Positions 1 through 64,000 of a stretch of 64,000 nucleotides of DNA are shown one piece after another. A program made the position numbers and the translations under genes. The notes beneath the pieces were generated by a model, which did no database searches, was not told the DNA's origin, and was given only the letters and a program-made list of their open reading frames with translations. The stretch is from a bacterium (GTDB lineage: Bacteria > Verrucomicrobiota > Verrucomicrobiia > Limisphaerales > UBA8199). The stretch covers positions 1 through 64,000 of the forward strand of contig JAJYHY010000003.1 in NCBI GenBank assembly GCA_021784555.1, in the 5' to 3' direction. Numbering within the stretch: position 1 is the first letter of the stretch; every line of letters begins with the position of its first letter.

Positions 1-148
1 GATTCTGACGTTTCTGGGTGAATGGCGCATTCTGAGGCTAACCTGACCGAAGGTGATGTTATCCTCAATGAGCAAAATGTGCGTGCTGAGCAATAAAATC
101 AAGGCAAGGGCCAATTTTGCGCTGCGCCTTCACGCCGGATATAGGTTA

Positions 149-260
149 CAGGGCCCGGCGGTGTTGAAAAAGCGTTTCATGCAACCGGGGCCTGCCCCCG
201 GCTCCTCGCCGGTGCAACGAACGATCCGCCGTTACGCTATGGACTTTTGCGCCCTGCGCC
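149..260 (-). pseudogene. Truncated 5' end of a second AAA-ATPase gene (first ~11 codons, then stop)
   Basis: 149-260 is near-identical to 1823-1930, including the start region ATGAAACGCTTTTTCAACACCGCCGGGCCCTG; after that it reads CNLYPA-stop. Confidence 0.6.
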
Positions 261-273
261 CACCCGTGTTGTT

Positions 274-1854
274 TCACGCGTGGACAACCGTCACCGAGCG
301 GCCGGCGGGCGTCGTGGCCTGTTCGGCGCGCGTGCGCTGTTCAATCGGCGGTTGGCCGCTACGCTGGTCAAACAGGACCAGCCAGCCGGTGCTCAGGCCC
401 AGCCGCACCAGGTAACCATCCAATTGTTTCAACCCCTCCGCCAAGGGGTCGGGCCGCCCGTCGCGCCAGACTTTCAACTCCAAGGCCAGCGTCTCACCCG
501 CGTAACGGACGCATAGGTCCATCCGCCCCGCCCCCACCGCATACTCGCGTTCAATGGTGCCTTCACCATTGGTTATCCGTTGCAGAAAGGCCATCAGCAC
601 CAGGTGCGGCGCTATCTCCGGGTAATGCGACGTTTTCAAGAGCGGTTGGCCGTGCTGCCGCCAAAAAGCCAGAAATGCCTCCAAGAGCGCGTTTAAGTCC
701 AGCCGCCCATCCGGTTTGAGCCAACTCGGTTGCAGGGTGGGAATGAAGTCCTGCGTGGTTTGATTGAGCGCCCGCGGGACCACTTCTTTGTAAATGTCGT
801 TGGCCATGGCCGGAGCGCGGCCTCGTTCGCGTCGCAGCAGGCCCAGGTCAACCACGTATTGCACGTCGTCATCGGACACGTCCTGCGCGAGGACCTCGCC
901 GGCCAGAATCGGCTGGAGCACGCGGCGCACGCGCGGCTCGCGCAGCTTGTCCACCAATTGGTCCAGGTGCGTGTCGCGCCGCAGGATCAGGTTCTCGGCC
1001 GCCTGGCGCAACAGTTCCGCCGTCACCGGACGGGCGCGGTCCTTCCCCTCCGCCATGCGGAAACACGCTTCATAGGCCAGCGCATTGACCAGCCACGGCT
1101 GGCCGCGCGTCAGGCGCCAGGCCTCGGCCAGCGCCTCCGGCTCAAACGGCTGCCCGGTCTCGCGCGTGTGCAGGCCGTAAAGCTGGGCGACCTCGCTTTG
1201 GGAGAAATCACCCAGCCGCAGCGATTCCGCCTTGATGTTGAACGCGCTGCCGCCGGTGATGATCTCCTGCGTGCGGCTGGAGTGAATCCGGTAATCGCGC
1301 ACGTCCCGGACCCCGCAGAGAAGAATGCTTTGTGGAAAACCTTGCGGCCGGTTCGCGTAGCCGCTGCGAAGCTGGCGCAATGCCGAAATCAATGTGTCGC
1401 CCACGAGCGCGTCGATTTCGTCCACCAAAAGCACCAGCGGTTTGGCGTCTTGCTCGGCCCAGCGGCTCAGGGTAGTAGCCAAAGCCGCGCCCGCTCCCGC
1501 TTCTTCCAAAAGCCGGAGTTTGCGCTCCTCCACAAACCTGTCATTCAAGACGCGCCGGGCTGCGTCCCCCAGTTGCGACAACACCGTATGAATTCCGCTC
1601 CGCACATCGTCCCGCGCGGCTTGGGCAGGCTCGACGTTGAAATACAAACCGCGCCACACGCCGCTTTGATTCAGGTAATCCTGCAGGGCGAGCAGGCAGG
1701 TCGTTTTACCGGTTTGCCTCGGGGCGTGCAGGACGAAGTACTTTTGCGCGGCGATGAGCGATTCCAGTTCGGCCAAATCAAAGCGCGCCAACGGCGGCAG
1801 GACGTAATGAAGGTCCGGCTTGCAGGGCCCGGCGGTGTTGAAAAAGCGTTTCAT
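274..1854 (-). CDS. AAA-like ATPase with C-terminal PD-(D/E)XK nuclease-like region
   Basis: Walker A-like APRQTGKTT, Walker B VLLVDEID, C-terminal GRMDLCVRYAGETLALELKVW. Confidence 0.8.
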   Translation of the reverse strand: MKRFFNTAGPCKPDLHYVLPPLARFDLAELESLIAAQKYFVLHAPRQTGKTTCLLALQDYLNQSGVWRGLYFNVEPAQAARDDVRSGIHTVLSQLGDAARRVLNDRFVEERKLRLLEEAGAGAALATTLSRWAEQDAKPLVLLVDEIDALVGDTLISALRQLRSGYANRPQGFPQSILLCGVRDVRDYRIHSSRTQEIITGGSAFNIKAESLRLGDFSQSEVAQLYGLHTRETGQPFEPEALAEAWRLTRGQPWLVNALAYEACFRMAEGKDRARPVTAELLRQAAENLILRRDTHLDQLVDKLREPRVRRVLQPILAGEVLAQDVSDDDVQYVVDLGLLRRERGRAPAMANDIYKEVVPRALNQTTQDFIPTLQPSWLKPDGRLDLNALLEAFLAFWRQHGQPLLKTSHYPEIAPHLVLMAFLQRITNGEGTIEREYAVGAGRMDLCVRYAGETLALELKVWRDGRPDPLAEGLKQLDGYLVRLGLSTGWLVLFDQRSGQPPIEQRTRAEQATTPAGRSVTVVHA

Positions 1855-2009
1855 GCAACCGGAGCCTACCCCCGACTTTTGGCTGGTGCAACGAGCGATC
1901 CGACGCGTGGCGTAATCCGGGCCCTGCGCCGAAACCCCGCTGAGCGGCGCCTACTGAACTGGTCGCGTCTGACTGCGGCGAGCCCTGCCCGCGTAATGAA
2001 AGGTTCGGG

Positions 2010-2222
2010 CTAGCGAGGGGGACCTCAGATCGCTCTTCCCGTCTCATTGAGCATTTCTCATTAGGCATTGGGCATTTCGCATTGCCAATGCCTAATGGTA
2101 AATGCCCAATGCCTAATGGGAAATGCCGCTCCGCGCGACTCAGGTGCAAATCGCTCCGCCCTCGCCGCAGACGCCGCAGAATCTGGCCCGTCCGCAACAC
2201 GTTTTGGAATTCAAGGACTCTA
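2010..2222 (-). repeat. Dispersed ~213-bp repeat, copy A
   Basis: Roughly 80% similar to 20672-20884 (+), including the core gcattgggcatttaccatta..cattggcaatgc. Confidence 0.75.
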
Positions 2223-2313
2223 GACGATTATGCGGGTTTCACCCCATTGGACTCCTGCCGCCATCGAGTATAGGTTAGTCGCCGGTTCCTTGTAATGGTG
2301 GTTAGTTAGGTTC

Positions 2314-2344
2314 AAGGCGGCTCTGAGTGGGGCCGCCTTTTTTG
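2314..2344 (+). terminator. Rho-independent terminator-like hairpin
   Basis: AAGGCGGC-TCTGAGTGGG-GCCGCCTTTTTT. Confidence 0.65.
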
Positions 2345-2397
2345 TTCCGCCGCCATCATCGTTGACAGGAAGGGCTGCCCCGTTTAGTTTTCCGCGC

Positions 2398-3715
2398 ATG
2401 TCTCGTCTGCCGTTTGAACTGCTGCTCGCATTGCGGTATCTGCGGCCCAAAAGGACCTTTGTCTCGGTCATCACGCTCATCTCGGTGCTCGGTGTCGCTT
2501 TGGGAGTCGCCGTGCTGATCATTGTCATGAGCGTGATGAGCGGCTTCGACCGCCAGTTGCGCGAAAAGATCCTCGGGTTCAATCCGCACCTCACCGTCTC
2601 CGAGCCTGGCCGCACCATGGACAATTATGCGCCGATTATGGCCATGATTTCCTCCAACAAGAACGTCCGCGCCGTCGCTCCGCTGGTTAGGGAACAGGTG
2701 CTGGTGGAAACCGAACCCCAAAACGGCCAAGGCCAGGTGGCCGCGCCCTGGCTCAGGGGGATTGTGCCCAGGCTGGAGAAGCGGATCAGCATTCTGCCCT
2801 CCAGCATCATCGCCGGCAAATTCGACGTTAAGGACCGCGGCCTGCTCATTGGCACCGAGTTTGCCCGGAACATGGAGCTGCACGTCGGCGACCGCGTCAT
2901 GGTTTACTCTCCAAACGACTTGAAAAAGATTCAGCAGCAATACCGCCAGCGACAGAAAGAGTTACGGCGCGCGCGCGAGCAAGGCCGCCCGCCCCCCCCG
3001 GAATCGGAATCCATCACGCCCATCGCCCCGGAGTTTGACGTCCGGGGCATCTTCGACGTGGGCTACTACGAGTACAACGCGTTGGTCATCATGACCTCGC
3101 TCGAGGATGCGCAGGATCTATACGACCTCGACAACAGTGTGCATGGCATCATTGTCATGCTTCACGACCCCTACAAAGCCCCCCAGGTCAAGAAGCAACT
3201 CATGGCCGAGCTCGGCCCGGACTATGAGGTGACAACTTGGATGCAGGAGAACAAGAGCCTTCTGGGCGCCTTGGTCGTGGAGAAGAATGTCATGTTTTAC
3301 CTGCTGTTCTTCATCATGATCGTGGCGGCGTTGTGCATCCTCAGCGCCTTGATTACCTTCGTCGTCCAGAAGACGCGGGAAATCGGCATGCTCAAGGCCC
3401 TGGGCGCGGCCGACCTTCAGGTGAGTCTGCTCTTTCTGAGCCAGAGCGCGCTGGTCGGCGTCATCGGCGTGCTGGCCGGCTATGGCCTGGGCATGCTGGC
3501 CTTGGCCTACCGCAATGAATTCCTGCACCTCATGGATCGCCTCACCGGGTTCCAGCTTTTCCCCGTCTCCATTTACGGTTTCTCCGAACTGCCGGCCATG
3601 ATTATCCCGCGCGATGTCATCCTCATCTGCGGCAGCGCGCTGATTATCTGCACGTTGGGCGGGGTCATTCCAGCCTGGCTGGCGGGCCGGCTCAAACCGG
3701 TGGAGGCCCTGCGCT

Positions 3716-3723
<8 letters not shown>
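2398..3723 (+). CDS. lolC: Lipoprotein-releasing ABC transporter permease (LolC/LolE family)
   Basis: N-terminal FELLLALRYLRPKRTFVSVITLISVLGVALGVAVLIIVMSVMSGF; FtsX-like C-terminus. Confidence 0.88.
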
Positions 3724-4420
<697 letters not shown>

Positions 4421-4475
4421 TTTGGCACAAGCAGTGTGCTTTCTCTCCGCGGGTGGCTTTGCTAACTTGGGCGGG

Positions 4476-6623
4476 ATGAACGGTGATGCCACGCATGCTG
4501 ACCTGATTCGAGAAGCGGAGTCGCTGAAACTGTATCGTGGAGCCATCGAGGGCCTGGGTCCTCGGCTGCCAGAGAACGACGAGGATTTGCATCGCCTTCT
4601 CGCCAGGCTGGTTGCCACCAAAAACGAACTCGCGTTCCCACGAATTGTCCTGGCCGCCCTCTGCGCCGGGCGCCGGGTGGATGCCAGCCATCTGGTGGAA
4701 GGGGCCGCTCTGTTTCCGGAGCCCGAGTCCATGTCCAGTGCGGCCTGGCACTGTTCCGGAGAGGTTGGCGTCGCGCTGGTCGATGCCGTCAAGGCAGGCC
4801 TCATGGGCATTGAACGCGAGACAACCGCCCTGGCGGTGGCCGCGGCCTGGAGCAAAGGGCATCCGGAGTTTGCCTTCCCTTCGGAATTGATCCCCCAAGC
4901 ACGGTTGGTGGCCCGCGACGCGGCTTACAACTTCCTGGCCTGCAGCGCGCTCATGGTGGTGGCCAACCTCCTTGACGATGAGGGCTTGCGAGCCGTGCTT
5001 CGTGGCTACGGGGCTCCCGACCATCCGCTGCTGGAGGAAGGGTTTCTCGAGGAGTTCCTGGGCCGGGTCCGTCGGCCGCCGTTATCTCTGCTGCCGGAAA
5101 AACCTCCGCCCACCGAGGTGTCCGGCTTCACCGTGCGCCGCGCCGTCGAGCGGGTCGGGCGCAACGATCCCTGCCCGTGCGGCAGCGGCAAAAAGTACAA
5201 GAAGTGCTGCTACGACAAAGACCGCGAGCGATTGCTCCAGTCCTCAGCGGTGGCGGGCCTGACGCGCTCCGAGCTGCGGCAGCAGCCCGAGTTGGGCCTG
5301 ACGCTGGAGGGCATCCAGAACATGCGCTCCTACGAGGTCTGCAAGCTGGACCCCGGCAAGGTGCCCCCAAACCTGCGCATCCCGTTCGCCGACCGGCTCA
5401 TGCTGTTTGGTTTGCTGGACCAGGTCGTGGGGGCGCTGGAGGCCTGGCCCATGGAGCACGAGGCCCTGTGGGTCTGGGACCTGGCCCTGATGGAAGTGGT
5501 GCGCAAAGGCAGCAAGCCTTTGCTGGAACGGCTGCTTCGCCTCAAGCCGGGCGCGCTCGACGCGCTTACTTACAACCGGCTTACCATCGATCTGGTCCTG
5601 GCCGGCGACGATGGCCGGCGGCAGCTCGACCTGGTGGAAGCAGCCGCGCTCAAGGCCCTGCAGGCCGAAAGACCGGCGGCAGGCATGGTGGACCTCGCTT
5701 ACTGTCTGCTGAATACGCGTCCCGCCCTGGGCATCGTCGCCACCCGCGGCGCCATCCCGATGACCAATGAGATCGAGGCCGATACCCTGCTGGAGCAACT
5801 CCTCCGGGCCAGGGATAAGCTCAACTTGCCACCCGACGATCCCATGTGCGATGTCGTCGATGCGATGCTCTTCGCCCCGCGAAATGCCACGGCCGAGGAG
5901 CCGGAGGAATTGGTCAAGGCGCGGCAGGAGTTGCAGGCCAAGGCCCGCGAGACCCGCAAGCTTCAAAAGGAAATCGAGCAGCTTCACCGGAAACTGGGGG
6001 GTCGCGAGAGCCAGCCCCCTCCGCCACTCAGTGCCGCCCGCTACACCCCGCCGCAGCCGCCCTCCACCCCATTCACTCTTCCCGAACCGCCGTCCGCCTC
6101 TCTCCTGCCGCCCGCGCTCTCCGAGTCCGAGGCGAAGGCGCTCCGGGAACGCCTCGAGTCTCTCAAGGGCCTCCTGAAGGAGCGGCACAACGAGCGAAAC
6201 CAGCTTCGCCACGAGCTCAAGGCCGCACGCGCCAAAATTGAGAGCCTCCAGCGGAGGCCCGCCCCGCCACCCGCGGCCGCCACCGCTGACGACGCCGAGA
6301 TCGAGGAGCAACTGCTCGACTCGGAACAAGTCCAGTCCCGCCAGACCCTCCGCCTGCCCGAATTCCCCCGCCGCTTCCAGGAGCAGTTGACCGCTCTGCC
6401 CCAAGCCACAGCACGGGCATGCGTGGCGATGGCAGGGCGTCTGGCGGCGGGTGAGGTGTCCGCCTTTGTCGGAGTTAAGCGTCTCAAGGCGCTTCCGGAC
6501 GTGTACCGCCAGCGCATCGGCGAGGATTACCGCCTGCTCTTTCGCCTCTGGCCCGGCCGCCTCGAAATCGTGGACCTGGTTCATCGGCGCGACCTGGAGC
6601 GGAAGATCCGGGCCATGGGATAA
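4476..6623 (+). CDS. SEC-C motif protein with coiled coil and RelE/ParE-like C-terminal domain
   Basis: [19 protein letters not shown]; coiled coil; C-terminal [38 protein letters not shown] at 4476 chosen. Confidence 0.75.
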
Positions 6624-6737
6624 GGGCCGCCAGCCGCGCCCCAATGTCAAAATATCCTGCCATGCAAGTCATTCAAACTTGATGGCACTGCCGCGCCGCA
6701 GGGGACTGCGCGCCCTACCACGTGCGGAATCTTCGGA

Positions 6738-7283
6738 TTACGGCCTGGGAGCCCGACGGGGCAGTGCCTCCAGAATGTCTCCCATGTCGGCGGTCAGCAT
6801 GTAATGGCAGTTCCCCTCACCCAGCCGGCGATGGAGGGTAGCCACTACGTGCCTGACGAACGCCCGAGAATCGTGCGGCCCTTGGATGTAGAAGGGCTTG
6901 CCATCGTCACCGAAGGTGAACACGGTCTGGCACTGAGTAGCATCGATTGGGTTGAGCAACCTGGCTGCTCGCGCGTAATCGGGATGGGGCTCCAACCCAA
7001 GACTCCGGGCATACGCCACCGCGTCCAGGACGAGCTTCTTGGCGCAGGCGGGACTCATCTCTGTTCTTCCCTCAATGGCAAAAATCTTGTCGAGCATTTC
7101 TCTCTTCTCCGACCGCATGAAGCGGCAGAGGAAGCAGTTCTTGACTCCCAGGCAATAGACGTCCACCAGGAAGACCGCCGCCATGGTCTCCCCGAACTCT
7201 TTTTGCCGGCAGACCGCCACATTGCCCATCCCACCCTCGAACACCTTTTTGCCACACCAGGCCTCATAAGAATGTTTTGCCAT
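6738..7283 (-). CDS. Conserved hypothetical protein
   Basis: Start MAKHSYEAWCGKKVFEGGMGNVAVCRQKEFGETMAAVFLVDVYCLGVKNCF; coding-like composition. Confidence 0.6.
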   Translation of the reverse strand: MAKHSYEAWCGKKVFEGGMGNVAVCRQKEFGETMAAVFLVDVYCLGVKNCFLCRFMRSEKREMLDKIFAIEGRTEMSPACAKKLVLDAVAYARSLGLEPHPDYARAARLLNPIDATQCQTVFTFGDDGKPFYIQGPHDSRAFVRHVVATLHRRLGEGNCHYMLTADMGDILEALPRRAPRP

Positions 7284-7358
7284 AGACACAGGCCTAAGGC
7301 TCCCTGAACAAAAAGGCACGCAAAATCTCGGGCGCGATTGAATTCGCCGGGCACGGAA

Positions 7359-7454
7359 GGCGCCGGGGTCAGTCCTGCGCCTGTGAGTCCTGCGCCTCTT
7401 TCCACCACTTCGCCTTCCCTTCCCGCGGAAAAAGTGAGGACCGACCCCGGCGCC
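7359..7454. repeat. Inverted-repeat element (18-bp arms)
   Basis: GGCGCCGGGGTCAGTCCT at 7359-7376 and AGGACCGACCCCGGCGCC at 7437-7454, one mismatch between arms. Confidence 0.7.
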
Positions 7455-7493
7455 GATTTGACATGCCAATCATGTATGCTACTGGTCTTGATT

Positions 7494-8039
7494 ATGAAAA
7501 CACTAGCTCTGTTCGCTGCGGTTCTGTGCCTCCAGGCCGCCACCGTCTGCGCCGGTTCAATGTACGACCTCGTCGTCAAGAACATCGATGGCCAGGACAC
7601 CCCGCTGAGCGCGTATCGGGGCAAGGTCCTCCTCATTGTTAACGTCGCCTCCAAGTGCGGCTTTACCCCGCAATACAAAGCCCTGGAAGCCCTTCAGAAG
7701 AAGTACGCCGGTAAAGGCTTCACCGTCCTGGGCTTCCCCTGCAATCAATTCGCCCACCAGGAGCCGGGCACGGACAGCGAAATCAAGCAGTTCTGCTCAA
7801 GCACCTACGGCGTGACCTTCCCCCTCTTCGACAAGCTCGAGGTCAATGGCCCCCACCGCGCCCCGCTCTATGTCCTGCTTGCCGGCGGCGATTCTCCCTT
7901 CCCCGGCAATATCCGCTGGAACTTCACCAAATTCCTCATCAGCCGGGACGGGAAGATTCTCAAGCGTTTCGAACCTCGAACGACCCCGGATTCGCCGCGG
8001 GTCATCCACGCCCTCGAGGAAGCCCTGGCGCAGAAGTGA
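7494..8039 (+). CDS. Glutathione peroxidase family protein, predicted exported
   Basis: NVASKCGFTPQYKALEAL, GFPCNQFAHQEPG, WNFTKFLIS; hydrophobic N-terminus. Confidence 0.9.
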   Translation: MKTLALFAAVLCLQAATVCAGSMYDLVVKNIDGQDTPLSAYRGKVLLIVNVASKCGFTPQYKALEALQKKYAGKGFTVLGFPCNQFAHQEPGTDSEIKQFCSSTYGVTFPLFDKLEVNGPHRAPLYVLLAGGDSPFPGNIRWNFTKFLISRDGKILKRFEPRTTPDSPRVIHALEEALAQK

Positions 8040-8524
8040 GGGGCGGCCGAACCGCAGGCCCTGGAGCTGGAGTGATGGAGTGATGGAGTATTGGGTATTG
8101 GGGTCATGGGGTGGCGGTAAGGCAACGGGTGTGATCAACCCCGCCGCGCGTCACGCAGGTCTGCCTGGGCGAGACGCCCGGGCCACGCAGCTTGCCCGGC
8201 GAACCTGATCGCATCCGCTGAGAGCCCCAGCGGTTGACGAGTCCGGTTTTCCGAGGTCTGACGGGTCAGGGGAGACCTGCCAAGGGAACGAGCATGAGGT
8301 TATCCGAAAAGGGTCATTCCTCCGGTCCTTTATCGGCCACTGTGTCGAATCCTTCTTGTTTTTCGACAAAGTGGCCGACGAAGTGGCCGATGAAGTGAGC
8401 CCGACCGGGCCTTTTCGGAGAGGCTCGAGCTCCGCTCCGGCCTACAGAAGGAAACCGAGGCAACGAAGCCCGCCAGCCAACTGGTCGATCCCCGAGCCCA
8501 TCACTCCCATCAATCCCCGAGTGG

Positions 8525-8659
8525 CTATGCGGTCGGCTCGACTTTCGCCTCCTCCTTGGCCGCCGCCTCGGCGGCCTTTGATCTCGTAGCGGTTTTCCGG
8601 CGTTTGATAAAGCGCTGACGGCGCTGGCGTTTCTGTGCCTTGTTGTATTGCTTGCTCAT
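8525..8659 (-). CDS. Small basic protein, 44 aa
   Basis: Hand translation MSKQYNKAQKRQRRQRFIKRRKTATRSKAAEAAAKEEAKVEPTA; below the ORF-track length cutoff. Confidence 0.6.
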   Translation of the reverse strand: MSKQYNKAQKRQRRQRFIKRRKTATRSKAAEAAAKEEAKVEPTA

Positions 8660-8703
8660 AACGGACTTTACTTTGTCGATTACTTACGATTTTTTGATGC
8701 ACT

Positions 8704-9240
8704 ATGATGATTCATCCGAACCGATTCAACCTCTATTTGCTGGTGGCGTGCTGTTTGGTCCTGATTTCCGGCTGCAAGACCACCGATAGCAAATCCCAGG
8801 AGGCTATCCTGCGCGTACACCTGGAGGTCAATCGGGACGGCAGCAACCGCTACCAGCCCGTGCCCATCGACCGCGATCAGCCTTTCATGGTCAACGTCGA
8901 GAATGAACCGTTCCTCACCGAGGCCAATGTCAAAGAGGCTCGGGTCATCGACGTCATCGGCGGGTTCGCCATCCGGATTCAGTTCGACCGCCGGGGAACC
9001 TGGCTGCTGGAGCAATACACGGCGGATAATCCCGGCAAGCACCTGGCCATCTTCAGCCAGTTCGTCAGCGGCCGGAACAAGAAGGTCACTACGGGGCGGT
9101 GGCTTGCCGCACCCTTGATAACCGGCCGCATCGCCAATGGCGTGCTCACGTTCACCCCCGATGCCTCTCGCGACGAGGCCTATCAGATCGTGCTCGGCCT
9201 TAATAACGTGGCCAGGAAAAACGGCCAGCAAAAAGGGTAG
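8704..9240 (+). CDS. Lipoprotein, possible SecD P1-head-like domain
   Basis: Lipobox LISGC; GKHLAIFSQF...RWLAAPLITGRIANGVLTFTPDASRDEA resembles the SecD periplasmic head pattern. Confidence 0.55.
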   Translation: MMIHPNRFNLYLLVACCLVLISGCKTTDSKSQEAILRVHLEVNRDGSNRYQPVPIDRDQPFMVNVENEPFLTEANVKEARVIDVIGGFAIRIQFDRRGTWLLEQYTADNPGKHLAIFSQFVSGRNKKVTTGRWLAAPLITGRIANGVLTFTPDASRDEAYQIVLGLNNVARKNGQQKG

Positions 9241-9335
9241 GCGCCCGGGCGAGCAGCAGATCGACGCCCCAAATCGAAGCAGGCGAGGAGCGGAAGAGAC
9301 TTCACGGTTATTTCGCGGCGTGGTAGAGTTGGCGC

Positions 9336-11135
9336 ATGAATAATGGCGGGAGGCAGAGCGTCCTTGAGCGGTGGTGGGACAAGGGCTGGCTGCGCCTGGG
9401 TTTGCTGGGGCTTGCCATGTTCCTGGCCTATTGGCCCTGTCTTCGCGGAGGATTTGTCTGGGACGACGACGCCTGGACGCTCAAGCTGCAAGGGCTTTTC
9501 CAAAACGCCTCGGGTCTGGCCCGGATCTGGACCGACCTCACCGCCCTGCAGCAGTACTACCCTCTTACCGCAACCAGCTTTTGGCTCGACTACCATCTCT
9601 GGGGCTTTTGGACGCTGCCCTATCACGTTGAAAACGTCCTGCTCCATTTCCTGGCGGTCGTGTTGTTCTGGCGGCTTCTGAAACACCTGCAAGTTCCGGG
9701 CGCCATGCTCGCCTCGGCCGTGCTGGCTCTCCACCCGCTGATGGTCGAGTCGGTCGCCTGGATAACCGAACGCAAGAACGTCCTCTCGCTCGTGTTCTAC
9801 CTCGCCGCGCTGCTCTGCTACGGGCGCTTCGCCGGTTTTTGGCCCACGGAGGCGCCAGACGACCGCCAGCCCAAGGCGGCATCCGGGCGAGGATGGCAGA
9901 GTTGGCTTTTGGCCTGGCTGCTCTTCCTTTGCGCTTACCTGGCCAAGGCCACCGCCTTCTCGCTGCCGCCAGTCCTGTTGCTGATTTGCCGGTGGAAACG
10001 CGGGCGCCTGCGCTGGCGGAAGGACGTGCTGCCAACCCTCCCGTTCTGGATTGCCAGCATCGGGTTGGGCCTGCTCACCGCCTGGCTTGAACGAACGCAC
10101 GTCGGCGCCCGGGGGCCGGACTGGGATATTCCCTTCGCCCAAAGATGCCTCATCGCCGGGCGGGCGCTCTGGTTTTATACAGGCAAACTGCTTTGGCCGG
10201 CCAATCTCTGTTTCATCTACCCGCGCTGGCATCCGGATGCCACCGCGCTTGGGCAATGGTTCTGGCCGGCGGCGGGGCTCTTGGTCGTAGGCGCTCTCTA
10301 CCTGGCGCGGCGCAGAATCGGACGGGGGCCGCTCACGGCGGTTTTGTTCTTTGCCGGAACGCTCTTTCCGCTGCTCGGATTCTTCAACGGCTACTTCATG
10401 CGCTATTCCTTCGTGTCCGACCACTGGGCCTACGTTTCGAGTCTCGGACTCATCGCCCTGGGCGCCGCATTAGTGACACGGTTGGCGGGGCGGTTGCGCG
10501 CGCCGGCCCTGGTGTATGCTTGCGCCGCCATCCTGCTCCCGGTGCTCGGGACATTGACCTGGCGCCACAGCGCGCTCTTTTCCAATAGCGAGACGCTTTA
10601 TCGAACCACGCTCGCGCTGAATCCCAATGCCGACCTCGCTCAGAACAATCTCGGCCTCCTTCTCGCCAGGGCCGGGAAGCTCGCAGAGGCGATCCGGCAC
10701 CTCAAAAGAGCCGTGGCGCTCCGCCCCGGCTCCGCGCACGCCCACAACAACCTGGCCAACGCCTTTCGTCTCACCGGCCACCTGCGCCAGGCGGCCCGGC
10801 AGTATGAGTTGTCCCTCAAGCTGGAGCCACATGACCCAAGCACCTGCAACAACCTGGCCTTATTGCTGGCCGCCAGTTCGGATCCTGCCGTCCGCAACTC
10901 GCGCCGAGCGATTCAATTGGCGCGACGAGCCGAAGGTCTTACCCAAGGCCAAAACCCGGTCGTCCTCGCCACGCTCGCAACCGCTTTAGCCGCGGCAGGG
11001 CGCCCCGCCGAGGCCGTTGCCACTCTCCAGCGGGCCCTCCGGTTGGCACTGAAGGACCGCCAGCAACGCCTCGCGCAAGCTCTCCAGGCGCAACTCGAGT
11101 TCTATCAAAACGCCTCACCCCCGCCCGCACGCTGA
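9336..11135 (+). CDS. Polytopic membrane protein with C-terminal TPRs (TMTC/glycosyltransferase-like)
   Basis: FVWDDDAWTL, ALHPLMVESVAWITERKNVLS, multiple TM segments, TPR-like C-terminus. Confidence 0.75.
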   Translation: MNNGGRQSVLERWWDKGWLRLGLLGLAMFLAYWPCLRGGFVWDDDAWTLKLQGLFQNASGLARIWTDLTALQQYYPLTATSFWLDYHLWGFWTLPYHVENVLLHFLAVVLFWRLLKHLQVPGAMLASAVLALHPLMVESVAWITERKNVLSLVFYLAALLCYGRFAGFWPTEAPDDRQPKAASGRGWQSWLLAWLLFLCAYLAKATAFSLPPVLLLICRWKRGRLRWRKDVLPTLPFWIASIGLGLLTAWLERTHVGARGPDWDIPFAQRCLIAGRALWFYTGKLLWPANLCFIYPRWHPDATALGQWFWPAAGLLVVGALYLARRRIGRGPLTAVLFFAGTLFPLLGFFNGYFMRYSFVSDHWAYVSSLGLIALGAALVTRLAGRLRAPALVYACAAILLPVLGTLTWRHSALFSNSETLYRTTLALNPNADLAQNNLGLLLARAGKLAEAIRHLKRAVALRPGSAHAHNNLANAFRLTGHLRQAARQYELSLKLEPHDPSTCNNLALLLAASSDPAVRNSRRAIQLARRAEGLTQGQNPVVLATLATALAAAGRPAEAVATLQRALRLALKDRQQRLAQALQAQLEFYQNASPPPAR

Positions 11136-11347
11136 CCGGCGCCACTTTGGGCAGCATCGACAGCAACCCGTCCATGCCGCTGCTCATCGGCGCAGTGAAG
11201 CCGGGCGAGAGCAAGCAATGCATGCTCCAGTTCACCGGCATGCTGTCGGGAAGCCAGCCCCTTACGATCTTGGGCGCGTCCTCGCTCGGCGCGCCCCATC
11301 ACTCCACTACTCCAGCACTCCGCTCCCCACATCCACCCACTTGAGCG

Positions 11348-14146
11348 ATGGCGCAACGTGGATTAGACTGCGGGATTAGCTTGAGAAGTCCAGTTGTCAT
11401 TCAGCGCCGCGTCGCACGGACCTGGCGGCCACATATAGTGGGGCTGCTCGCGCTGGGTCTTGCCTGGGCCTGTCTCGGAGCGGACGAAGACCTGGCCAAG
11501 GCAAAACATCTGTTCCTCTCCGGCAACTACGAGGCCTGCGCCGCCCTGGCGCAACGCGAGGCCCCCTCGTCTTATCGCTCGGACGAATGGCGAGATTGGG
11601 AGAGCAAGGCCCTGATGGCCAGGGGACGCTATCCCCAAGCCCTTGCCGCCATCACCCACGCCTTGGCCGAAGATCGGTGGAGCGTGCGGTTGATGTGGCA
11701 GGCCCGCCGGGTCTTTCTGAGTAACGGCCGAACGGGGGAAGCCAGCCAAATGGTTCAAAGAATCATTCACGCCGTCAGCTCCAATCCGCGCGATTATCGT
11801 GACGCGGTAAGCTTGACGGTCTTTGGCGAGGCGGCTCTGCTTGCCGGGGCCGACCCAAAACGCGTCCTGGACACGGTCTATGCCGGCGCGAAGCAGGCGG
11901 ACCCCAAGGAACGGGCGGTTTACTTGGCCATTGGCGGACTGGCGCTCCAGGAGCATGATTATGCCCTGGCCTCCAAGACCTTTACCGAGGCACTGAAAGA
12001 ACTGCCGAACGACCCCGATTTAGAGTTGGGACTTGCCAAGGCATACGCGCCGAGCGACCCGGGACTGATGCTGGCTTCCCTGCAGGCAGCCCTGCAGACC
12101 AACAGCCACCACGTTGGGAGTCTCCTATTGTTGGTCGATCACAGCATCGATGCCGAAGACTATCCCCAGGCGCATAAGCTCCTGAAGCGCATTGACTCCG
12201 TTAATCCTTGGGACCCGGATGCCTGGGCTTACCGCGCCGTTCTGGACGAGTTGCAAAATCACCCCCGGCAGGAGCAGACCGCAACGGAGAACGCCTTCAA
12301 ATTCTGGCCGTCAAATCCGAGGGTGGATTACCTGATTGGCCTGAAATTGTCCCAGAACTATCGTTTTAGCGAAGGCTCACGCCACCAGCGGCTTGCCTTG
12401 GGCTTCGACCCCGATTATCTCCCGGCCAAGATACAACTTGCCCAGGACCTGCTCCGCCTGGGCCAGGAGACCGAGGGCTGGCGCCTGGCCGATGCGGTCC
12501 AAAAAGAGGATGGGTACGACGTCGAGGCATATAATCTTGCCACCCTGCACGATACAATGGCCAGTTTCGCGAGCCTGACCAACCAGGATTTCGTCCTCCG
12601 CATGTCGCCCCATGAAGCCGCCGTCTATGGCGCGGGCGCCCTGGCCCTGCTGGAACGGGCAAAAACAACCCTTTGCGCCAAATACGGCCTGGACCTCCGG
12701 CAGCGCACCACGGTGGAGATCTTTCCCGAACAGAAGGATTTTGCCGTCAGAACGTTTGGCATGCCCGGGGACCCGGGTTACCTGGGCGTCTGTTTCGGCA
12801 ACGTCATCACCGCCAACAGCCCCGTCGCCTTCCCCGGCAACCCCGTGAACTGGGAATCCATGCTCTGGCACGAGTTCTGCCACGTCGTCACGCTCCACTT
12901 GACTCGGAACAAGATGCCGCGCTGGCTCAGCGAGGGCATTTCAGTGTATGAGGAAAGCCAGGCCGATTCGGCTTGGGGCCAGCGGATGAACCCGCAGTAC
13001 CGCGAACTGATTCTGGGCGGGAAGCTTACCCCGGTCTCGAAGTTGAGCGCCGCCTTCCTGACCGCAAGGTCCAACCTGGATCTTCAATTCGCTTACTACG
13101 AATCCTCGCTTGTGGTTGACTATCTGGTGAAGCGGTTCGGCCTGGAATCACTCAAGGCAATCCTCCGCGACCTGGGCGACGGAACCGAGATCAATGAGGC
13201 CATCGCCAAGCACACCGTTCCGATGAAACGACTCGACAACGATTTCGCCACCTTTGCCCGCCAACAGGCCGAACAACTCGCCCCTGGCCTGGACTTCGAG
13301 AAACCGAGTCCAGGAGGACCCGGCCCAAACGATTCGGGACCGCTCTCTACCGGGGGCCGCCAAAGGGCGCCGATTTCGGTCAATCCGTTCTCGTCGCCGT
13401 CATCGGGTCCTGTCTCGCGGGAGGACTGGGCCAAAGACCACCCGACAAATTATTGGGTCATGACCCACCAGGCGGCGCAGCTTGCGGAGGCAAAGAAGTG
13501 GCGGCAAGCCGCGCCAATCCTGCGGCGGCTCATCGATTTATATCCCAGCCAGACCGGCTCCGATAGCGCCTACATGCTTCTGGCCGGGGTCGAGCGCGGG
13601 ATGGGCAATATGAATGAAGAACGCCGCATCCTGCGAACTTTCGTCCAACAGGATGACCAAGCGCCGGACGCTTGCCTGCGCTTGATGCAACTTGATGCCG
13701 CGGCGCAAGACTGGTCCGGCGTCATCACCAATGCCCAGAGATATCTTGCCGTCAATCCTCTCGTCGCGCCACCCTACCAATTCCTGGGGCGAGCAGCCGA
13801 GCACACTGGCCAAACCGGCCTGGCCATCAGTTCCTACCGCGCCCTGCTCCAACTGGATCCGCCCGACCCGGCCGAGACGCATTTCCTCCTGGCCAAGGCG
13901 CTCTATCACCAAAGCCAACCGGAGGCGCGCCGGCAGGTCCTCGAAGTACACCGCGCCCTGGCGCAACGGGAACCCGCACAACGAAGAAGCCAACCGGAGG
14001 CGCGCCGGCAGGTCCTCGAAGCCCTTGAATATGCGCCTCGATTCCGAGCCGCGCTTCACCTGCTCCTGGAAATAGATGGCGGATTGCCACCGCAGGCGGA
14101 GACGAGCTTCGTTCCGGTTAATCAACAGAAGGGTTCTAAACCATGA
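11348..14146 (+). CDS. TPR protein with peptidase MA-like gluzincin domain
   Basis: HEFCHVVTLHLTRNKMPRWLSEGISVYEE (HExxH plus downstream Glu); TPR-like flanks. Confidence 0.75.
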   Translation: MAQRGLDCGISLRSPVVIQRRVARTWRPHIVGLLALGLAWACLGADEDLAKAKHLFLSGNYEACAALAQREAPSSYRSDEWRDWESKALMARGRYPQALAAITHALAEDRWSVRLMWQARRVFLSNGRTGEASQMVQRIIHAVSSNPRDYRDAVSLTVFGEAALLAGADPKRVLDTVYAGAKQADPKERAVYLAIGGLALQEHDYALASKTFTEALKELPNDPDLELGLAKAYAPSDPGLMLASLQAALQTNSHHVGSLLLLVDHSIDAEDYPQAHKLLKRIDSVNPWDPDAWAYRAVLDELQNHPRQEQTATENAFKFWPSNPRVDYLIGLKLSQNYRFSEGSRHQRLALGFDPDYLPAKIQLAQDLLRLGQETEGWRLADAVQKEDGYDVEAYNLATLHDTMASFASLTNQDFVLRMSPHEAAVYGAGALALLERAKTTLCAKYGLDLRQRTTVEIFPEQKDFAVRTFGMPGDPGYLGVCFGNVITANSPVAFPGNPVNWESMLWHEFCHVVTLHLTRNKMPRWLSEGISVYEESQADSAWGQRMNPQYRELILGGKLTPVSKLSAAFLTARSNLDLQFAYYESSLVVDYLVKRFGLESLKAILRDLGDGTEINEAIAKHTVPMKRLDNDFATFARQQAEQLAPGLDFEKPSPGGPGPNDSGPLSTGGRQRAPISVNPFSSPSSGPVSREDWAKDHPTNYWVMTHQAAQLAEAKKWRQAAPILRRLIDLYPSQTGSDSAYMLLAGVERGMGNMNEERRILRTFVQQDDQAPDACLRLMQLDAAAQDWSGVITNAQRYLAVNPLVAPPYQFLGRAAEHTGQTGLAISSYRALLQLDPPDPAETHFLLAKALYHQSQPEARRQVLEVHRALAQREPAQRRSQPEARRQVLEALEYAPRFRAALHLLLEIDGGLPPQAETSFVPVNQQKGSKP
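13913..14021 (+). repeat. In-frame 75-bp-offset direct repeat inside the TPR/peptidase gene
   Basis: agccaaccggaggcgcgccggcaggtcctcgaag occurs at 13913 and 13988. Confidence 0.85.
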
Positions 14147-14272
14147 GGCAGACCGGACCCATTTACAAAACCGTAGCGCAGGTCTCCGAACCCGATGCCA
14201 CTAGCCTTTGGCACGGGCGAGTCATTGTGAGGACCGGGCCTGCCCTTGTGCCGGAGGCACTTCCGAGAATAG

Positions 14273-14388
14273 CCCAACGTCTTGAACGTTGGGTGCGCGC
14301 GGGAGATGGAGTAAGTCCCGGCAGGGACGGCCGACCCCGTGCCCAACGTCTTTGCTCGCGGCCGCCTCAGCCGTCCCTGTCGGGACTT
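14273..14388. repeat. Nested palindromic intergenic repeats
   Basis: CCCAACGT-CTTGA-ACGTTGGG (14273-14293); AAGTCCCGGCAGGGACGGC (14313-14331) pairs with GCCGTCCCTGTCGGGACTT (14370-14388). Confidence 0.75.
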
Positions 14389-14397
14389 GTGGCTTTT

Positions 14398-14467
14398 CGG
14401 CATGCCTCATTAAGCATTGGGCATTTCGCATTATTCATTGGCAATGCCCAATGCCTAATGCCCAATC
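14398..14467 (+). repeat. Partial copy of the dispersed gcattgggcattt repeat
   Basis: cattaagcattgggcatttcgcattattcattggcaatgcccaatgcctaatg, shared with 2050-2125 and 20768-20850. Confidence 0.7.
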
Positions 14468-14507
14468 AAAGCCCAAGTGCGCGCCTCTCCGGGGCCTTCG
14501 GCTCTCC

Positions 14508-14606
14508 GCGTGTTTCGCGTCTCTGCGGTTTGATTGCGTTCCCTTTGCTAGCCGTGGCCCCGCGGGTCTCGGAGCGCCAACTCAACCGCGGAGACGCGAG
14601 GCACGC
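14508..14606. repeat. Imperfect inverted repeat (~25-bp arms)
   Basis: gcgtgtttcgcgtctctgcggtttga at 14508 and tcaaccgcggagacgcgaggcacgc at 14582. Confidence 0.6.
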
Positions 14607-14767
14607 AGAGAGGAGAACGTTGAGTATTGTCGCGTGGCCCTCCGGGAGAAAGGCATGGCTCTGGTTCGAGCCAGCGAGACCTCAATCGTAAATCGTAAGT
14701 TAATCAATGACCTCAATCGCAAATCGCAAATTAGTCGATGCCTGACCATTTCCAAACCGAGACCCAA

Positions 14768-15811
14768 ATGAACACTCCCAACACTCTTATCGGACCCCAA
14801 CCTCAGTCGGATGCCACCTCTGCCATCGCGGTGGAACGCCAGGTCGTCGAACGTCTCACCGCGGGCCGCGCGCAGATTGAGGCCGAATTGGCCAAGGTCA
14901 TCGTGGGCCAGAGAGATGTCATTGAGCAGATTCTTATTGCCCTCTTTGCGGGGGGCCATTGCCTGATTACCGGCGCGCCGGGTTTGGCCAAGACCCTGCT
15001 GGTGAAGTCCATCGCGCAGATCTTTCACCTGAAGTTCCAGCGCATCCAGTTTACTCCCGACCTCATGCCGGCGGACATCACTGGAACCGAGATCCTGCAG
15101 GAGAGTCCCGAAGGCCGGAAGCTGACCTTCGTGCGCGGCCCCATTTTCGCCAACATGATTCTGGCCGATGAAATCAACCGCACTCCGCCCAAAACCCAGG
15201 CGGCCCTGCTGGAGGCAATGCAGGAGCACCAGGTGACCGCCGCCGGAATTCGCCATGCGCTGGAGGAGCCGTTTTTTGTTTTGGCGACGCAAAACCCCAT
15301 CGAGATGGAGGGAACCTATCCCTTGCCGGAGGCGCAATTGGACCGGTTTATGTTCAATGTGGTGATGGACTACTTGCCCGAGGAGGAGGAGGTGGCCGTC
15401 GTCACTCGCACGACTTCCTCAAAGCCCGCGGCGATTGAACCGCTATTCACAGGCCAGGACGTGCTGGGGTTCCATGAAATGGTCCGGAAGGTCCCCATCG
15501 CCGACGAGATCGCCCGCTACGCCGTCAGGTTGGCGGCCGCTTCGCGCCCCCACCAACCGGCCGCGCCTGATTTCATCAGCGAATGGGCCAGTTGGGGCGC
15601 CGGGACCAGGGCCGGCCAGTTCCTGGTATTGGGGGCCAAGGCGCGCGCACTGTTCAAAGGGCGGGCGCATGTCACCATCGAGGACATCCAGACCCTGGCT
15701 TATCCAACCTTGCGCCATCGCATCCTGCTCAACTACCGGGCGGAGGCCGAAGGCGTCAAAGTCGAGCACATCACCAAGCGACTGCTCGAAACCCTCAAGC
15801 CCCCCATCTAA
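14768..15811 (+). CDS. MoxR family AAA+ ATPase
   Basis: GAPGLAKTLLVKSIAQ, FTPDLMPADITGTEI, ILADEINRTPPKTQAALLEAMQEHQVT, ATQNPIEMEGTYPLPEAQLDRF. Confidence 0.92.
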   Translation: MNTPNTLIGPQPQSDATSAIAVERQVVERLTAGRAQIEAELAKVIVGQRDVIEQILIALFAGGHCLITGAPGLAKTLLVKSIAQIFHLKFQRIQFTPDLMPADITGTEILQESPEGRKLTFVRGPIFANMILADEINRTPPKTQAALLEAMQEHQVTAAGIRHALEEPFFVLATQNPIEMEGTYPLPEAQLDRFMFNVVMDYLPEEEEVAVVTRTTSSKPAAIEPLFTGQDVLGFHEMVRKVPIADEIARYAVRLAAASRPHQPAAPDFISEWASWGAGTRAGQFLVLGAKARALFKGRAHVTIEDIQTLAYPTLRHRILLNYRAEAEGVKVEHITKRLLETLKPPI

Positions 15812-15822
15812 CCGCATCTCCT

Positions 15823-16791
15823 ATGACGGAAATCCGGCTTTCTCCAATTCCAGCGGCATCGCTCATCGACCCACAGACCCTGATGAGTATTCGCAATCTC
15901 GAGTTGCGGGCGCGTACGGTTGTCGAGGGCTTCTGGAGCGGCATCCATCGCAGCCCGCATCACGGCTTCTCAGTCGAGTTCAGTGAATACCGCCAATACA
16001 TGCCGGATGATGATCCGCGATACCTGGATTGGCGCGTGTTCGCCCGGACGGACCGCTACTTCATCAAGAAGTTCCAGGAGGAGACAAACCTGCGTTGCCT
16101 CCTGCTCGCGGACCAGAGCCGCTCCATGACTTTTGGCTCGCTTGCCCATTCCAAGGCCGACTACTCCGCCACGCTGGCCGCCACGCTGGCTTATTTCCTC
16201 TATCTCCAGGGCGATGCCGTCGGCCTGCTCACCTTCGACCAAGAAATCCGCGAATACCTTCCCGCGCGCCACCGCACCGGCCATCTCCGTCAACTGATGT
16301 TCGCCCTGGAGAAGCCGGGCGGCGGGCAGAGGACGGACCTCAGCGCGCCCCTGAAGCGCATCGCCGAGGTCGCCCATAAACGCGGCATGATGGTTCTCAT
16401 CTCCGATTTCCTGGCCCCGCTTGAACGTCTTGCTCCGGATCTGGCCGCCCTGGCCGCCAGCGGCCACGACCTAGTGGTGTTTCAAATCCTCGACCCCGCC
16501 GAGTGGACATTCGGCTTCGACACCCCTTCTATGTTTCAAGACGCTGAGTCGGGCCGCACACTATTCATCGACCCCGGCAGCGCGAGGAAGGCCTATCAGA
16601 GCAAACTTAAGTCTCATTGCGCCCATCTTCGCCGCACCTGCCAACAGTTGGGCGCCGCCTACCAGAGGCTCTCCACGGACCAGCCTCTGGAACTGGCCTT
16701 GTTCGATTTCCTAGCCCGGCGAATGCAGCATCGGCGGACAATAACCCGGTCCTCGGCCCACCACCGGCCAGGGGGCGCTTCGGCGAAATGA
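15823..16791 (+). CDS. DUF58 domain protein
   Basis: GIHRSPHHGFSVEFSEYRQYMPDDDPRYLDWRVFARTDRYFIKKFQEETN. Confidence 0.9.
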   Translation: MTEIRLSPIPAASLIDPQTLMSIRNLELRARTVVEGFWSGIHRSPHHGFSVEFSEYRQYMPDDDPRYLDWRVFARTDRYFIKKFQEETNLRCLLLADQSRSMTFGSLAHSKADYSATLAATLAYFLYLQGDAVGLLTFDQEIREYLPARHRTGHLRQLMFALEKPGGGQRTDLSAPLKRIAEVAHKRGMMVLISDFLAPLERLAPDLAALAASGHDLVVFQILDPAEWTFGFDTPSMFQDAESGRTLFIDPGSARKAYQSKLKSHCAHLRRTCQQLGAAYQRLSTDQPLELALFDFLARRMQHRRTITRSSAHHRPGGASAK

Positions 16792-16795
16792 TCCT

Positions 16796-18886
16796 ATGAG
16801 CTTCCTGGCGCCACTTTTCTTGCTCGGTGGATTGGCGGTGGCCCTGCCGATCCTCTTTCACCTCATCCGCCGCACCACACGCCGCCGGACGGTGTTCAGT
16901 TCTTTGATGTTCCTGATGCCGTCCCCTCCGAGGCTCACGCGGCGGTCGCGGCTGGAGCACCTGTTGCTGCTGGCCCTCCGATGCCTGATTCTCTGTCTGT
17001 TGGCCCTGGGCTTTGCCCGTCCATTCATCAAGCGTGCCATTTCCAATTCCGCTGGCCCGGGAGCGAAGCGCACGGTTATCCTGGTCGATACCAGCGCCAG
17101 CATGCGCCGGCCCAATCTTTGGCGGGACGCCCTCGCCAAGGCCAAGGCCGCTTTAGAGAAAAGCTCACCCGAAGACCAGGTTGCGCTTTGCACCTTTGAC
17201 CGGCAGACGCACTGGTTGGTGACCCTCGACCAGTGGAACCGGACTCCGGTTGGCGAGCGCACACAATTGGCCATCGGCAAGCTGGCTGCGGTTCACCCGG
17301 GCTGGTCGGCCACACACCTGGGCGACGCCCTTATAGACGCAGCCGAACGCCTGGCTGACAGCCACACCAAACAGGTGCCCAGCCCGGGACAAATTGTGCT
17401 CATAACCGATCTCCAGGAGGGCAGCCGCCTCGGCGCCCTGCAAGGCTACGAGTGGCCGAAACATGTGAATTTATCCGTTGAACGGCTGAAGCCTCTGCCA
17501 GCCAGTGATGCCTCCATCCAATGGGTCCCCGCGTCCGGGGATTTCGCCCTCAAGTCAAGCACGAGCGTTCGTCTGCGGATTGCCAACGCCGCCGATTCCC
17601 GCCGGGAGCAGTTCAGAGTGGGTTGGGCGCCAGAGAGCGGCAGTGGATTCACAGGCAACCCGCTGGAGTTGTACGTCCCCGCGGGCCAGAGCCGTATTGT
17701 GCTTTTGCCGACCCCGACCGCGGCGCCGGTCCCGGATCGCGTCCTGCTCCAAGGCGACGACCAGGACTTCAACAACACGGTGTTCGCACTCGCGCCGGAG
17801 CGGCTAAAGCTGACTGTGCTCTATCTGGGAACGGAAGCGGCCAACGACCCGAAGCAGCCCCTGTTCTTCCTCGAACGGGCCTTTCAAGAGACGCGCCGGG
17901 AGGAAGTCAGCGTTCTGCCCCACGTTCCCTCTACGCCGCTCTCCCCAGCCCAGGTTCAGTCCGCGGACCTTATTGTGGTTACCTCGTCGCTGCCAAATAG
18001 CCTGGCCGGCGTATTGCGGCAGGAAATCATGGCGGGCAAGACCGTCCTGTTCGCTCTCCGCTCGGCATCCGATGCCCCCACTTTAGGTCAACTTCTGCAC
18101 GTGGGTGACCTCCAAATCGAAGAGGCGCATCCAAGCAACTACGCGATGTTGGCCCAAATTGATTTCCGTCATCCGCTCTTCGCGCCTTTTGCCGACCCGC
18201 CCTACAATGATTTTACCAAGATTCACTTCTGGAAATACCGGCGTATGGAGGCTTCGGCTATTCCTGGCGCCCGCGTGCTGGCCGCCTTCGATGATGGCGA
18301 CCCGGCTCTGCTCGAGGTCCCTCTCGGCAAGGGCCGGGTGCTCATTCTCACCTCGGGCTGGCAGCCGGAGGAGAGCCAGTTGGCCTTATCTTCGAAGTTC
18401 GTGCCGCTTATGTATTCGTTGCTGGAGGAAAGCGGGGCGCCACCGCCTCCGCCGCCCCAATACTTTGTCGGCGATACAATCCCTTTGAACCGGAACGGGA
18501 ACGATTCGATCGACCTTCGGACACCCGATGGCGCCCGGATATCGCTTAGTCAAAAAACGAATTTCACTGTCCTTTTACCTGGTGTCTATACCCTGAGCAC
18601 CGGCAATGCCAGGCATCACTTCGTGGTCAACCTCGACCCCGCCGAAAGCCGCCTAACCCCCATGCCGGTCGATGATTTGGAGAAACTGGGCGCACCGGTT
18701 GCGACTCAGGCGCCCTCCGTGGCCCGTGAGAAAGCGCGGAAGCTCCATCTGGAGAATGCCGAGTTGGAGGCTCGCGAGAAGTTATGGCGATGGTTTCTCA
18801 TAGCGACGATCGCCGTGCTGTTGGCTGAAACGTGGTTGGGCGGGCGGACAGCCCGAATGACGGCAAAGGAAAACGCCCCCGCTTAA
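16796..18886 (+). CDS. BatA-domain / VWA-like membrane protein
   Basis: MSFLAPLFLLGGLAVALPILFHLIRRTTRRRTVFSSLMFL; VILVDTSASMRRP. Confidence 0.85.
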   Translation: MSFLAPLFLLGGLAVALPILFHLIRRTTRRRTVFSSLMFLMPSPPRLTRRSRLEHLLLLALRCLILCLLALGFARPFIKRAISNSAGPGAKRTVILVDTSASMRRPNLWRDALAKAKAALEKSSPEDQVALCTFDRQTHWLVTLDQWNRTPVGERTQLAIGKLAAVHPGWSATHLGDALIDAAERLADSHTKQVPSPGQIVLITDLQEGSRLGALQGYEWPKHVNLSVERLKPLPASDASIQWVPASGDFALKSSTSVRLRIANAADSRREQFRVGWAPESGSGFTGNPLELYVPAGQSRIVLLPTPTAAPVPDRVLLQGDDQDFNNTVFALAPERLKLTVLYLGTEAANDPKQPLFFLERAFQETRREEVSVLPHVPSTPLSPAQVQSADLIVVTSSLPNSLAGVLRQEIMAGKTVLFALRSASDAPTLGQLLHVGDLQIEEAHPSNYAMLAQIDFRHPLFAPFADPPYNDFTKIHFWKYRRMEASAIPGARVLAAFDDGDPALLEVPLGKGRVLILTSGWQPEESQLALSSKFVPLMYSLLEESGAPPPPPPQYFVGDTIPLNRNGNDSIDLRTPDGARISLSQKTNFTVLLPGVYTLSTGNARHHFVVNLDPAESRLTPMPVDDLEKLGAPVATQAPSVAREKARKLHLENAELEAREKLWRWFLIATIAVLLAETWLGGRTARMTAKENAPA

Positions 18887-18908
18887 AACAACAAAGGAGA
18901 CCTGGCTT

Positions 18909-21900
18909 ATGCCTATTGATCCTCATCTCAAAGCGCAGCTCGACGAGGTCGCAGCCTGCCGGAGCCGGCTTCAGTTTTGGTGCAAACTAGCCGTTGGCTG
19001 GGCGGCGGCCGCGGCGGTTGGACTCGCCCTGCTCGAGATTGAGCGAGCAAGCGGCTTGGCTTCCTCACTCTCATTGCCCGTCATCGCGGCTCTGGGTATT
19101 GGAACCATTGCGGTCTTGATTATTCGGCATCATTCGAGGCAGCCCGATGCGGCATCGCTCATCATCGAGTTGGAACGGCGCTTTCCCCAGCTCGATGGGC
19201 GGCTTCTTACCGCCGCTCAGCAAAGCCGCACCGAGGGCGCCGAACTGGGATTCCTCCAGGAGCGGTTGCTCAAAGAAACCCTGGAGCACAGCCGTCGATA
19301 CGACTGGGCGGGCCTGATTCCGGAATCGCGCGTAGCCTTCGGGCGGATGGCGCATTGGGCAGCTTTGTGCCTGTTTGGTCTCGTCCTGTGGGGCCTGCGC
19401 ACGCCCGGCACACGTGCCCTGCTGATCCGCAACTTTGTGTCGGGCGTCACCGTCACGCCTGGCGATGCCAACCTGGAGCGCGGGGACACGTTGGTTGTGC
19501 TCGCCCGGTTCAAGGGCCCGCTGCCGGCGACGGTGAACCTGGTTATCGACTCGGCCACCGGCGGACCGGGGCATCCGCGCTCCAATGCGCGTATCCCCTT
19601 GGTCAAGAGCCTGGCGGACCCCATGTTCGGCGGCAGCGTCCCGGAAGTGACGACTAATTTCGAGTATTACATCGCTTATGCCGGCGGGCGCACCCGCGAC
19701 TTCAAAGTCACTGTCTTCGAGTATCCGCGTTTGGAGCGGGCCGATGCCAGCCTCCTCTTCCCAGCCTACACCCGTGAAAAGCCAAAACACATTGAGGATA
19801 CGCTCCGCGTGACGGCAGTGGAAGGTTCGCGGCTGGACCTGGCGCTTCACCTCAACAAGCCCGTTCGCACCGCGAACCTCCTGAGCACCGACAAGCAGGC
19901 CGAAACCATTCCTCTCAAGGTCGAGCCGAATCGGCCTGAGGCTTCACTCGGCGGCTTTGTCCTCGGCCACAGTGCCACCTATAACCTGGAACTCGTAGAT
20001 GCCAAGGGCCGGACCAACAAGGTCCCTTCCCAGTTCGTTTTCAGTGTCCTCACCAATCGCACACCGGAACTGGTCCTAACTGCTCCGCGAGGTGACATGC
20101 GTCCCTCTCCTCTCCAGGAGATCACGTTTCGAGGAACCGTCTGGGACGATTTTGGGGTATTGGCCTACGGGCTGGGCTATTGCCAGGCAGGCAAAGACCC
20201 GGTGCTGGTGACCTTGGGCAAGAATGTCCCCGCCAAACAAAAGCGCAACTTCCATTACCTCTTACGTCTCGAACAGCTCCATGTCCAGCCCGACCAGCTT
20301 GTCTCCTGGTTTGCCTGGGCCGACGACCTTGGACCGGATGGCCGGCCACGCCATACCACCGGTGACCTGTTCTTTGGAGAGATCCGCCCCTTCGATGAAG
20401 TGTTCCGTGAGGGACAAGGGATGGCCGGAGGCTCGCAGCAGGGCGCGGGTGGGCAGCGGAGTGGCGGCCCCGCTCAAAGATTGGCGGAGCTGCAAAAGCA
20501 GATTATCAACGCGACCTGGAATATCCAGCGCGCCGCGAATGGGATACGTTCCTCTACGCCAGGAGGCGGTTCGCGGTCCGAGCAACCAACTCCGAAGCCG
20601 GGGAAGGAACAGAGTTCTCACCAAGGAGAATCCAGTGTGTGGAAACCGGGACCGATGCCGGTCGGGGGGTCTGGAGTCCTTGAGTCGCAAAACATGTTGC
20701 AGGCGAGCCAGGCTTTGCTGCGTGTGCGGCGAGGGCGAAGCGCTATGCATCTGAGGCGCGCACAGCGGCATTTCTCATTAAGCATTGGGCATTTACCATT
20801 ATTCATTGGCAATGCCAAATGCACAATGCCTAATGCCCAATGCTCAATGAGATGGGAGAACCGGTCAGAGGTCCGCCTCGCTAGGACAGGATTCCGCGGG
20901 TGGCTCGTACACCACGCAAACGAAGGAAACGAAGAGTCGTCGCGCGCGCCCCAGGCTGGCTTCTGGGCGTCGGCCGTCTTTGGCCAAATTGGGCCGCAGT
21001 CCTCCGGCCCTGAGCCTCACCCACAGCCCGCCCCCCCTTCGCACCCGCACGTCGCCGTCACTGGCGCGCCTGCCAACTATCTCAGTGATTTGGCAGTCGT
21101 GCGCCAGGCCCTGGAGCAAGCGATCCAGCAAGCCCAGGCGGCCTCCGCTCGCCAACAGGACCCTAGGACCTCACCGATTTGGAGCCAGACCCTCAAGGAC
21201 ATGCGCTCGGCTCTGGAGCGGATGAAAGAGGCCTCGCAATCTTCCGCCCCGCTCTCCGAGGCCCTGGATGCCGAACAGGCCGCCTACCAATGCCTGCTGA
21301 TGCTTCAGCAGCATGAATACCAGGTGTCGCTGGGCCGGCGGCAATCGGGAGGCCAGGGCAGCGGTGGCCGGAGTCGGCAGATGCAGCTTGAACTGGATCA
21401 GATGGACCTGACCCAATCCCAGAACCGATACGAGACCCAGAGCCAGGCGCAGGCGCCGGTCTCCTCCCAGGGTCGGGAGCAGTTGGAGATCAGCGCCCGG
21501 CTTCAGGAATTGGCCCGCCGCCAGCAGGACCTCAATGACCGGCTCAAAGAATTGCAGAGCGCGCTGGAGCAGGCCCGCACCGAGGAAGAGCGGGCTGAAA
21601 TCCGGCGCCGTCTCAAACGGCTCGAAGAGGACGAACAGAAGATGCTGTCGAGTGTCGATGCCCTGCGCCAGCGAATGGACAGCCCCCAAAACCAGTCAAG
21701 CATGACCCAGGAGCGCCTTCAACTGGATCAGACCCGCCAGGATGTTCTGCGCGCCTCCCAAGCCGCGGCCCAGGGAGAGGTATCTCAGGCCCTGGCCTCC
21801 GGCACCCGTGCCCAACGTCAGTTGCGGCAAGTCCAGGACGAGATGCGGCGAAAGAGCTCCAGCCAATTTGCTCAGGATTTGCGCCAGATGCGGGAGCAGG

Positions 21901-23171
21901 CCCGCGAACTTGCCAGTCGCCAAAACGAAATCCTCAAGGATATGACCGACAATTCCGATACCGGGCGTAAGAGCCTTTCGGAATCGCCCGAGCGCCAAAG
22001 AGCGAGTGAATTGCTCGCCGGCCAAAACCATCTCATGACCAATCTAATCGAGCGCGCCAGTCGGGTTTCCGAGCAGGCCGAGGCCACGGAACCCCTCCTC
22101 TCGCGCCAACTCTACGATACAGTTCGCAAATTCAGCCAGGGCAGCGCCCAGAATGTCCAGGACATCCAAAATCAACTGCTCAGCCAAGGGATGATGACTC
22201 GCGGCCTCTACGACAAGCTAAGAGACAAGTCCGAGCAGCCTGCCCCAAAAGTCATGGACCTGACCTCCGAGCTCTTGCGCCTGGGTTTTGTGCCCCAGGC
22301 GACCGATGCGGCTCAGCGTGCCCGTGACAACCTCAACCGGTTGAAACAAGGTGTCGAACAGGCCGCATCGAGCGTTCTGGGCAACGATTCAGACGCTCTC
22401 CGCCTGGCTCAACAGGAGCTTAACGATCTTGCCAGCCAGGTGCAGCGCGAAATCGCCCAGGGCCAGGGCGGAGCCGCCCAAACCAACCGGCAGGCCTCCC
22501 CTTCGGGCGAGGAGGGAACCGCTCAGAACCCTGGCGGGATATCCACTAACAGCCCGCAGGCACAGCTTGCCCGTTCCTCCCGGCAAGCCGCCCAATCGCC
22601 CCGAGGCCCACGGCAAAGCTCGGCAAGCAGCCGTTCAGGCGATCAGAACGCGGACCAACTCGCTTCATCCAATCGCAACAATCAGCCCAACGGCGGCGCG
22701 CGCCGTGCCGGCGGACAGGGCGCCAGGCGGCTCAGTTCGCTGACGGCGGGCGGCGCCGCCGGAGGCGGGGAGGGCGGCAACCTGACGCGCGAGGTGGAGA
22801 CCTTGTTGAACCGGGGCGGAGAATGGCTTTCCGGCCCGATTACGGGCAATGATTTCGTCCCGTGGTCGGAGCGCCTGCGTGACGTGGAGGACATGGTCGA
22901 TGACCCCGCCTTGCGAAACGAACTGGCCGCGGTGCGCCAACGGGCGTTGGTTTTGCGCCGCGAGTATCAGAAGGCGGCCAGGAAGCCGGATTGGGCAGTG
23001 GTGCGCTTGCGGGTCCTGAATCCACTGGTCGAAGTGCAAGAGCGCATTCGGGAGGAATTGGCGCGCCGGGCGTCCCATGAAGCGCTGGTACCCATCGACC
23101 GCGACCCGGTTCCCAGCCGTTACGCCGAGTTGGTCCAGCATTATTACGAAGAACTCGGGAAAGATAAGTGA
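18909..23171 (+). CDS. Large DUF4175-like membrane/coiled-coil protein containing an in-frame dispersed repeat
   Basis: N-terminal TM segments, long Q/R-rich coiled coil, same-strand operon context. Confidence 0.7.
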   Translation: MPIDPHLKAQLDEVAACRSRLQFWCKLAVGWAAAAAVGLALLEIERASGLASSLSLPVIAALGIGTIAVLIIRHHSRQPDAASLIIELERRFPQLDGRLLTAAQQSRTEGAELGFLQERLLKETLEHSRRYDWAGLIPESRVAFGRMAHWAALCLFGLVLWGLRTPGTRALLIRNFVSGVTVTPGDANLERGDTLVVLARFKGPLPATVNLVIDSATGGPGHPRSNARIPLVKSLADPMFGGSVPEVTTNFEYYIAYAGGRTRDFKVTVFEYPRLERADASLLFPAYTREKPKHIEDTLRVTAVEGSRLDLALHLNKPVRTANLLSTDKQAETIPLKVEPNRPEASLGGFVLGHSATYNLELVDAKGRTNKVPSQFVFSVLTNRTPELVLTAPRGDMRPSPLQEITFRGTVWDDFGVLAYGLGYCQAGKDPVLVTLGKNVPAKQKRNFHYLLRLEQLHVQPDQLVSWFAWADDLGPDGRPRHTTGDLFFGEIRPFDEVFREGQGMAGGSQQGAGGQRSGGPAQRLAELQKQIINATWNIQRAANGIRSSTPGGGSRSEQPTPKPGKEQSSHQGESSVWKPGPMPVGGSGVLESQNMLQASQALLRVRRGRSAMHLRRAQRHFSLSIGHLPLFIGNAKCTMPNAQCSMRWENRSEVRLARTGFRGWLVHHANEGNEESSRAPQAGFWASAVFGQIGPQSSGPEPHPQPAPPSHPHVAVTGAPANYLSDLAVVRQALEQAIQQAQAASARQQDPRTSPIWSQTLKDMRSALERMKEASQSSAPLSEALDAEQAAYQCLLMLQQHEYQVSLGRRQSGGQGSGGRSRQMQLELDQMDLTQSQNRYETQSQAQAPVSSQGREQLEISARLQELARRQQDLNDRLKELQSALEQARTEEERAEIRRRLKRLEEDEQKMLSSVDALRQRMDSPQNQSSMTQERLQLDQTRQDVLRASQAAAQGEVSQALASGTRAQRQLRQVQDEMRRKSSSQFAQDLRQMREQARELASRQNEILKDMTDNSDTGRKSLSESPERQRASELLAGQNHLMTNLIERASRVSEQAEATEPLLSRQLYDTVRKFSQGSAQNVQDIQNQLLSQGMMTRGLYDKLRDKSEQPAPKVMDLTSELLRLGFVPQATDAAQRARDNLNRLKQGVEQAASSVLGNDSDALRLAQQELNDLASQVQREIAQGQGGAAQTNRQASPSGEEGTAQNPGGISTNSPQAQLARSSRQAAQSPRGPRQSSASSRSGDQNADQLASSNRNNQPNGGARRAGGQGARRLSSLTAGGAAGGGEGGNLTREVETLLNRGGEWLSGPITGNDFVPWSERLRDVEDMVDDPALRNELAAVRQRALVLRREYQKAARKPDWAVVRLRVLNPLVEVQERIREELARRASHEALVPIDRDPVPSRYAELVQHYYEELGKDK
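20672..20884 (+). repeat. Dispersed ~213-bp repeat, copy B, inside the coding sequence
   Basis: Matches the reverse complement of 2010-2222. Confidence 0.8.
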
Positions 23172-25540
23172 CCATTTCAACCATCATTTTTGCCGGGTTG
23201 AGCTGGCTTTGGCCGCTGGTGGGGGCCCTGGCGGTTGGCGCGGGGCTTGTCGCCTGGAATTATCGGGCTGGCGCTGGCGGGCCGCTCCGATGGCTCTGCG
23301 CCCTTCTGAAAATGCTGGGGCTGGGCGCCCTGTGTCTGTGCCTGCTCCGGCCACTCTGGTCAACACAGCGGGCGCGCCCGGGCTCCAACCTTTTTGCCAT
23401 TGTCGCCGACAACAGCCAGGGCATGCGCATCAAGGACCGCGGCGCATCCATCAGCCGCGGAGAATCGCTTCGCCGGCTTCTTGACCCCGAACGCGGCGCC
23501 TGGCAATCAACGCTCGAGGACAATTTCGACGTCCGCCGCTATTACTTCGATGCCCGGCTCCAATCCACCAGGGACTTTAGTGACCTCGATTTCAACGGAC
23601 GGGCCTCGGCCATTGGCTTTACCCTCCGTACCCTGGCCGAGCGGTACAAAGGCCGCCCCCTGGCCGGCATCCTGCTCCTGACCGACGGCAATGCGACCGA
23701 CCTTCAAGGGGTGCCCGATCTCCAAGGTTCGCCTCCCATTTACCCCGTAGTCAGTGGCAGCCAGGACCCGGTCAAGGACATCGCTATCCAGCAAGTCGTG
23801 ACCGAGCAGACTGAGTTCGAGGATGCGCCCGTCTCGGTTCAGGTAAATGTCTCCGCCTCCGGGTACAGGGGACAAACGATTGTGGCGCGGCTGCTTGAAA
23901 CGGACGGCAAACAGGTCGGCGAACAGCGGCTTAGAGCACGAAAAACCAATGACCAACTCGCCTTCCGTTTCCGGTTCCGGCCCGAAGCGCCCGGCCTGGT
24001 CTTCTACCGGGTGAAGGTCCGCGCTCGGAATGAGTTGGAAGCATCGAGCCGCCCGGCGGACACCCAGGAGGCAACGCTCGAAAACAATCAGGCCGTGGCC
24101 GTCATCAATCGCGGACATGGCCCCTACCGGATTCTCTATGTCTCGGGCCGGCCAAATTGGGAATTCAAGTTTCTCAACCGCGCGGCGCAGGATGACCCGC
24201 AAGTCCAGTTAGTCGCCCTGCTCCGGGTTGCCAAACGCGAGCCGAGATTCCATTTCCTCGGACGGCCGGGAGAAACGAGCAACCCGCTCTTCCGAGGGTT
24301 CGGCAATCAATCCCCTGAGGACGTCGAGCAATACGACCAGCCCGTCCTGGTCCGGCTTAACACGCGCGACCAATTTGAACTGCGCGGCGGCTTCCCGCGT
24401 ACTGCGGAAGACCTCTATCAATACAAAGCGGTTATCGTTGGCGATCTCGAGGAAGCCTTTTTTACTCCCGACCAGGCCAATCTGCTCCAGAAATATGTCT
24501 CCGAACGCGGGGGCGGATTCCTCATGCTCGGGGGCATGGAATCCTTCGAGCAAGGCAAGTACCGGAACACGCCCATTGGAGACATGCTGCCGGTCTATCT
24601 GGATCACCCTGCTCCGGTCAAATACACCGGCCCCTACCATTTCGACCTGACCCGCGAAGGACTGCTCCAGCCCTGGGCGCGGCTCAGGGACAACGAAAAG
24701 AGTGAAGAATCCCGGCTGAGTGAGATGACCCCATTCGAGGTTTTCAATCCGGTGGGCGAGCCCAGGCCCGGCGCCAGTGTCATTGGCACGGTCACCGATG
24801 CCAGCGGCCAGAAGTCGCCCGCATTGGTCGTCCAACGCTTCGGACGGGGCCGAACCGCCGCGATGATGATCGGCGATGTGTGGCGCTGGGGCTTTCACGA
24901 TGCCGCGGCGCATCGCGACATGAACAAGGCCTGGAGGCAACTGTTGCGCTGGCTGGTCACCGACGTGCCGAATCGCGTTCAACTCACGGCTCGACCTGAA
25001 CCGCGGAACCCCAACGGCGCGGTAGTCCTTCAAGTCCGCGTCATGGACCCGAAATTCCAACCGCTGGACAATGCCAATGTGCGCATCCAGGTCCAGCCGG
25101 TCCTCTCCGACGCAACCGCAGGCGTCTTGACCAACGCCATTGACCTCCGCGCCGAGGCTTCCCCCGATGAACCGGGTCTCTACACCGCAACCTATGTCCC
25201 GCGCATCGCCGGCGGCTACTGTGCCACGGCCTGGGCCACGAATTCAGCCGGCACCCCGGTCGGCAGCGCCGAGGCAGGCTGGGCAACCGATCTCGCCGCC
25301 GCGGAATTCCAGTCTCTGACACCGAACGTCGCGCTGCTGGAGGCCATCGCGCGCAAGACCGGCGGCGAAATCGTTCCCGCCACTAGGCTGAATGCCTTTG
25401 CGCGCAATCTGCCCCGGCGCCATGCCCCGGTCATGGAGGCCTGGAGCTATCCGCTTTGGCACACACCGCTCATGTTCAGTTTCGCCCTGGTTTGCTTTGT
25501 CTCCGAATGGGGCCTGCGCCGCTGGAAAGGAATGCCATGA
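23168..25540 (+). CDS. Membrane protein with VWA/glutamine amidotransferase-like regions
   Basis: ATGA-type overlap with the upstream gene; FAIVADNSQGM, GILLLTDGNATD, YVSERGGGFLMLGGMESF. Confidence 0.7.
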   Translation: MTISTIIFAGLSWLWPLVGALAVGAGLVAWNYRAGAGGPLRWLCALLKMLGLGALCLCLLRPLWSTQRARPGSNLFAIVADNSQGMRIKDRGASISRGESLRRLLDPERGAWQSTLEDNFDVRRYYFDARLQSTRDFSDLDFNGRASAIGFTLRTLAERYKGRPLAGILLLTDGNATDLQGVPDLQGSPPIYPVVSGSQDPVKDIAIQQVVTEQTEFEDAPVSVQVNVSASGYRGQTIVARLLETDGKQVGEQRLRARKTNDQLAFRFRFRPEAPGLVFYRVKVRARNELEASSRPADTQEATLENNQAVAVINRGHGPYRILYVSGRPNWEFKFLNRAAQDDPQVQLVALLRVAKREPRFHFLGRPGETSNPLFRGFGNQSPEDVEQYDQPVLVRLNTRDQFELRGGFPRTAEDLYQYKAVIVGDLEEAFFTPDQANLLQKYVSERGGGFLMLGGMESFEQGKYRNTPIGDMLPVYLDHPAPVKYTGPYHFDLTREGLLQPWARLRDNEKSEESRLSEMTPFEVFNPVGEPRPGASVIGTVTDASGQKSPALVVQRFGRGRTAAMMIGDVWRWGFHDAAAHRDMNKAWRQLLRWLVTDVPNRVQLTARPEPRNPNGAVVLQVRVMDPKFQPLDNANVRIQVQPVLSDATAGVLTNAIDLRAEASPDEPGLYTATYVPRIAGGYCATAWATNSAGTPVGSAEAGWATDLAAAEFQSLTPNVALLEAIARKTGGEIVPATRLNAFARNLPRRHAPVMEAWSYPLWHTPLMFSFALVCFVSEWGLRRWKGMP

Positions 25541-25559
25541 CTCGCGAGGAAAAGCAGAA

Positions 25560-26660
25560 ATGAGAAAACAGAGAGCTCAAAACCTTCCAACCAAGGGCAT
25601 ATTCCGGCGGTTCCGTGTATTCCGTGTATTCCGTGGTTCCCCTCTCTTTTCTCCCCGTGTTTCGCGTGTCTCGCGGTCCCCAACTCGGTTTTGGTCATTA
25701 TGGCTTTTGGGTGTCGGATTTGTTTTGACTTTCAGTGCCATTGCGTCGCCCGCCGCGCCTGCCGGCCAGACGACCGTCATCACCGTGGTGGGCGCGGCGG
25801 GCGAGCCTGAATACGCGGCTATCTTCAGGCAGGAGGCGGCCTTATGGAAGAAGGCCTGCGCCAAAGGGGGCGCCCGGCTTATCAGCCTCGGTCTTGGCGC
25901 AGAGGGCGCTACCAACGATTTCGATCTGCTCAAACAGACTCTCGCGTCTCAACCCACCGACGGCCTGGCCCAACTCTGGATTGTGCTCATCGGCCACGGC
26001 ACCTTCGACGGCCAGGCCGCCAAATTCAATCTCCGCGGACCGGATGTCACCGCCGCCGAAATGGCCGGCTGGCTTCGCCCCTTCACGCGCCCGCTGGCGT
26101 TCATTGATACCAGCGCCTCCAGCGCGCCCTTCCTCAATCAATTGTCCAGGTCCAACCGCGTCGTCATCACCGCCACACGCAGCGGCAACGAAATCAATTT
26201 CACCCGCTTCGGACAGTTCTTCGCACAAGCGATTTCAGACCCGCGGGCCGATCTCGACAAGGACGGCGAGGTTTCGCTCCTGGAGGCTTTCCTGAGCGCC
26301 TCCCGGCAGACCGCTGAGTTCTATAAACTCCAGGGGCGCATTATCACCGAGCACGCCCTCCTGGATGATAACGGCGACAAATTGGGCACGCCCGCCGATT
26401 GGTTTCAAGGCCTGCGTCCCGCAAAGAAGCCCAGGTCAAACACCGCCGTCGATGGACTTCTGGCCGGACAGTTTTGCTTGATTCCGAGCCAGAGCGAGCG
26501 CAAACTGACTACTCAAGAGCGCGCCCAGCGGGATGCGCTGGAACGGGCGGTCTTCCGTATCCGGGCAGAAAAGGGGACACTGCCGAAGGACGAATACTAC
26601 CGGAAATTGGAGAAACCGCTGTTGGAATTGGCGCGTTTTTACGAGTCGAAATCGCTTTGA
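25560..26660 (+). CDS. Caspase-like (C13-like) exported protein, probably non-canonical active site
   Basis: WIVLIGHGTFDG and LAFIDTSASSAPFLNQLSRSNRVVITATRSGNEINFTRFGQFFAQAI; EF-hand-like DLDKDGEVSLLEAF. Confidence 0.55.
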   Translation: MRKQRAQNLPTKGIFRRFRVFRVFRGSPLFSPRVSRVSRSPTRFWSLWLLGVGFVLTFSAIASPAAPAGQTTVITVVGAAGEPEYAAIFRQEAALWKKACAKGGARLISLGLGAEGATNDFDLLKQTLASQPTDGLAQLWIVLIGHGTFDGQAAKFNLRGPDVTAAEMAGWLRPFTRPLAFIDTSASSAPFLNQLSRSNRVVITATRSGNEINFTRFGQFFAQAISDPRADLDKDGEVSLLEAFLSASRQTAEFYKLQGRIITEHALLDDNGDKLGTPADWFQGLRPAKKPRSNTAVDGLLAGQFCLIPSQSERKLTTQERAQRDALERAVFRIRAEKGTLPKDEYYRKLEKPLLELARFYESKSL

Positions 26661-26880
26661 AATGCTGCAAGAGTGGGACCGGCCCAGTCCCGGGGCCACG
26701 CGCTGATGGCCCTCGCCGAAAGACCATGGATGAGGTGATCGGGGCTGGCAAAGCCCGGTGAAGACTTGCGCAAAGCTTGACTTGGCTCAAGGCGGGAGCG
26801 CGGCTTATGAGGCAATTTAAGAGCGTAGTTCGGCAAAATATGTGTGGCGCCTGCGGGTGGCGGGTGGAAAATAAAAAACC

Positions 26881-27180
26881 GTGAACAAGAACTGGACTGA
26901 GAGCTTTGAGACCAGATGCCGGGAGGATGCCCGGTGTGAGATTTGCCCCCTGAATCGGGTCAGGGCCGGCGTAGCGGTGCGCATCAAGCAACTCTGCGCC
27001 GCGCCCGAGATTCAGAACCGCCTGCGCGAAATCGGCTTCTGTGAAGACCAGATTATCCGCCTGCTGACAAGCCAGACGAATTTTATCTGCCAGATCTGCA
27101 ATGCCAGGCTTGCCATCAGCGAACGGTTGGCCCGGCTCATCATGGTCGAGCCCGTCCGGCGGGAGATGCCCGGCCGCTAA
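26881..27180 (+). CDS. FeoA-domain protein with Cys-rich N-terminus
   Basis: CREDARCEICPLNRVRAGVAVRIKQL...RLREIGFCEDQIIRLL...RLARLIMVEPV. Confidence 0.65.
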   Translation: MNKNWTESFETRCREDARCEICPLNRVRAGVAVRIKQLCAAPEIQNRLREIGFCEDQIIRLLTSQTNFICQICNARLAISERLARLIMVEPVRREMPGR

Positions 27181-27357
27181 GAGCGGGCCGACCGCGGATT
27201 ACACGGAAGGGGAAGCAGCAGCAGCGAGGAACCACTCGCACGCGGGATCCGCACCGCCGCCCCTGCGCAATCCGGGGAACTCTCGAACGGCAATTTGCGG
27301 AATCGGCGAGGCTGGACGGGGCTATCCTTAGGAATCTTGAAATGTTGAAATGACGCC

Positions 27358-27762
27358 ATGAGCAAGGAACGATTCGCCGAGCGAAAAGCCGAATTGGAAA
27401 ACGCCCTCCAGCGACTCCAGGAAGCTGTTGCGCAACCCGAAAGCGCCCTTGTGCGTGACGCCGTAATCCAGCGTTTCGAGTTTACCTTTGAACTCGTTTG
27501 GAAAAGCCTCAAGCTCTATCTTGATCGGCAGGGACTGGATTGTGGCGGCCCGCGCTCTACTCTCAAAAAAGCCTTTACTGAAGGACTGATTGCCTCCGCG
27601 GATGAAGCGGACGTTTGGCTGCGTCTCCTCGAAGATCGCAACCTTACCAGCCACGCGTATGATGAGGCTCTGGCTACGCGTATCTACCGGCACATTGTGA
27701 AGGATTACGCTGTAATCCTCGCTGAGATGGGGAAAAAGATCCAAACGCTCACCTGGGAGTGA
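27358..27762 (+). CDS. HEPN-like nucleotidyltransferase substrate-binding protein (HI0074 family)
   Basis: FEFTFELVWKSLKLYL...RNLTSHAYDEALA. Confidence 0.85.
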   Translation: MSKERFAERKAELENALQRLQEAVAQPESALVRDAVIQRFEFTFELVWKSLKLYLDRQGLDCGGPRSTLKKAFTEGLIASADEADVWLRLLEDRNLTSHAYDEALATRIYRHIVKDYAVILAEMGKKIQTLTWE

Positions 27763-28082
27763 ATATGAAGTCGCTTGCTCTTCGCGAAAAAGATTTGGCC
27801 GTCTTGCGCGGAGCGTTCCGACGTTTTCCCGCAGTTCGCGAAGTGCGCGTCTTTGGCTCGCGCGCCGCGGGCCACGCCCGACGTGCTTCCGATCTCGATC
27901 TTGCCATTTCCGCGCCGGAAGCCACTCCTGCGGAATGGAGCAACCTTTGCGATGCGCTTGAAAACGCGCCGCTCATTTACGAACTCGACCTTGTGCGCCC
28001 GGAGCAAACCACTAGCCAACGGCTGAAGGACAAAATTGAGCGGGAGGGGATTACAATTTTTCCGGGGGAAGACCGGGTGTGA
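27759..28082 (+). CDS. MNT-type nucleotidyltransferase domain protein
   Basis: VRVFGSRAAGHARRASDLDLAI; overlaps the upstream HEPN gene. Confidence 0.87.
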   Translation: MNMKSLALREKDLAVLRGAFRRFPAVREVRVFGSRAAGHARRASDLDLAISAPEATPAEWSNLCDALENAPLIYELDLVRPEQTTSQRLKDKIEREGITIFPGEDRV

Positions 28083-28167
28083 AGGATGCCTGGGTTGCAG
28101 CGGCCGGATTTGGTGGTGACTCATCAAGGGCGCTTCATCTGCTCGTTGCCGCTCAGCTCGATCACGC

Positions 28168-30915
28168 TCACGCGATTGCCACCACGAAATACGGCTGGTT
28201 GTTCAGCGTGGCGTTGAGGCCGGGGTAAAGCCAGGCCAGGCCTCCTCGCTGAAACCCGAAATAGTATTGGATGGAGAAAGGCGAATCGGTGTAGTCGGAC
28301 GAGATGACGGCTCGGAAACTGCCATCCCGGAAGCGCATCGGTTCAACGCGAAAGTGTTCGGCTTGATTGACGCGCCGGTAGAGCAGGCGGACCGAGAGCC
28401 CCGCCAACCCAGCCGAGGCAAGCGGAATGGCCAGGCTCAGGGGCAGCGGATGAGCGCGCTGAAACGTCCGCGGCGGGAGATGGTCCACGGGCAATTCCGG
28501 GCGCTTCGGCGTGTTGAAGACGACTTGAATGGACCTGGAAATGGCCTCTGGCTCACGGGATTGAACCTCCCGACCGGATGCTTCCTCCAGGATTCGTTGC
28601 ATATCGCCAATGTCCAAATCCATGGCGGCCAGGCGGTCCTGCCAGTGGCCCCTAAGTTGCGGCTCCAGGCCGAAGGTAATGTCGGCGACGTAAACACCCT
28701 GAGCGCCTGAGGCGAGTTGCGCCCAGGCTTCTCGTGCCCGGTGATAGGCGCTAAGTGCCTGTTGCAGAGCCTGGCGATCCCCCGTTTGCTTGTGCAAGGC
28801 ATAGAGAACCGCGGCCTGGAATTTGCGAGCGAAGAACCGGCCCAGCCCGCTCTGAACGGCTACATCCGCGGCGAGGCGCCGGAAGGGGGCGGTCCGCGGA
28901 TTCGGCACGAGGCTTCGCGCGCGAGCCAACTCACGAGAGGCGGTCTCGGCCAAGTTGCTCAACCAACGCGCCACTTCCAAAGGCGAGTACTTTCCACTCG
29001 GCTTGGCGGCGAGCAGTTCACCAGCGCAATCATCGACGCGGGAGAAGAGCTGCGGGTCGAGTGGGCTGACGGTTCCAAACCGCTTCGGGCTGGGGGTATC
29101 GCCATAAGTATGATTCCGGCGCGGATCGACTATAGGCATGTTGGTGTAAAGCTCCGGCCAATAACTATTGTTGGCCGCCGAAGGCATGTGCGCGGTCGTA
29201 ACCAACGGCAGGATGCGACTGGCGGAGGCAAGGGCCGATTCGACCGCTGGCGCGCCCGCCCCGAACTGACGGTTCAGATGCCGGCGCCAGGTCTCCGGGC
29301 GGGCATCTGGATTGTAGAGCAGGCGTCCCCAAAGCCGGTACGTGTAGCGGTACTTTTCAAACGGGCCGCCAGCCGGTTTCAGGGAGTTGTCCGCATAAGC
29401 GTCGCGTCCGCCGGGCCGGCCCGAGCCCTTGCGGCCTTTGAAGGAAAGCGGTTCGATGAACTCCATTCCGGCGCTGCCACAGAAGCCGGCCGCGCGCCCA
29501 TAACCGGTAGCCAGGGCGGGGTCGGCCCAAAGCAAAAGGCGCTGCGTGCCCGGCCAGACCCGATGCACCACCTCGTAGCGGCGTCCCTCGACCAGCAAGT
29601 CTCCATAACCGTAGCGGAGGAAACTGCGCGAGCCCGAACTCCTGGAAAAAAAGCCGTGGTCTATCTCGCCCGGGCGTGGCATTTCGGTGGGGCGGATCGA
29701 GGCCTGGTGATAGCCTAAGCCCAGGTGCTCGGCCCAAAATTTCGGCGAAACGCTCACCGGCAGCCCGGTGTCAAGCGCCACCTTTATCATGTGCGCATCC
29801 ATGCCCTTGGCATGCATGTCGAGCCGGACCGTGCGCCCGCAACGGACCAGCCCGTCGAAGACCGTTTTCCAGAATCCGTAGCTCCCCTCCGGAACGCCGC
29901 TCTCGCCGTGAATTCGGAAGGTGACACCACTAACCGCCGGGCAGGCGGTCAACAACGTTCGCAAGGCGTCGCGGCAATAGGCGGCATGGTTGGAAGGGGC
30001 CAGGCCTTCGATCCTATGGTTGACATGGGGACTGTGCGTCCAGAGGTAAGCATGTGTCCAGATGCCGAGCTGAAATTCCAGGCCGCGCGCCTCCGCCTCG
30101 CTGCTAATAAACCGCAGCATCTCGAGATTCCGTTCCCGCTCGGCGTTGGGGAGTCCCGTGACACGCACGTCATAGCCCGGAACCTCCACCAGAAAAGGAT
30201 AAGCAAAATAGAAATAGGCGTCGCGGATGCCCGAGGGAAAGTCGTAGCCAAGTCCGAAGGCAAGATTGAAGCGGTTGAACCGCTCCGTGGCGAGCATTGA
30301 GAGGTAACGTCGCCAGAATGCCCGATCCCAGTACCAGGGCTTGTCCTCCAGGTCGCTGGCAAACAGGCGCATGATGCCGCGGACCCGATTTGCCGGCGCT
30401 TCGACTAGCGGCCGCCCCAAGGTCAGGGCGCGGCGCGGCTCGGCTGCCGTGGCTGCCCGGTCCGCTAATTCCAGCAGGGCGTAAGTCAGGCCTCGATCAT
30501 CCGCTCCGCAAGCCAGCAGCACAGGGTGGTTGCCGAGAGAGGTCTGCGCCAAACAGAAGGCCTCCGGCCTTTGGGGCATCCGGAGCGGCGTCTTGGCAAG
30601 CAGGCCGCGCGCAACGGGGTGCCGGTGCCCCGCGGCGATAACGCACAGCGCCTCGGCCGGCGCGTCGGTGACGCGGGATAAGCGAATTGGGGAAAGTCGG
30701 TTGCGAGCCAGCGCGTTCTGGAGTTCCTTGGCTCCCCAGAGGGGCGCCGGAGCGTCGGCGACGGGATCGTCGGGATCGATGACGATGGCGACTCTGTTGA
30801 ACGGCGGCAGGGCATTCGCCGCCTGGCATGGCGTTGCCGGCGCAGCAAAACCGGCGCCTGCGGATGCGCCGGCAATGGCGACGCCAGCCTTTCTCAAGAA
30901 TTCTCTTCGGTTCAT
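28168..30915 (-). CDS. Tat-exported glycoside hydrolase-like protein
   Basis: Start MNRREFLRKAGVAIAGASAG; central segment FRIHGESGVPEGSYGFWKTVFDGLV suggests a TIM-barrel hydrolase. Confidence 0.55.
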   Translation of the reverse strand: MNRREFLRKAGVAIAGASAGAGFAAPATPCQAANALPPFNRVAIVIDPDDPVADAPAPLWGAKELQNALARNRLSPIRLSRVTDAPAEALCVIAAGHRHPVARGLLAKTPLRMPQRPEAFCLAQTSLGNHPVLLACGADDRGLTYALLELADRAATAAEPRRALTLGRPLVEAPANRVRGIMRLFASDLEDKPWYWDRAFWRRYLSMLATERFNRFNLAFGLGYDFPSGIRDAYFYFAYPFLVEVPGYDVRVTGLPNAERERNLEMLRFISSEAEARGLEFQLGIWTHAYLWTHSPHVNHRIEGLAPSNHAAYCRDALRTLLTACPAVSGVTFRIHGESGVPEGSYGFWKTVFDGLVRCGRTVRLDMHAKGMDAHMIKVALDTGLPVSVSPKFWAEHLGLGYHQASIRPTEMPRPGEIDHGFFSRSSGSRSFLRYGYGDLLVEGRRYEVVHRVWPGTQRLLLWADPALATGYGRAAGFCGSAGMEFIEPLSFKGRKGSGRPGGRDAYADNSLKPAGGPFEKYRYTYRLWGRLLYNPDARPETWRRHLNRQFGAGAPAVESALASASRILPLVTTAHMPSAANNSYWPELYTNMPIVDPRRNHTYGDTPSPKRFGTVSPLDPQLFSRVDDCAGELLAAKPSGKYSPLEVARWLSNLAETASRELARARSLVPNPRTAPFRRLAADVAVQSGLGRFFARKFQAAVLYALHKQTGDRQALQQALSAYHRAREAWAQLASGAQGVYVADITFGLEPQLRGHWQDRLAAMDLDIGDMQRILEEASGREVQSREPEAISRSIQVVFNTPKRPELPVDHLPPRTFQRAHPLPLSLAIPLASAGLAGLSVRLLYRRVNQAEHFRVEPMRFRDGSFRAVISSDYTDSPFSIQYYFGFQRGGLAWLYPGLNATLNNQPYFVVAIA

Positions 30916-31083
30916 CTGAGCTCTTGGGCCATCGCGGTCTGAGCAGACTACGCCGTCGCGGAGAGACGTCAATCGCTTAATAAGCAGGCCAAGTCCTATC
31001 GCACGTGGAAAGGCCGATGAACGAAACTCCCCGACGGGTGGTAGTCCCATAGTCCTATAGTCCCATAGTCGAGGCGCCACCGA

Positions 31084-32349
<1,266 letters not shown>

Positions 32350-32550
32350 AATCGTTAATGAACGGCGGAGCCTACAAGATCCAGGGAGGAGCTTCGACGG
32401 GGCGTTGACCCCAGGTGTTTGAGCCCGGCGGGACCCCAGGGGCGGGTTTTTCCCTACTCGCGGATGCCTTTACGGCACGGTAAAGGTTGTCCATTCCTGG
32501 GCGCGAGGGCGCAAACAAGGATCGGGCTGGGCATAATCAACTTGGGTCTC

Positions 32551-34224
32551 ATGCGTACAAATTTGAGTAAGAGCCTCTGCGTCGTGCAACTCCTGCTGGC
32601 CGGGAGTCTGATCTTGCGCGCGCAACAAGTCGCGTCCACTTTCCAAGTGGGACAGAGCTTCACCGCGAGCACTTACGGCATCGACTCCTCGGCCACGCCG
32701 CCTGACACTGACGGCGCGGCCGGCCCGAACGATTTTGTCGAGTTCGTCAACGGGCGTTACGCCGTCTTTCGCAAGAGCGACGGCACAACTCGCCAGAGCG
32801 TCACCGACGTGGAGTTCTGGAATCGAGCCGGAATCACCATCCCCAGCGGCTGGGAGGTCACCGATCCGCGCATCATCTTCGACATCCCGACGCAACACTG
32901 GTTTGCCCTCCAGGTCGATTTCGACCCCAGCGGCGTGAGCAATACAAACGTCTTTCTCCTGGCGGTTTCCTCCGGGCCGGACCCGGCTGCCCCTTGGAGC
33001 GCGGTGGCCATTCCCAGCGACCCTAGCGGCGCGGACTTCGCCGACTTTCCCACGATGGGCCTGGACTCCCAGGCCGTTTATATCTCCGGCGACATGTTCG
33101 ACGTCAATGGCAGCCCGGCGGGCCCGAGCCTTTTCTCAATTCCAAAGGCCGGACTGCTGGCCTCGCCTCCAAGCGCTTCCGGACGCGCCTGGTTTGGCGT
33201 GATGAGTTACACCACTCGCGGCCATATCCTCCAACCGGCCGTCTCTGTGGACGGTTCATCGGGAGGCAGTGTGCTCGGGTTGGGCGGACTAGGGGTCAAC
33301 GACTTCACGGGCCAGCTTGAAACGAACACAACGCTCATCGCCTGGAATGTCTTGAACGCCGGCAGCGCCGCCAATGCCTCCTTGAGTAACCCCGATTCGC
33401 TCTCAGTGCCCGACTACACCGCCCCCATCGATCCCACCCAGCCGGACTCCTCACACAACCTGGATGACGGCGACGCGCGGATGGGCGCCGCCGCTTATCG
33501 TGTCGGGGGCGTCTTATATGCGGTGCATGCGACCGAGGTGAACAACCTCGCCGCCATCCAATGGTTTCGCGTCCGAGCCGCTGACAATGTGCTGCTCGAA
33601 GCCGGCATCATCACCGATCCTACCCTCGACCTGTTCTATCCCGCCATCGCGGCCAACACCAACGGCGCGGTGGTCATCGCCTGCAACGGCTCCGGCATCA
33701 ACACCTATGTGAGTTGCTACGCCGCCCTGGGACAGACCGTCAACGGCATAACTACTTTCGGCTCACTGATTCTCTTGAAGGCGGGCGCCGCCAGCTACCA
33801 CGCCCCCGGTTCGACTCGCACCAGCCGATGGGGCGATTACAGCGCCGTTTCCGTCGATCCGGTGAACCCGACCCAATTTTGGACCATCCAGGCATACCCC
33901 TCCAGCCGCAGCGCCTGGTCCACCCAGGTCATTGAATTGCTCACTGCTCCGGCCCCGTCCGTCCCCGCCCTCTCTATCGCGCGCACGGACGGCAACTTGC
34001 TCCTCTCCTGGCCTGCCGCCTCTGCGGCATTCCAGCTCCAATCTACTACCAACCTTAACCCCGGCAATGCCTGGTCCACCCTTACTGAACCGGTCTCCAC
34101 CAATGGCAACGTGCTCTCTGTGGTGCTGCCCCTTTCCGCTAGCCAGCAGTTCTTCCGTCTCCAACAACCTCCGGGATTAGTGCTCTCCAAGAATGATCTC
34201 CAGACCTGGATATGGAGCCAATGA
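32551..34224 (+). CDS. Predicted secreted protein of unknown function
   Basis: Hydrophobic N-terminus; DTDGAAGPNDFVEFVNGRYAVFRKSDG; C-terminal LLLSWPAASAAFQLQSTTNLNPGNAWSTL. Confidence 0.6.
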   Translation: MRTNLSKSLCVVQLLLAGSLILRAQQVASTFQVGQSFTASTYGIDSSATPPDTDGAAGPNDFVEFVNGRYAVFRKSDGTTRQSVTDVEFWNRAGITIPSGWEVTDPRIIFDIPTQHWFALQVDFDPSGVSNTNVFLLAVSSGPDPAAPWSAVAIPSDPSGADFADFPTMGLDSQAVYISGDMFDVNGSPAGPSLFSIPKAGLLASPPSASGRAWFGVMSYTTRGHILQPAVSVDGSSGGSVLGLGGLGVNDFTGQLETNTTLIAWNVLNAGSAANASLSNPDSLSVPDYTAPIDPTQPDSSHNLDDGDARMGAAAYRVGGVLYAVHATEVNNLAAIQWFRVRAADNVLLEAGIITDPTLDLFYPAIAANTNGAVVIACNGSGINTYVSCYAALGQTVNGITTFGSLILLKAGAASYHAPGSTRTSRWGDYSAVSVDPVNPTQFWTIQAYPSSRSAWSTQVIELLTAPAPSVPALSIARTDGNLLLSWPAASAAFQLQSTTNLNPGNAWSTLTEPVSTNGNVLSVVLPLSASQQFFRLQQPPGLVLSKNDLQTWIWSQ

Positions 34225-34234
34225 GTGGCATCGA

Positions 34235-35017
34235 TTATTCAAAGCTGCTCGCCGAGGGGGCGGCGGATTTCGAGGCGAGCCATTTTTGATAATCCGCCTC
34301 GCTTTCGACCACCAGGCGGCCTTGGGACATGCCGAAATGGCCGTTGCCGCAGAGTTGGGCGCAGTTGATTTGGAACACGCCTTCGCGGGTTGGGCGGAAC
34401 CAGATGGGGATGCGCATACCGGGGATGGCGTCCTGGGTGACGCGCATGGCAAGGACCTTGAAGGAGTGGATGACGTCCTTGGATGAGATATAAACAATCA
34501 CGGGCCGGTATTGGCCATCGGGGTTCTTGACCAAGGGGACGTGCATTTCGTTGATCGTCTGGATGTCGTCCTTGCCGTGGGGATCGCTCGGGTCCACTCC
34601 AAACACGTTGTCCGCCGTGACATATTTCATATCCTGCTTGCCAAAAATGCCGTCCGGGCCCGGATAGCGGAAGTTCCAGGCAAATTGCTGTGCCACGACT
34701 TGGACCACGGTGGAGTCGCTGGCCTTGGGAAACTTATCGACGGCCTTGGCCCAAAGTGGCACCGCCAGCCCAAAGAGGAGGAAGGCCTCCACGAGCGCCA
34801 CGGCCACCTCGATATAACTGGAGGCATGACTCTTGACCCCATAGTAATTGGCCCTTGGGTTGCGCGAGCGCCTGAAGCGGACCAGGGCATAGATGAAGTA
34901 GGCCAGCCAGCCCACGAACAGCGCCCCCATGAGGAAATGCATGTAGATGATCAGCTTGTCCACGCTTACCCCTTGCTGGGAGGCAACAACCGGCAAACCG
35001 AGAAGTTTGGCCATCAT
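34235..35017 (-). CDS. coxB: Cytochrome c oxidase subunit II
   Basis: Two N-terminal TM helices; CuA motif INCAQLCGNGHFGM. Confidence 0.9.
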   Translation of the reverse strand: MMAKLLGLPVVASQQGVSVDKLIIYMHFLMGALFVGWLAYFIYALVRFRRSRNPRANYYGVKSHASSYIEVAVALVEAFLLFGLAVPLWAKAVDKFPKASDSTVVQVVAQQFAWNFRYPGPDGIFGKQDMKYVTADNVFGVDPSDPHGKDDIQTINEMHVPLVKNPDGQYRPVIVYISSKDVIHSFKVLAMRVTQDAIPGMRIPIWFRPTREGVFQINCAQLCGNGHFGMSQGRLVVESEADYQKWLASKSAAPSASSFE

Positions 35018-35418
35018 ATCAGTAACTCCCTGGCGCTTAACGCATTATTGGCAAAGGCAGTTTCAGGTTCGACCGCCGCCGGCTTGGCTTCCGGACGCAC
35101 TCGCGCAACGGCGGCGGAAGGGGCGGCGGCTCCAGCCTTTGAACGTCTCGATAGATAGATGAAAAAGCTGGCGAATCCAATCAGCACGGTGACAATCACC
35201 CCCATCAGACTGAAAATGCCCCAGTTCATCCCCTTGGCCATCGGCGCATCCGACGCCCCGTAGCAGGCAGCGCACGCCAGCAACCGAGCCGGCTGGGCCG
35301 CGCAGAGAAGGCTCAGCGTGGCGATGATTGTCTTGGGCCTAGGCAGGAAAAGTGAGGATCTCACCTGGACTGCTTTCCGGGCGGCCATGTTCATGAATGC
35401 TGAAGCAATGGATTTCAC
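35014..35418 (-). CDS. Small membrane protein in the oxidase cluster
   Basis: CAACYG motif, one TM, overlaps coxB. Confidence 0.6.
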   Translation of the reverse strand: MKSIASAFMNMAARKAVQVRSSLFLPRPKTIIATLSLLCAAQPARLLACAACYGASDAPMAKGMNWGIFSLMGVIVTVLIGFASFFIYLSRRSKAGAAAPSAAVARVRPEAKPAAVEPETAFANNALSARELLI

Positions 35419-35624
35419 AGGTAACTCTCGTTTTTTAGTTTCTTCAAAAAGTAACGTTCATAAATAATGAGGCCGACGCCCGCGGCAATTGAGCCCAAGC
35501 CGAAAAGCAGGTCCCAGCCCCGGCCGTCAGGCGACCAGAAATCCCACAAACCCCATATCCCGCAGCCAAAGGCCAGGGTGATGGCCGCCGTAATGAAGAT
35601 GAGATGAAACGCCTTGAGTGACAT
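35415..35624 (-). CDS. Small two-TM membrane protein in the oxidase cluster
   Basis: Start/stop overlap with the neighbouring gene; hydrophobic. Confidence 0.55.
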   Translation of the reverse strand: MSLKAFHLIFITAAITLAFGCGIWGLWDFWSPDGRGWDLLFGLGSIAAGVGLIIYERYFLKKLKNESYL

Positions 35625-35631
35625 AGGAACC

Positions 35632-36003
35632 TCAGTGGCCGTACGGAGTAACCGTGTCGAGAGGGAAATTCAAGTAGGCGCTCAGTGTCAAAAACATCAG
35701 GCCCAGAAAGAAGAACGCGGTGAACATCAAGATGCCGTAGATCAGCCTGCGCTCGGAAATGAGATGCATGAAATAGCACGCCACCAGCGAGCCCTTGCAC
35801 ACGGCGATGAACAGGGCCACGCCGATGTTGATTTCATGGTTGCCCCACGGGATATAGGAGGCCCCAACCGTAGCCAGTGTCCCGAACAGCAAGGCGTAGA
35901 AGACGAAGAGATAGCGGTGGACGTGCTGTTTGAATTCCGTGAAGTCCTCGTGCGAGGCCTCCGCGACGGCCGAACCGGTTTGGGCAGGCGATTTGATTTC
36001 CAT
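35632..36003 (-). CDS. Cytochrome oxidase subunit IV-like protein
   Basis: Position between coxC and coxB; three TM segments; INIGVALFIAVCKGSLVACYFMHL. Confidence 0.8.
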   Translation of the reverse strand: MEIKSPAQTGSAVAEASHEDFTEFKQHVHRYLFVFYALLFGTLATVGASYIPWGNHEINIGVALFIAVCKGSLVACYFMHLISERRLIYGILMFTAFFFLGLMFLTLSAYLNFPLDTVTPYGH

Positions 36004-36048
36004 AAACGTGAACTGTCGTTTGAGTTTAGCGATGCATTGAGAAACAAC

Positions 36049-36819
36049 TTATAGCAAATATAAGACAGGAAAGAGGAAAATCCAGACCAGATCGACGAAG
36101 TGCCAGAACAGCCCCGAGACCTCCACCCGGTTGGTAAAGCGTTCGGGATCGGTCTCCCAGAGCTTGCTGCCGGGGCCCCAAAGAAATCCGATGACGATGG
36201 CCCCGCCAATGACGTGGAGGGCGTGCAGGCCGGTGAGCGTGAAATAGAGGGCGCAGTAGGTGTTGTGCCATGGGCCGTAACGTTCCATGCTCTTGATCTG
36301 GCTGCGCTGGATGGTGACCTCCTTGAGCTGAATGTGTTTCTCGTGGAGGTTGTAGAGGGCCTTCTCATCATTCACGATCCGGCCATGGATGACGATGTGG
36401 TCCGGGGCGCGCTCGATGATATGGCCGTCGGCGAAGCGTCCGTCCTTGAGGAGGATTTCGAAGTGGGTGAACTTGTCATGGTATTCGTAGGACTTGATCG
36501 AGAGGAAGGTCAGCGCCATGAGCAGGGTAATGGCATGAAACAGCTTGAAGCGCCCGAATTGATGCATCTTGAGGGAGGCCCAGGCCATGACGGTGGTGAT
36601 GCTCGAGGTGATGAGGACCATCGTGTTGAGCGTGCCCAGAGGGACGTTGAGCCAGCCCTCCGGCCAGTAACCGGCCGGGGCGCCGACCCGGAGCAGGATA
36701 TAAGCGGAAAACAAGGCGCCAAAGAGCATCACTTCGGACGCCAGGAACAGCCAGATGCCAACCTTGGCGTTGTAAAGGCCGGTGTCGGGGCGGGCTTCAA
36801 CCGTGTAAGGGATATCCAT
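36049..36819 (-). CDS. coxC: Cytochrome c oxidase subunit III
   Basis: KVGIWLFLASEVMLFGALFSAYILLR; LTGLHALHVIGG; FWHFVDLVWIFLFPVLYL. Confidence 0.92.
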   Translation of the reverse strand: MDIPYTVEARPDTGLYNAKVGIWLFLASEVMLFGALFSAYILLRVGAPAGYWPEGWLNVPLGTLNTMVLITSSITTVMAWASLKMHQFGRFKLFHAITLLMALTFLSIKSYEYHDKFTHFEILLKDGRFADGHIIERAPDHIVIHGRIVNDEKALYNLHEKHIQLKEVTIQRSQIKSMERYGPWHNTYCALYFTLTGLHALHVIGGAIVIGFLWGPGSKLWETDPERFTNRVEVSGLFWHFVDLVWIFLFPVLYLL

Positions 36820-36840
36820 AGGAAAGGTTAATGACGTGGT

Positions 36841-38673
36841 TCAGGCCGGGCTAGGTTCACAGGCGGGGTCGGGTTCATTTTGAGGCGTGAAGTCCCGCTC
36901 ATGGCCGGGCACACTGTATTCGTAAGGGCCGCGATAAACCAGAGGCGCGGTGGCGAAGTTGCCGTGTGGCGGCGGAGTCGGGGTCTGCCATTCGAGGGTG
37001 GTCGAGTCCCAAGGGTTGTCCGAATGGGTTTCAGGGCCGTGCTTGATGCTCCAGAATAGGTTGATGACGAACGGGATTTGGACCAATGCCAGTCCCACGG
37101 CGGCCCAGAGAATCCAGGTGTGCAGTCCCATGATGAACGGGCTTAACCCCCCAACGGTGTCCGGCGTTTTGGCGCCGGAGTAGTTGGCGCCGCCATCCGC
37201 CATGCGGCGGAGCATGCCGGCCATGCCCTGCGCGAACATCGGCTGGAAAATCAGGTTCATAAATATAAGCGACCCCCAAAAGTGGATCTTGCCCCAGAAC
37301 TCGTTCATGAATCGTCCGGTAATCTTCGGGAACCAATAATAGATGCCGGCAAAGATGGCGAAGATGGTGCCCGGCGCCACGATGTAATGGAAATGCGCGA
37401 TGACGTAATAGGTGTCGTGCAGGTAGATGTCGCTATAGCTTAAGCCCAGCGGCAAACCGGTCAGGCCGCCAATGCCAAACATCGGCAGGAAGGCCATGAC
37501 AAAGAGCATCGGCGTGTTGAAGCGGATCGAGCCGCCCCATAGGGAGATGAACATGCAGGTCAGAATGATGACCGAGGGGATGGAGATAAGCATCGTGGTA
37601 GTCTGGAAGAAGGTGGCGATTTTCGTGCCCATGCCGGTCAGATACATGTGGTGCGCCCAGACGATGAAGGAGAGAAAACCGATGGTCAGCACGGAATAGA
37701 CCAGGGACTTGTAGCCCCATATCGGCTTGCGAGTATTGTTGGCGATGATCTCCGCCACAATCCCCATCGCCGGAAGGATGAGCACATAGACCTCCGGATG
37801 CGCCAAAAACCAGAACAGGTGCTGCCACAACAGCGGGCTGCCTCCCCCGCTGATATGCGCCAGTTTGCCTCCCACCGCCAGGCCCGTCGGCAGGAAGAAA
37901 CTCGTGCCCGCGACTTTGTCCATCAGTTGCAGGATGCCGGCCGCTTCAAGCGGGGGGAAGGCCAGCAGCAAGAGGAAGGCCGTCACGAATTGGGCCCAGA
38001 CAAAGAACGGCAGTCGCATCCAGGTCATTCCCGGCGCTCGCAACTGGATGACAGTGGCGATGAAATTGACCGCCCCCAGCAGGGATGAGGATATGAGAAA
38101 AATCATCCCGATCAGCCAAAAGGTCTGCCCATTCGTCTGAACCACTTCGGCCAAAGGCGGGTAGGAGGTCCAACCGGCTTGCGCCGCTCCTCCGGGGATG
38201 AAGAAGCTGAAAAACATGACCGTGCCGCCCAAGACATAAAACTGGTAGCTGGCCATGTTCACGCGGGGAAAGGCCATGTCCGGCGCCCCAATTTGAAGCG
38301 GCACGAGGTAATTCCCAAACGCGGCAAAGGCCAGCGGAACAATGGCCAGGAAGACCATGATCGTCCCATGCATGGCGCCGAAGGAGTTGTAGAGGTCGGG
38401 GGAGATGATGCCGTTGGCGGCCACGTTGCCCAGGAGGGAGGCCAACATGGGCCCCATGATGGGCACCGGTTTGCCCGGATGCGCGATCTGCCAGCGCATC
38501 ATCAACATCAGGAAGAAACCGAACAACAGAAAGCACAGCGCGGTAAAACCGTACTGCAGCCCGATCATCTTGTGGTCCGTCGAGAAGACGTAGGTTCTGA
38601 GAAAACCCGCCTCTTGGTGATGCGCCGCGTGGGCGCCGGAATGAGGGAATGCTTCAGTAGCGGTGGCCTGCAT
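36841..38673 (-). CDS. coxA: Cytochrome c oxidase subunit I
   Basis: WQHLFWFLAHPEVYVLILPAMGI; WAHHMYLTGM; HDTYYVIAHFHYI. Confidence 0.95.
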   Translation of the reverse strand: MQATATEAFPHSGAHAAHHQEAGFLRTYVFSTDHKMIGLQYGFTALCFLLFGFFLMLMMRWQIAHPGKPVPIMGPMLASLLGNVAANGIISPDLYNSFGAMHGTIMVFLAIVPLAFAAFGNYLVPLQIGAPDMAFPRVNMASYQFYVLGGTVMFFSFFIPGGAAQAGWTSYPPLAEVVQTNGQTFWLIGMIFLISSSLLGAVNFIATVIQLRAPGMTWMRLPFFVWAQFVTAFLLLLAFPPLEAAGILQLMDKVAGTSFFLPTGLAVGGKLAHISGGGSPLLWQHLFWFLAHPEVYVLILPAMGIVAEIIANNTRKPIWGYKSLVYSVLTIGFLSFIVWAHHMYLTGMGTKIATFFQTTTMLISIPSVIILTCMFISLWGGSIRFNTPMLFVMAFLPMFGIGGLTGLPLGLSYSDIYLHDTYYVIAHFHYIVAPGTIFAIFAGIYYWFPKITGRFMNEFWGKIHFWGSLIFMNLIFQPMFAQGMAGMLRRMADGGANYSGAKTPDTVGGLSPFIMGLHTWILWAAVGLALVQIPFVINLFWSIKHGPETHSDNPWDSTTLEWQTPTPPPHGNFATAPLVYRGPYEYSVPGHERDFTPQNEPDPACEPSPA

Positions 38674-38898
38674 GGGTCAAGAAACAAGAGTTACTGGAGA
38701 GACACGGGGATCTTGGTGACGGCTGCGCTTCGCGCGGGGTTGGTGGGCGGCGGCACAGCGCAATGGCGACGGGAACGCGCCCCGGTCCCATCGGCCCCGC
38801 CGTTTCAGACTAACCATATTTTGTCTTTGTAATGACAATCTCATAATTGCGCCTGGAATTTCACTTCATGTCAACTCCGGAAAATCATTTCAACCCAC

Positions 38899-39825
38899 TC
38901 ACACCTTGTTCAGCACCATTGTCCCCAGCAGCAGCGGCAGATAGACAATCGAGAGCAAGAACAATCGCCGGGCGTGGGCAATTGTCAAATGCCGGACGAA
39001 CTGCACCGCCATCCCGAGAAACGCCAGGCTCAGAACCAAAGCGGCCGCCAAGTACGCGGCGCCCGCCACGTGGAGCAGGAAGGGGCAGAGGCTGACGGGC
39101 AACAGGGCCAGGGCGTGCAAGAGGGTCTGGCGGCTGGTGCGGCGCCCTTCTGGGTCAAGAACCGGAAGCATCTTGAACCCGGCCTTGGCGTATTCGTCAC
39201 GATAGATCCAGGCGATAGCCATGAAATGTGGAACCTGCCAAAGCCCCTGGATGGCAAACAGTGCGAATGCCCCAAGGCTAAGCTCCCCGCGCGCTGCGGC
39301 CCAGCCAATCAATGGAGGAAGGGCGCCGGGAATGGCGCCGACAGCCGTGTTGAGCCAGGTCACGCGCTTGAGCGGCGTATAAACAAAGACGTAGGTCACA
39401 AGGGTAAGCGCGCCCAGACCGGCCGCGAGCGCATTGACCGCCAGCGCCAGATAGAGCATCCCCGCGACGGCGGCCCCCACTCCCACCGCCAGCACGGTCC
39501 GCGGCTGAAGGCGTCCGGAAGGCAGCGGACGATCCTGAGTGCGGCGCATCTTGGCGTCGTAATCACGTTCCAGCAGTTCGTTGAGCGCCGCGCCTCCGCC
39601 GGCCAGCAACCCGGTCGCCAGGATGGTGTGCAGCATCCGCAGGCCGTCCACGCCGCCACGGCTGCCGAGGTAAAAACCGATGAGCGTGGTAAGCAAGACG
39701 AGTAGTGTCAGCCGAGCCTTGAAGAGGTCGGCATAGACCGCCACCCACCCCTTGGCGGCCGCGATGCCGCGCGCCCTTACGCGAAGGGCTTGGAGCTTGC
39801 CAGGGGCAGTATTAATGAGTTCCAT
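38899..39825 (-). CDS. ctaB: Protoheme IX farnesyltransferase
   Basis: NELLERDYDAKMRRTQDRPLPSG; YTPLKRVTWLNTAVGAIPGALPPLIGW. Confidence 0.92.
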   Translation of the reverse strand: MELINTAPGKLQALRVRARGIAAAKGWVAVYADLFKARLTLLVLLTTLIGFYLGSRGGVDGLRMLHTILATGLLAGGGAALNELLERDYDAKMRRTQDRPLPSGRLQPRTVLAVGVGAAVAGMLYLALAVNALAAGLGALTLVTYVFVYTPLKRVTWLNTAVGAIPGALPPLIGWAAARGELSLGAFALFAIQGLWQVPHFMAIAWIYRDEYAKAGFKMLPVLDPEGRRTSRQTLLHALALLPVSLCPFLLHVAGAAYLAAALVLSLAFLGMAVQFVRHLTIAHARRLFLLSIVYLPLLLGTMVLNKV

Positions 39826-39836
39826 TCGGTTTCCGT

Positions 39837-41072
39837 TCAATGAAGCCCTGAGGTTGCCGCTCGCGCTCCCATAGGCGGATGAATGGGGACGGCGTCGCGG
39901 GTGCCCGCGCGGACCCAGCTTTGCACCAATGTCAAGTTTCGATAAGAGATGATGCAGAGAATCGTTCCCAAGGCTAATGAGAGAGCGCCACCTACCACGT
40001 GCGCGGTGGCGATATCCGCCGCCTTGTTGGACCAGATGGTTGCCGCCCCCAGAAAGGCCTGGACGAAAATCAAGCCCAGCCAAACCAAGGTGAGCTTGCT
40101 CAACGAATGGCCGGCACCGAGCCGGCGACGGACCGAGAAGGCCGAAACGCCCACGGCAATCAGAATCAGCAGGGCCATGAACCGGTGCGCCATCTGCATG
40201 AGAATCTGGGCCGCCGTGATTGGGTTGACGGCGAAGATCTCCATTCGGTGCTGATTGTAAGAGGCCACCGAGGCGGGGTCCGTCGCCGGCCAGAACCTTC
40301 CGTAGGCCAGGGGAAAATCGGGGATAGCCAGCCCGGCGTGCTGCTGACGCATCGTTGCGCCCAGGGCAAGCTGGCAGAGAATCAGGACGGTCGCCCCCAG
40401 AACAAAGCCAAATTCCCGTCGCCTCAGGTCGGATGGAGCCGGGCCGGCGGAGCTCATGCCCCGCAATCGCGCGCCGGAGCTCTCCCACCAGGGGCTGGCG
40501 AACAGGGCAATGGAGCAGACCAGGGCAAAGAAAAGCTGCGCGAGCGTGGCATGGAAAATTCCCAATTGCTGCATTTTCTCGGTCACCCGCAGACCGCCCA
40601 GGATTCCCTGCGTAACAACGGCGAAAAACGCGATGAGCCCCAGCCGCCGCAGCCATTTGGGGCTTGCTTCACACCGCGGCCAGAAGAAGCTCGCACCGGA
40701 AAGCGCCGCCCCCGTCAGGCCGAGGACCAGGGCATTGCTCCAACCTTTTGGGTCCGCCGCCAGGGCCGCGCCGCCCAGGCAGAGCAACGCCACTCCCATC
40801 CAGCGCATAAAGGGCCGGGACTTCTTGCCATAGAGCCAAAGCGCCAGCACCGAAGTTAGCATGCCGACACCCGAGGCCACCAGCCGGTGCGTATGTTCGT
40901 AGAAGATGCCCCCAACCCACTTGGAGATCGGGAAGAAAAACATGTTGTAGCCGTACGTATTTGGCCAGTCCGGCACGGACATTCCCGCGCCATGGCTCGT
41001 CACCAGGCCCCCCATGCCAATCAGCCCCAGCGTCGCAATCGCGGTCAGCAGGGCAAAGCGGCTAAGTCTCAT
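39837..41072 (-). CDS. ctaA: Heme A synthase (COX15/CtaA family)
   Basis: GMGGLVTSHGAGMSVPDWPNTYGYNMF; EHTHRLVASGVGM; QQHAGLAIPDFPLAYG. Confidence 0.9.
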   Translation of the reverse strand: MRLSRFALLTAIATLGLIGMGGLVTSHGAGMSVPDWPNTYGYNMFFFPISKWVGGIFYEHTHRLVASGVGMLTSVLALWLYGKKSRPFMRWMGVALLCLGGAALAADPKGWSNALVLGLTGAALSGASFFWPRCEASPKWLRRLGLIAFFAVVTQGILGGLRVTEKMQQLGIFHATLAQLFFALVCSIALFASPWWESSGARLRGMSSAGPAPSDLRRREFGFVLGATVLILCQLALGATMRQQHAGLAIPDFPLAYGRFWPATDPASVASYNQHRMEIFAVNPITAAQILMQMAHRFMALLILIAVGVSAFSVRRRLGAGHSLSKLTLVWLGLIFVQAFLGAATIWSNKAADIATAHVVGGALSLALGTILCIISYRNLTLVQSWVRAGTRDAVPIHPPMGARAATSGLH

Positions 41073-41149
41073 TCGCTATTTTAACTCAAAACTGCGGTTG
41101 TGTCCCGAACTCCGATTCCGGAAGAGTTCCCCTATGCGCTGCTGAAGGC

Positions 41150-41860
41150 TCATGGCGCCTTGAGCACGAAATTGACCTCCGTCGGCGCGCCCTCCTTGAC
41201 CTGGATGGTTTTTGTCTCCTTGCCCGCCTTCCGGTGGATGGCCTCAATGGTGTAAGTACCCGGTTTGACGTTCTCGATCTTGAAGTGGCCGTCCTTGTCC
41301 GTGACGGCAAAGTAAGGATGGTCGAAGACGCTGATCCAGGCGAACATCCACGGATGCACGTCGCACTTGACTTTGATGAACATCTCCGGCTTGGAAAAGC
41401 TGACGGTCAGCGGAGGGGTGCCCGGCATCTGGGCCAGATTGAACGGCTGGTTGCCCGAACTCGCGCTGGGCTGGATGTCAATGTTGTGGATGACCGGGTC
41501 GGAGTTCTTCACCAGGATCTTTTGCCCGGTCTGCACCGCCAGGATCTGCGGATGGTAGAGACAGCCCTTTTGATCCAACTCGGCTGGCTTGGCCGAGGCG
41601 CCGGTGGATTGACCGCTGATTCCCTGCAAGCTCACCACCACGTCGCCCAGGCCGGAGTTGGCCCCAACGACGTAAAAATGAGTGGTCGGCATCGTCTTGT
41701 GGAGCTTGCCGCAGGTCGGATCGGCCATGAGCGGAGTGTACTTGACTTCCGGCGGAGGCGTGCCGGAGAGGGTGACGGCGCCAATAATCTCCGCGGCGCC
41801 CGCCGTCTGGAGGGCCGCCGCCACTGCAATCATACCGAGGAAGGTGGAACATTTCATCAT
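41150..41860 (-). CDS. Exported cupredoxin-like/carboxypeptidase regulatory-like protein
   Basis: NSDPVIHNIDIQP...KCDVHPWMFAWISVFDHPYFAVTDKDGHFKIENVKPGTYTIEAIH. Confidence 0.75.
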   Translation of the reverse strand: MMKCSTFLGMIAVAAALQTAGAAEIIGAVTLSGTPPPEVKYTPLMADPTCGKLHKTMPTTHFYVVGANSGLGDVVVSLQGISGQSTGASAKPAELDQKGCLYHPQILAVQTGQKILVKNSDPVIHNIDIQPSASSGNQPFNLAQMPGTPPLTVSFSKPEMFIKVKCDVHPWMFAWISVFDHPYFAVTDKDGHFKIENVKPGTYTIEAIHRKAGKETKTIQVKEGAPTEVNFVLKAP

Positions 41861-42049
41861 AATATTCGAGATAAGGAAACCGATAGCACCGAACTAATGA
41901 AGGCGCAAGCGGTTTGTAGGTCTATTAACTATGCTAATTAGCGTGGATTATCCTTGCCGCAACCCCCGAACCACTCGGCTCCACGACTTCGGGCGGGTAC
42001 AGCGCCAGACTCGGCGCCTTCTCGATCGGCCAATCCCAACGTCCAGTGG

Positions 42050-42230
42050 CCTGAGCAACCAATCAGCGTTTCGCGAGTTTCGAGAAGAGTTCTTGTCGAT
42101 TCACTATCGGGTGTGGCAGCGGATCGGGGATTGGCTGGCCGAGAAAAGGCGCGAACTGCGGAGAAGCATACGTGGGGCCGGATCGGGACGTTCAAACCAG
42201 CCTCACAAGAAATGTCCCACCTGGGACATT
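42050..42230 (+). repeat. Dispersed ~180-bp repeat ending in ATGTCCCACCTGGGACAT (copy 1)
   Basis: Aligns with 54180-54363; palindrome AATGTCCCACCTGGGACATT at 42211-42230. Confidence 0.8.
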
Positions 42231-42307
42231 AGATTAGCCAACCGAGAAAGTGCGAATTCCGAGGATGCATCCGCTGGAGTCGGTCGGGACGTTCGAACCA
42301 GCTTCAC

Positions 42308-42335
42308 AAAAAATGTCCCACCTGGGACATTTTTT
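42308..42335 (-). terminator. 28-nt palindrome with A/T tracts, terminator-like, 2 bp after the PaaX-like stop
   Basis: AAAAAATGTCCCA-CC-TGGGACATTTTTT, perfect 13-bp arms. Confidence 0.75.
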
Positions 42336-42337
42336 CG

Positions 42338-43159
42338 TCAGGCCGATTTAGGGGCTCCGAATTGCTTGCTGAGTGCTGCCATCACCTCTGTCCGACGGCG
42401 CCAGGCCTCTCGTCCCAGGTAGCCCGGCGGCAGAATCCGTTCGGGCAAGAGCGGGTCCCGGTCCATGGCTGCCAGCCAACCGGCTCGCTCGGTGGCCACC
42501 CAGAACTGGAGCGCCTGCGCGTGCGTCTTGCTCTGCGGAGACTTGGCGGGCATTTCCCGTAGTATGCGCGCATGCTCCGTATAGCAAGCGCTGATCATCT
42601 CCCAATTCCAGGCACTAGACACAATTTGGGCGTCGGATTCATCGCCGCATGGCCGCCCGTCAAACAGAAGAAGTGACTGCACGTTGGTCCGTCCCTCCGC
42701 AAGGATCTGCCGCTGCTCGGTGACCGGGTCGGGCGTGATCCACACGCTGCCCTGCAGGCATCCGAAGTGTCTGTTCCGCAAGTATCGGCGCAACCACTTG
42801 CGCTCGGTATTCCGGGACATCGGAATGTCGAACAGAACCAACCGCCACCGCCCGTCCCAAGCGCGTGACCACCAGGTTTGCGGATCTCGCCCGCCTAAGG
42901 CATGCAACCGACCTGCTTCGGTAAGCCGATAGAGCCGGTCCTTCGCCGCCTCGGGCGATCTCTCTACCAAGCTCTGCCGTTCGAGCTTGGCCAACTCGTC
43001 CCCAAAGCCATTGCGGTAAGCCCAGCTCTCGAAGGAATCCGTCAGGTTTCTGAACGTGGGATGCATAAACGGATCCGCCGCCCAGAGGAGGAAGTAGAGA
43101 AACTCTTCGGTTCTGGCTCTCATGACAGTGAAACTGACAAGAACTCGGAGAAAAGACAA
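42338..43159 (-). CDS. PaaX-family transcriptional regulator-like protein (alternative start 43123)
   Basis: Winged-helix N-terminus; WDGRWRLVLFDIPMSRNTERKWLRRYLRNRHFGCLQGSVWITPDP typical of the Cas2-like central domain of PaaX. Confidence 0.75.
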   Translation of the reverse strand: MSFLRVLVSFTVMRARTEEFLYFLLWAADPFMHPTFRNLTDSFESWAYRNGFGDELAKLERQSLVERSPEAAKDRLYRLTEAGRLHALGGRDPQTWWSRAWDGRWRLVLFDIPMSRNTERKWLRRYLRNRHFGCLQGSVWITPDPVTEQRQILAEGRTNVQSLLLFDGRPCGDESDAQIVSSAWNWEMISACYTEHARILREMPAKSPQSKTHAQALQFWVATERAGWLAAMDRDPLLPERILPPGYLGREAWRRRTEVMAALSKQFGAPKSA

Positions 43160-43169
43160 GGCCAGACTT

Positions 43170-43187
43170 ATGCCCCACCTGGGACAT
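43170..43187. repeat. Palindrome copy 3 upstream of the PaaX-like gene
   Basis: ATGCCCCACCTGGGACAT, one mismatch to copies 1, 2 and 4. Confidence 0.75.
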
Positions 43188-43284
43188 CGGATTGGTCAGG
43201 CTCCCAGATTCTCAGGGGTGCTCAACGAGTGCCTGCACTTACTATTGCCGAACCCCGGACCTCATCTCGAATTCCAGACTTCAA

Positions 43285-43878
43285 TCACGGCGGTTCCGAA
43301 ACCGGTCGCGAGACATGCGGCGTGTTAGGTCCGGACCTCCGCGGCGACCGGATTCTCGGCATGAGCCGCGCCATGGCCAGGGCGGTGCGGGCCGCTTCGG
43401 CGCCGCGGTTGTGAGTCTTGCCGAGGCAGCGGGCGCGGGCCTGCTCCTCGTTTTCGAGCAGGAGGACTTCATGGATGACGGGTACCTCGTAGCGGAGTTG
43501 GATCTCCATCAGGGCGCGGCTGACCGCCTCGCCGATGTGCGCGGCGTGAACGGTCTCGCCCCGCAGAATGACGCCCAGGCAGATGATGGCGCCGAGATTC
43601 GGCATGGAGGGCGGGGGTGAGCGGCGGCGGGTGTGGTTGTGCGGCGCGGAATGACCTGCCGGTTCCGAGGCTTCTCGAGCCAGGCACGCTGCCACCAACG
43701 GAATCTCATAGGCGCCAGGCACCTTAACGACGCGAATCCTGCGGGCGCCGGCGCGCTTCAGCTCGGCCCTGGCCGCGCGCACCATGGCCTCCACGTAGCG
43801 CGCATTGTATTCCGAGGCGACGACGGCAAAGGACTCAGCACCGGCCTGGAGGACGGTCTTGGCGATGGGTGTCAACAT
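43285..43878 (-). CDS. ribH: 6,7-dimethyl-8-ribityllumazine synthase (in-frame extension to 44175 possible)
   Basis: VVASEYNARYVEAMVRAARAEL, VKVPGAYEIPLVA, LGVILRGETVHAAHIGEAVSRALMEIQL. Confidence 0.88.
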   Translation of the reverse strand: MLTPIAKTVLQAGAESFAVVASEYNARYVEAMVRAARAELKRAGARRIRVVKVPGAYEIPLVAACLAREASEPAGHSAPHNHTRRRSPPPSMPNLGAIICLGVILRGETVHAAHIGEAVSRALMEIQLRYEVPVIHEVLLLENEEQARARCLGKTHNRGAEAARTALAMARLMPRIRSPRRSGPNTPHVSRPVSEPP

Positions 43879-43880
43879 AC

Positions 43881-44048
43881 TGGAGTGATGAAGTAATGGA
43901 GTGATGGAGTAATGAAGTAATGGAGTAATGAAGTAATGGAGTGATGGAGTAATGGAGTGATGGAGTAATGGAGTGATGGAGTAATGGAGTGATGGAGTAA
44001 TGGAGTGATGGAGTGATGGAGTAATGGAGTGATGAAGTAATGGAGTGA
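43881..44048. repeat. 21 tandem octamers, consensus TGGAGTRA
   Basis: Parsed unit by unit; period exactly 8 bp over 168 bp. Confidence 0.97.
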
Positions 44049-44174
44049 TAGAACGGTGGAGCGACGGGGTGCGTGGTGTGTTGGCATAGCAATCCATCAC
44101 TCCACCGCTCCACCACTCCAGTACCCCCAGAGAATTACATCGCTGTGTATAGGTCTCATTGGGCGTGGTTGGCA

Positions 44175-45374
44175 TCACAGGAGGTGGCCCAGTTTTTCGC
44201 GCTTGGTCTTCAGGTAATTGGCGTTGTGAGGATTGGGATGGATGCGGATGGGGACCTGCTCGACGATCTTCAGGCCGTAGCCGTCCAGGCCCACGACCTT
44301 CCGTGGATTGTTGGTCAGCAACCGGATCGTCCTCAGGCCGAGGTCAGCCAAAATCTGCGCGCCAAGGCCGTACTCGCGCAGGTCCATGTCGAAGCCGAGC
44401 TTTTGGTTGGCCTCGACGGTGTCGTAGCCTTGTTCCTGGAGTTTATAGGCCTTGATCTTCGGGGCCAGCCCGATACCGCGCCCTTCCTGGCGCATATAGA
44501 CGATGACGCCGCACCCGGCGGCGGCGACCTGGCGCATGGCCTCGCGCAATTGCGGCCCGCAATCGCACCGGTAGGAGCCGAAAACGTCGCCGGTGAGGCA
44601 TTCGCTGTGGACGCGGACCAGAACGTTGGATTGCGATGAGGGGTCGCCGCAGACCAAGGCCAGGTGGTGCTGCGAATCGAGCTTGGAGCGGTAAAGGTAC
44701 AGGTTGAAATCCCCATACTCGGTTGGCAGCTTCACAATTTCAACGCGCTCAATGAGCTTTTCCCGCGTCCGACGGAACTGGATGAGATCGGCGATGGTGC
44801 AAATCTTCAGACCGTGACGGACGGCGAACTGGAACAACTCCGGCAGCCGGGCCATCGAGCCGTCGTCGCTCATGATCTCGCAAATGACGCCGATGGGACG
44901 GCAACCGCCCAGCCGCACCAAATCGAGCGCCGCTTCCGTGTGGCCCGCGCGCTGCAGAACCCCACCAGGTCGCGCCCGGAGGGGAAAGACATGGCCGGGC
45001 TGGACGAGGCTCTCGGGCACCGCGGTTGGGTCCGCCATGACGCGGATGGTCTCGGCCCGGTCCGCCGCGCTGATACCAGTCGTAATGCCGTGGGCGGCAT
45101 CGACGCTGACCTGGAAATCGGTCTTGAAGGTCTCGCGGTTTTGGCGGACCATGCGCTCGATGCCAAGTTGCTGGAGCCGCTCGGAGGTCGTTGGGACGCA
45201 CACCAGGCCGCGCCCGTGCTTGGTCATGAAATTAATCGCCTCCGCCGTGACGTGCTGGCCGGCGAGGATCAGGTCCCCCTCATTCTCGCGGTCGGCATCA
45301 TCCACGACGATCACCATCTTGCCTTTCTGCAAATCCAACACGACAGACTCGATGGAATTGAACTGCTCAGTCAT
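44175..45374 (-). CDS. ribBA: Bifunctional DHBP synthase / GTP cyclohydrolase II-type protein
   Basis: DDADRENEGDLILAGQHVTAEAINFMTKHGRGLVC; VRVHSECLTGDVFGSYRCDCGPQL; RQEGRGIGL. Confidence 0.93.
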   Translation of the reverse strand: MTEQFNSIESVVLDLQKGKMVIVVDDADRENEGDLILAGQHVTAEAINFMTKHGRGLVCVPTTSERLQQLGIERMVRQNRETFKTDFQVSVDAAHGITTGISAADRAETIRVMADPTAVPESLVQPGHVFPLRARPGGVLQRAGHTEAALDLVRLGGCRPIGVICEIMSDDGSMARLPELFQFAVRHGLKICTIADLIQFRRTREKLIERVEIVKLPTEYGDFNLYLYRSKLDSQHHLALVCGDPSSQSNVLVRVHSECLTGDVFGSYRCDCGPQLREAMRQVAAAGCGVIVYMRQEGRGIGLAPKIKAYKLQEQGYDTVEANQKLGFDMDLREYGLGAQILADLGLRTIRLLTNNPRKVVGLDGYGLKIVEQVPIRIHPNPHNANYLKTKREKLGHLL

Positions 45375-45437
45375 AAGCTGTTCACAGCGTAGCCGTTCGC
45401 GGGCCAAAACGCAGCTTAAGAAGGGAGATTTTTTTCA

Positions 45438-45557
45438 AGCAGTTCTCAGTTTGCGGAATCCGCGCGGTTTGGTGTCCACCCTTTAGGGTGCAAGAGCCCG
45501 CAGACACGCTAAAGCGTGGACAGCAAACGTGAGCGACGTGCGAGAATGAGAACTGCT
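45438..45557. repeat. MITE-like ~120-bp element with 11-bp terminal inverted repeats
   Basis: AGCAGTTCTCA (45438-45448) and TGAGAACTGCT (45547-45557). Confidence 0.65.
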
Positions 45558-45586
45558 GATTCTTTTTCGACTCGGCTGGACTTGTT

Positions 45587-45612
45587 TGAGCACACCTTGC
45601 AAGGTGTGCTCA
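45587..45612. repeat. Perfect 26-bp palindrome
   Basis: TGAGCACACCTTGCAAGGTGTGCTCA. Confidence 0.9.
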
Positions 45613-45749
45613 TGGCTCCTGGCGCTCCTCGTTAAGCCACCCTCTGGCGCATGTCCCGTGTCATGGCCAGCCGCACCCGCCTGCGCCCGCTCTGGGGGAT
45701 GACCCCCGGCCTTGATATTTCCCTGCTTTGGCGGCAGCATTTGCTCCTG

Positions 45750-47954
45750 ATGAACTTCACAGAGCATGTTCGTATCCCGGCTATCATCCTCGCCGCGCTT
45801 GTAGGAACCGCGCTGCGGGCCGAGTCCCAATCCAGTGACACCCACCCGCCATTGAACCTGACCTATCCCCCAGCCCACCGAGATGCAACGGTCGATACCT
45901 ATTTCGGCGTCAAGGTCCCCGCCCCCTATCAGTGGATGGAAGATCTCGACAGTCCGGCGGTCAAAGAGTGGGTTGAGCAAGAGAACGACCTGACGTTTTC
46001 TTGTCTGGATAAAATCCCGATCCGGGGCTGGATAAAGGAGCGGCTGACACGCCTGTGGAATTACGCGCGGGAGAGCACGCCGGACCAGGTTGAGGGCGGG
46101 CGGATTTTCTTCAGCAAGAACTCCGGCCTTCAGAACCAGTCGGTGGTTTATGTCCAGAACTCCCCGGAGGCGGCTGCGCGCGAGTTGCTGGACCCCAACG
46201 CCCTGTCTCCCAACGGCTCCATTGCGTTGCTTGGGTACGAGCCTTCTCCTCATGGCGTGTACCTCGCTTACAACCTCTCCCAAGGCGGTTCGGACTGGCT
46301 GACCATCCATGTCCGGGACGTAGCCACCGGCAAGGACCTGCCTGACACGATCCGCTGGGTGAAGTTCTCCGGGGTAGCCTGGACCGAGGATGGGAAGGGC
46401 TTCTTCTATTCACGCTATCCGGCGCCTCCGCCCGGCAAGGCTATCAGCGAACAGGTCATCCACCAGAAACTCTATTACCACCGGCTTGGAACCGAGCAGA
46501 GCTCCGACACCCTCATTTACCAGCGACCGGACCTGCCTGAGTGGATCGTTGGCGGGAGTGTCAGTGAGGATGGCCGCTACCTGTTCATCTACCTGGAGAA
46601 TGGGACGGCGCCGCAGAACGAACTCTTCTACGTGGACCTGGGCGACCCGCAACACCCCTCGGTCTCCAATGCCGTGAGGCCGCTCTATACGAAAAACGAC
46701 GCCCAATACAGCGTTGTGGGCCATGAAGGCGGCACGCTCTTCATCCAGACCACGCTCGACGCGCCCAAGGGCCGGATCGTGGCGGCGAGCTTCGAGGAGC
46801 CCGCCCCCGCGCACTGGCGCGTTCTCGTGCCCGAAGGCGAGGGCGTGATTCAGGGCGCGGCGATGGCCGGCGGGCGGATCCTGGTTGATTACGAGGTGAT
46901 TGCCAAGAGCCGGCTCTCGCTCTTTTCGACCAATGGGAATTCGGAAGGCAGGATCGCCTTGCCAACCCTCGGCTCGGTCGCCGGCATCTCCGCTCGCAAT
47001 GATTCCCAAACGGTCTATTACGGATTCACCTCTTTCCTGTACCCAGCCTCGGTGTACCGGCGCAACCTCCAGGACGGCCAGACCAGCGTGTTCTTTGAAC
47101 CAAGGCTCGATTTCGACCCATCGCCTTATGAGGTCAAACAGGTCTTTTACCCATCGAAGGACGGGACCATGATCCCGATGTTCCTCGTGGCCAGGAAACA
47201 CCTTGAGCGCGATGGCAACAATCCGACCATCCTCTACGGCTATGGTGGTTTCGACATCACGATTACCCCAGGCTTCAACCCCATGCTGCCCGTTTGGCTG
47301 GAGTCGGGCGGTGTCTATGCCGTCGCCAACCTGCGCGGGGGCGGCACTTATGGGGAAGAATGGCACCAGGCGGGCATGCTGGGAAACAAACAGAATGTCT
47401 TTGACGATTTCGCCTGGGCGGCCAAATACCTGATCGCCCAAAAATTCACCTCTTCGCGCCGGCTGGGAATCCAGGGTTATTCCAACGGCGGATTGCTCAT
47501 CGGGGCGAGCATCACGCAGCATCCGGAGTTGTTCGGGGCGGCTTACGCCGGCGCCGGCGTCCTGGATATGCTCCGCTACCAGCGGTTCTCCGGCGGGGCG
47601 CTCTGGGCGCCGGAGTACGGCGCCTCGAACAACGAAAAGGCCTTCCACTGGCTCTACGCCTACTCGCCTCTGGCCAATCTCAAGAAGGGCACTTGCTACC
47701 CTCCCACCATCATCACTACCGCCGACCACGATGACCGGGTTGTGCCCAGCCATTCGTACAAGTTCACCGCCGCGCTGCAGCACGACCAGGGATGCGACAA
47801 TCCAGTCATCATCCGCGTGGAGACCAAGACCAGCCACGGCTATATGCCGACCGATAAGCGCATTGCCCAGACCGCCGACGTTTTGGCCTTTGAGGCCTAC
47901 AATCTTGGAGTCAACGAGCCACCGGAGGCACACAGGGCGGGTGCGCCACGCTAG
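45750..47954 (+). CDS. Prolyl oligopeptidase family serine peptidase (S9A)
   Basis: YQWMEDLDSPAVKEWVEQEN; NLRGGGTYGEEWHQAG; IQGYSNGGLLIGA; DHDDRVVPSHSYKF. Confidence 0.93.
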   Translation: MNFTEHVRIPAIILAALVGTALRAESQSSDTHPPLNLTYPPAHRDATVDTYFGVKVPAPYQWMEDLDSPAVKEWVEQENDLTFSCLDKIPIRGWIKERLTRLWNYARESTPDQVEGGRIFFSKNSGLQNQSVVYVQNSPEAAARELLDPNALSPNGSIALLGYEPSPHGVYLAYNLSQGGSDWLTIHVRDVATGKDLPDTIRWVKFSGVAWTEDGKGFFYSRYPAPPPGKAISEQVIHQKLYYHRLGTEQSSDTLIYQRPDLPEWIVGGSVSEDGRYLFIYLENGTAPQNELFYVDLGDPQHPSVSNAVRPLYTKNDAQYSVVGHEGGTLFIQTTLDAPKGRIVAASFEEPAPAHWRVLVPEGEGVIQGAAMAGGRILVDYEVIAKSRLSLFSTNGNSEGRIALPTLGSVAGISARNDSQTVYYGFTSFLYPASVYRRNLQDGQTSVFFEPRLDFDPSPYEVKQVFYPSKDGTMIPMFLVARKHLERDGNNPTILYGYGGFDITITPGFNPMLPVWLESGGVYAVANLRGGGTYGEEWHQAGMLGNKQNVFDDFAWAAKYLIAQKFTSSRRLGIQGYSNGGLLIGASITQHPELFGAAYAGAGVLDMLRYQRFSGGALWAPEYGASNNEKAFHWLYAYSPLANLKKGTCYPPTIITTADHDDRVVPSHSYKFTAALQHDQGCDNPVIIRVETKTSHGYMPTDKRIAQTADVLAFEAYNLGVNEPPEAHRAGAPR

Positions 47955-47984
47955 ATCGCTTGGTCATTGCTTTGCATTGTTGGC

Positions 47985-50234
47985 CTAATGTGTCAGCCGC
48001 GTAACCATCGCGTAGAGGATCAGCACCAGCAAGGCAACTCCCAAACCGAAAAAGGTGTAGCCAAACGTGCGAGCAATACTCTTCCAGCGCAGCCACTCGT
48101 CTTGAATCCGGACGTTGTCGAGCCGTCTTTCCTTGATCAGGCGCTCGTACCAGCGGCGGCGTTCGTGCAGCATCTCGTTCTTGGAGATTCGGCCCGAGAA
48201 GATGACGGTATCCATGGGGAACTTCTCAATACGGAAGTGTGTATTGAAGAAGTGGATGGAGAAGATGAAACCGGCGGCCAGGAGCGCCTCGTCGGAATGA
48301 ACGACCAGGGCGATGTTGATGAACCAGCCGGGCAGGAAGCGGGTAAAGAACGTGGGGAACCACATGATCAACCCGGAGGCGCCAATGATAAACACGCCCC
48401 AAAACACGGCAAAGTAGTCGAACTTTTCCCAATAGGTCCAACGTCCGAATTGGGGTCTGGGGCCCTTGCCGAAGAACCACTTGTTGTGGGCGACAAAGTC
48501 GCGCCAGTCCTGGAGGGTGGGCAGCATGGAATCCGGGCCGAAAAGGGCGTTCCAGAGGCGCTGGAGTTGGAAGCGACCCGTCTCGGGGTCGCGTAGCTTC
48601 AACCGCCCACGCCAGGCCTTGCCGGCCAGGGAAGCCAGGTGAAGGCCGAAATAGAGAAAGGTGACGATGGCCCCGAGCCGGTGCAGCGCGCGGGCGGTAT
48701 CCGGGCCGCCAATGAGATGGAACATCACGTGCGCCCAGCGCGTATAGTAGAACTTGAGGGGCATGCCGGTGGCGACCAGGAGCAGGAAACTGGTCACTAC
48801 CAGGAAATGAAGGAATCGCTCGAAGGGAGCGAAACGGGTAAACCATTCGTCGCCCGTTTGCACGCTGGTCTTCGCCTCGCGGAACTGCTTGGAGTCAGTC
48901 CAGTAAAGATAACCCGTGCGGAAGAGCCAGGAGAGGGTATGTCCGCCGAAGAAAGCGAAGACGCCGACCAGCAGGCTGGTCATGAAAATGAACGTCCAGT
49001 GCAGCGCCGGATAGTTCTTGGCATCCAGCGGATCGGCATGGGGTTCGTAGGACGTGAAACCGATCGTGGCGCCGGGATGGCATTTCTGGCAGGTCTCCAG
49101 GATATGCGCCTTGGACAGGCGAGACCGAGGGTCGGAAGGAGGCAGGACATCGTGGTAGCCATGGCAGTCGTAACAGGCGGCGACCTCGGGCGCGACATTG
49201 GGTTTGCCCAAGGCCATGGCCTTGCCGTGGTAGGTCTCGTCGTAGTGCTTCAACCGGTCCTGGTGGCATTTGCCGCAACGCTGGTCGCTGAGCCTCTTGA
49301 AGTTGCCGCCCACCGGTTCCACGATGTTATGGGCGGTGTGGCAATCGATGCAGACCGGGGCGCGAGCGTCGCCTTTGGCCAGGAGCTGGCCGTGGATGCT
49401 CTGGTCATAGGTTTGCGCAACCTTAAGGTGGCACTTGCCGCAGGTCTTGGCGATGTTGAGATGGTTGATGGGCGAATCAGGGTCCACCGGCCGCTTGATG
49501 TTATGAACGCCGTGGCAGTCGTTGCACGAAGGCGCCACAATCAGCCCCATCTGCAATAGCGCCCGCCCGTGAATGCTGTCCATGAACTGCTTGGCCGCGT
49601 TGGGATACTTGATCTCGTATTCCTTGGTCAGCCCCGGATTGCTGTGGCACTTGGCACAGGTGTATGGCAGGTTCAGCTTGAAGACGGGCGATTGTGGGTT
49701 GGTGACCGGGATGATGCCGTGCGAGCCGTGGCAATCGACGCACGTGGCGGCGGCAGAGGCGCCGCCCCCCAGCTCGTGGCTCACGCCGTGGATGCTGGTG
49801 GCATACTGTTGGCCCTCGCTCTGGTGGCATTTGGCGCAATTGACCGGCTTGGGCTTTACACCGTTGTCCGGATGGTCGCTGGTGATGTCCGAATGGCAGC
49901 TCACGCACAAATTGGTTCGGTGCATCGAGGCGGCCAGTGTGGCGGCATCCACATAGAGCGACACGGCCTTGCCCGCCGAGTTGGTTATGATGAGGGTCTT
50001 GTCCGAGTGGCATTGCAGGCAATCGCTGTTGGAAATGGTGGCCGCGCGCGAGGCGGGGAGCGCCGCCAAAAACAGGCAAACCGCAAAAGCCACTTGCCGC
50101 CAGCGCCTCCCGAAGGTCAGACCCCGGTTAAACCTCGGCCCGAGGCAAATCCCGCCGGAACCGGCGGTCCGGGAATTGAGAGAGATTTCGTTTCGTTCAA
50201 AATTGGGCATTGTGACAGTCATTGCATACATCAT
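47985..50234 (-). CDS. Undecaheme (11 CxxCH) cytochrome c with C-terminal cytochrome b561-type membrane domain
   Basis: 11 CxxCH motifs counted in the N-terminal half; C-terminal TM helices with His residues. Confidence 0.85.
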   Translation of the reverse strand: MMYAMTVTMPNFERNEISLNSRTAGSGGICLGPRFNRGLTFGRRWRQVAFAVCLFLAALPASRAATISNSDCLQCHSDKTLIITNSAGKAVSLYVDAATLAASMHRTNLCVSCHSDITSDHPDNGVKPKPVNCAKCHQSEGQQYATSIHGVSHELGGGASAAATCVDCHGSHGIIPVTNPQSPVFKLNLPYTCAKCHSNPGLTKEYEIKYPNAAKQFMDSIHGRALLQMGLIVAPSCNDCHGVHNIKRPVDPDSPINHLNIAKTCGKCHLKVAQTYDQSIHGQLLAKGDARAPVCIDCHTAHNIVEPVGGNFKRLSDQRCGKCHQDRLKHYDETYHGKAMALGKPNVAPEVAACYDCHGYHDVLPPSDPRSRLSKAHILETCQKCHPGATIGFTSYEPHADPLDAKNYPALHWTFIFMTSLLVGVFAFFGGHTLSWLFRTGYLYWTDSKQFREAKTSVQTGDEWFTRFAPFERFLHFLVVTSFLLLVATGMPLKFYYTRWAHVMFHLIGGPDTARALHRLGAIVTFLYFGLHLASLAGKAWRGRLKLRDPETGRFQLQRLWNALFGPDSMLPTLQDWRDFVAHNKWFFGKGPRPQFGRWTYWEKFDYFAVFWGVFIIGASGLIMWFPTFFTRFLPGWFINIALVVHSDEALLAAGFIFSIHFFNTHFRIEKFPMDTVIFSGRISKNEMLHERRRWYERLIKERRLDNVRIQDEWLRWKSIARTFGYTFFGLGVALLVLILYAMVTRLTH

Positions 50235-50554
50235 CTATATCGCCGCTTGGGCGCCTAACCTGAATATTTCCCAGCGCGGCAACGCCGCAACCAAACATCG
50301 AGAAGCTCCCTGGCAAAAAAATTGGGGCAAAAAAATGTTTCAAAAAGAAAAGAAATTGAGAGAGAGTGATACGCGCGGGTAGGGCGCGCAGTCCTCTGCG
50401 CGCCGCAATACCGCAGGCTGCTGCCGATTGTGCGGACGCCGGCGCGCAGAGGACTGCGCGCCCTGCCTACAGACCGGCGCCGTTTTGTTCGTGACATGAA
50501 ATATTCGGGCTAAGAGGCGGTCCGGTCAGCCTTGGCTGGGCGCCGTCCTCGGGG

Positions 50555-51331
50555 TCAGGGGTGTGCTGCGGAAGGGGCGTGATGACACCGGGCGCAGTTC
50601 GCTCTATCGGAAAGGCTGAATGCTTTTTCTCCGTTGTGGCACGCGCCGCAATACTTTCCCTTTTCAACCATCATAGTGTAGGCAGCCCCGCTTTTCTCCC
50701 CAAAATTCTTGACGATGTTCATGTTGAAGACGCCTGGGTGGCATTCCGTACATCTTAGATGTTCTCTTTCCAGATGGGTTCGGTGACTGAAGACGACCGG
50801 AGACACGCCCTTGGGCGTGAACGAAATGGCACCCGGAAAGTAGCCCTCCTGGATCATCTGCTTCAGCGCCTTTGTCTCGGGCCCCGCCGGGGCAGATTCG
50901 GGCAGATGCTCGTGCCACACCAGCTTTGGTTCGCGCGCGATAGCGGCCGCTTTCGGGGTCGGCACGCTCCTTTCCTCCGGCTTGACCTTTCCCAGCCGCA
51001 CCAGTTGGTCGTACACCTTCTTGCCGATATGGCACCTGGCGCACTGGGTGGTGGTCGAAAAGGCGATGTCGCCGTTATGGCAGACCCCGCAATATTTCTC
51101 ATTGCACAAGCTCTGCATATTGAAGTCGGGCTGTCCCTGCACTTTGAGCGCCTCCACGTCAAAGGTCTTTTCGTGACACCATTCGCACTGCAGGCCGATG
51201 TTCTCGGTATGCGCCTTGTGGCTGAAGAGCACGGCCTTGACCGGTTTCGTATAGTAGATGTCGCCCTGGCCGCTGGCCAGCAAGGGGGCGGTGAGCCAGA
51301 CCATCGCCGCAAACAAGATTTTGTTCTTCAT
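50555..51331 (-). CDS. Hexaheme c7/c3-type cytochrome
   Basis: Six CxxCH motifs (CEWCH, CGVCH, CARCH, CTECH, CGACH, CARCH); signal peptide. Confidence 0.85.
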   Translation of the reverse strand: MKNKILFAAMVWLTAPLLASGQGDIYYTKPVKAVLFSHKAHTENIGLQCEWCHEKTFDVEALKVQGQPDFNMQSLCNEKYCGVCHNGDIAFSTTTQCARCHIGKKVYDQLVRLGKVKPEERSVPTPKAAAIAREPKLVWHEHLPESAPAGPETKALKQMIQEGYFPGAISFTPKGVSPVVFSHRTHLEREHLRCTECHPGVFNMNIVKNFGEKSGAAYTMMVEKGKYCGACHNGEKAFSLSDRANCARCHHAPSAAHP

Positions 51332-51354
51332 CTCAATCGTTCTCATTGGTGCGA

Positions 51355-52182
51355 TCATTGCTTTCCAGCGGCGCGCACGCCTCCTCCGGGCTCCGCTTGC
51401 CGCTGCAGCCGCCAGGGCGAGGCGTGCGAAGCCTTCATATAGAAAACGTTGGGTCTGGTGCCGCACTCGGGCCGCAGCACCCACACGACCTTCTCGATCT
51501 GGTGGACCATCTTATACACGACGTTGTCCGGGTCTGAGATATCTCCGAAAATCCGGGCGCCGGTCGGACACGCGGCGGCGCAGGCGGTGAGCTTCTGGCC
51601 CTTGGAGAGGCGCGTGTCCCAGCAGAAGTTGCATTTGTCCACGGCGTGCTTTTGGTCATTGAAATACCTCGCGTCATAGGGGCAGGCCAACATGCACGTC
51701 TTGCAACCGACGCATTTCTCGGCGTTCATCCGCACGATGCCGTCGCGCGGGTCCTTGTAGGTCGCCCCGACCGGGCAGGCGCGGCAACAGGGCGGATCGT
51801 TACACTGGTTGCAGAGGATCGGAATGAACTCGCGCTGCCTGCCGATGGCGTCGCTGGTAATTTTCGTCAGGACCCGCGTCCGGTATCCGTAGTCAGGCAC
51901 GTGGTTGGTTTCTCGGCAGGCCTTGGCACACAACTCGCAGTCGATGCAAAGGCCCTCGCGTATCACCATGGCGTAATGCGGCTTGTAGGGGTAGGTTTCG
52001 GTGAATGTCCGGGGCGTAGTAAACGCTTTGTTCACGATGGAAGCCACCGAGAGGAGCGTTCCCCCGCCGAGCAGCCCGGTGATGGAAAGACCGATCTTCA
52101 GAAACGTCCGCCTTTCCAGAGGGGTCACCTCGCTCCAGCGGTCGCTTCGCGGACCGGCGCCTTGGTCTAGTTGTGGATTCAT
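51355..52182 (-). CDS. 4Fe-4S ferredoxin-type electron transfer subunit (NrfC/DmsB-like)
   Basis: CIDCELCAKAC, CNQCNDPPCCRACP, CVGCKTCMLACPYDARYF. Confidence 0.9.
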   Translation of the reverse strand: MNPQLDQGAGPRSDRWSEVTPLERRTFLKIGLSITGLLGGGTLLSVASIVNKAFTTPRTFTETYPYKPHYAMVIREGLCIDCELCAKACRETNHVPDYGYRTRVLTKITSDAIGRQREFIPILCNQCNDPPCCRACPVGATYKDPRDGIVRMNAEKCVGCKTCMLACPYDARYFNDQKHAVDKCNFCWDTRLSKGQKLTACAAACPTGARIFGDISDPDNVVYKMVHQIEKVVWVLRPECGTRPNVFYMKASHASPWRLQRQAEPGGGVRAAGKQ

Positions 52183-52195
52183 AAGTCTTGCGTCT

Positions 52196-53542
52196 TCATC
52201 GGCGTGCGGTTTCTCGTTCCGCGTTGGGTGGGGCCGCCGCGCGGAACCCGTGATAGCGGCGGAGGGATTGCTCTTCGGACTCGCCCTCCTGGCGATAATG
52301 GATGGCGCCGCACCCCGGGCAGATGAAACCTCCGGGAGGAACGATTTCGTGTTTCTGCAGCCGGTGTCCGCCGAGGACCCGTTCTCCGCTTAGAAACAGG
52401 AACGCAACCAGGCAGAGGCCTCCCGCGACCACGGCTATCTCGTGGAAAGACGGCCGGTAGGTTAGAAGCGAGCGGTACTCTTCCACGCCCAGGGAGTGGA
52501 AAACGGGTACGATCTGACCCGCGATAACAAAGTCGTAGCGCATGAAGAAGATGCCCGCCAGCATCATGCCGCCGGCGATGAGCATCAGCCTCAGGTCAGT
52601 GCCCTTTGAGCGCACCAGAAGCACCAACGGCAAAACGAGGCCGCAGAGGATCTCGCCAATCCAGTAGTTGTAGGCATAAGGACCGGTGAGAAAGACGCTG
52701 AGCGTCAGGTATTTCTCCGGGGAAACGAAGCCGCAGATGGTTTCCCAGATGGTGAAGAACATCACCACGGAGATCATGGTGATGGTCAGCTTGCAGACGG
52801 CCTTCATTGCCCGCTCCATCCGCTCGTTCATGATCTCCGGCTCGACCCGCGAGGCGACACAGGTGAAGAAAAGGATGGCCCCGCCGCCGGACATGATGGC
52901 CGAAAAAACGAAATAAATCGGGAAGTACGGGCCGTACCAGTAATCCCGGCCACTCAGCATTCCAAATATCGCCCCGAGATTGCTGTGAGCGGCGACACCG
53001 CATAGGACGGCCATGAAGCCGGCGAGCCTGGACATCCGGTGGTTCTGTGCCAGCAAGAATAAATACTCGACGGACAAGGCGCAAAGATACAATCCGTAAA
53101 GAAGGCCCATCCACCACATGTTCGATCGCAAATTCGGCGACAGCATGAACCATATCATGTGCAGCGGATTCTCCAGGTCGAACAGAAGAATGCTGAAGCC
53201 GCCGACCAGGAAGATGAGCGCGAGGAACACCGCCCGTTTGGCAATGGGCATGAACGGTTCGTGGCCGAAAACGTGACCGACCGAAGAAACGATGCACAGA
53301 CCCGTCGAAGTCACCACGCAGAAGACGTAGCCGGAGATGAGCACCCCCCAAGGTATCTCACGCGTCACGCCATAGAGGTTTCGGTATCCGCTCGCCATGC
53401 CGTGCAGTCCGACCGCATAGCAAAAAAGGATCGCCGCGGCCAAAACGACGAAAACCGCGCGGAATGCTTTGCCTGGAATGAAAAAATCGCTGAACCCTGA
53501 ATAACCCCACCGTTCCGCGGTCTCTTTAGGTATGGTGATCAA
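52196..53542 (-). CDS. NrfD/PsrC-like membrane subunit
   Basis: Multiple TM helices adjacent to the NrfC-like subunit; C-terminal CPGCGAIHY. Confidence 0.85.
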   Translation of the reverse strand: MITIPKETAERWGYSGFSDFFIPGKAFRAVFVVLAAAILFCYAVGLHGMASGYRNLYGVTREIPWGVLISGYVFCVVTSTGLCIVSSVGHVFGHEPFMPIAKRAVFLALIFLVGGFSILLFDLENPLHMIWFMLSPNLRSNMWWMGLLYGLYLCALSVEYLFLLAQNHRMSRLAGFMAVLCGVAAHSNLGAIFGMLSGRDYWYGPYFPIYFVFSAIMSGGGAILFFTCVASRVEPEIMNERMERAMKAVCKLTITMISVVMFFTIWETICGFVSPEKYLTLSVFLTGPYAYNYWIGEILCGLVLPLVLLVRSKGTDLRLMLIAGGMMLAGIFFMRYDFVIAGQIVPVFHSLGVEEYRSLLTYRPSFHEIAVVAGGLCLVAFLFLSGERVLGGHRLQKHEIVPPGGFICPGCGAIHYRQEGESEEQSLRRYHGFRAAAPPNAERETARR

Positions 53543-53655
53543 AAGCCATCTCCTTTCATCTCATGTCCGAAATCAACGTGCGCTTTGCGGCTGGCGAGCC
53601 CCGATGACCAGCTCCGCAGCCGGGTCTTCAGGGCTCGCGGCCTTAAGACCTGTAA

Positions 53656-53994
53656 TCACTTCTTGACAAACGACCGCATGTACTGAACCAGGCCCTTGAT
53701 GTCACTGTCGGAGAGGCCCTTCGTCGGCCACATCACCTCTCTGCCACTCTTCTCTTTGAAACCTTCCTTGATGGCCTTCACGATGGCTTCATCCTTGAGT
53801 TCCTTCTGGGCGGCGGGATTGGTGTAATCCTTCGCGTGGAATCTCTTGCCCATGAACGTGTGGCCCTTGCCGTCTTTGCCATGGCATTTGGCGCAGTGCT
53901 TCTCGAAGAGCGCCTTGCCGTTGGCCGCCGAGACGGAGAGCGCGGGTATCGCCAAAACAGCGATGATTAGAGGAATAATTTTTTTCATAACCAT
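53656..53994 (-). CDS. Monoheme class I cytochrome c
   Basis: CAKCHGKDGKGHTFMGKRFHAKDYTNP; signal peptide. Confidence 0.9.
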   Translation of the reverse strand: MVMKKIIPLIIAVLAIPALSVSAANGKALFEKHCAKCHGKDGKGHTFMGKRFHAKDYTNPAAQKELKDEAIVKAIKEGFKEKSGREVMWPTKGLSDSDIKGLVQYMRSFVKK

Positions 53995-54179
53995 TTCATT
54001 AGTTGTTAGAGCAGGCTTATCAGTTCCTGCCTGATACTGGAGAAAGCATGAAACATTTGGCGCGCCTGCGCTTTCCTTCCTTTGCCCATTTATTCTCCTT
54101 TTTTGTCATTTAAATCCAATTAACGTCCCTTTTATAGCAGAGAAGCCCGATTCATATCGGCCTGACAACGCGTGGGTCA

Positions 54180-54363
54180 GAGGTCCGAGCAAGCAATCAG
54201 CTTCTTGCGAGTTTTAAGAAAATTTCTCGTGGATTCACTGTTGGACGTGGCAGCGGTTCGGGGATTGGCCGGCCAAGAAGAGGTGCGAACGGCGGAGGCG
54301 CATCCGGGGAGTCGGTCGGAGCGTTCAAGCCTGCCTCACAAAAAATGTCCCACCTGGGACATT
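54180..54363 (+). repeat. Dispersed ~180-bp repeat, copy 4
   Basis: Aligns with 42050-42230; palindrome AATGTCCCACCTGGGACATT at 54344-54363. Confidence 0.8.
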
Positions 54364-54522
54364 GGATTGGCCCGATCTGAGCAACCTCGTACCACAAGGG
54401 GGGCCCGGCGAAAGACGCACAAGAAATTATTTCAAACTGGTCACTTTGTAACACGCTGCGAACAGGGCACTTACAAGAACACGATTTTCCGCCTGATGGT
54501 TTGCTCAGACCTCTGTGGGTAC

Positions 54523-54549
54523 AAAAAAAGGGAGCCTTGGTGGCTCCCC
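54523..54549 (-). terminator. Rho-independent terminator
   Basis: Minus strand GGGAGCC-ACCAA-GGCTCCC followed by a T run; downstream of the cytochrome gene. Confidence 0.8.
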
Positions 54550-54575
54550 GGCTCTTGTGCGTCTATGGGACGGCG

Positions 54576-54899
54576 CTACTTCTTGGCAAAATGTCGTATG
54601 TAGGCGACCAGGTCCTTAATCTGGGTGTCGTTGAGCTTGCCGCCGAAGGCCGGCATGTGCTTGCTCTTCACCCCATCCTTGATGGCCTTGACCAGGGCCT
54701 CATCCTTGAACTCTTTCTGCACCTTTGGATTGGTATAATCCTTGATATGGAACCTCTTGCCCATGAACGTTTGGCCCTTGCCGTCTTTACCATGGCATTT
54801 GGCGCAATCATGGTCGTATGTTTCCTTTGCCGTTGCGGCATGAAGTGACATGGCGCCCGCAAAGAGCAGGGTCAGGCACGAGACGAGTAACTTTTTCAT
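54576..54899 (-). CDS. Monoheme class I cytochrome c, paralog of 53656-53994
   Basis: CAKCHGKDGKGQTFMGKRFHIKDYTNP; signal peptide. Confidence 0.9.
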   Translation of the reverse strand: MKKLLVSCLTLLFAGAMSLHAATAKETYDHDCAKCHGKDGKGQTFMGKRFHIKDYTNPKVQKEFKDEALVKAIKDGVKSKHMPAFGGKLNDTQIKDLVAYIRHFAKK

Positions 54900-55318
54900 A
54901 ATTTGCTTTCTCTGATTCTGTTGCGTTTTATTGGTTAGATGGAAATCTCTGGCATTCTGTTCACGGCGCGCCGTTTCCCCACGAGCCGGGCGGCTCCGAG
55001 ACGAGCTACGCCCAACTCCGACCGCCACTCAATAAGAGGCGGCCTCCCCGCGCGCGGCGCTCTTGTCACTCACTTTCATCGATCGGAATATAGTAGCCCC
55101 CTGGCGCGTCAGCTTCGCCTATTTTGGCATTCTACTACCCTTTTTTGCACCCGCCCATGGGGAGCCGCCCCTATCCGCGAGCGACGGTTTTTCCCCATTT
55201 CCGCCCCCGTTCGAGAGGTCTAGAGTATTGGCGTAACGAGGGTTGAGGGCTGCTGACGCCCAAGCGGCGTTGGCGCTTCACCAGAGAGCGACCCCCAAAT
55301 CGCAAAGGAAAGAGAGCT

Positions 55319-56083
55319 ATGAAAAAAAGTCTATTGAGTATCGCAGTCGCATGCGCCGCGTGCCTGGCCTTCCAGGCTCAGGCGCAAAGCACTCCGGGTC
55401 AGACCTACCAAAACCTGCAGCAGAACCAGAAGCAATCCTGGCAGCACGGTCGCATGAGCGCCACGGGGCGTATGCACCAGGAACTGAGGGTCAGCAAGAT
55501 CAAGGGTTGCGAGGTCAAGAGCCAGTCCGGCCAGCAACTGGGCACCATCCGGGATGTCCTCATTAATCCCGCCTCGGGTCGGATTGACTTTGCTTTGATC
55601 AGCCTGAACCAGGCGGCAATGCTGACCCCGGGAGCGCAACAGAACCAGACGGCGCCGAGAACCTCGGCGTCCGGCGCCCAGACACATGCCAACGCCAACA
55701 CCACCTGGGGAACTTCTCTGCTCGGCGGCAGTGCCGGCAAGGAAGTTGCCGTGCCGTGGATCCTCCTTCGTCCTTCGCGAATGGCCGGGCAGATGGGGAG
55801 GACCTACGCCTACAACACCCACAGGGAGTCCTTCACCTTCAGGGGGAACCAGAGCAAGCTCCAAACCGCCCCGCTGTTCAATGCCAAGACGGACCTTTCG
55901 CGGCCCGGCTGGCGCCACAGCGTGTTTGCCTATTATGGCGTGACGGGTGAGCGGTACCAGGGCGGAGCCTTTGCTCCTGGCGGCGCCACTTCAGGAGCCC
56001 AACAGGGCCATCCAGGCCAGCCCGGAGAGCAGGGCCGGCAAAATCAACAACAACAAAAACCCGGCCAGCAGAAGCCGTATTGA
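55319..56083 (+). CDS. Exported PRC-barrel-like protein
   Basis: Signal peptide; VSKIKGCEVKSQSGQQLGTIRDVLINPASGRIDFALISL. Confidence 0.75.
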   Translation: MKKSLLSIAVACAACLAFQAQAQSTPGQTYQNLQQNQKQSWQHGRMSATGRMHQELRVSKIKGCEVKSQSGQQLGTIRDVLINPASGRIDFALISLNQAAMLTPGAQQNQTAPRTSASGAQTHANANTTWGTSLLGGSAGKEVAVPWILLRPSRMAGQMGRTYAYNTHRESFTFRGNQSKLQTAPLFNAKTDLSRPGWRHSVFAYYGVTGERYQGGAFAPGGATSGAQQGHPGQPGEQGRQNQQQQKPGQQKPY

Positions 56084-56163
56084 CGGCCGCGGCGCTTCAT
56101 CAGCGGGAAAATCCTCGAGGCTTTATCAATACTTGGAAGGCGTTGCCTTATAGAGGCCTAGGA

Positions 56164-56208
56164 AACGGAGTTCGGGGAAGGGAAAATGGGTGACCCCGAC
56201 TCCGTTGC
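56164..56208. terminator. Hairpin between convergent genes, possible bidirectional terminator
   Basis: aacggagttcgggg ... ccccgactccgtt between a plus gene and minus trpE. Confidence 0.5.
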
Positions 56209-56257
56209 CTTTTGCCCTAAAGTGCCGCGTGTAATGCGGAATGCCATTGCGCGCGCC

Positions 56258-57805
56258 TCAGCCGCAAACCACTTCAGACGCGACGAAACTCTCCGCCAGT
56301 GCAACCGCCTTGAGCATGGCTTTGGCCTTGTTAAGCGTCTCCTGGTATTCGTTTTCTGGAATGGAATCGTTGACCCAGCCGCCGCCAGCCTGGATATAGG
56401 CACGGCCATCCTTAATGAGGGCGGTGCGAATGGCGATGCAGCAGTCAAGGTTGCCGTTGAAGGAGAAATAGCCGACGCAACCGCCGTAAGGGCCTCGAGC
56501 GGTCTGTTCAAGCTCAGCAATGATTTGCATCGCCCGAATTTTTGGCGCCCCACTGAGCGTCCCGGCTGGGAAGGTAGCGCGCATCAGGTCGTAGGGAGTC
56601 TTCTCGGAAGAGAGCCAGCCCTCCACTTGGGAGACGATATGCATCACGTGACTGTAGCGCTCGATGACCATCAGGTCGTTAACCTTCACGGAACCGAAGT
56701 CGCAAACGCGGCCCAGGTCGTTGCGGGCAAGGTCCACGAGCATGACGTGCTCGGCGCGTTCTTTGGGGTCTGCCAGGAGTTCCTTTTCCAGCGCCTGGTC
56801 TTCCTCGGCGGTGGCCCCGCGGCGGCGTGTGCCGGCAATGGGCCGGATTTCAACCCGCCGGTCCTCGCAGCGCACATGAATCTCCGGAGAGGCGCCCACG
56901 AGCGAGAAACCCTCCAACTCAAGCAGGAACATGTAAGGGGAGGGGTTCACGGAACGCGCGGCGCGGTAGATGTCCAGCGGCGAGGCCTTGACCTCGGTCG
57001 AGAATCGCTGAGAGCCAACGACCTGGATGATGTCCCCGGCGGTGATGTATTGCTTGGCCTTGAGGACATTGTCGGCAAACCGCTCTCTGGCGACATTGGA
57101 CTGGAAATCGAGAGGTGGGACCTCCGCAGGCACCGTGACCGGGTGATGTTCGATGGGCTGTTCGAGAAGCGCAACCAGCCGTTCGATTTCGGCGAGGGCG
57201 TCCTCGTAGGCCTCTTCCGGGCTGGTTGCGTCATCCAGGACGGCGTTGACCAGGACGGTCAACGTCTGGGCGACGCGGTCGAAGATCAGCAGTTGATCAG
57301 CGATGAGGAAACATAAGGTGGGCGTGCGCAGGTCGTCGCTGGGCGGACGCGGGACAACCGGCTCGACATCATGGATGAATTCATAACCGATGAACCCGAC
57401 CGCTCCCCCCGTAAATCGTGGCAGGCCCGGGACGGCCACCGGTCGAAACTTCTCCATCACGCGCTCAACGACTCTCAGGCCGTCTTCCACACAGCTCCCG
57501 CCATCCAGCGGAGCTTCTCTGGAAACTCGGTAACTTGCCGTGATTCTTCCGTTTTCAACCACTTCCGCCAAATCGCCGACCTGCCTGACCACCGCGCGGG
57601 GATTGCACCCCACGAAAGAATATCGCCCCAGGTGCTCCCCCCCTTCCACCGATTCGAACAGGAAGGATTCGCCTTCCCCCCGAATTTTCCGGTAGGCCGA
57701 TAATGGAGTTTCAATATCGGCCAGGAGCTTGCGGCTGACCGGCACCAGGTTGCCCTGCTTCGCCAGTTCCTCGAATTGCTGGAGATTGGGTGAATACAGT
57801 TCCAC
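56258..57805 (-). CDS. trpE: Anthranilate synthase component I
   Basis: FLFESVEGGEHLGRYSFVGCNPRAVV; SPEIHVRCEDRRVEIRPIAGTRRRG; GTLSGAPKIRAMQIIAELE. Confidence 0.93.
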   Translation of the reverse strand: MELYSPNLQQFEELAKQGNLVPVSRKLLADIETPLSAYRKIRGEGESFLFESVEGGEHLGRYSFVGCNPRAVVRQVGDLAEVVENGRITASYRVSREAPLDGGSCVEDGLRVVERVMEKFRPVAVPGLPRFTGGAVGFIGYEFIHDVEPVVPRPPSDDLRTPTLCFLIADQLLIFDRVAQTLTVLVNAVLDDATSPEEAYEDALAEIERLVALLEQPIEHHPVTVPAEVPPLDFQSNVARERFADNVLKAKQYITAGDIIQVVGSQRFSTEVKASPLDIYRAARSVNPSPYMFLLELEGFSLVGASPEIHVRCEDRRVEIRPIAGTRRRGATAEEDQALEKELLADPKERAEHVMLVDLARNDLGRVCDFGSVKVNDLMVIERYSHVMHIVSQVEGWLSSEKTPYDLMRATFPAGTLSGAPKIRAMQIIAELEQTARGPYGGCVGYFSFNGNLDCCIAIRTALIKDGRAYIQAGGGWVNDSIPENEYQETLNKAKAMLKAVALAESFVASEVVCG

Positions 57806-57821
57806 TTAGCGCCCTTTTAAC

Positions 57822-58472
57822 TCACTGCTCCGAGGGTTGAGCCCCCTCCGGGCGGCAGATGTTCGTGAGGCGGACGTCCTCCGGGCAAATGGGGGCCGGC
57901 CTTGAGGGCAGGTCGCTGCGCTCCGGAGGCGCCTTGCGCAGCGAGGCGCGGCGCAGCCGCCAGACACCGAGCGAGGTAAAAAGGGCAACGGCCACGGCGT
58001 AAGCGATGATACCCAGGCCAATGCCCAGCAGGACGGGGTTGGCTCCTCGATCTGTGTCGCTGAAATAGATCACGGCGGCGCCGATGGCGGCCGTGAGAGC
58101 GGTCTGGGCAAAGAGACACGAAAGGTACAGACTGGCGCTGGTTTCCTGAATCCGCTCGACGTGCCACTCACGGTAAAGGTGCTCGCCCAAAGAACGCATC
58201 AGCCAGGCCGATTGGAAATTCCGGGCGGCCACCAACACGCTGGTGGTGCTGATGACAATCGCCGGCAAAGGCCAGAATGCGAAGCCGAAGCAGAAGGCCA
58301 GGTTGACCGGAATGCCCCAACGCCAGCCGAGCTTCTTGGCAATGGGATTGCCCTCCAGAACCATGTTGGGCGTGGCAACCCACGTGCTCAGAAAATCCAT
58401 GCCACGCGCCACCACCAGCAGCAGGAAGACCTGGGCGTAAATCCGGCTGCCGAATGGGACGATGTCATCCAT
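57822..58472 (-). CDS. Hypothetical multi-TM membrane protein
   Basis: Hydrophobic segments; 1-nt overlap region with hisI start/stop. Confidence 0.6.
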   Translation of the reverse strand: MDDIVPFGSRIYAQVFLLLVVARGMDFLSTWVATPNMVLEGNPIAKKLGWRWGIPVNLAFCFGFAFWPLPAIVISTTSVLVAARNFQSAWLMRSLGEHLYREWHVERIQETSASLYLSCLFAQTALTAAIGAAVIYFSDTDRGANPVLLGIGLGIIAYAVAVALFTSLGVWRLRRASLRKAPPERSDLPSRPAPICPEDVRLTNICRPEGAQPSEQ

Positions 58473-58861
58473 TATTTCTTGCCGTAGATCTGTTCGGGCG
58501 TCAGCAATTGCGCCTCCGTTGTCTTAAAGGCCGCGCCGTCCGGCTCGAGCGAGCGAAAGAAGCAGGATTGGTAGCCCTCATGACAGGCCGCCCCGACCTG
58601 TTCCACCTGGATGAGCAGGGTGTCGCCGTCGCAATCAAACGCAATATTCTTAACCGCCTGGGTATGGCCGCTGGACTCGCCTTTCATCCAAAACTTCTGC
58701 CTCGAACGGCTCCAAAAATGGGTCTTGCCGGTCCGAATCGTCGTCTCCAGCGACTCCCGATTCATCCAGGCCATCATCAACACCCGCCCGCTCTTCTGCT
58801 CCTGGATAATGGCGGGAATCAGGCCCTGCCCGTCAAATTTCAACTGTTCAAAAAAACTCAT
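58472..58861 (-). CDS. hisI: Phosphoribosyl-AMP cyclohydrolase
   Basis: [68 protein letters not shown]. Confidence 0.95.
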
Positions 58862-59122
58862 GGATTATCTCAGACCCCAACACCTTACCAGATTTCGCCG
58901 CCGGAACCACGAAAAAATCGCGCAATTCCAATCCGGCCCTCGTTGGCGAATGAGGGCAGCCCGGGACGCGGCTCATTCCGCCAGGTTTTAGAGTGCGGCT
59001 GTCCCCTGCCGCTTTGACCCCGATAAGCGAGTGACCGACAGACTTAATCGCACCCGATTCGTCGCCTCAATTTGCAATTCTTAATTCTCAATTCTCAATT
59101 GACGGCCGCTAATGCAACCCTT

Positions 59123-59286
59123 AGAGCCTGTTTTAAAATTCGCAGGAAAGGGTTGCGGCGAGGGATTTTGGCCGTGGCCGAGGCGGCGCGCTCCGAGCAT
59201 CCCCTCGCGGGCTGTAAGGAGCGAGCTAACGAAGGCCACGGGCAAAAGAGCCGCCGCAAGCCCCGGCCAATTTTAAAACAGGCTCT
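59123..59286. mobile_element. MITE-like element (~164 bp) with 18-bp perfect TIRs
   Basis: AGAGCCTGTTTTAAAATT (59123-59140) and AATTTTAAAACAGGCTCT (59269-59286); possible TTA target duplication; no transposase ORF. Confidence 0.75.
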
Positions 59287-59336
59287 TAGGAAATTTGGAC
59301 TGTTTACAACGGGCTTTGAGATTCTACAACTCTAGT

Positions 59337-59807
59337 ATGACAAAGCGATCGAAGAAGAGCGCGGGCCTGCTCCCGTTCAGGCGGAGAGGCTCCTTACTCC
59401 AGGTGTTTTTGGTCCACATGGGCGGGCCGTTTTGGCGGCACAAGGAGGAGGGCGCCTGGTCCCTGGCCAAGGGCGAGTTTGAGGATGAGGCGCCCTTGGA
59501 GGCCGCTCTGCGCGAATTTGAGGAGGAGACCGGCATGAGGCCCGCCGGCGAATTCATCGAGTTGGCGCCCGTCAAGCAGCCTGGCGGCAAAACGGTTTTC
59601 GCCTGGGCGGTCGAGTGGAACTGCGACCCTGAGAAGATAAGGAGCAACTCCTTCAGCATGGAGTGGCCAAAAGGTTCCGGCATCATGCGAAGGTTTCCCG
59701 AAGTGGATCGTGCCTCGTGGTTTTCCCTGGAAGAAGCCCGCGGGAGGATCCTCAAGGGCCAAATCCCGTTGCTCGACCAATTGCCGGGGCTTTTCGGAGG
59801 ATCATAG
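59337..59807 (+). CDS. NUDIX hydrolase
   Basis: NUDIX box GEFEDEAPLEAALREFEEETG. Confidence 0.92.
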   Translation: MTKRSKKSAGLLPFRRRGSLLQVFLVHMGGPFWRHKEEGAWSLAKGEFEDEAPLEAALREFEEETGMRPAGEFIELAPVKQPGGKTVFAWAVEWNCDPEKIRSNSFSMEWPKGSGIMRRFPEVDRASWFSLEEARGRILKGQIPLLDQLPGLFGGS

Positions 59808-60058
59808 ACGGTTTGGTGACGCGAACCTGGTCGAAGAGCCGTATCAGCCTATCCAACTCCGGATTCATTCCGGGAAGACTTCACAAAGGATCCGGGCAGC
59901 CTCTTCATCCGAGGTTTCCGCATCGTGGAAGGCATCGTAGGCGTCCTGGAGCCGCTGGTTTATAAAGGTGAGCCTGCACCCATTGACCCCGATTGGTTTG
60001 CGATCTGACCAAAGTGCATTTCAGCCTGATTCATGCGGTTTGCCTGAGGTCTTCCGGT

Positions 60059-60134
60059 TGGTACCCCCACCCCGAATTGAACGGGGATCAACGGTTTAGG
60101 AAACCGTCGCTCTATCCATTTGAGCTATGGGGGC
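60059..60134 (-). tRNA. tRNA-Arg (anticodon CCT)
   Basis: GCCCCCATAGCTCAAATGGATAGAGCGACGGTTTCCTAAACCGTTGATCCCCGTTCAATTCGGGGTGGGGGTACCA; cloverleaf and encoded CCA. Confidence 0.93.
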
Positions 60135-60540
60135 AACCGCCTGAAATTCGCGCGCTCGCAGCTCAGATCTCTGCGGCTTCATTTTCGTGGGTTCACCCTG
60201 TGGTTGCCGCCATGAATGGCATACATCCAAAAGCCCTCGAAAGCAAACGCTAGTCACCATTCCGCAAGTCGCGGGAGAACCCCTGCCCCCGCAAATCCAC
60301 AGGCCTTTATTATGCCCGGCTCAAAAGCGGTGGCAAATAATTTCGCCGTTCCACTACGCCACCGGGCGCATCTCGCGGCCATTTGCCCCTTGATCGCCGC
60401 TTGGCCCTGCGCCGCCTTCCAATGCTTCTTTTGGACGACATTGAGGTTTACCGTTGCGATGCGGGTTTGGCCCGAAGCGGCTGCGCAGCAGAACAGGGTC
60501 AGGGCCCGCTGTCAACGACAAAACTGGCGGCACGCCGGTT

Positions 60541-61728
60541 TCATTCAGGGGCTCCCGCGACCTCGTGAATAATGCCGAGAAATGTTTCCGCCGTCTTGCG
60601 CCAAGTGAATCGCGCGAGGGTCTCGCACGCCCGCTGGCCGAGCGCACGCAGTTTATCGCGGTGTTGGTAGGCCCACTCCAGCTTGTCGATGACGTCGTCC
60701 AGATCAGGCTCAGGCCACCTCGCGACCAGCACGCCGCTTTCGTCCTTGACCTCCGCCTCACCTTTGGTCGCAATCACCTGTGCGTTAGCGTGGGTTACGA
60801 TTTCCGCATGCCCGGTGGTATTAGTGGCGATCACCAGCTTGGCGCAGGCCATGTACTCCATGAGTACGAGGTTCGTCCCGCCCTCGCAGCGGTTGGGAAA
60901 AAGGCCGACGTCCGTGTTGCGGTAGATCCTGGCCATCGCCGAGTTCAACTGCCGGGGACACGTAATCACACGTTCGAGATCGATGCCGTTTTCGGCAAGG
61001 GTGCCACTTATCACATCTTGAGGCCTCCCCCTCGGCGGAGCGAAGCGGATAAGAGGCGAACTCCGCATGGAATCAAAAATAGCGGGCCAGGGATTCCACC
61101 AGGCGTTGACCAGAAGGACGTCGGCGTGCCGGTCTTGCAGCGTCTTGTAAGCGCGAATGACGACATCCTGCCCTTTCCGGTACTCAAACTTCCCGCCGGA
61201 GAAGACCACGAATTTGTCTTGGAGGAACTGCCTTTCCCCGCCGGCGCTCCCCGGCGGGTGGAAGGCGGTGTGGTCAACGCCCTGAATGGCGACCTTTGCG
61301 TCAACCAGCCCCGCCTCCCAGAGCACGCTTGCGCACCAGCTTGAGCCGGCGACAACGCTGCCAAAATAGCGGCGTCCATTCTCCACCCAAGCTGGCTGGA
61401 GCAGATTGCGCTCAAAAAAGGTGTATCCAATTGTCTTCGAGCCGCGCACGGCCATGTCCCTGGGCAGAAGTCTCTCGTCGCCGATGCCTTGCAGAAGTGC
61501 CCCGTCAAGAACCAACGGACTCTGTCGCGTCGTTCCGAGGGCCGACTGGCCGCGGCGCAGCACCAGGGCGTCCAGTGCGTGGAACTCCAGGGCATCGCCG
61601 ACGGTCGCCAGATCGAACGATTCGCCGACGATGCGGAGCGGCCCCAGCGTCGCCAACTCAAGCGCCAAGTGCTTGCCGCACACGCCCCAGCCGTGGGCGG
61701 AGCCGATGGTCATATTTAGGTAAAGCAT
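60541..61728 (-). CDS. Glycosyltransferase (GT4-like)
   Basis: FPNRCEGGTNLVLMEYMACAKLVIATNTTGHAEIV. Confidence 0.87.
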   Translation of the reverse strand: MLYLNMTIGSAHGWGVCGKHLALELATLGPLRIVGESFDLATVGDALEFHALDALVLRRGQSALGTTRQSPLVLDGALLQGIGDERLLPRDMAVRGSKTIGYTFFERNLLQPAWVENGRRYFGSVVAGSSWCASVLWEAGLVDAKVAIQGVDHTAFHPPGSAGGERQFLQDKFVVFSGGKFEYRKGQDVVIRAYKTLQDRHADVLLVNAWWNPWPAIFDSMRSSPLIRFAPPRGRPQDVISGTLAENGIDLERVITCPRQLNSAMARIYRNTDVGLFPNRCEGGTNLVLMEYMACAKLVIATNTTGHAEIVTHANAQVIATKGEAEVKDESGVLVARWPEPDLDDVIDKLEWAYQHRDKLRALGQRACETLARFTWRKTAETFLGIIHEVAGAPE

Positions 61729-61777
61729 ACCTGTTCAGCACGCAGGCCGCGGCGCGGAAGCGCGCGGGGGCGAGCGA

Positions 61778-63784
61778 TTACCACGCCCACCCCCGATAGA
61801 ACCGCTGACGGTAGTTCGGGGCGTCACTGTCGAGGATCTGCACCGCGGTGTTAGTGCCTGGCGCCTCGGCCAGGAATGTCCAGTTCGCCAGATCGCTTGA
61901 GGCCTGAATCGTCCAGGTCTCATTCGCCGGCCCAGCGGCGTCAAAGCTGGCCGTGCCGTCCGCGCCGACGGTCAGCGGCCCCAGGCTTACCCCCGCCAAC
62001 GGGAATTGCCCGGACTGAAGGATGGTTCCCGTATCGCCGACCGCGACGAATGTCCCCTGGCCATAGGCAGCCCCCAGCAGCTTGTTCATTGTTCCGGATT
62101 CGCGGGCAGCCCAGTCCTGTCCGTTGGTGGAGGTGAGGACCGCTCCGGGGGCGCCGACTGCCACGAAGGTCCCGTGGCCGAAGGCGATTCCGTACAGGAT
62201 GGCCTTGGTCGTCGCTCTGGCGGGTGCCCAACCTACGCCATCGGAAGAGGTAAGGATGGCGCCATACCCGACGGCGACGAATTGGCCGTCCCCATAGGCA
62301 ACGCCCTTGAGGGTGGCGTCCGTGCCGGAGTTCCGGAATGTCCAGCCCATGGCGTCGGGCGAGCTCAGCACCGTACCGTAATCGCCCACCGCCACAAACG
62401 TGCCGGCACCGTAGGCGATGTCAGAGAGTTGGTTGCCGTACCCGGGGTCCTCGCTCCTCCAACTCACACCGTTCGGTGAGGTGAGAACCGTTCCAGAACT
62501 CGTCACCGCGACGAACTGACCGGCCGCGTAGGTCACGGCGTTGGGGACTGGTGGCACGGAAGCGCGGCGCGTCCACTGGACCCCATCGGGCGAGGAGAGG
62601 AGATAGCCACCCTCGTCGGCCGCCACGAACAGGCCCGAGCCGTACGCCAAAGACTTGACGATGCTGATGTTCGCGGATGGCTGCCCGGTCCAGTTCGTTC
62701 CGTCTGGCGAAGTCAGGACTTCTTGCAGCCCGCCCGCGACAAAGCGGCCATCGCCATAGGCCAAACCGGCAATGCCCCGGCTCGTCAGGGTCGAATCCGC
62801 GTCCTGAAACGAGGTCAGGTTCGTCGTCGCGAGCATGGTCCCATCACCGAGCATGACCCATGTCCCATTCCCATAGGCCAGGGCCCGGAGGTCAGTCGCG
62901 GCGCCGGAGGCTCGCTTGACCCAGTTCGAGCCGTCGGAAGAGACGACCACCAGCCCGCTTGGGCCGACAGCGACAAACTGGCTGTCGCCAAAGGCGACCG
63001 ACCAGAGCAGGATTTCGCGGGCGAAGGGCGGCCAGTTGGTCCAGGTGCATCCGTCGGGGGAGACGATCGGGCTCCTCGGGTCCATGCCGACCGCGACGAA
63101 CCGGCCCGCGCCGTAAGCGACACTCAGGAGATGCGGGTAAGCGCCCGGCAGCCCGTCCCAACCAACCACCTCCCAGCCCGCCGCCGGCTGGGTTGAGCAG
63201 TAAAACCCCGCGAAATCTGTGACCGCGACGTAGGTCCCATCGCCATACGCCAAGCCCTTGACCTCCGACCAGCCCGCCGGCTCCTGCTCTGACCAGGCGA
63301 CGCCGTCGGGCGAGATCAGGATAGCGCCGGCGTGACCGCCAACCCGCCCGCCTGCCACGAAGCCGCCGCCGCCGTACACGACCGTGTTGAGGTGGACAAT
63401 GTCGGAAGGGCAGGCCTGTGGCGTCCACTGGACCCCGTCGGTCGAGGTCAGGATGACGCCGAAACCGCCTTGCAGGCTGAAGCCATAGCCCACGGCAACG
63501 AGACGTCCGTTTCCGTACGCGAGGCCGTACAGCACGTACCCCGCGTCGGCGCCATAAATCGGGCCGATGCTGTGATACTTCCAGTTAAAGCCATCCGGCG
63601 ACGTGGCCACGGTCCCGCCATTGCCCACGGCGACGAACTGGCCGCCGGCGAAAACAGCGGCGTGGAGGACGTTGCCATTGGGCAAGGGGTCCCGCCATTG
63701 CCATTGATCAAGCGGGTCGGTGGCGAGACAGGCGGCGCTGGCAAGTGCCGCAAACAATACGGTGGAGCAGAGTTTCTGGTTCAT
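61778..63784 (-). CDS. Secreted repeat protein, BNR/beta-propeller-like
   Basis: Signal peptide; ~14 repeats of the form AYGxGxFVAVGxxGTVLTSPDGVxW. Confidence 0.8.
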   Translation of the reverse strand: MNQKLCSTVLFAALASAACLATDPLDQWQWRDPLPNGNVLHAAVFAGGQFVAVGNGGTVATSPDGFNWKYHSIGPIYGADAGYVLYGLAYGNGRLVAVGYGFSLQGGFGVILTSTDGVQWTPQACPSDIVHLNTVVYGGGGFVAGGRVGGHAGAILISPDGVAWSEQEPAGWSEVKGLAYGDGTYVAVTDFAGFYCSTQPAAGWEVVGWDGLPGAYPHLLSVAYGAGRFVAVGMDPRSPIVSPDGCTWTNWPPFAREILLWSVAFGDSQFVAVGPSGLVVVSSDGSNWVKRASGAATDLRALAYGNGTWVMLGDGTMLATTNLTSFQDADSTLTSRGIAGLAYGDGRFVAGGLQEVLTSPDGTNWTGQPSANISIVKSLAYGSGLFVAADEGGYLLSSPDGVQWTRRASVPPVPNAVTYAAGQFVAVTSSGTVLTSPNGVSWRSEDPGYGNQLSDIAYGAGTFVAVGDYGTVLSSPDAMGWTFRNSGTDATLKGVAYGDGQFVAVGYGAILTSSDGVGWAPARATTKAILYGIAFGHGTFVAVGAPGAVLTSTNGQDWAARESGTMNKLLGAAYGQGTFVAVGDTGTILQSGQFPLAGVSLGPLTVGADGTASFDAAGPANETWTIQASSDLANWTFLAEAPGTNTAVQILDSDAPNYRQRFYRGWAW

Positions 63785-64000
63785 AAGATGTGAGCGGACT
63801 GTGCGCTGGCGCCCTCCGGCAGGTGGCGCCGAGGTGCCAGCCCATTGGATGCGGGCCACAGCCCGAATGTGGCGGTGAGCTTCTCCGCGGCATGGCGCCA
63901 GGTCCAGTCACGCCGCGCGGTTTCGGAGGCGGTTGATCCCAGGGCTTTGGCCTCGTCTCGATTCCTGTACGCATGGCGCATCAGGTGAACGAGGTGATCC
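63781..64000 (-). CDS. Glycosyltransferase C-terminal fragment (gene continues beyond the window)
   Basis: HLMRHAYRNRDEAKALGSTASETARRDWTWRHAAEKL resembles the GT4 C-terminal region of 60541-61728; stop overlaps the downstream ATG. Confidence 0.6.
   Translation of the reverse strand, partial: DHLVHLMRHAYRNRDEAKALGSTASETARRDWTWRHAAEKLTATFGLWPASNGLAPRRHLPEGASAQSAHIL

Follow-up and report, generated by a model that had tools for sequence, protein, structure and literature searches.

The window, as we call the whole 64,000-nucleotide stretch of verrucomicrobial DNA that was analysed, contains a gene for a PaaX-like protein lying between two copies of a palindrome, and two further copies of the palindrome are found within a longer repeat, the carrier (Table 1). 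All four copies had been pointed out in a reading of the DNA made from its letters only (the sequence-only reading), and each was recovered at its position, including the single mismatch in the copy ahead of the gene and the perfect 28-nt copy just beyond the stop codon; by chance, 0.00 copies would be expected in the window. Two 13-nt arms enclose a CC/GG centre, which gives the palindrome an orientation.

Table 1. Palindromes, repeats and the PaaX-like gene in the window.
Feature	Position	Strand	Remarks
Carrier repeat	42051..42240	+	~190 nt; copies ~80% identical elsewhere in the genome
Dispersed palindrome	42211..42230	+	terminates the ~190-nt repeated carrier
Palindrome, 3' end of unit (AAAAAATGTCCCACCTGGGACATTTTTT)	42308..42335	+	28 nt, 2 bp past the stop codon
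PaaX-like gene, 261 aa	42338..43123	-	predicted winged-helix N-terminus, Cas2-like domain (residues ~87-168; D99, K109), PaaX_C
Degenerate palindrome, 5' end of unit	43170..43187	+	one mismatch, 46 bp ahead of the ATG
Second carrier copy	54178..54372	+	contains the palindrome at 54344-54363

The description of the palindrome as a dispersed repeat was borne out across the 8.8-Mb genome (658 contigs), where an 18-mer search gave 15 exact and 25 one-mismatch places, 40 altogether, and the reversed-sequence control gave 0. The palindrome pattern is far beyond chance. At least 12 of the 40 genomic palindromes occur in inverted doublets with a spacing of 34-39 nt and an always identical relative orientation, and these doublets resemble REPINs (PMC3116915). 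The carrier is partly tandem at 42244-42331, with a period of 101, and further partial copies of it are present in the genome; its origin as a derivative of the palindrome-bounded gene was considered and rejected, as the carrier is not derived from that unit. An array of 8-bp repeats (TAATGGAG/TGATGGAG) occupies 43878-44060, upstream of a riboflavin-synthase-like reading frame.

The reading frame matches the PaaX_M (Cas2-like) domain at 1.1e-17 and PaaX_C at 1.6e-4, and the two domains are found in 50/50 and 49/50 members of the family, respectively. Its score against the PaaX equivalog TIGR02277, 59.8 bits, misses the cut-off of 264.55 widely, indicating that the protein is a relative of PaaX and not the phenylacetate regulator. 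The best fold matches of its AlphaFold model (mean pLDDT 83.8) are E. coli PaaX (8a39) and Rv0674 (3kfw), followed by weaker matches to several Cas2 structures. The sequence-only reading had noted that the central domain of PaaX-type proteins is Cas2-like and had proposed looking for the Cas2 catalytic aspartates in a structural model. Both the PaaX_M match and the Cas2 profiles and folds agree with the former, the profiles matching family residues 93-128 (1.3e-5 in one member) and the Pfam Cas2 model matching 11/50 family members. As to the latter, D99 closes strand 1 of the Cas2-like domain (model strand 93-98), the position of the Cas2 metal-site aspartate, and does not vary among 55/55 relatives; in the aligned regions of E. 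coli PaaX and Rv0674, the two PaaX-type relatives with solved structures, there is no Asp at this position. A profile search for a Y1 domain in the protein gave no match. Viral carriage was also considered and rejected, as no relatives were present in viral contigs and no viral-library fold match fell below an E of 0.001.

Palindrome-bounded units in related genomes

A first search covered 58 related genomes and recovered the gene in only 7 of them, most copies lying between two palindromes whose sequence varies from unit to unit. Sampling was widened with a search of the order and a GTDB scan (52 loci, apparently all Verrucomicrobiota to judge from their titles or bin names), and bracketing statistics were obtained for the 46 units with both flanks available. 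Strong palindromes are present on both sides in 30/46 units and on at least one side in 38/46, so that the bracketing claimed for the window is a general property; in some diverged units the palindromes are not recognisable. Over 28 nt, the identity of left and right palindromes from the same unit is 0.886, a value reached by 0 of 302 permutations, as compared with 0.548 between units. Their placement is also constrained: the upstream palindrome usually lies 34-40 nt (~36) ahead of the start codon throughout the family, and the downstream one lies -8 to ~12 nt from the stop codon in most units. Units from different genera are 75-90% identical over ~900 nt in blastn comparisons, and for many pairs this homology begins and ends ~10 nt or less from the outer edges of the palindromes, the flanks being mostly unrelated between loci, apart from a few syntenic pairs. 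Each unit holds one ORF in ~0.9 kb, and neither cas1 nor an array. As judged from these alignments, palindrome-gene-palindrome is a ~0.9-kb unit with sharp ends that is found at many unrelated loci.

Several genomes contain units in multiple copies or in stages of decay. There are four units in G036, one frame-disrupted unit in G117 together with shortened copies beside palindromes at three other loci, and unit fragments in G154 and G092. At an orthologous locus in genus g52, the complete palindrome-gene-palindrome arrangement occurs in G214 and G216, a single palindrome lies between the corresponding flanks in G219, and palindrome and gene are both absent from G241; between G214 and G216 the cores of both palindromes have changed jointly (TCGCATATGCGA to TCCCACGTGGGA). 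For whole units, neither a target-site duplication nor a clean empty site was pinned down, the three solo-palindrome comparisons having aligned poorly, and locus L179, tried first for an empty site, was uninformative because its two genes are not neighbours in related genomes.

The variation of the palindromes between units was compared with that of the protein. Residue 109, which adjoins the invariant R108 in helix 1 of the Cas2-like domain, completely resolves the dinucleotide XY in the core TGTXYCA among 23 units, better than any other column (TG with E, CC with K, CG with A, TC with V and AA with I). It was again the top column among 60 units, with exceptions. When relatedness was controlled by using 23 disjoint close pairs, residue 109 ranked 1 of 226 columns (p = 0.004, uncorrected), and when only the most similar pairs were used other columns outranked it. 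We regard this covariation as a lead for recognition, not as proof of it.

Dispersed palindromes and the presence of the gene

In order to relate the palindrome to the gene at the level of genomes, we called a genome palindrome-rich if it held 8 or more matches to a degenerate core, a pattern that misses some unit cores. Among 320 genomes of the order, 27 are palindrome-rich, 52 have the gene and 20 have both. The gene is thus present in 20/27 palindrome-rich genomes versus 32/293 others (odds ratio 23, Fisher 1.8e-12, with kinship ignored). Moreover, 12 gene-less members of the family have zero exact copies of the palindrome, contrary to an equal abundance in relatives lacking the gene. The suggestion that repeat abundance tracks the gene holds in this comparison, but not in every genome: seven match-rich genomes have no detected gene (G084, G312, G048, G071, G072, G219 and G053), and genomes such as G084 and G312, with many matches, make the association strong and not absolute. 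Part of these cases could reflect incompleteness, loss or unrelated repeats, and G219 can serve as an example of a loss that leaves solo palindromes behind. In G084 (L283, L291), where the PaaX-like gene was not detected, the TGTCCCACCTGGGACA core seen in the window is present ~28 times and has long A/T arms. In G312 (L290, L298), repeats of TGTCGCATATGGGACA are 76 nt apart and apparently represent a different repeat; a tandem array of mixed core is among the 64 degenerate-pattern matches of this genome. Most genomes of the order have one or two copies of a parS-like site (TGTTCCACGTGGAACA), which forms the background of the degenerate pattern.

Dispersed copies mostly share the core of the resident unit, as in G148, G036, G216, G307 and others: nearly all of those in G148 are TGTTGCACCTGCAACA, those in G036 have the cores of three of its four units, and the cores in G216 and G307 matched the prediction. 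An exception is G214, where dispersed cores fit the unit of a sister species and not its own, and in G284 the match with the resident unit is only partial. In G148 the first three base pairs outside the common arms are site-specific and yet complementary, at 20, 22 and 17 of 25 copies where ~12, 12 and 8 would be expected, which suggests that it is the hairpin as such that is maintained or copied. The orientation of neighbouring genes was classified for 45 intergenic copies from G000, G036 and G148, with 16 of them between convergent, 20 between tandem and 9 between divergent gene pairs; the ORF calls used are approximate, and a few G000 doublets were counted twice. Palindromes scored within ORFs probably fall in over-called ORFs. 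The many copies between convergent genes indicate that these palindromes are not simply promoter operators and argue against a pure operator role.

A putative mobile element and its relation to known systems

A bracketed gene at many unrelated sites, accompanied by scattered single palindromes, looks like an undescribed mobile repeat-plus-protein system. We therefore favour, with some confidence, the reading that the unit is a palindrome-bounded mobile element encoding its own palindrome-recognising PaaX/Cas2-like protein. Comparative data suggest that this protein recognises the palindrome and probably mobilises it. In the mechanism that we propose, the protein would bind its own palindrome as a dimer, with specificity drawn partly from the Cas2-like domain (residue 109 beside R108), and would then act on it, possibly by nicking an extruded hairpin in a metal-dependent reaction that involves D99. 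This action would copy or move units and, in trans, non-autonomous palindromes, much as in REP/RAYT or IS200/IS605 systems but with a different, non-HUH protein. The solo state would arise most simply if the two palindromes recombined with each other, although a unit may instead have inserted into a single palindrome, and the upstream palindrome may additionally mediate autoregulation. The stronger proposal is a tentative one, which may well claim too much: that palindrome-bounded elements form a new class of bacterial mobile DNA whose only mobility protein is the one with the PaaX/Cas2 fold, its Cas2-like domain both reading and cutting the palindrome and spreading non-autonomous REP-like copies in trans. 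The Cas2 fold would then have a DNA-mobilising role outside CRISPR.

The sequence-only reading had left two possibilities side by side, an autoregulated gene whose operator or terminator has spread, and a unit analogous to REP/RAYT in which a Cas2-like protein acts on palindromes. We prefer the latter because left and right palindromes match family-wide, homology ends at the palindromes, dispersed copies are matched in their cores, a solo palindrome occupies the same locus in a relative, and copies lie in convergent positions. An ordinary autoregulating PaaX-type repressor, with operators on both sides of its gene and dispersed copies that form a regulon or have spread otherwise, seems unlikely to us. 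It would account for the PaaX fold and winged helix, autoregulation would also predict the fixed upstream spacing of ~36 nt, and covariation of protein and palindrome is equally expected of a repressor and its operator. It fits poorly, however, with a matched palindrome right after the stop codon across the family, with unit homology that stops at the palindromes, with 16/45 intergenic copies between convergent genes, and with the existence of remnant units and of a solo palindrome at the same locus.

That the palindromes are instead owned by another transposase, such as a Y1 RAYT, the PaaX-like gene being a passenger between two copies, appears to us more improbable still. There are 18 Y1-family matches in the window's genome, and in some genera solo palindromes lie within larger inverted-repeat elements (CCATGAACC...GGTTCATGG), as this explanation would have it, but 0/18 Y1 loci have the palindrome within flanks of ~1.5 kb, and RAYT ownership was rejected on this ground. 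In addition, PaaX-like genes carry adjacent palindromes of many different sequences order-wide, and the palindrome sequence tracks the PaaX-like protein. We give very little credence to the palindromes being unconnected with the protein and serving as transcription terminators or structural repeats. The 28-nt copy past the stop codon does end in six T, and convergent genes commonly have REP-like repeats between them; against this, terminator and sigma-70 promoter scans found nothing at the palindromes, the 28-nt copy included, the T tract is absent from most palindromes of the family, and neither the matched copies upstream of the gene nor the genome-level association would be expected of terminators.

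REP-like palindromes are widespread, and the known cases are tied to HUH transposases. The system favoured here, a mobile unit with its own PaaX/Cas2-like protein, has much in common with REP/REPIN sequences and RAYT (TnpA-REP) proteins of Pseudomonas and E. coli (PMC3116915, PMC2817692): the gene lies near palindromes, these flank a dedicated gene and are matched to it in sequence, singlets and inverted doublets are dispersed between genes, and one genome contains several families, each with a protein of its own. It differs in that palindromes stand at both ends of units found at many loci and in that a PaaX/Cas2-like protein takes the place of the HUH Y1 transposase; because the protein family is different, the system falls outside RAYT despite an anatomy like that of REP/RAYT or IS200. 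Short of a systematic scan, the known tags GTAG/CGTC were not identified. Like IS200/IS605 elements, which consist of a single small gene with subterminal palindromes (PMC3116915), the unit combines one small gene with palindromes, but its protein has no Y1 match, and its nearly perfect palindromes mark the outer limits of the unit. Discrete ends common to copies at unrelated loci are shared with IS elements. The protein resembles the PaaX repressors (8a39, 3kfw) in fold, PaaX_M and PaaX_C, and departs from them in its score far below the equivalog cut-off, its aspartate at the Cas2 position and its bracketed, multicopy gene. With the Cas2 of CRISPR-Cas systems it shares a ferredoxin-like domain, detectable in sequence, and an Asp ending strand 1; Cas2 itself is stand-alone and accompanied by cas1 and a CRISPR array, whereas here the domain is fused between a winged helix and PaaX_C in a single-ORF unit.

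In the open-access literature, subscription papers being outside the search, we found no description of a palindrome/PaaX-like unit and no joint treatment of PaaX and Cas2, and a survey of REP sequences (PMC3733652) mentions neither PaaX nor this palindrome motif. One paper in which PaaX, insertion sequences and palindromes all come up is apparently unrelated, to judge from its title and term counts. If the proposed reading is correct, a REP-like strategy has evolved more than once, with a second, unrelated protein, the Cas2 fold acts on repeats outside CRISPR, and some "PaaX regulators" annotated in Verrucomicrobiota are parts of mobile elements. With so many matched pairs of protein and palindrome, recognition can be tested directly.

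Palindromes in some genomes ride in larger repeats, which could be moved by other enzymes. Solo palindromes in G036 and G068-G071 (L213-L232, L263-L282) are often located inside the larger inverted repeat CCATGAACC...GGTTCATGG, which is MITE-like and present on both sides at 8/21 sites in G068-G071. Another palindromic repeat, ~66 bp in length and seen at ~563-632 of L179, is dispersed on both strands in genomes of genus g52.
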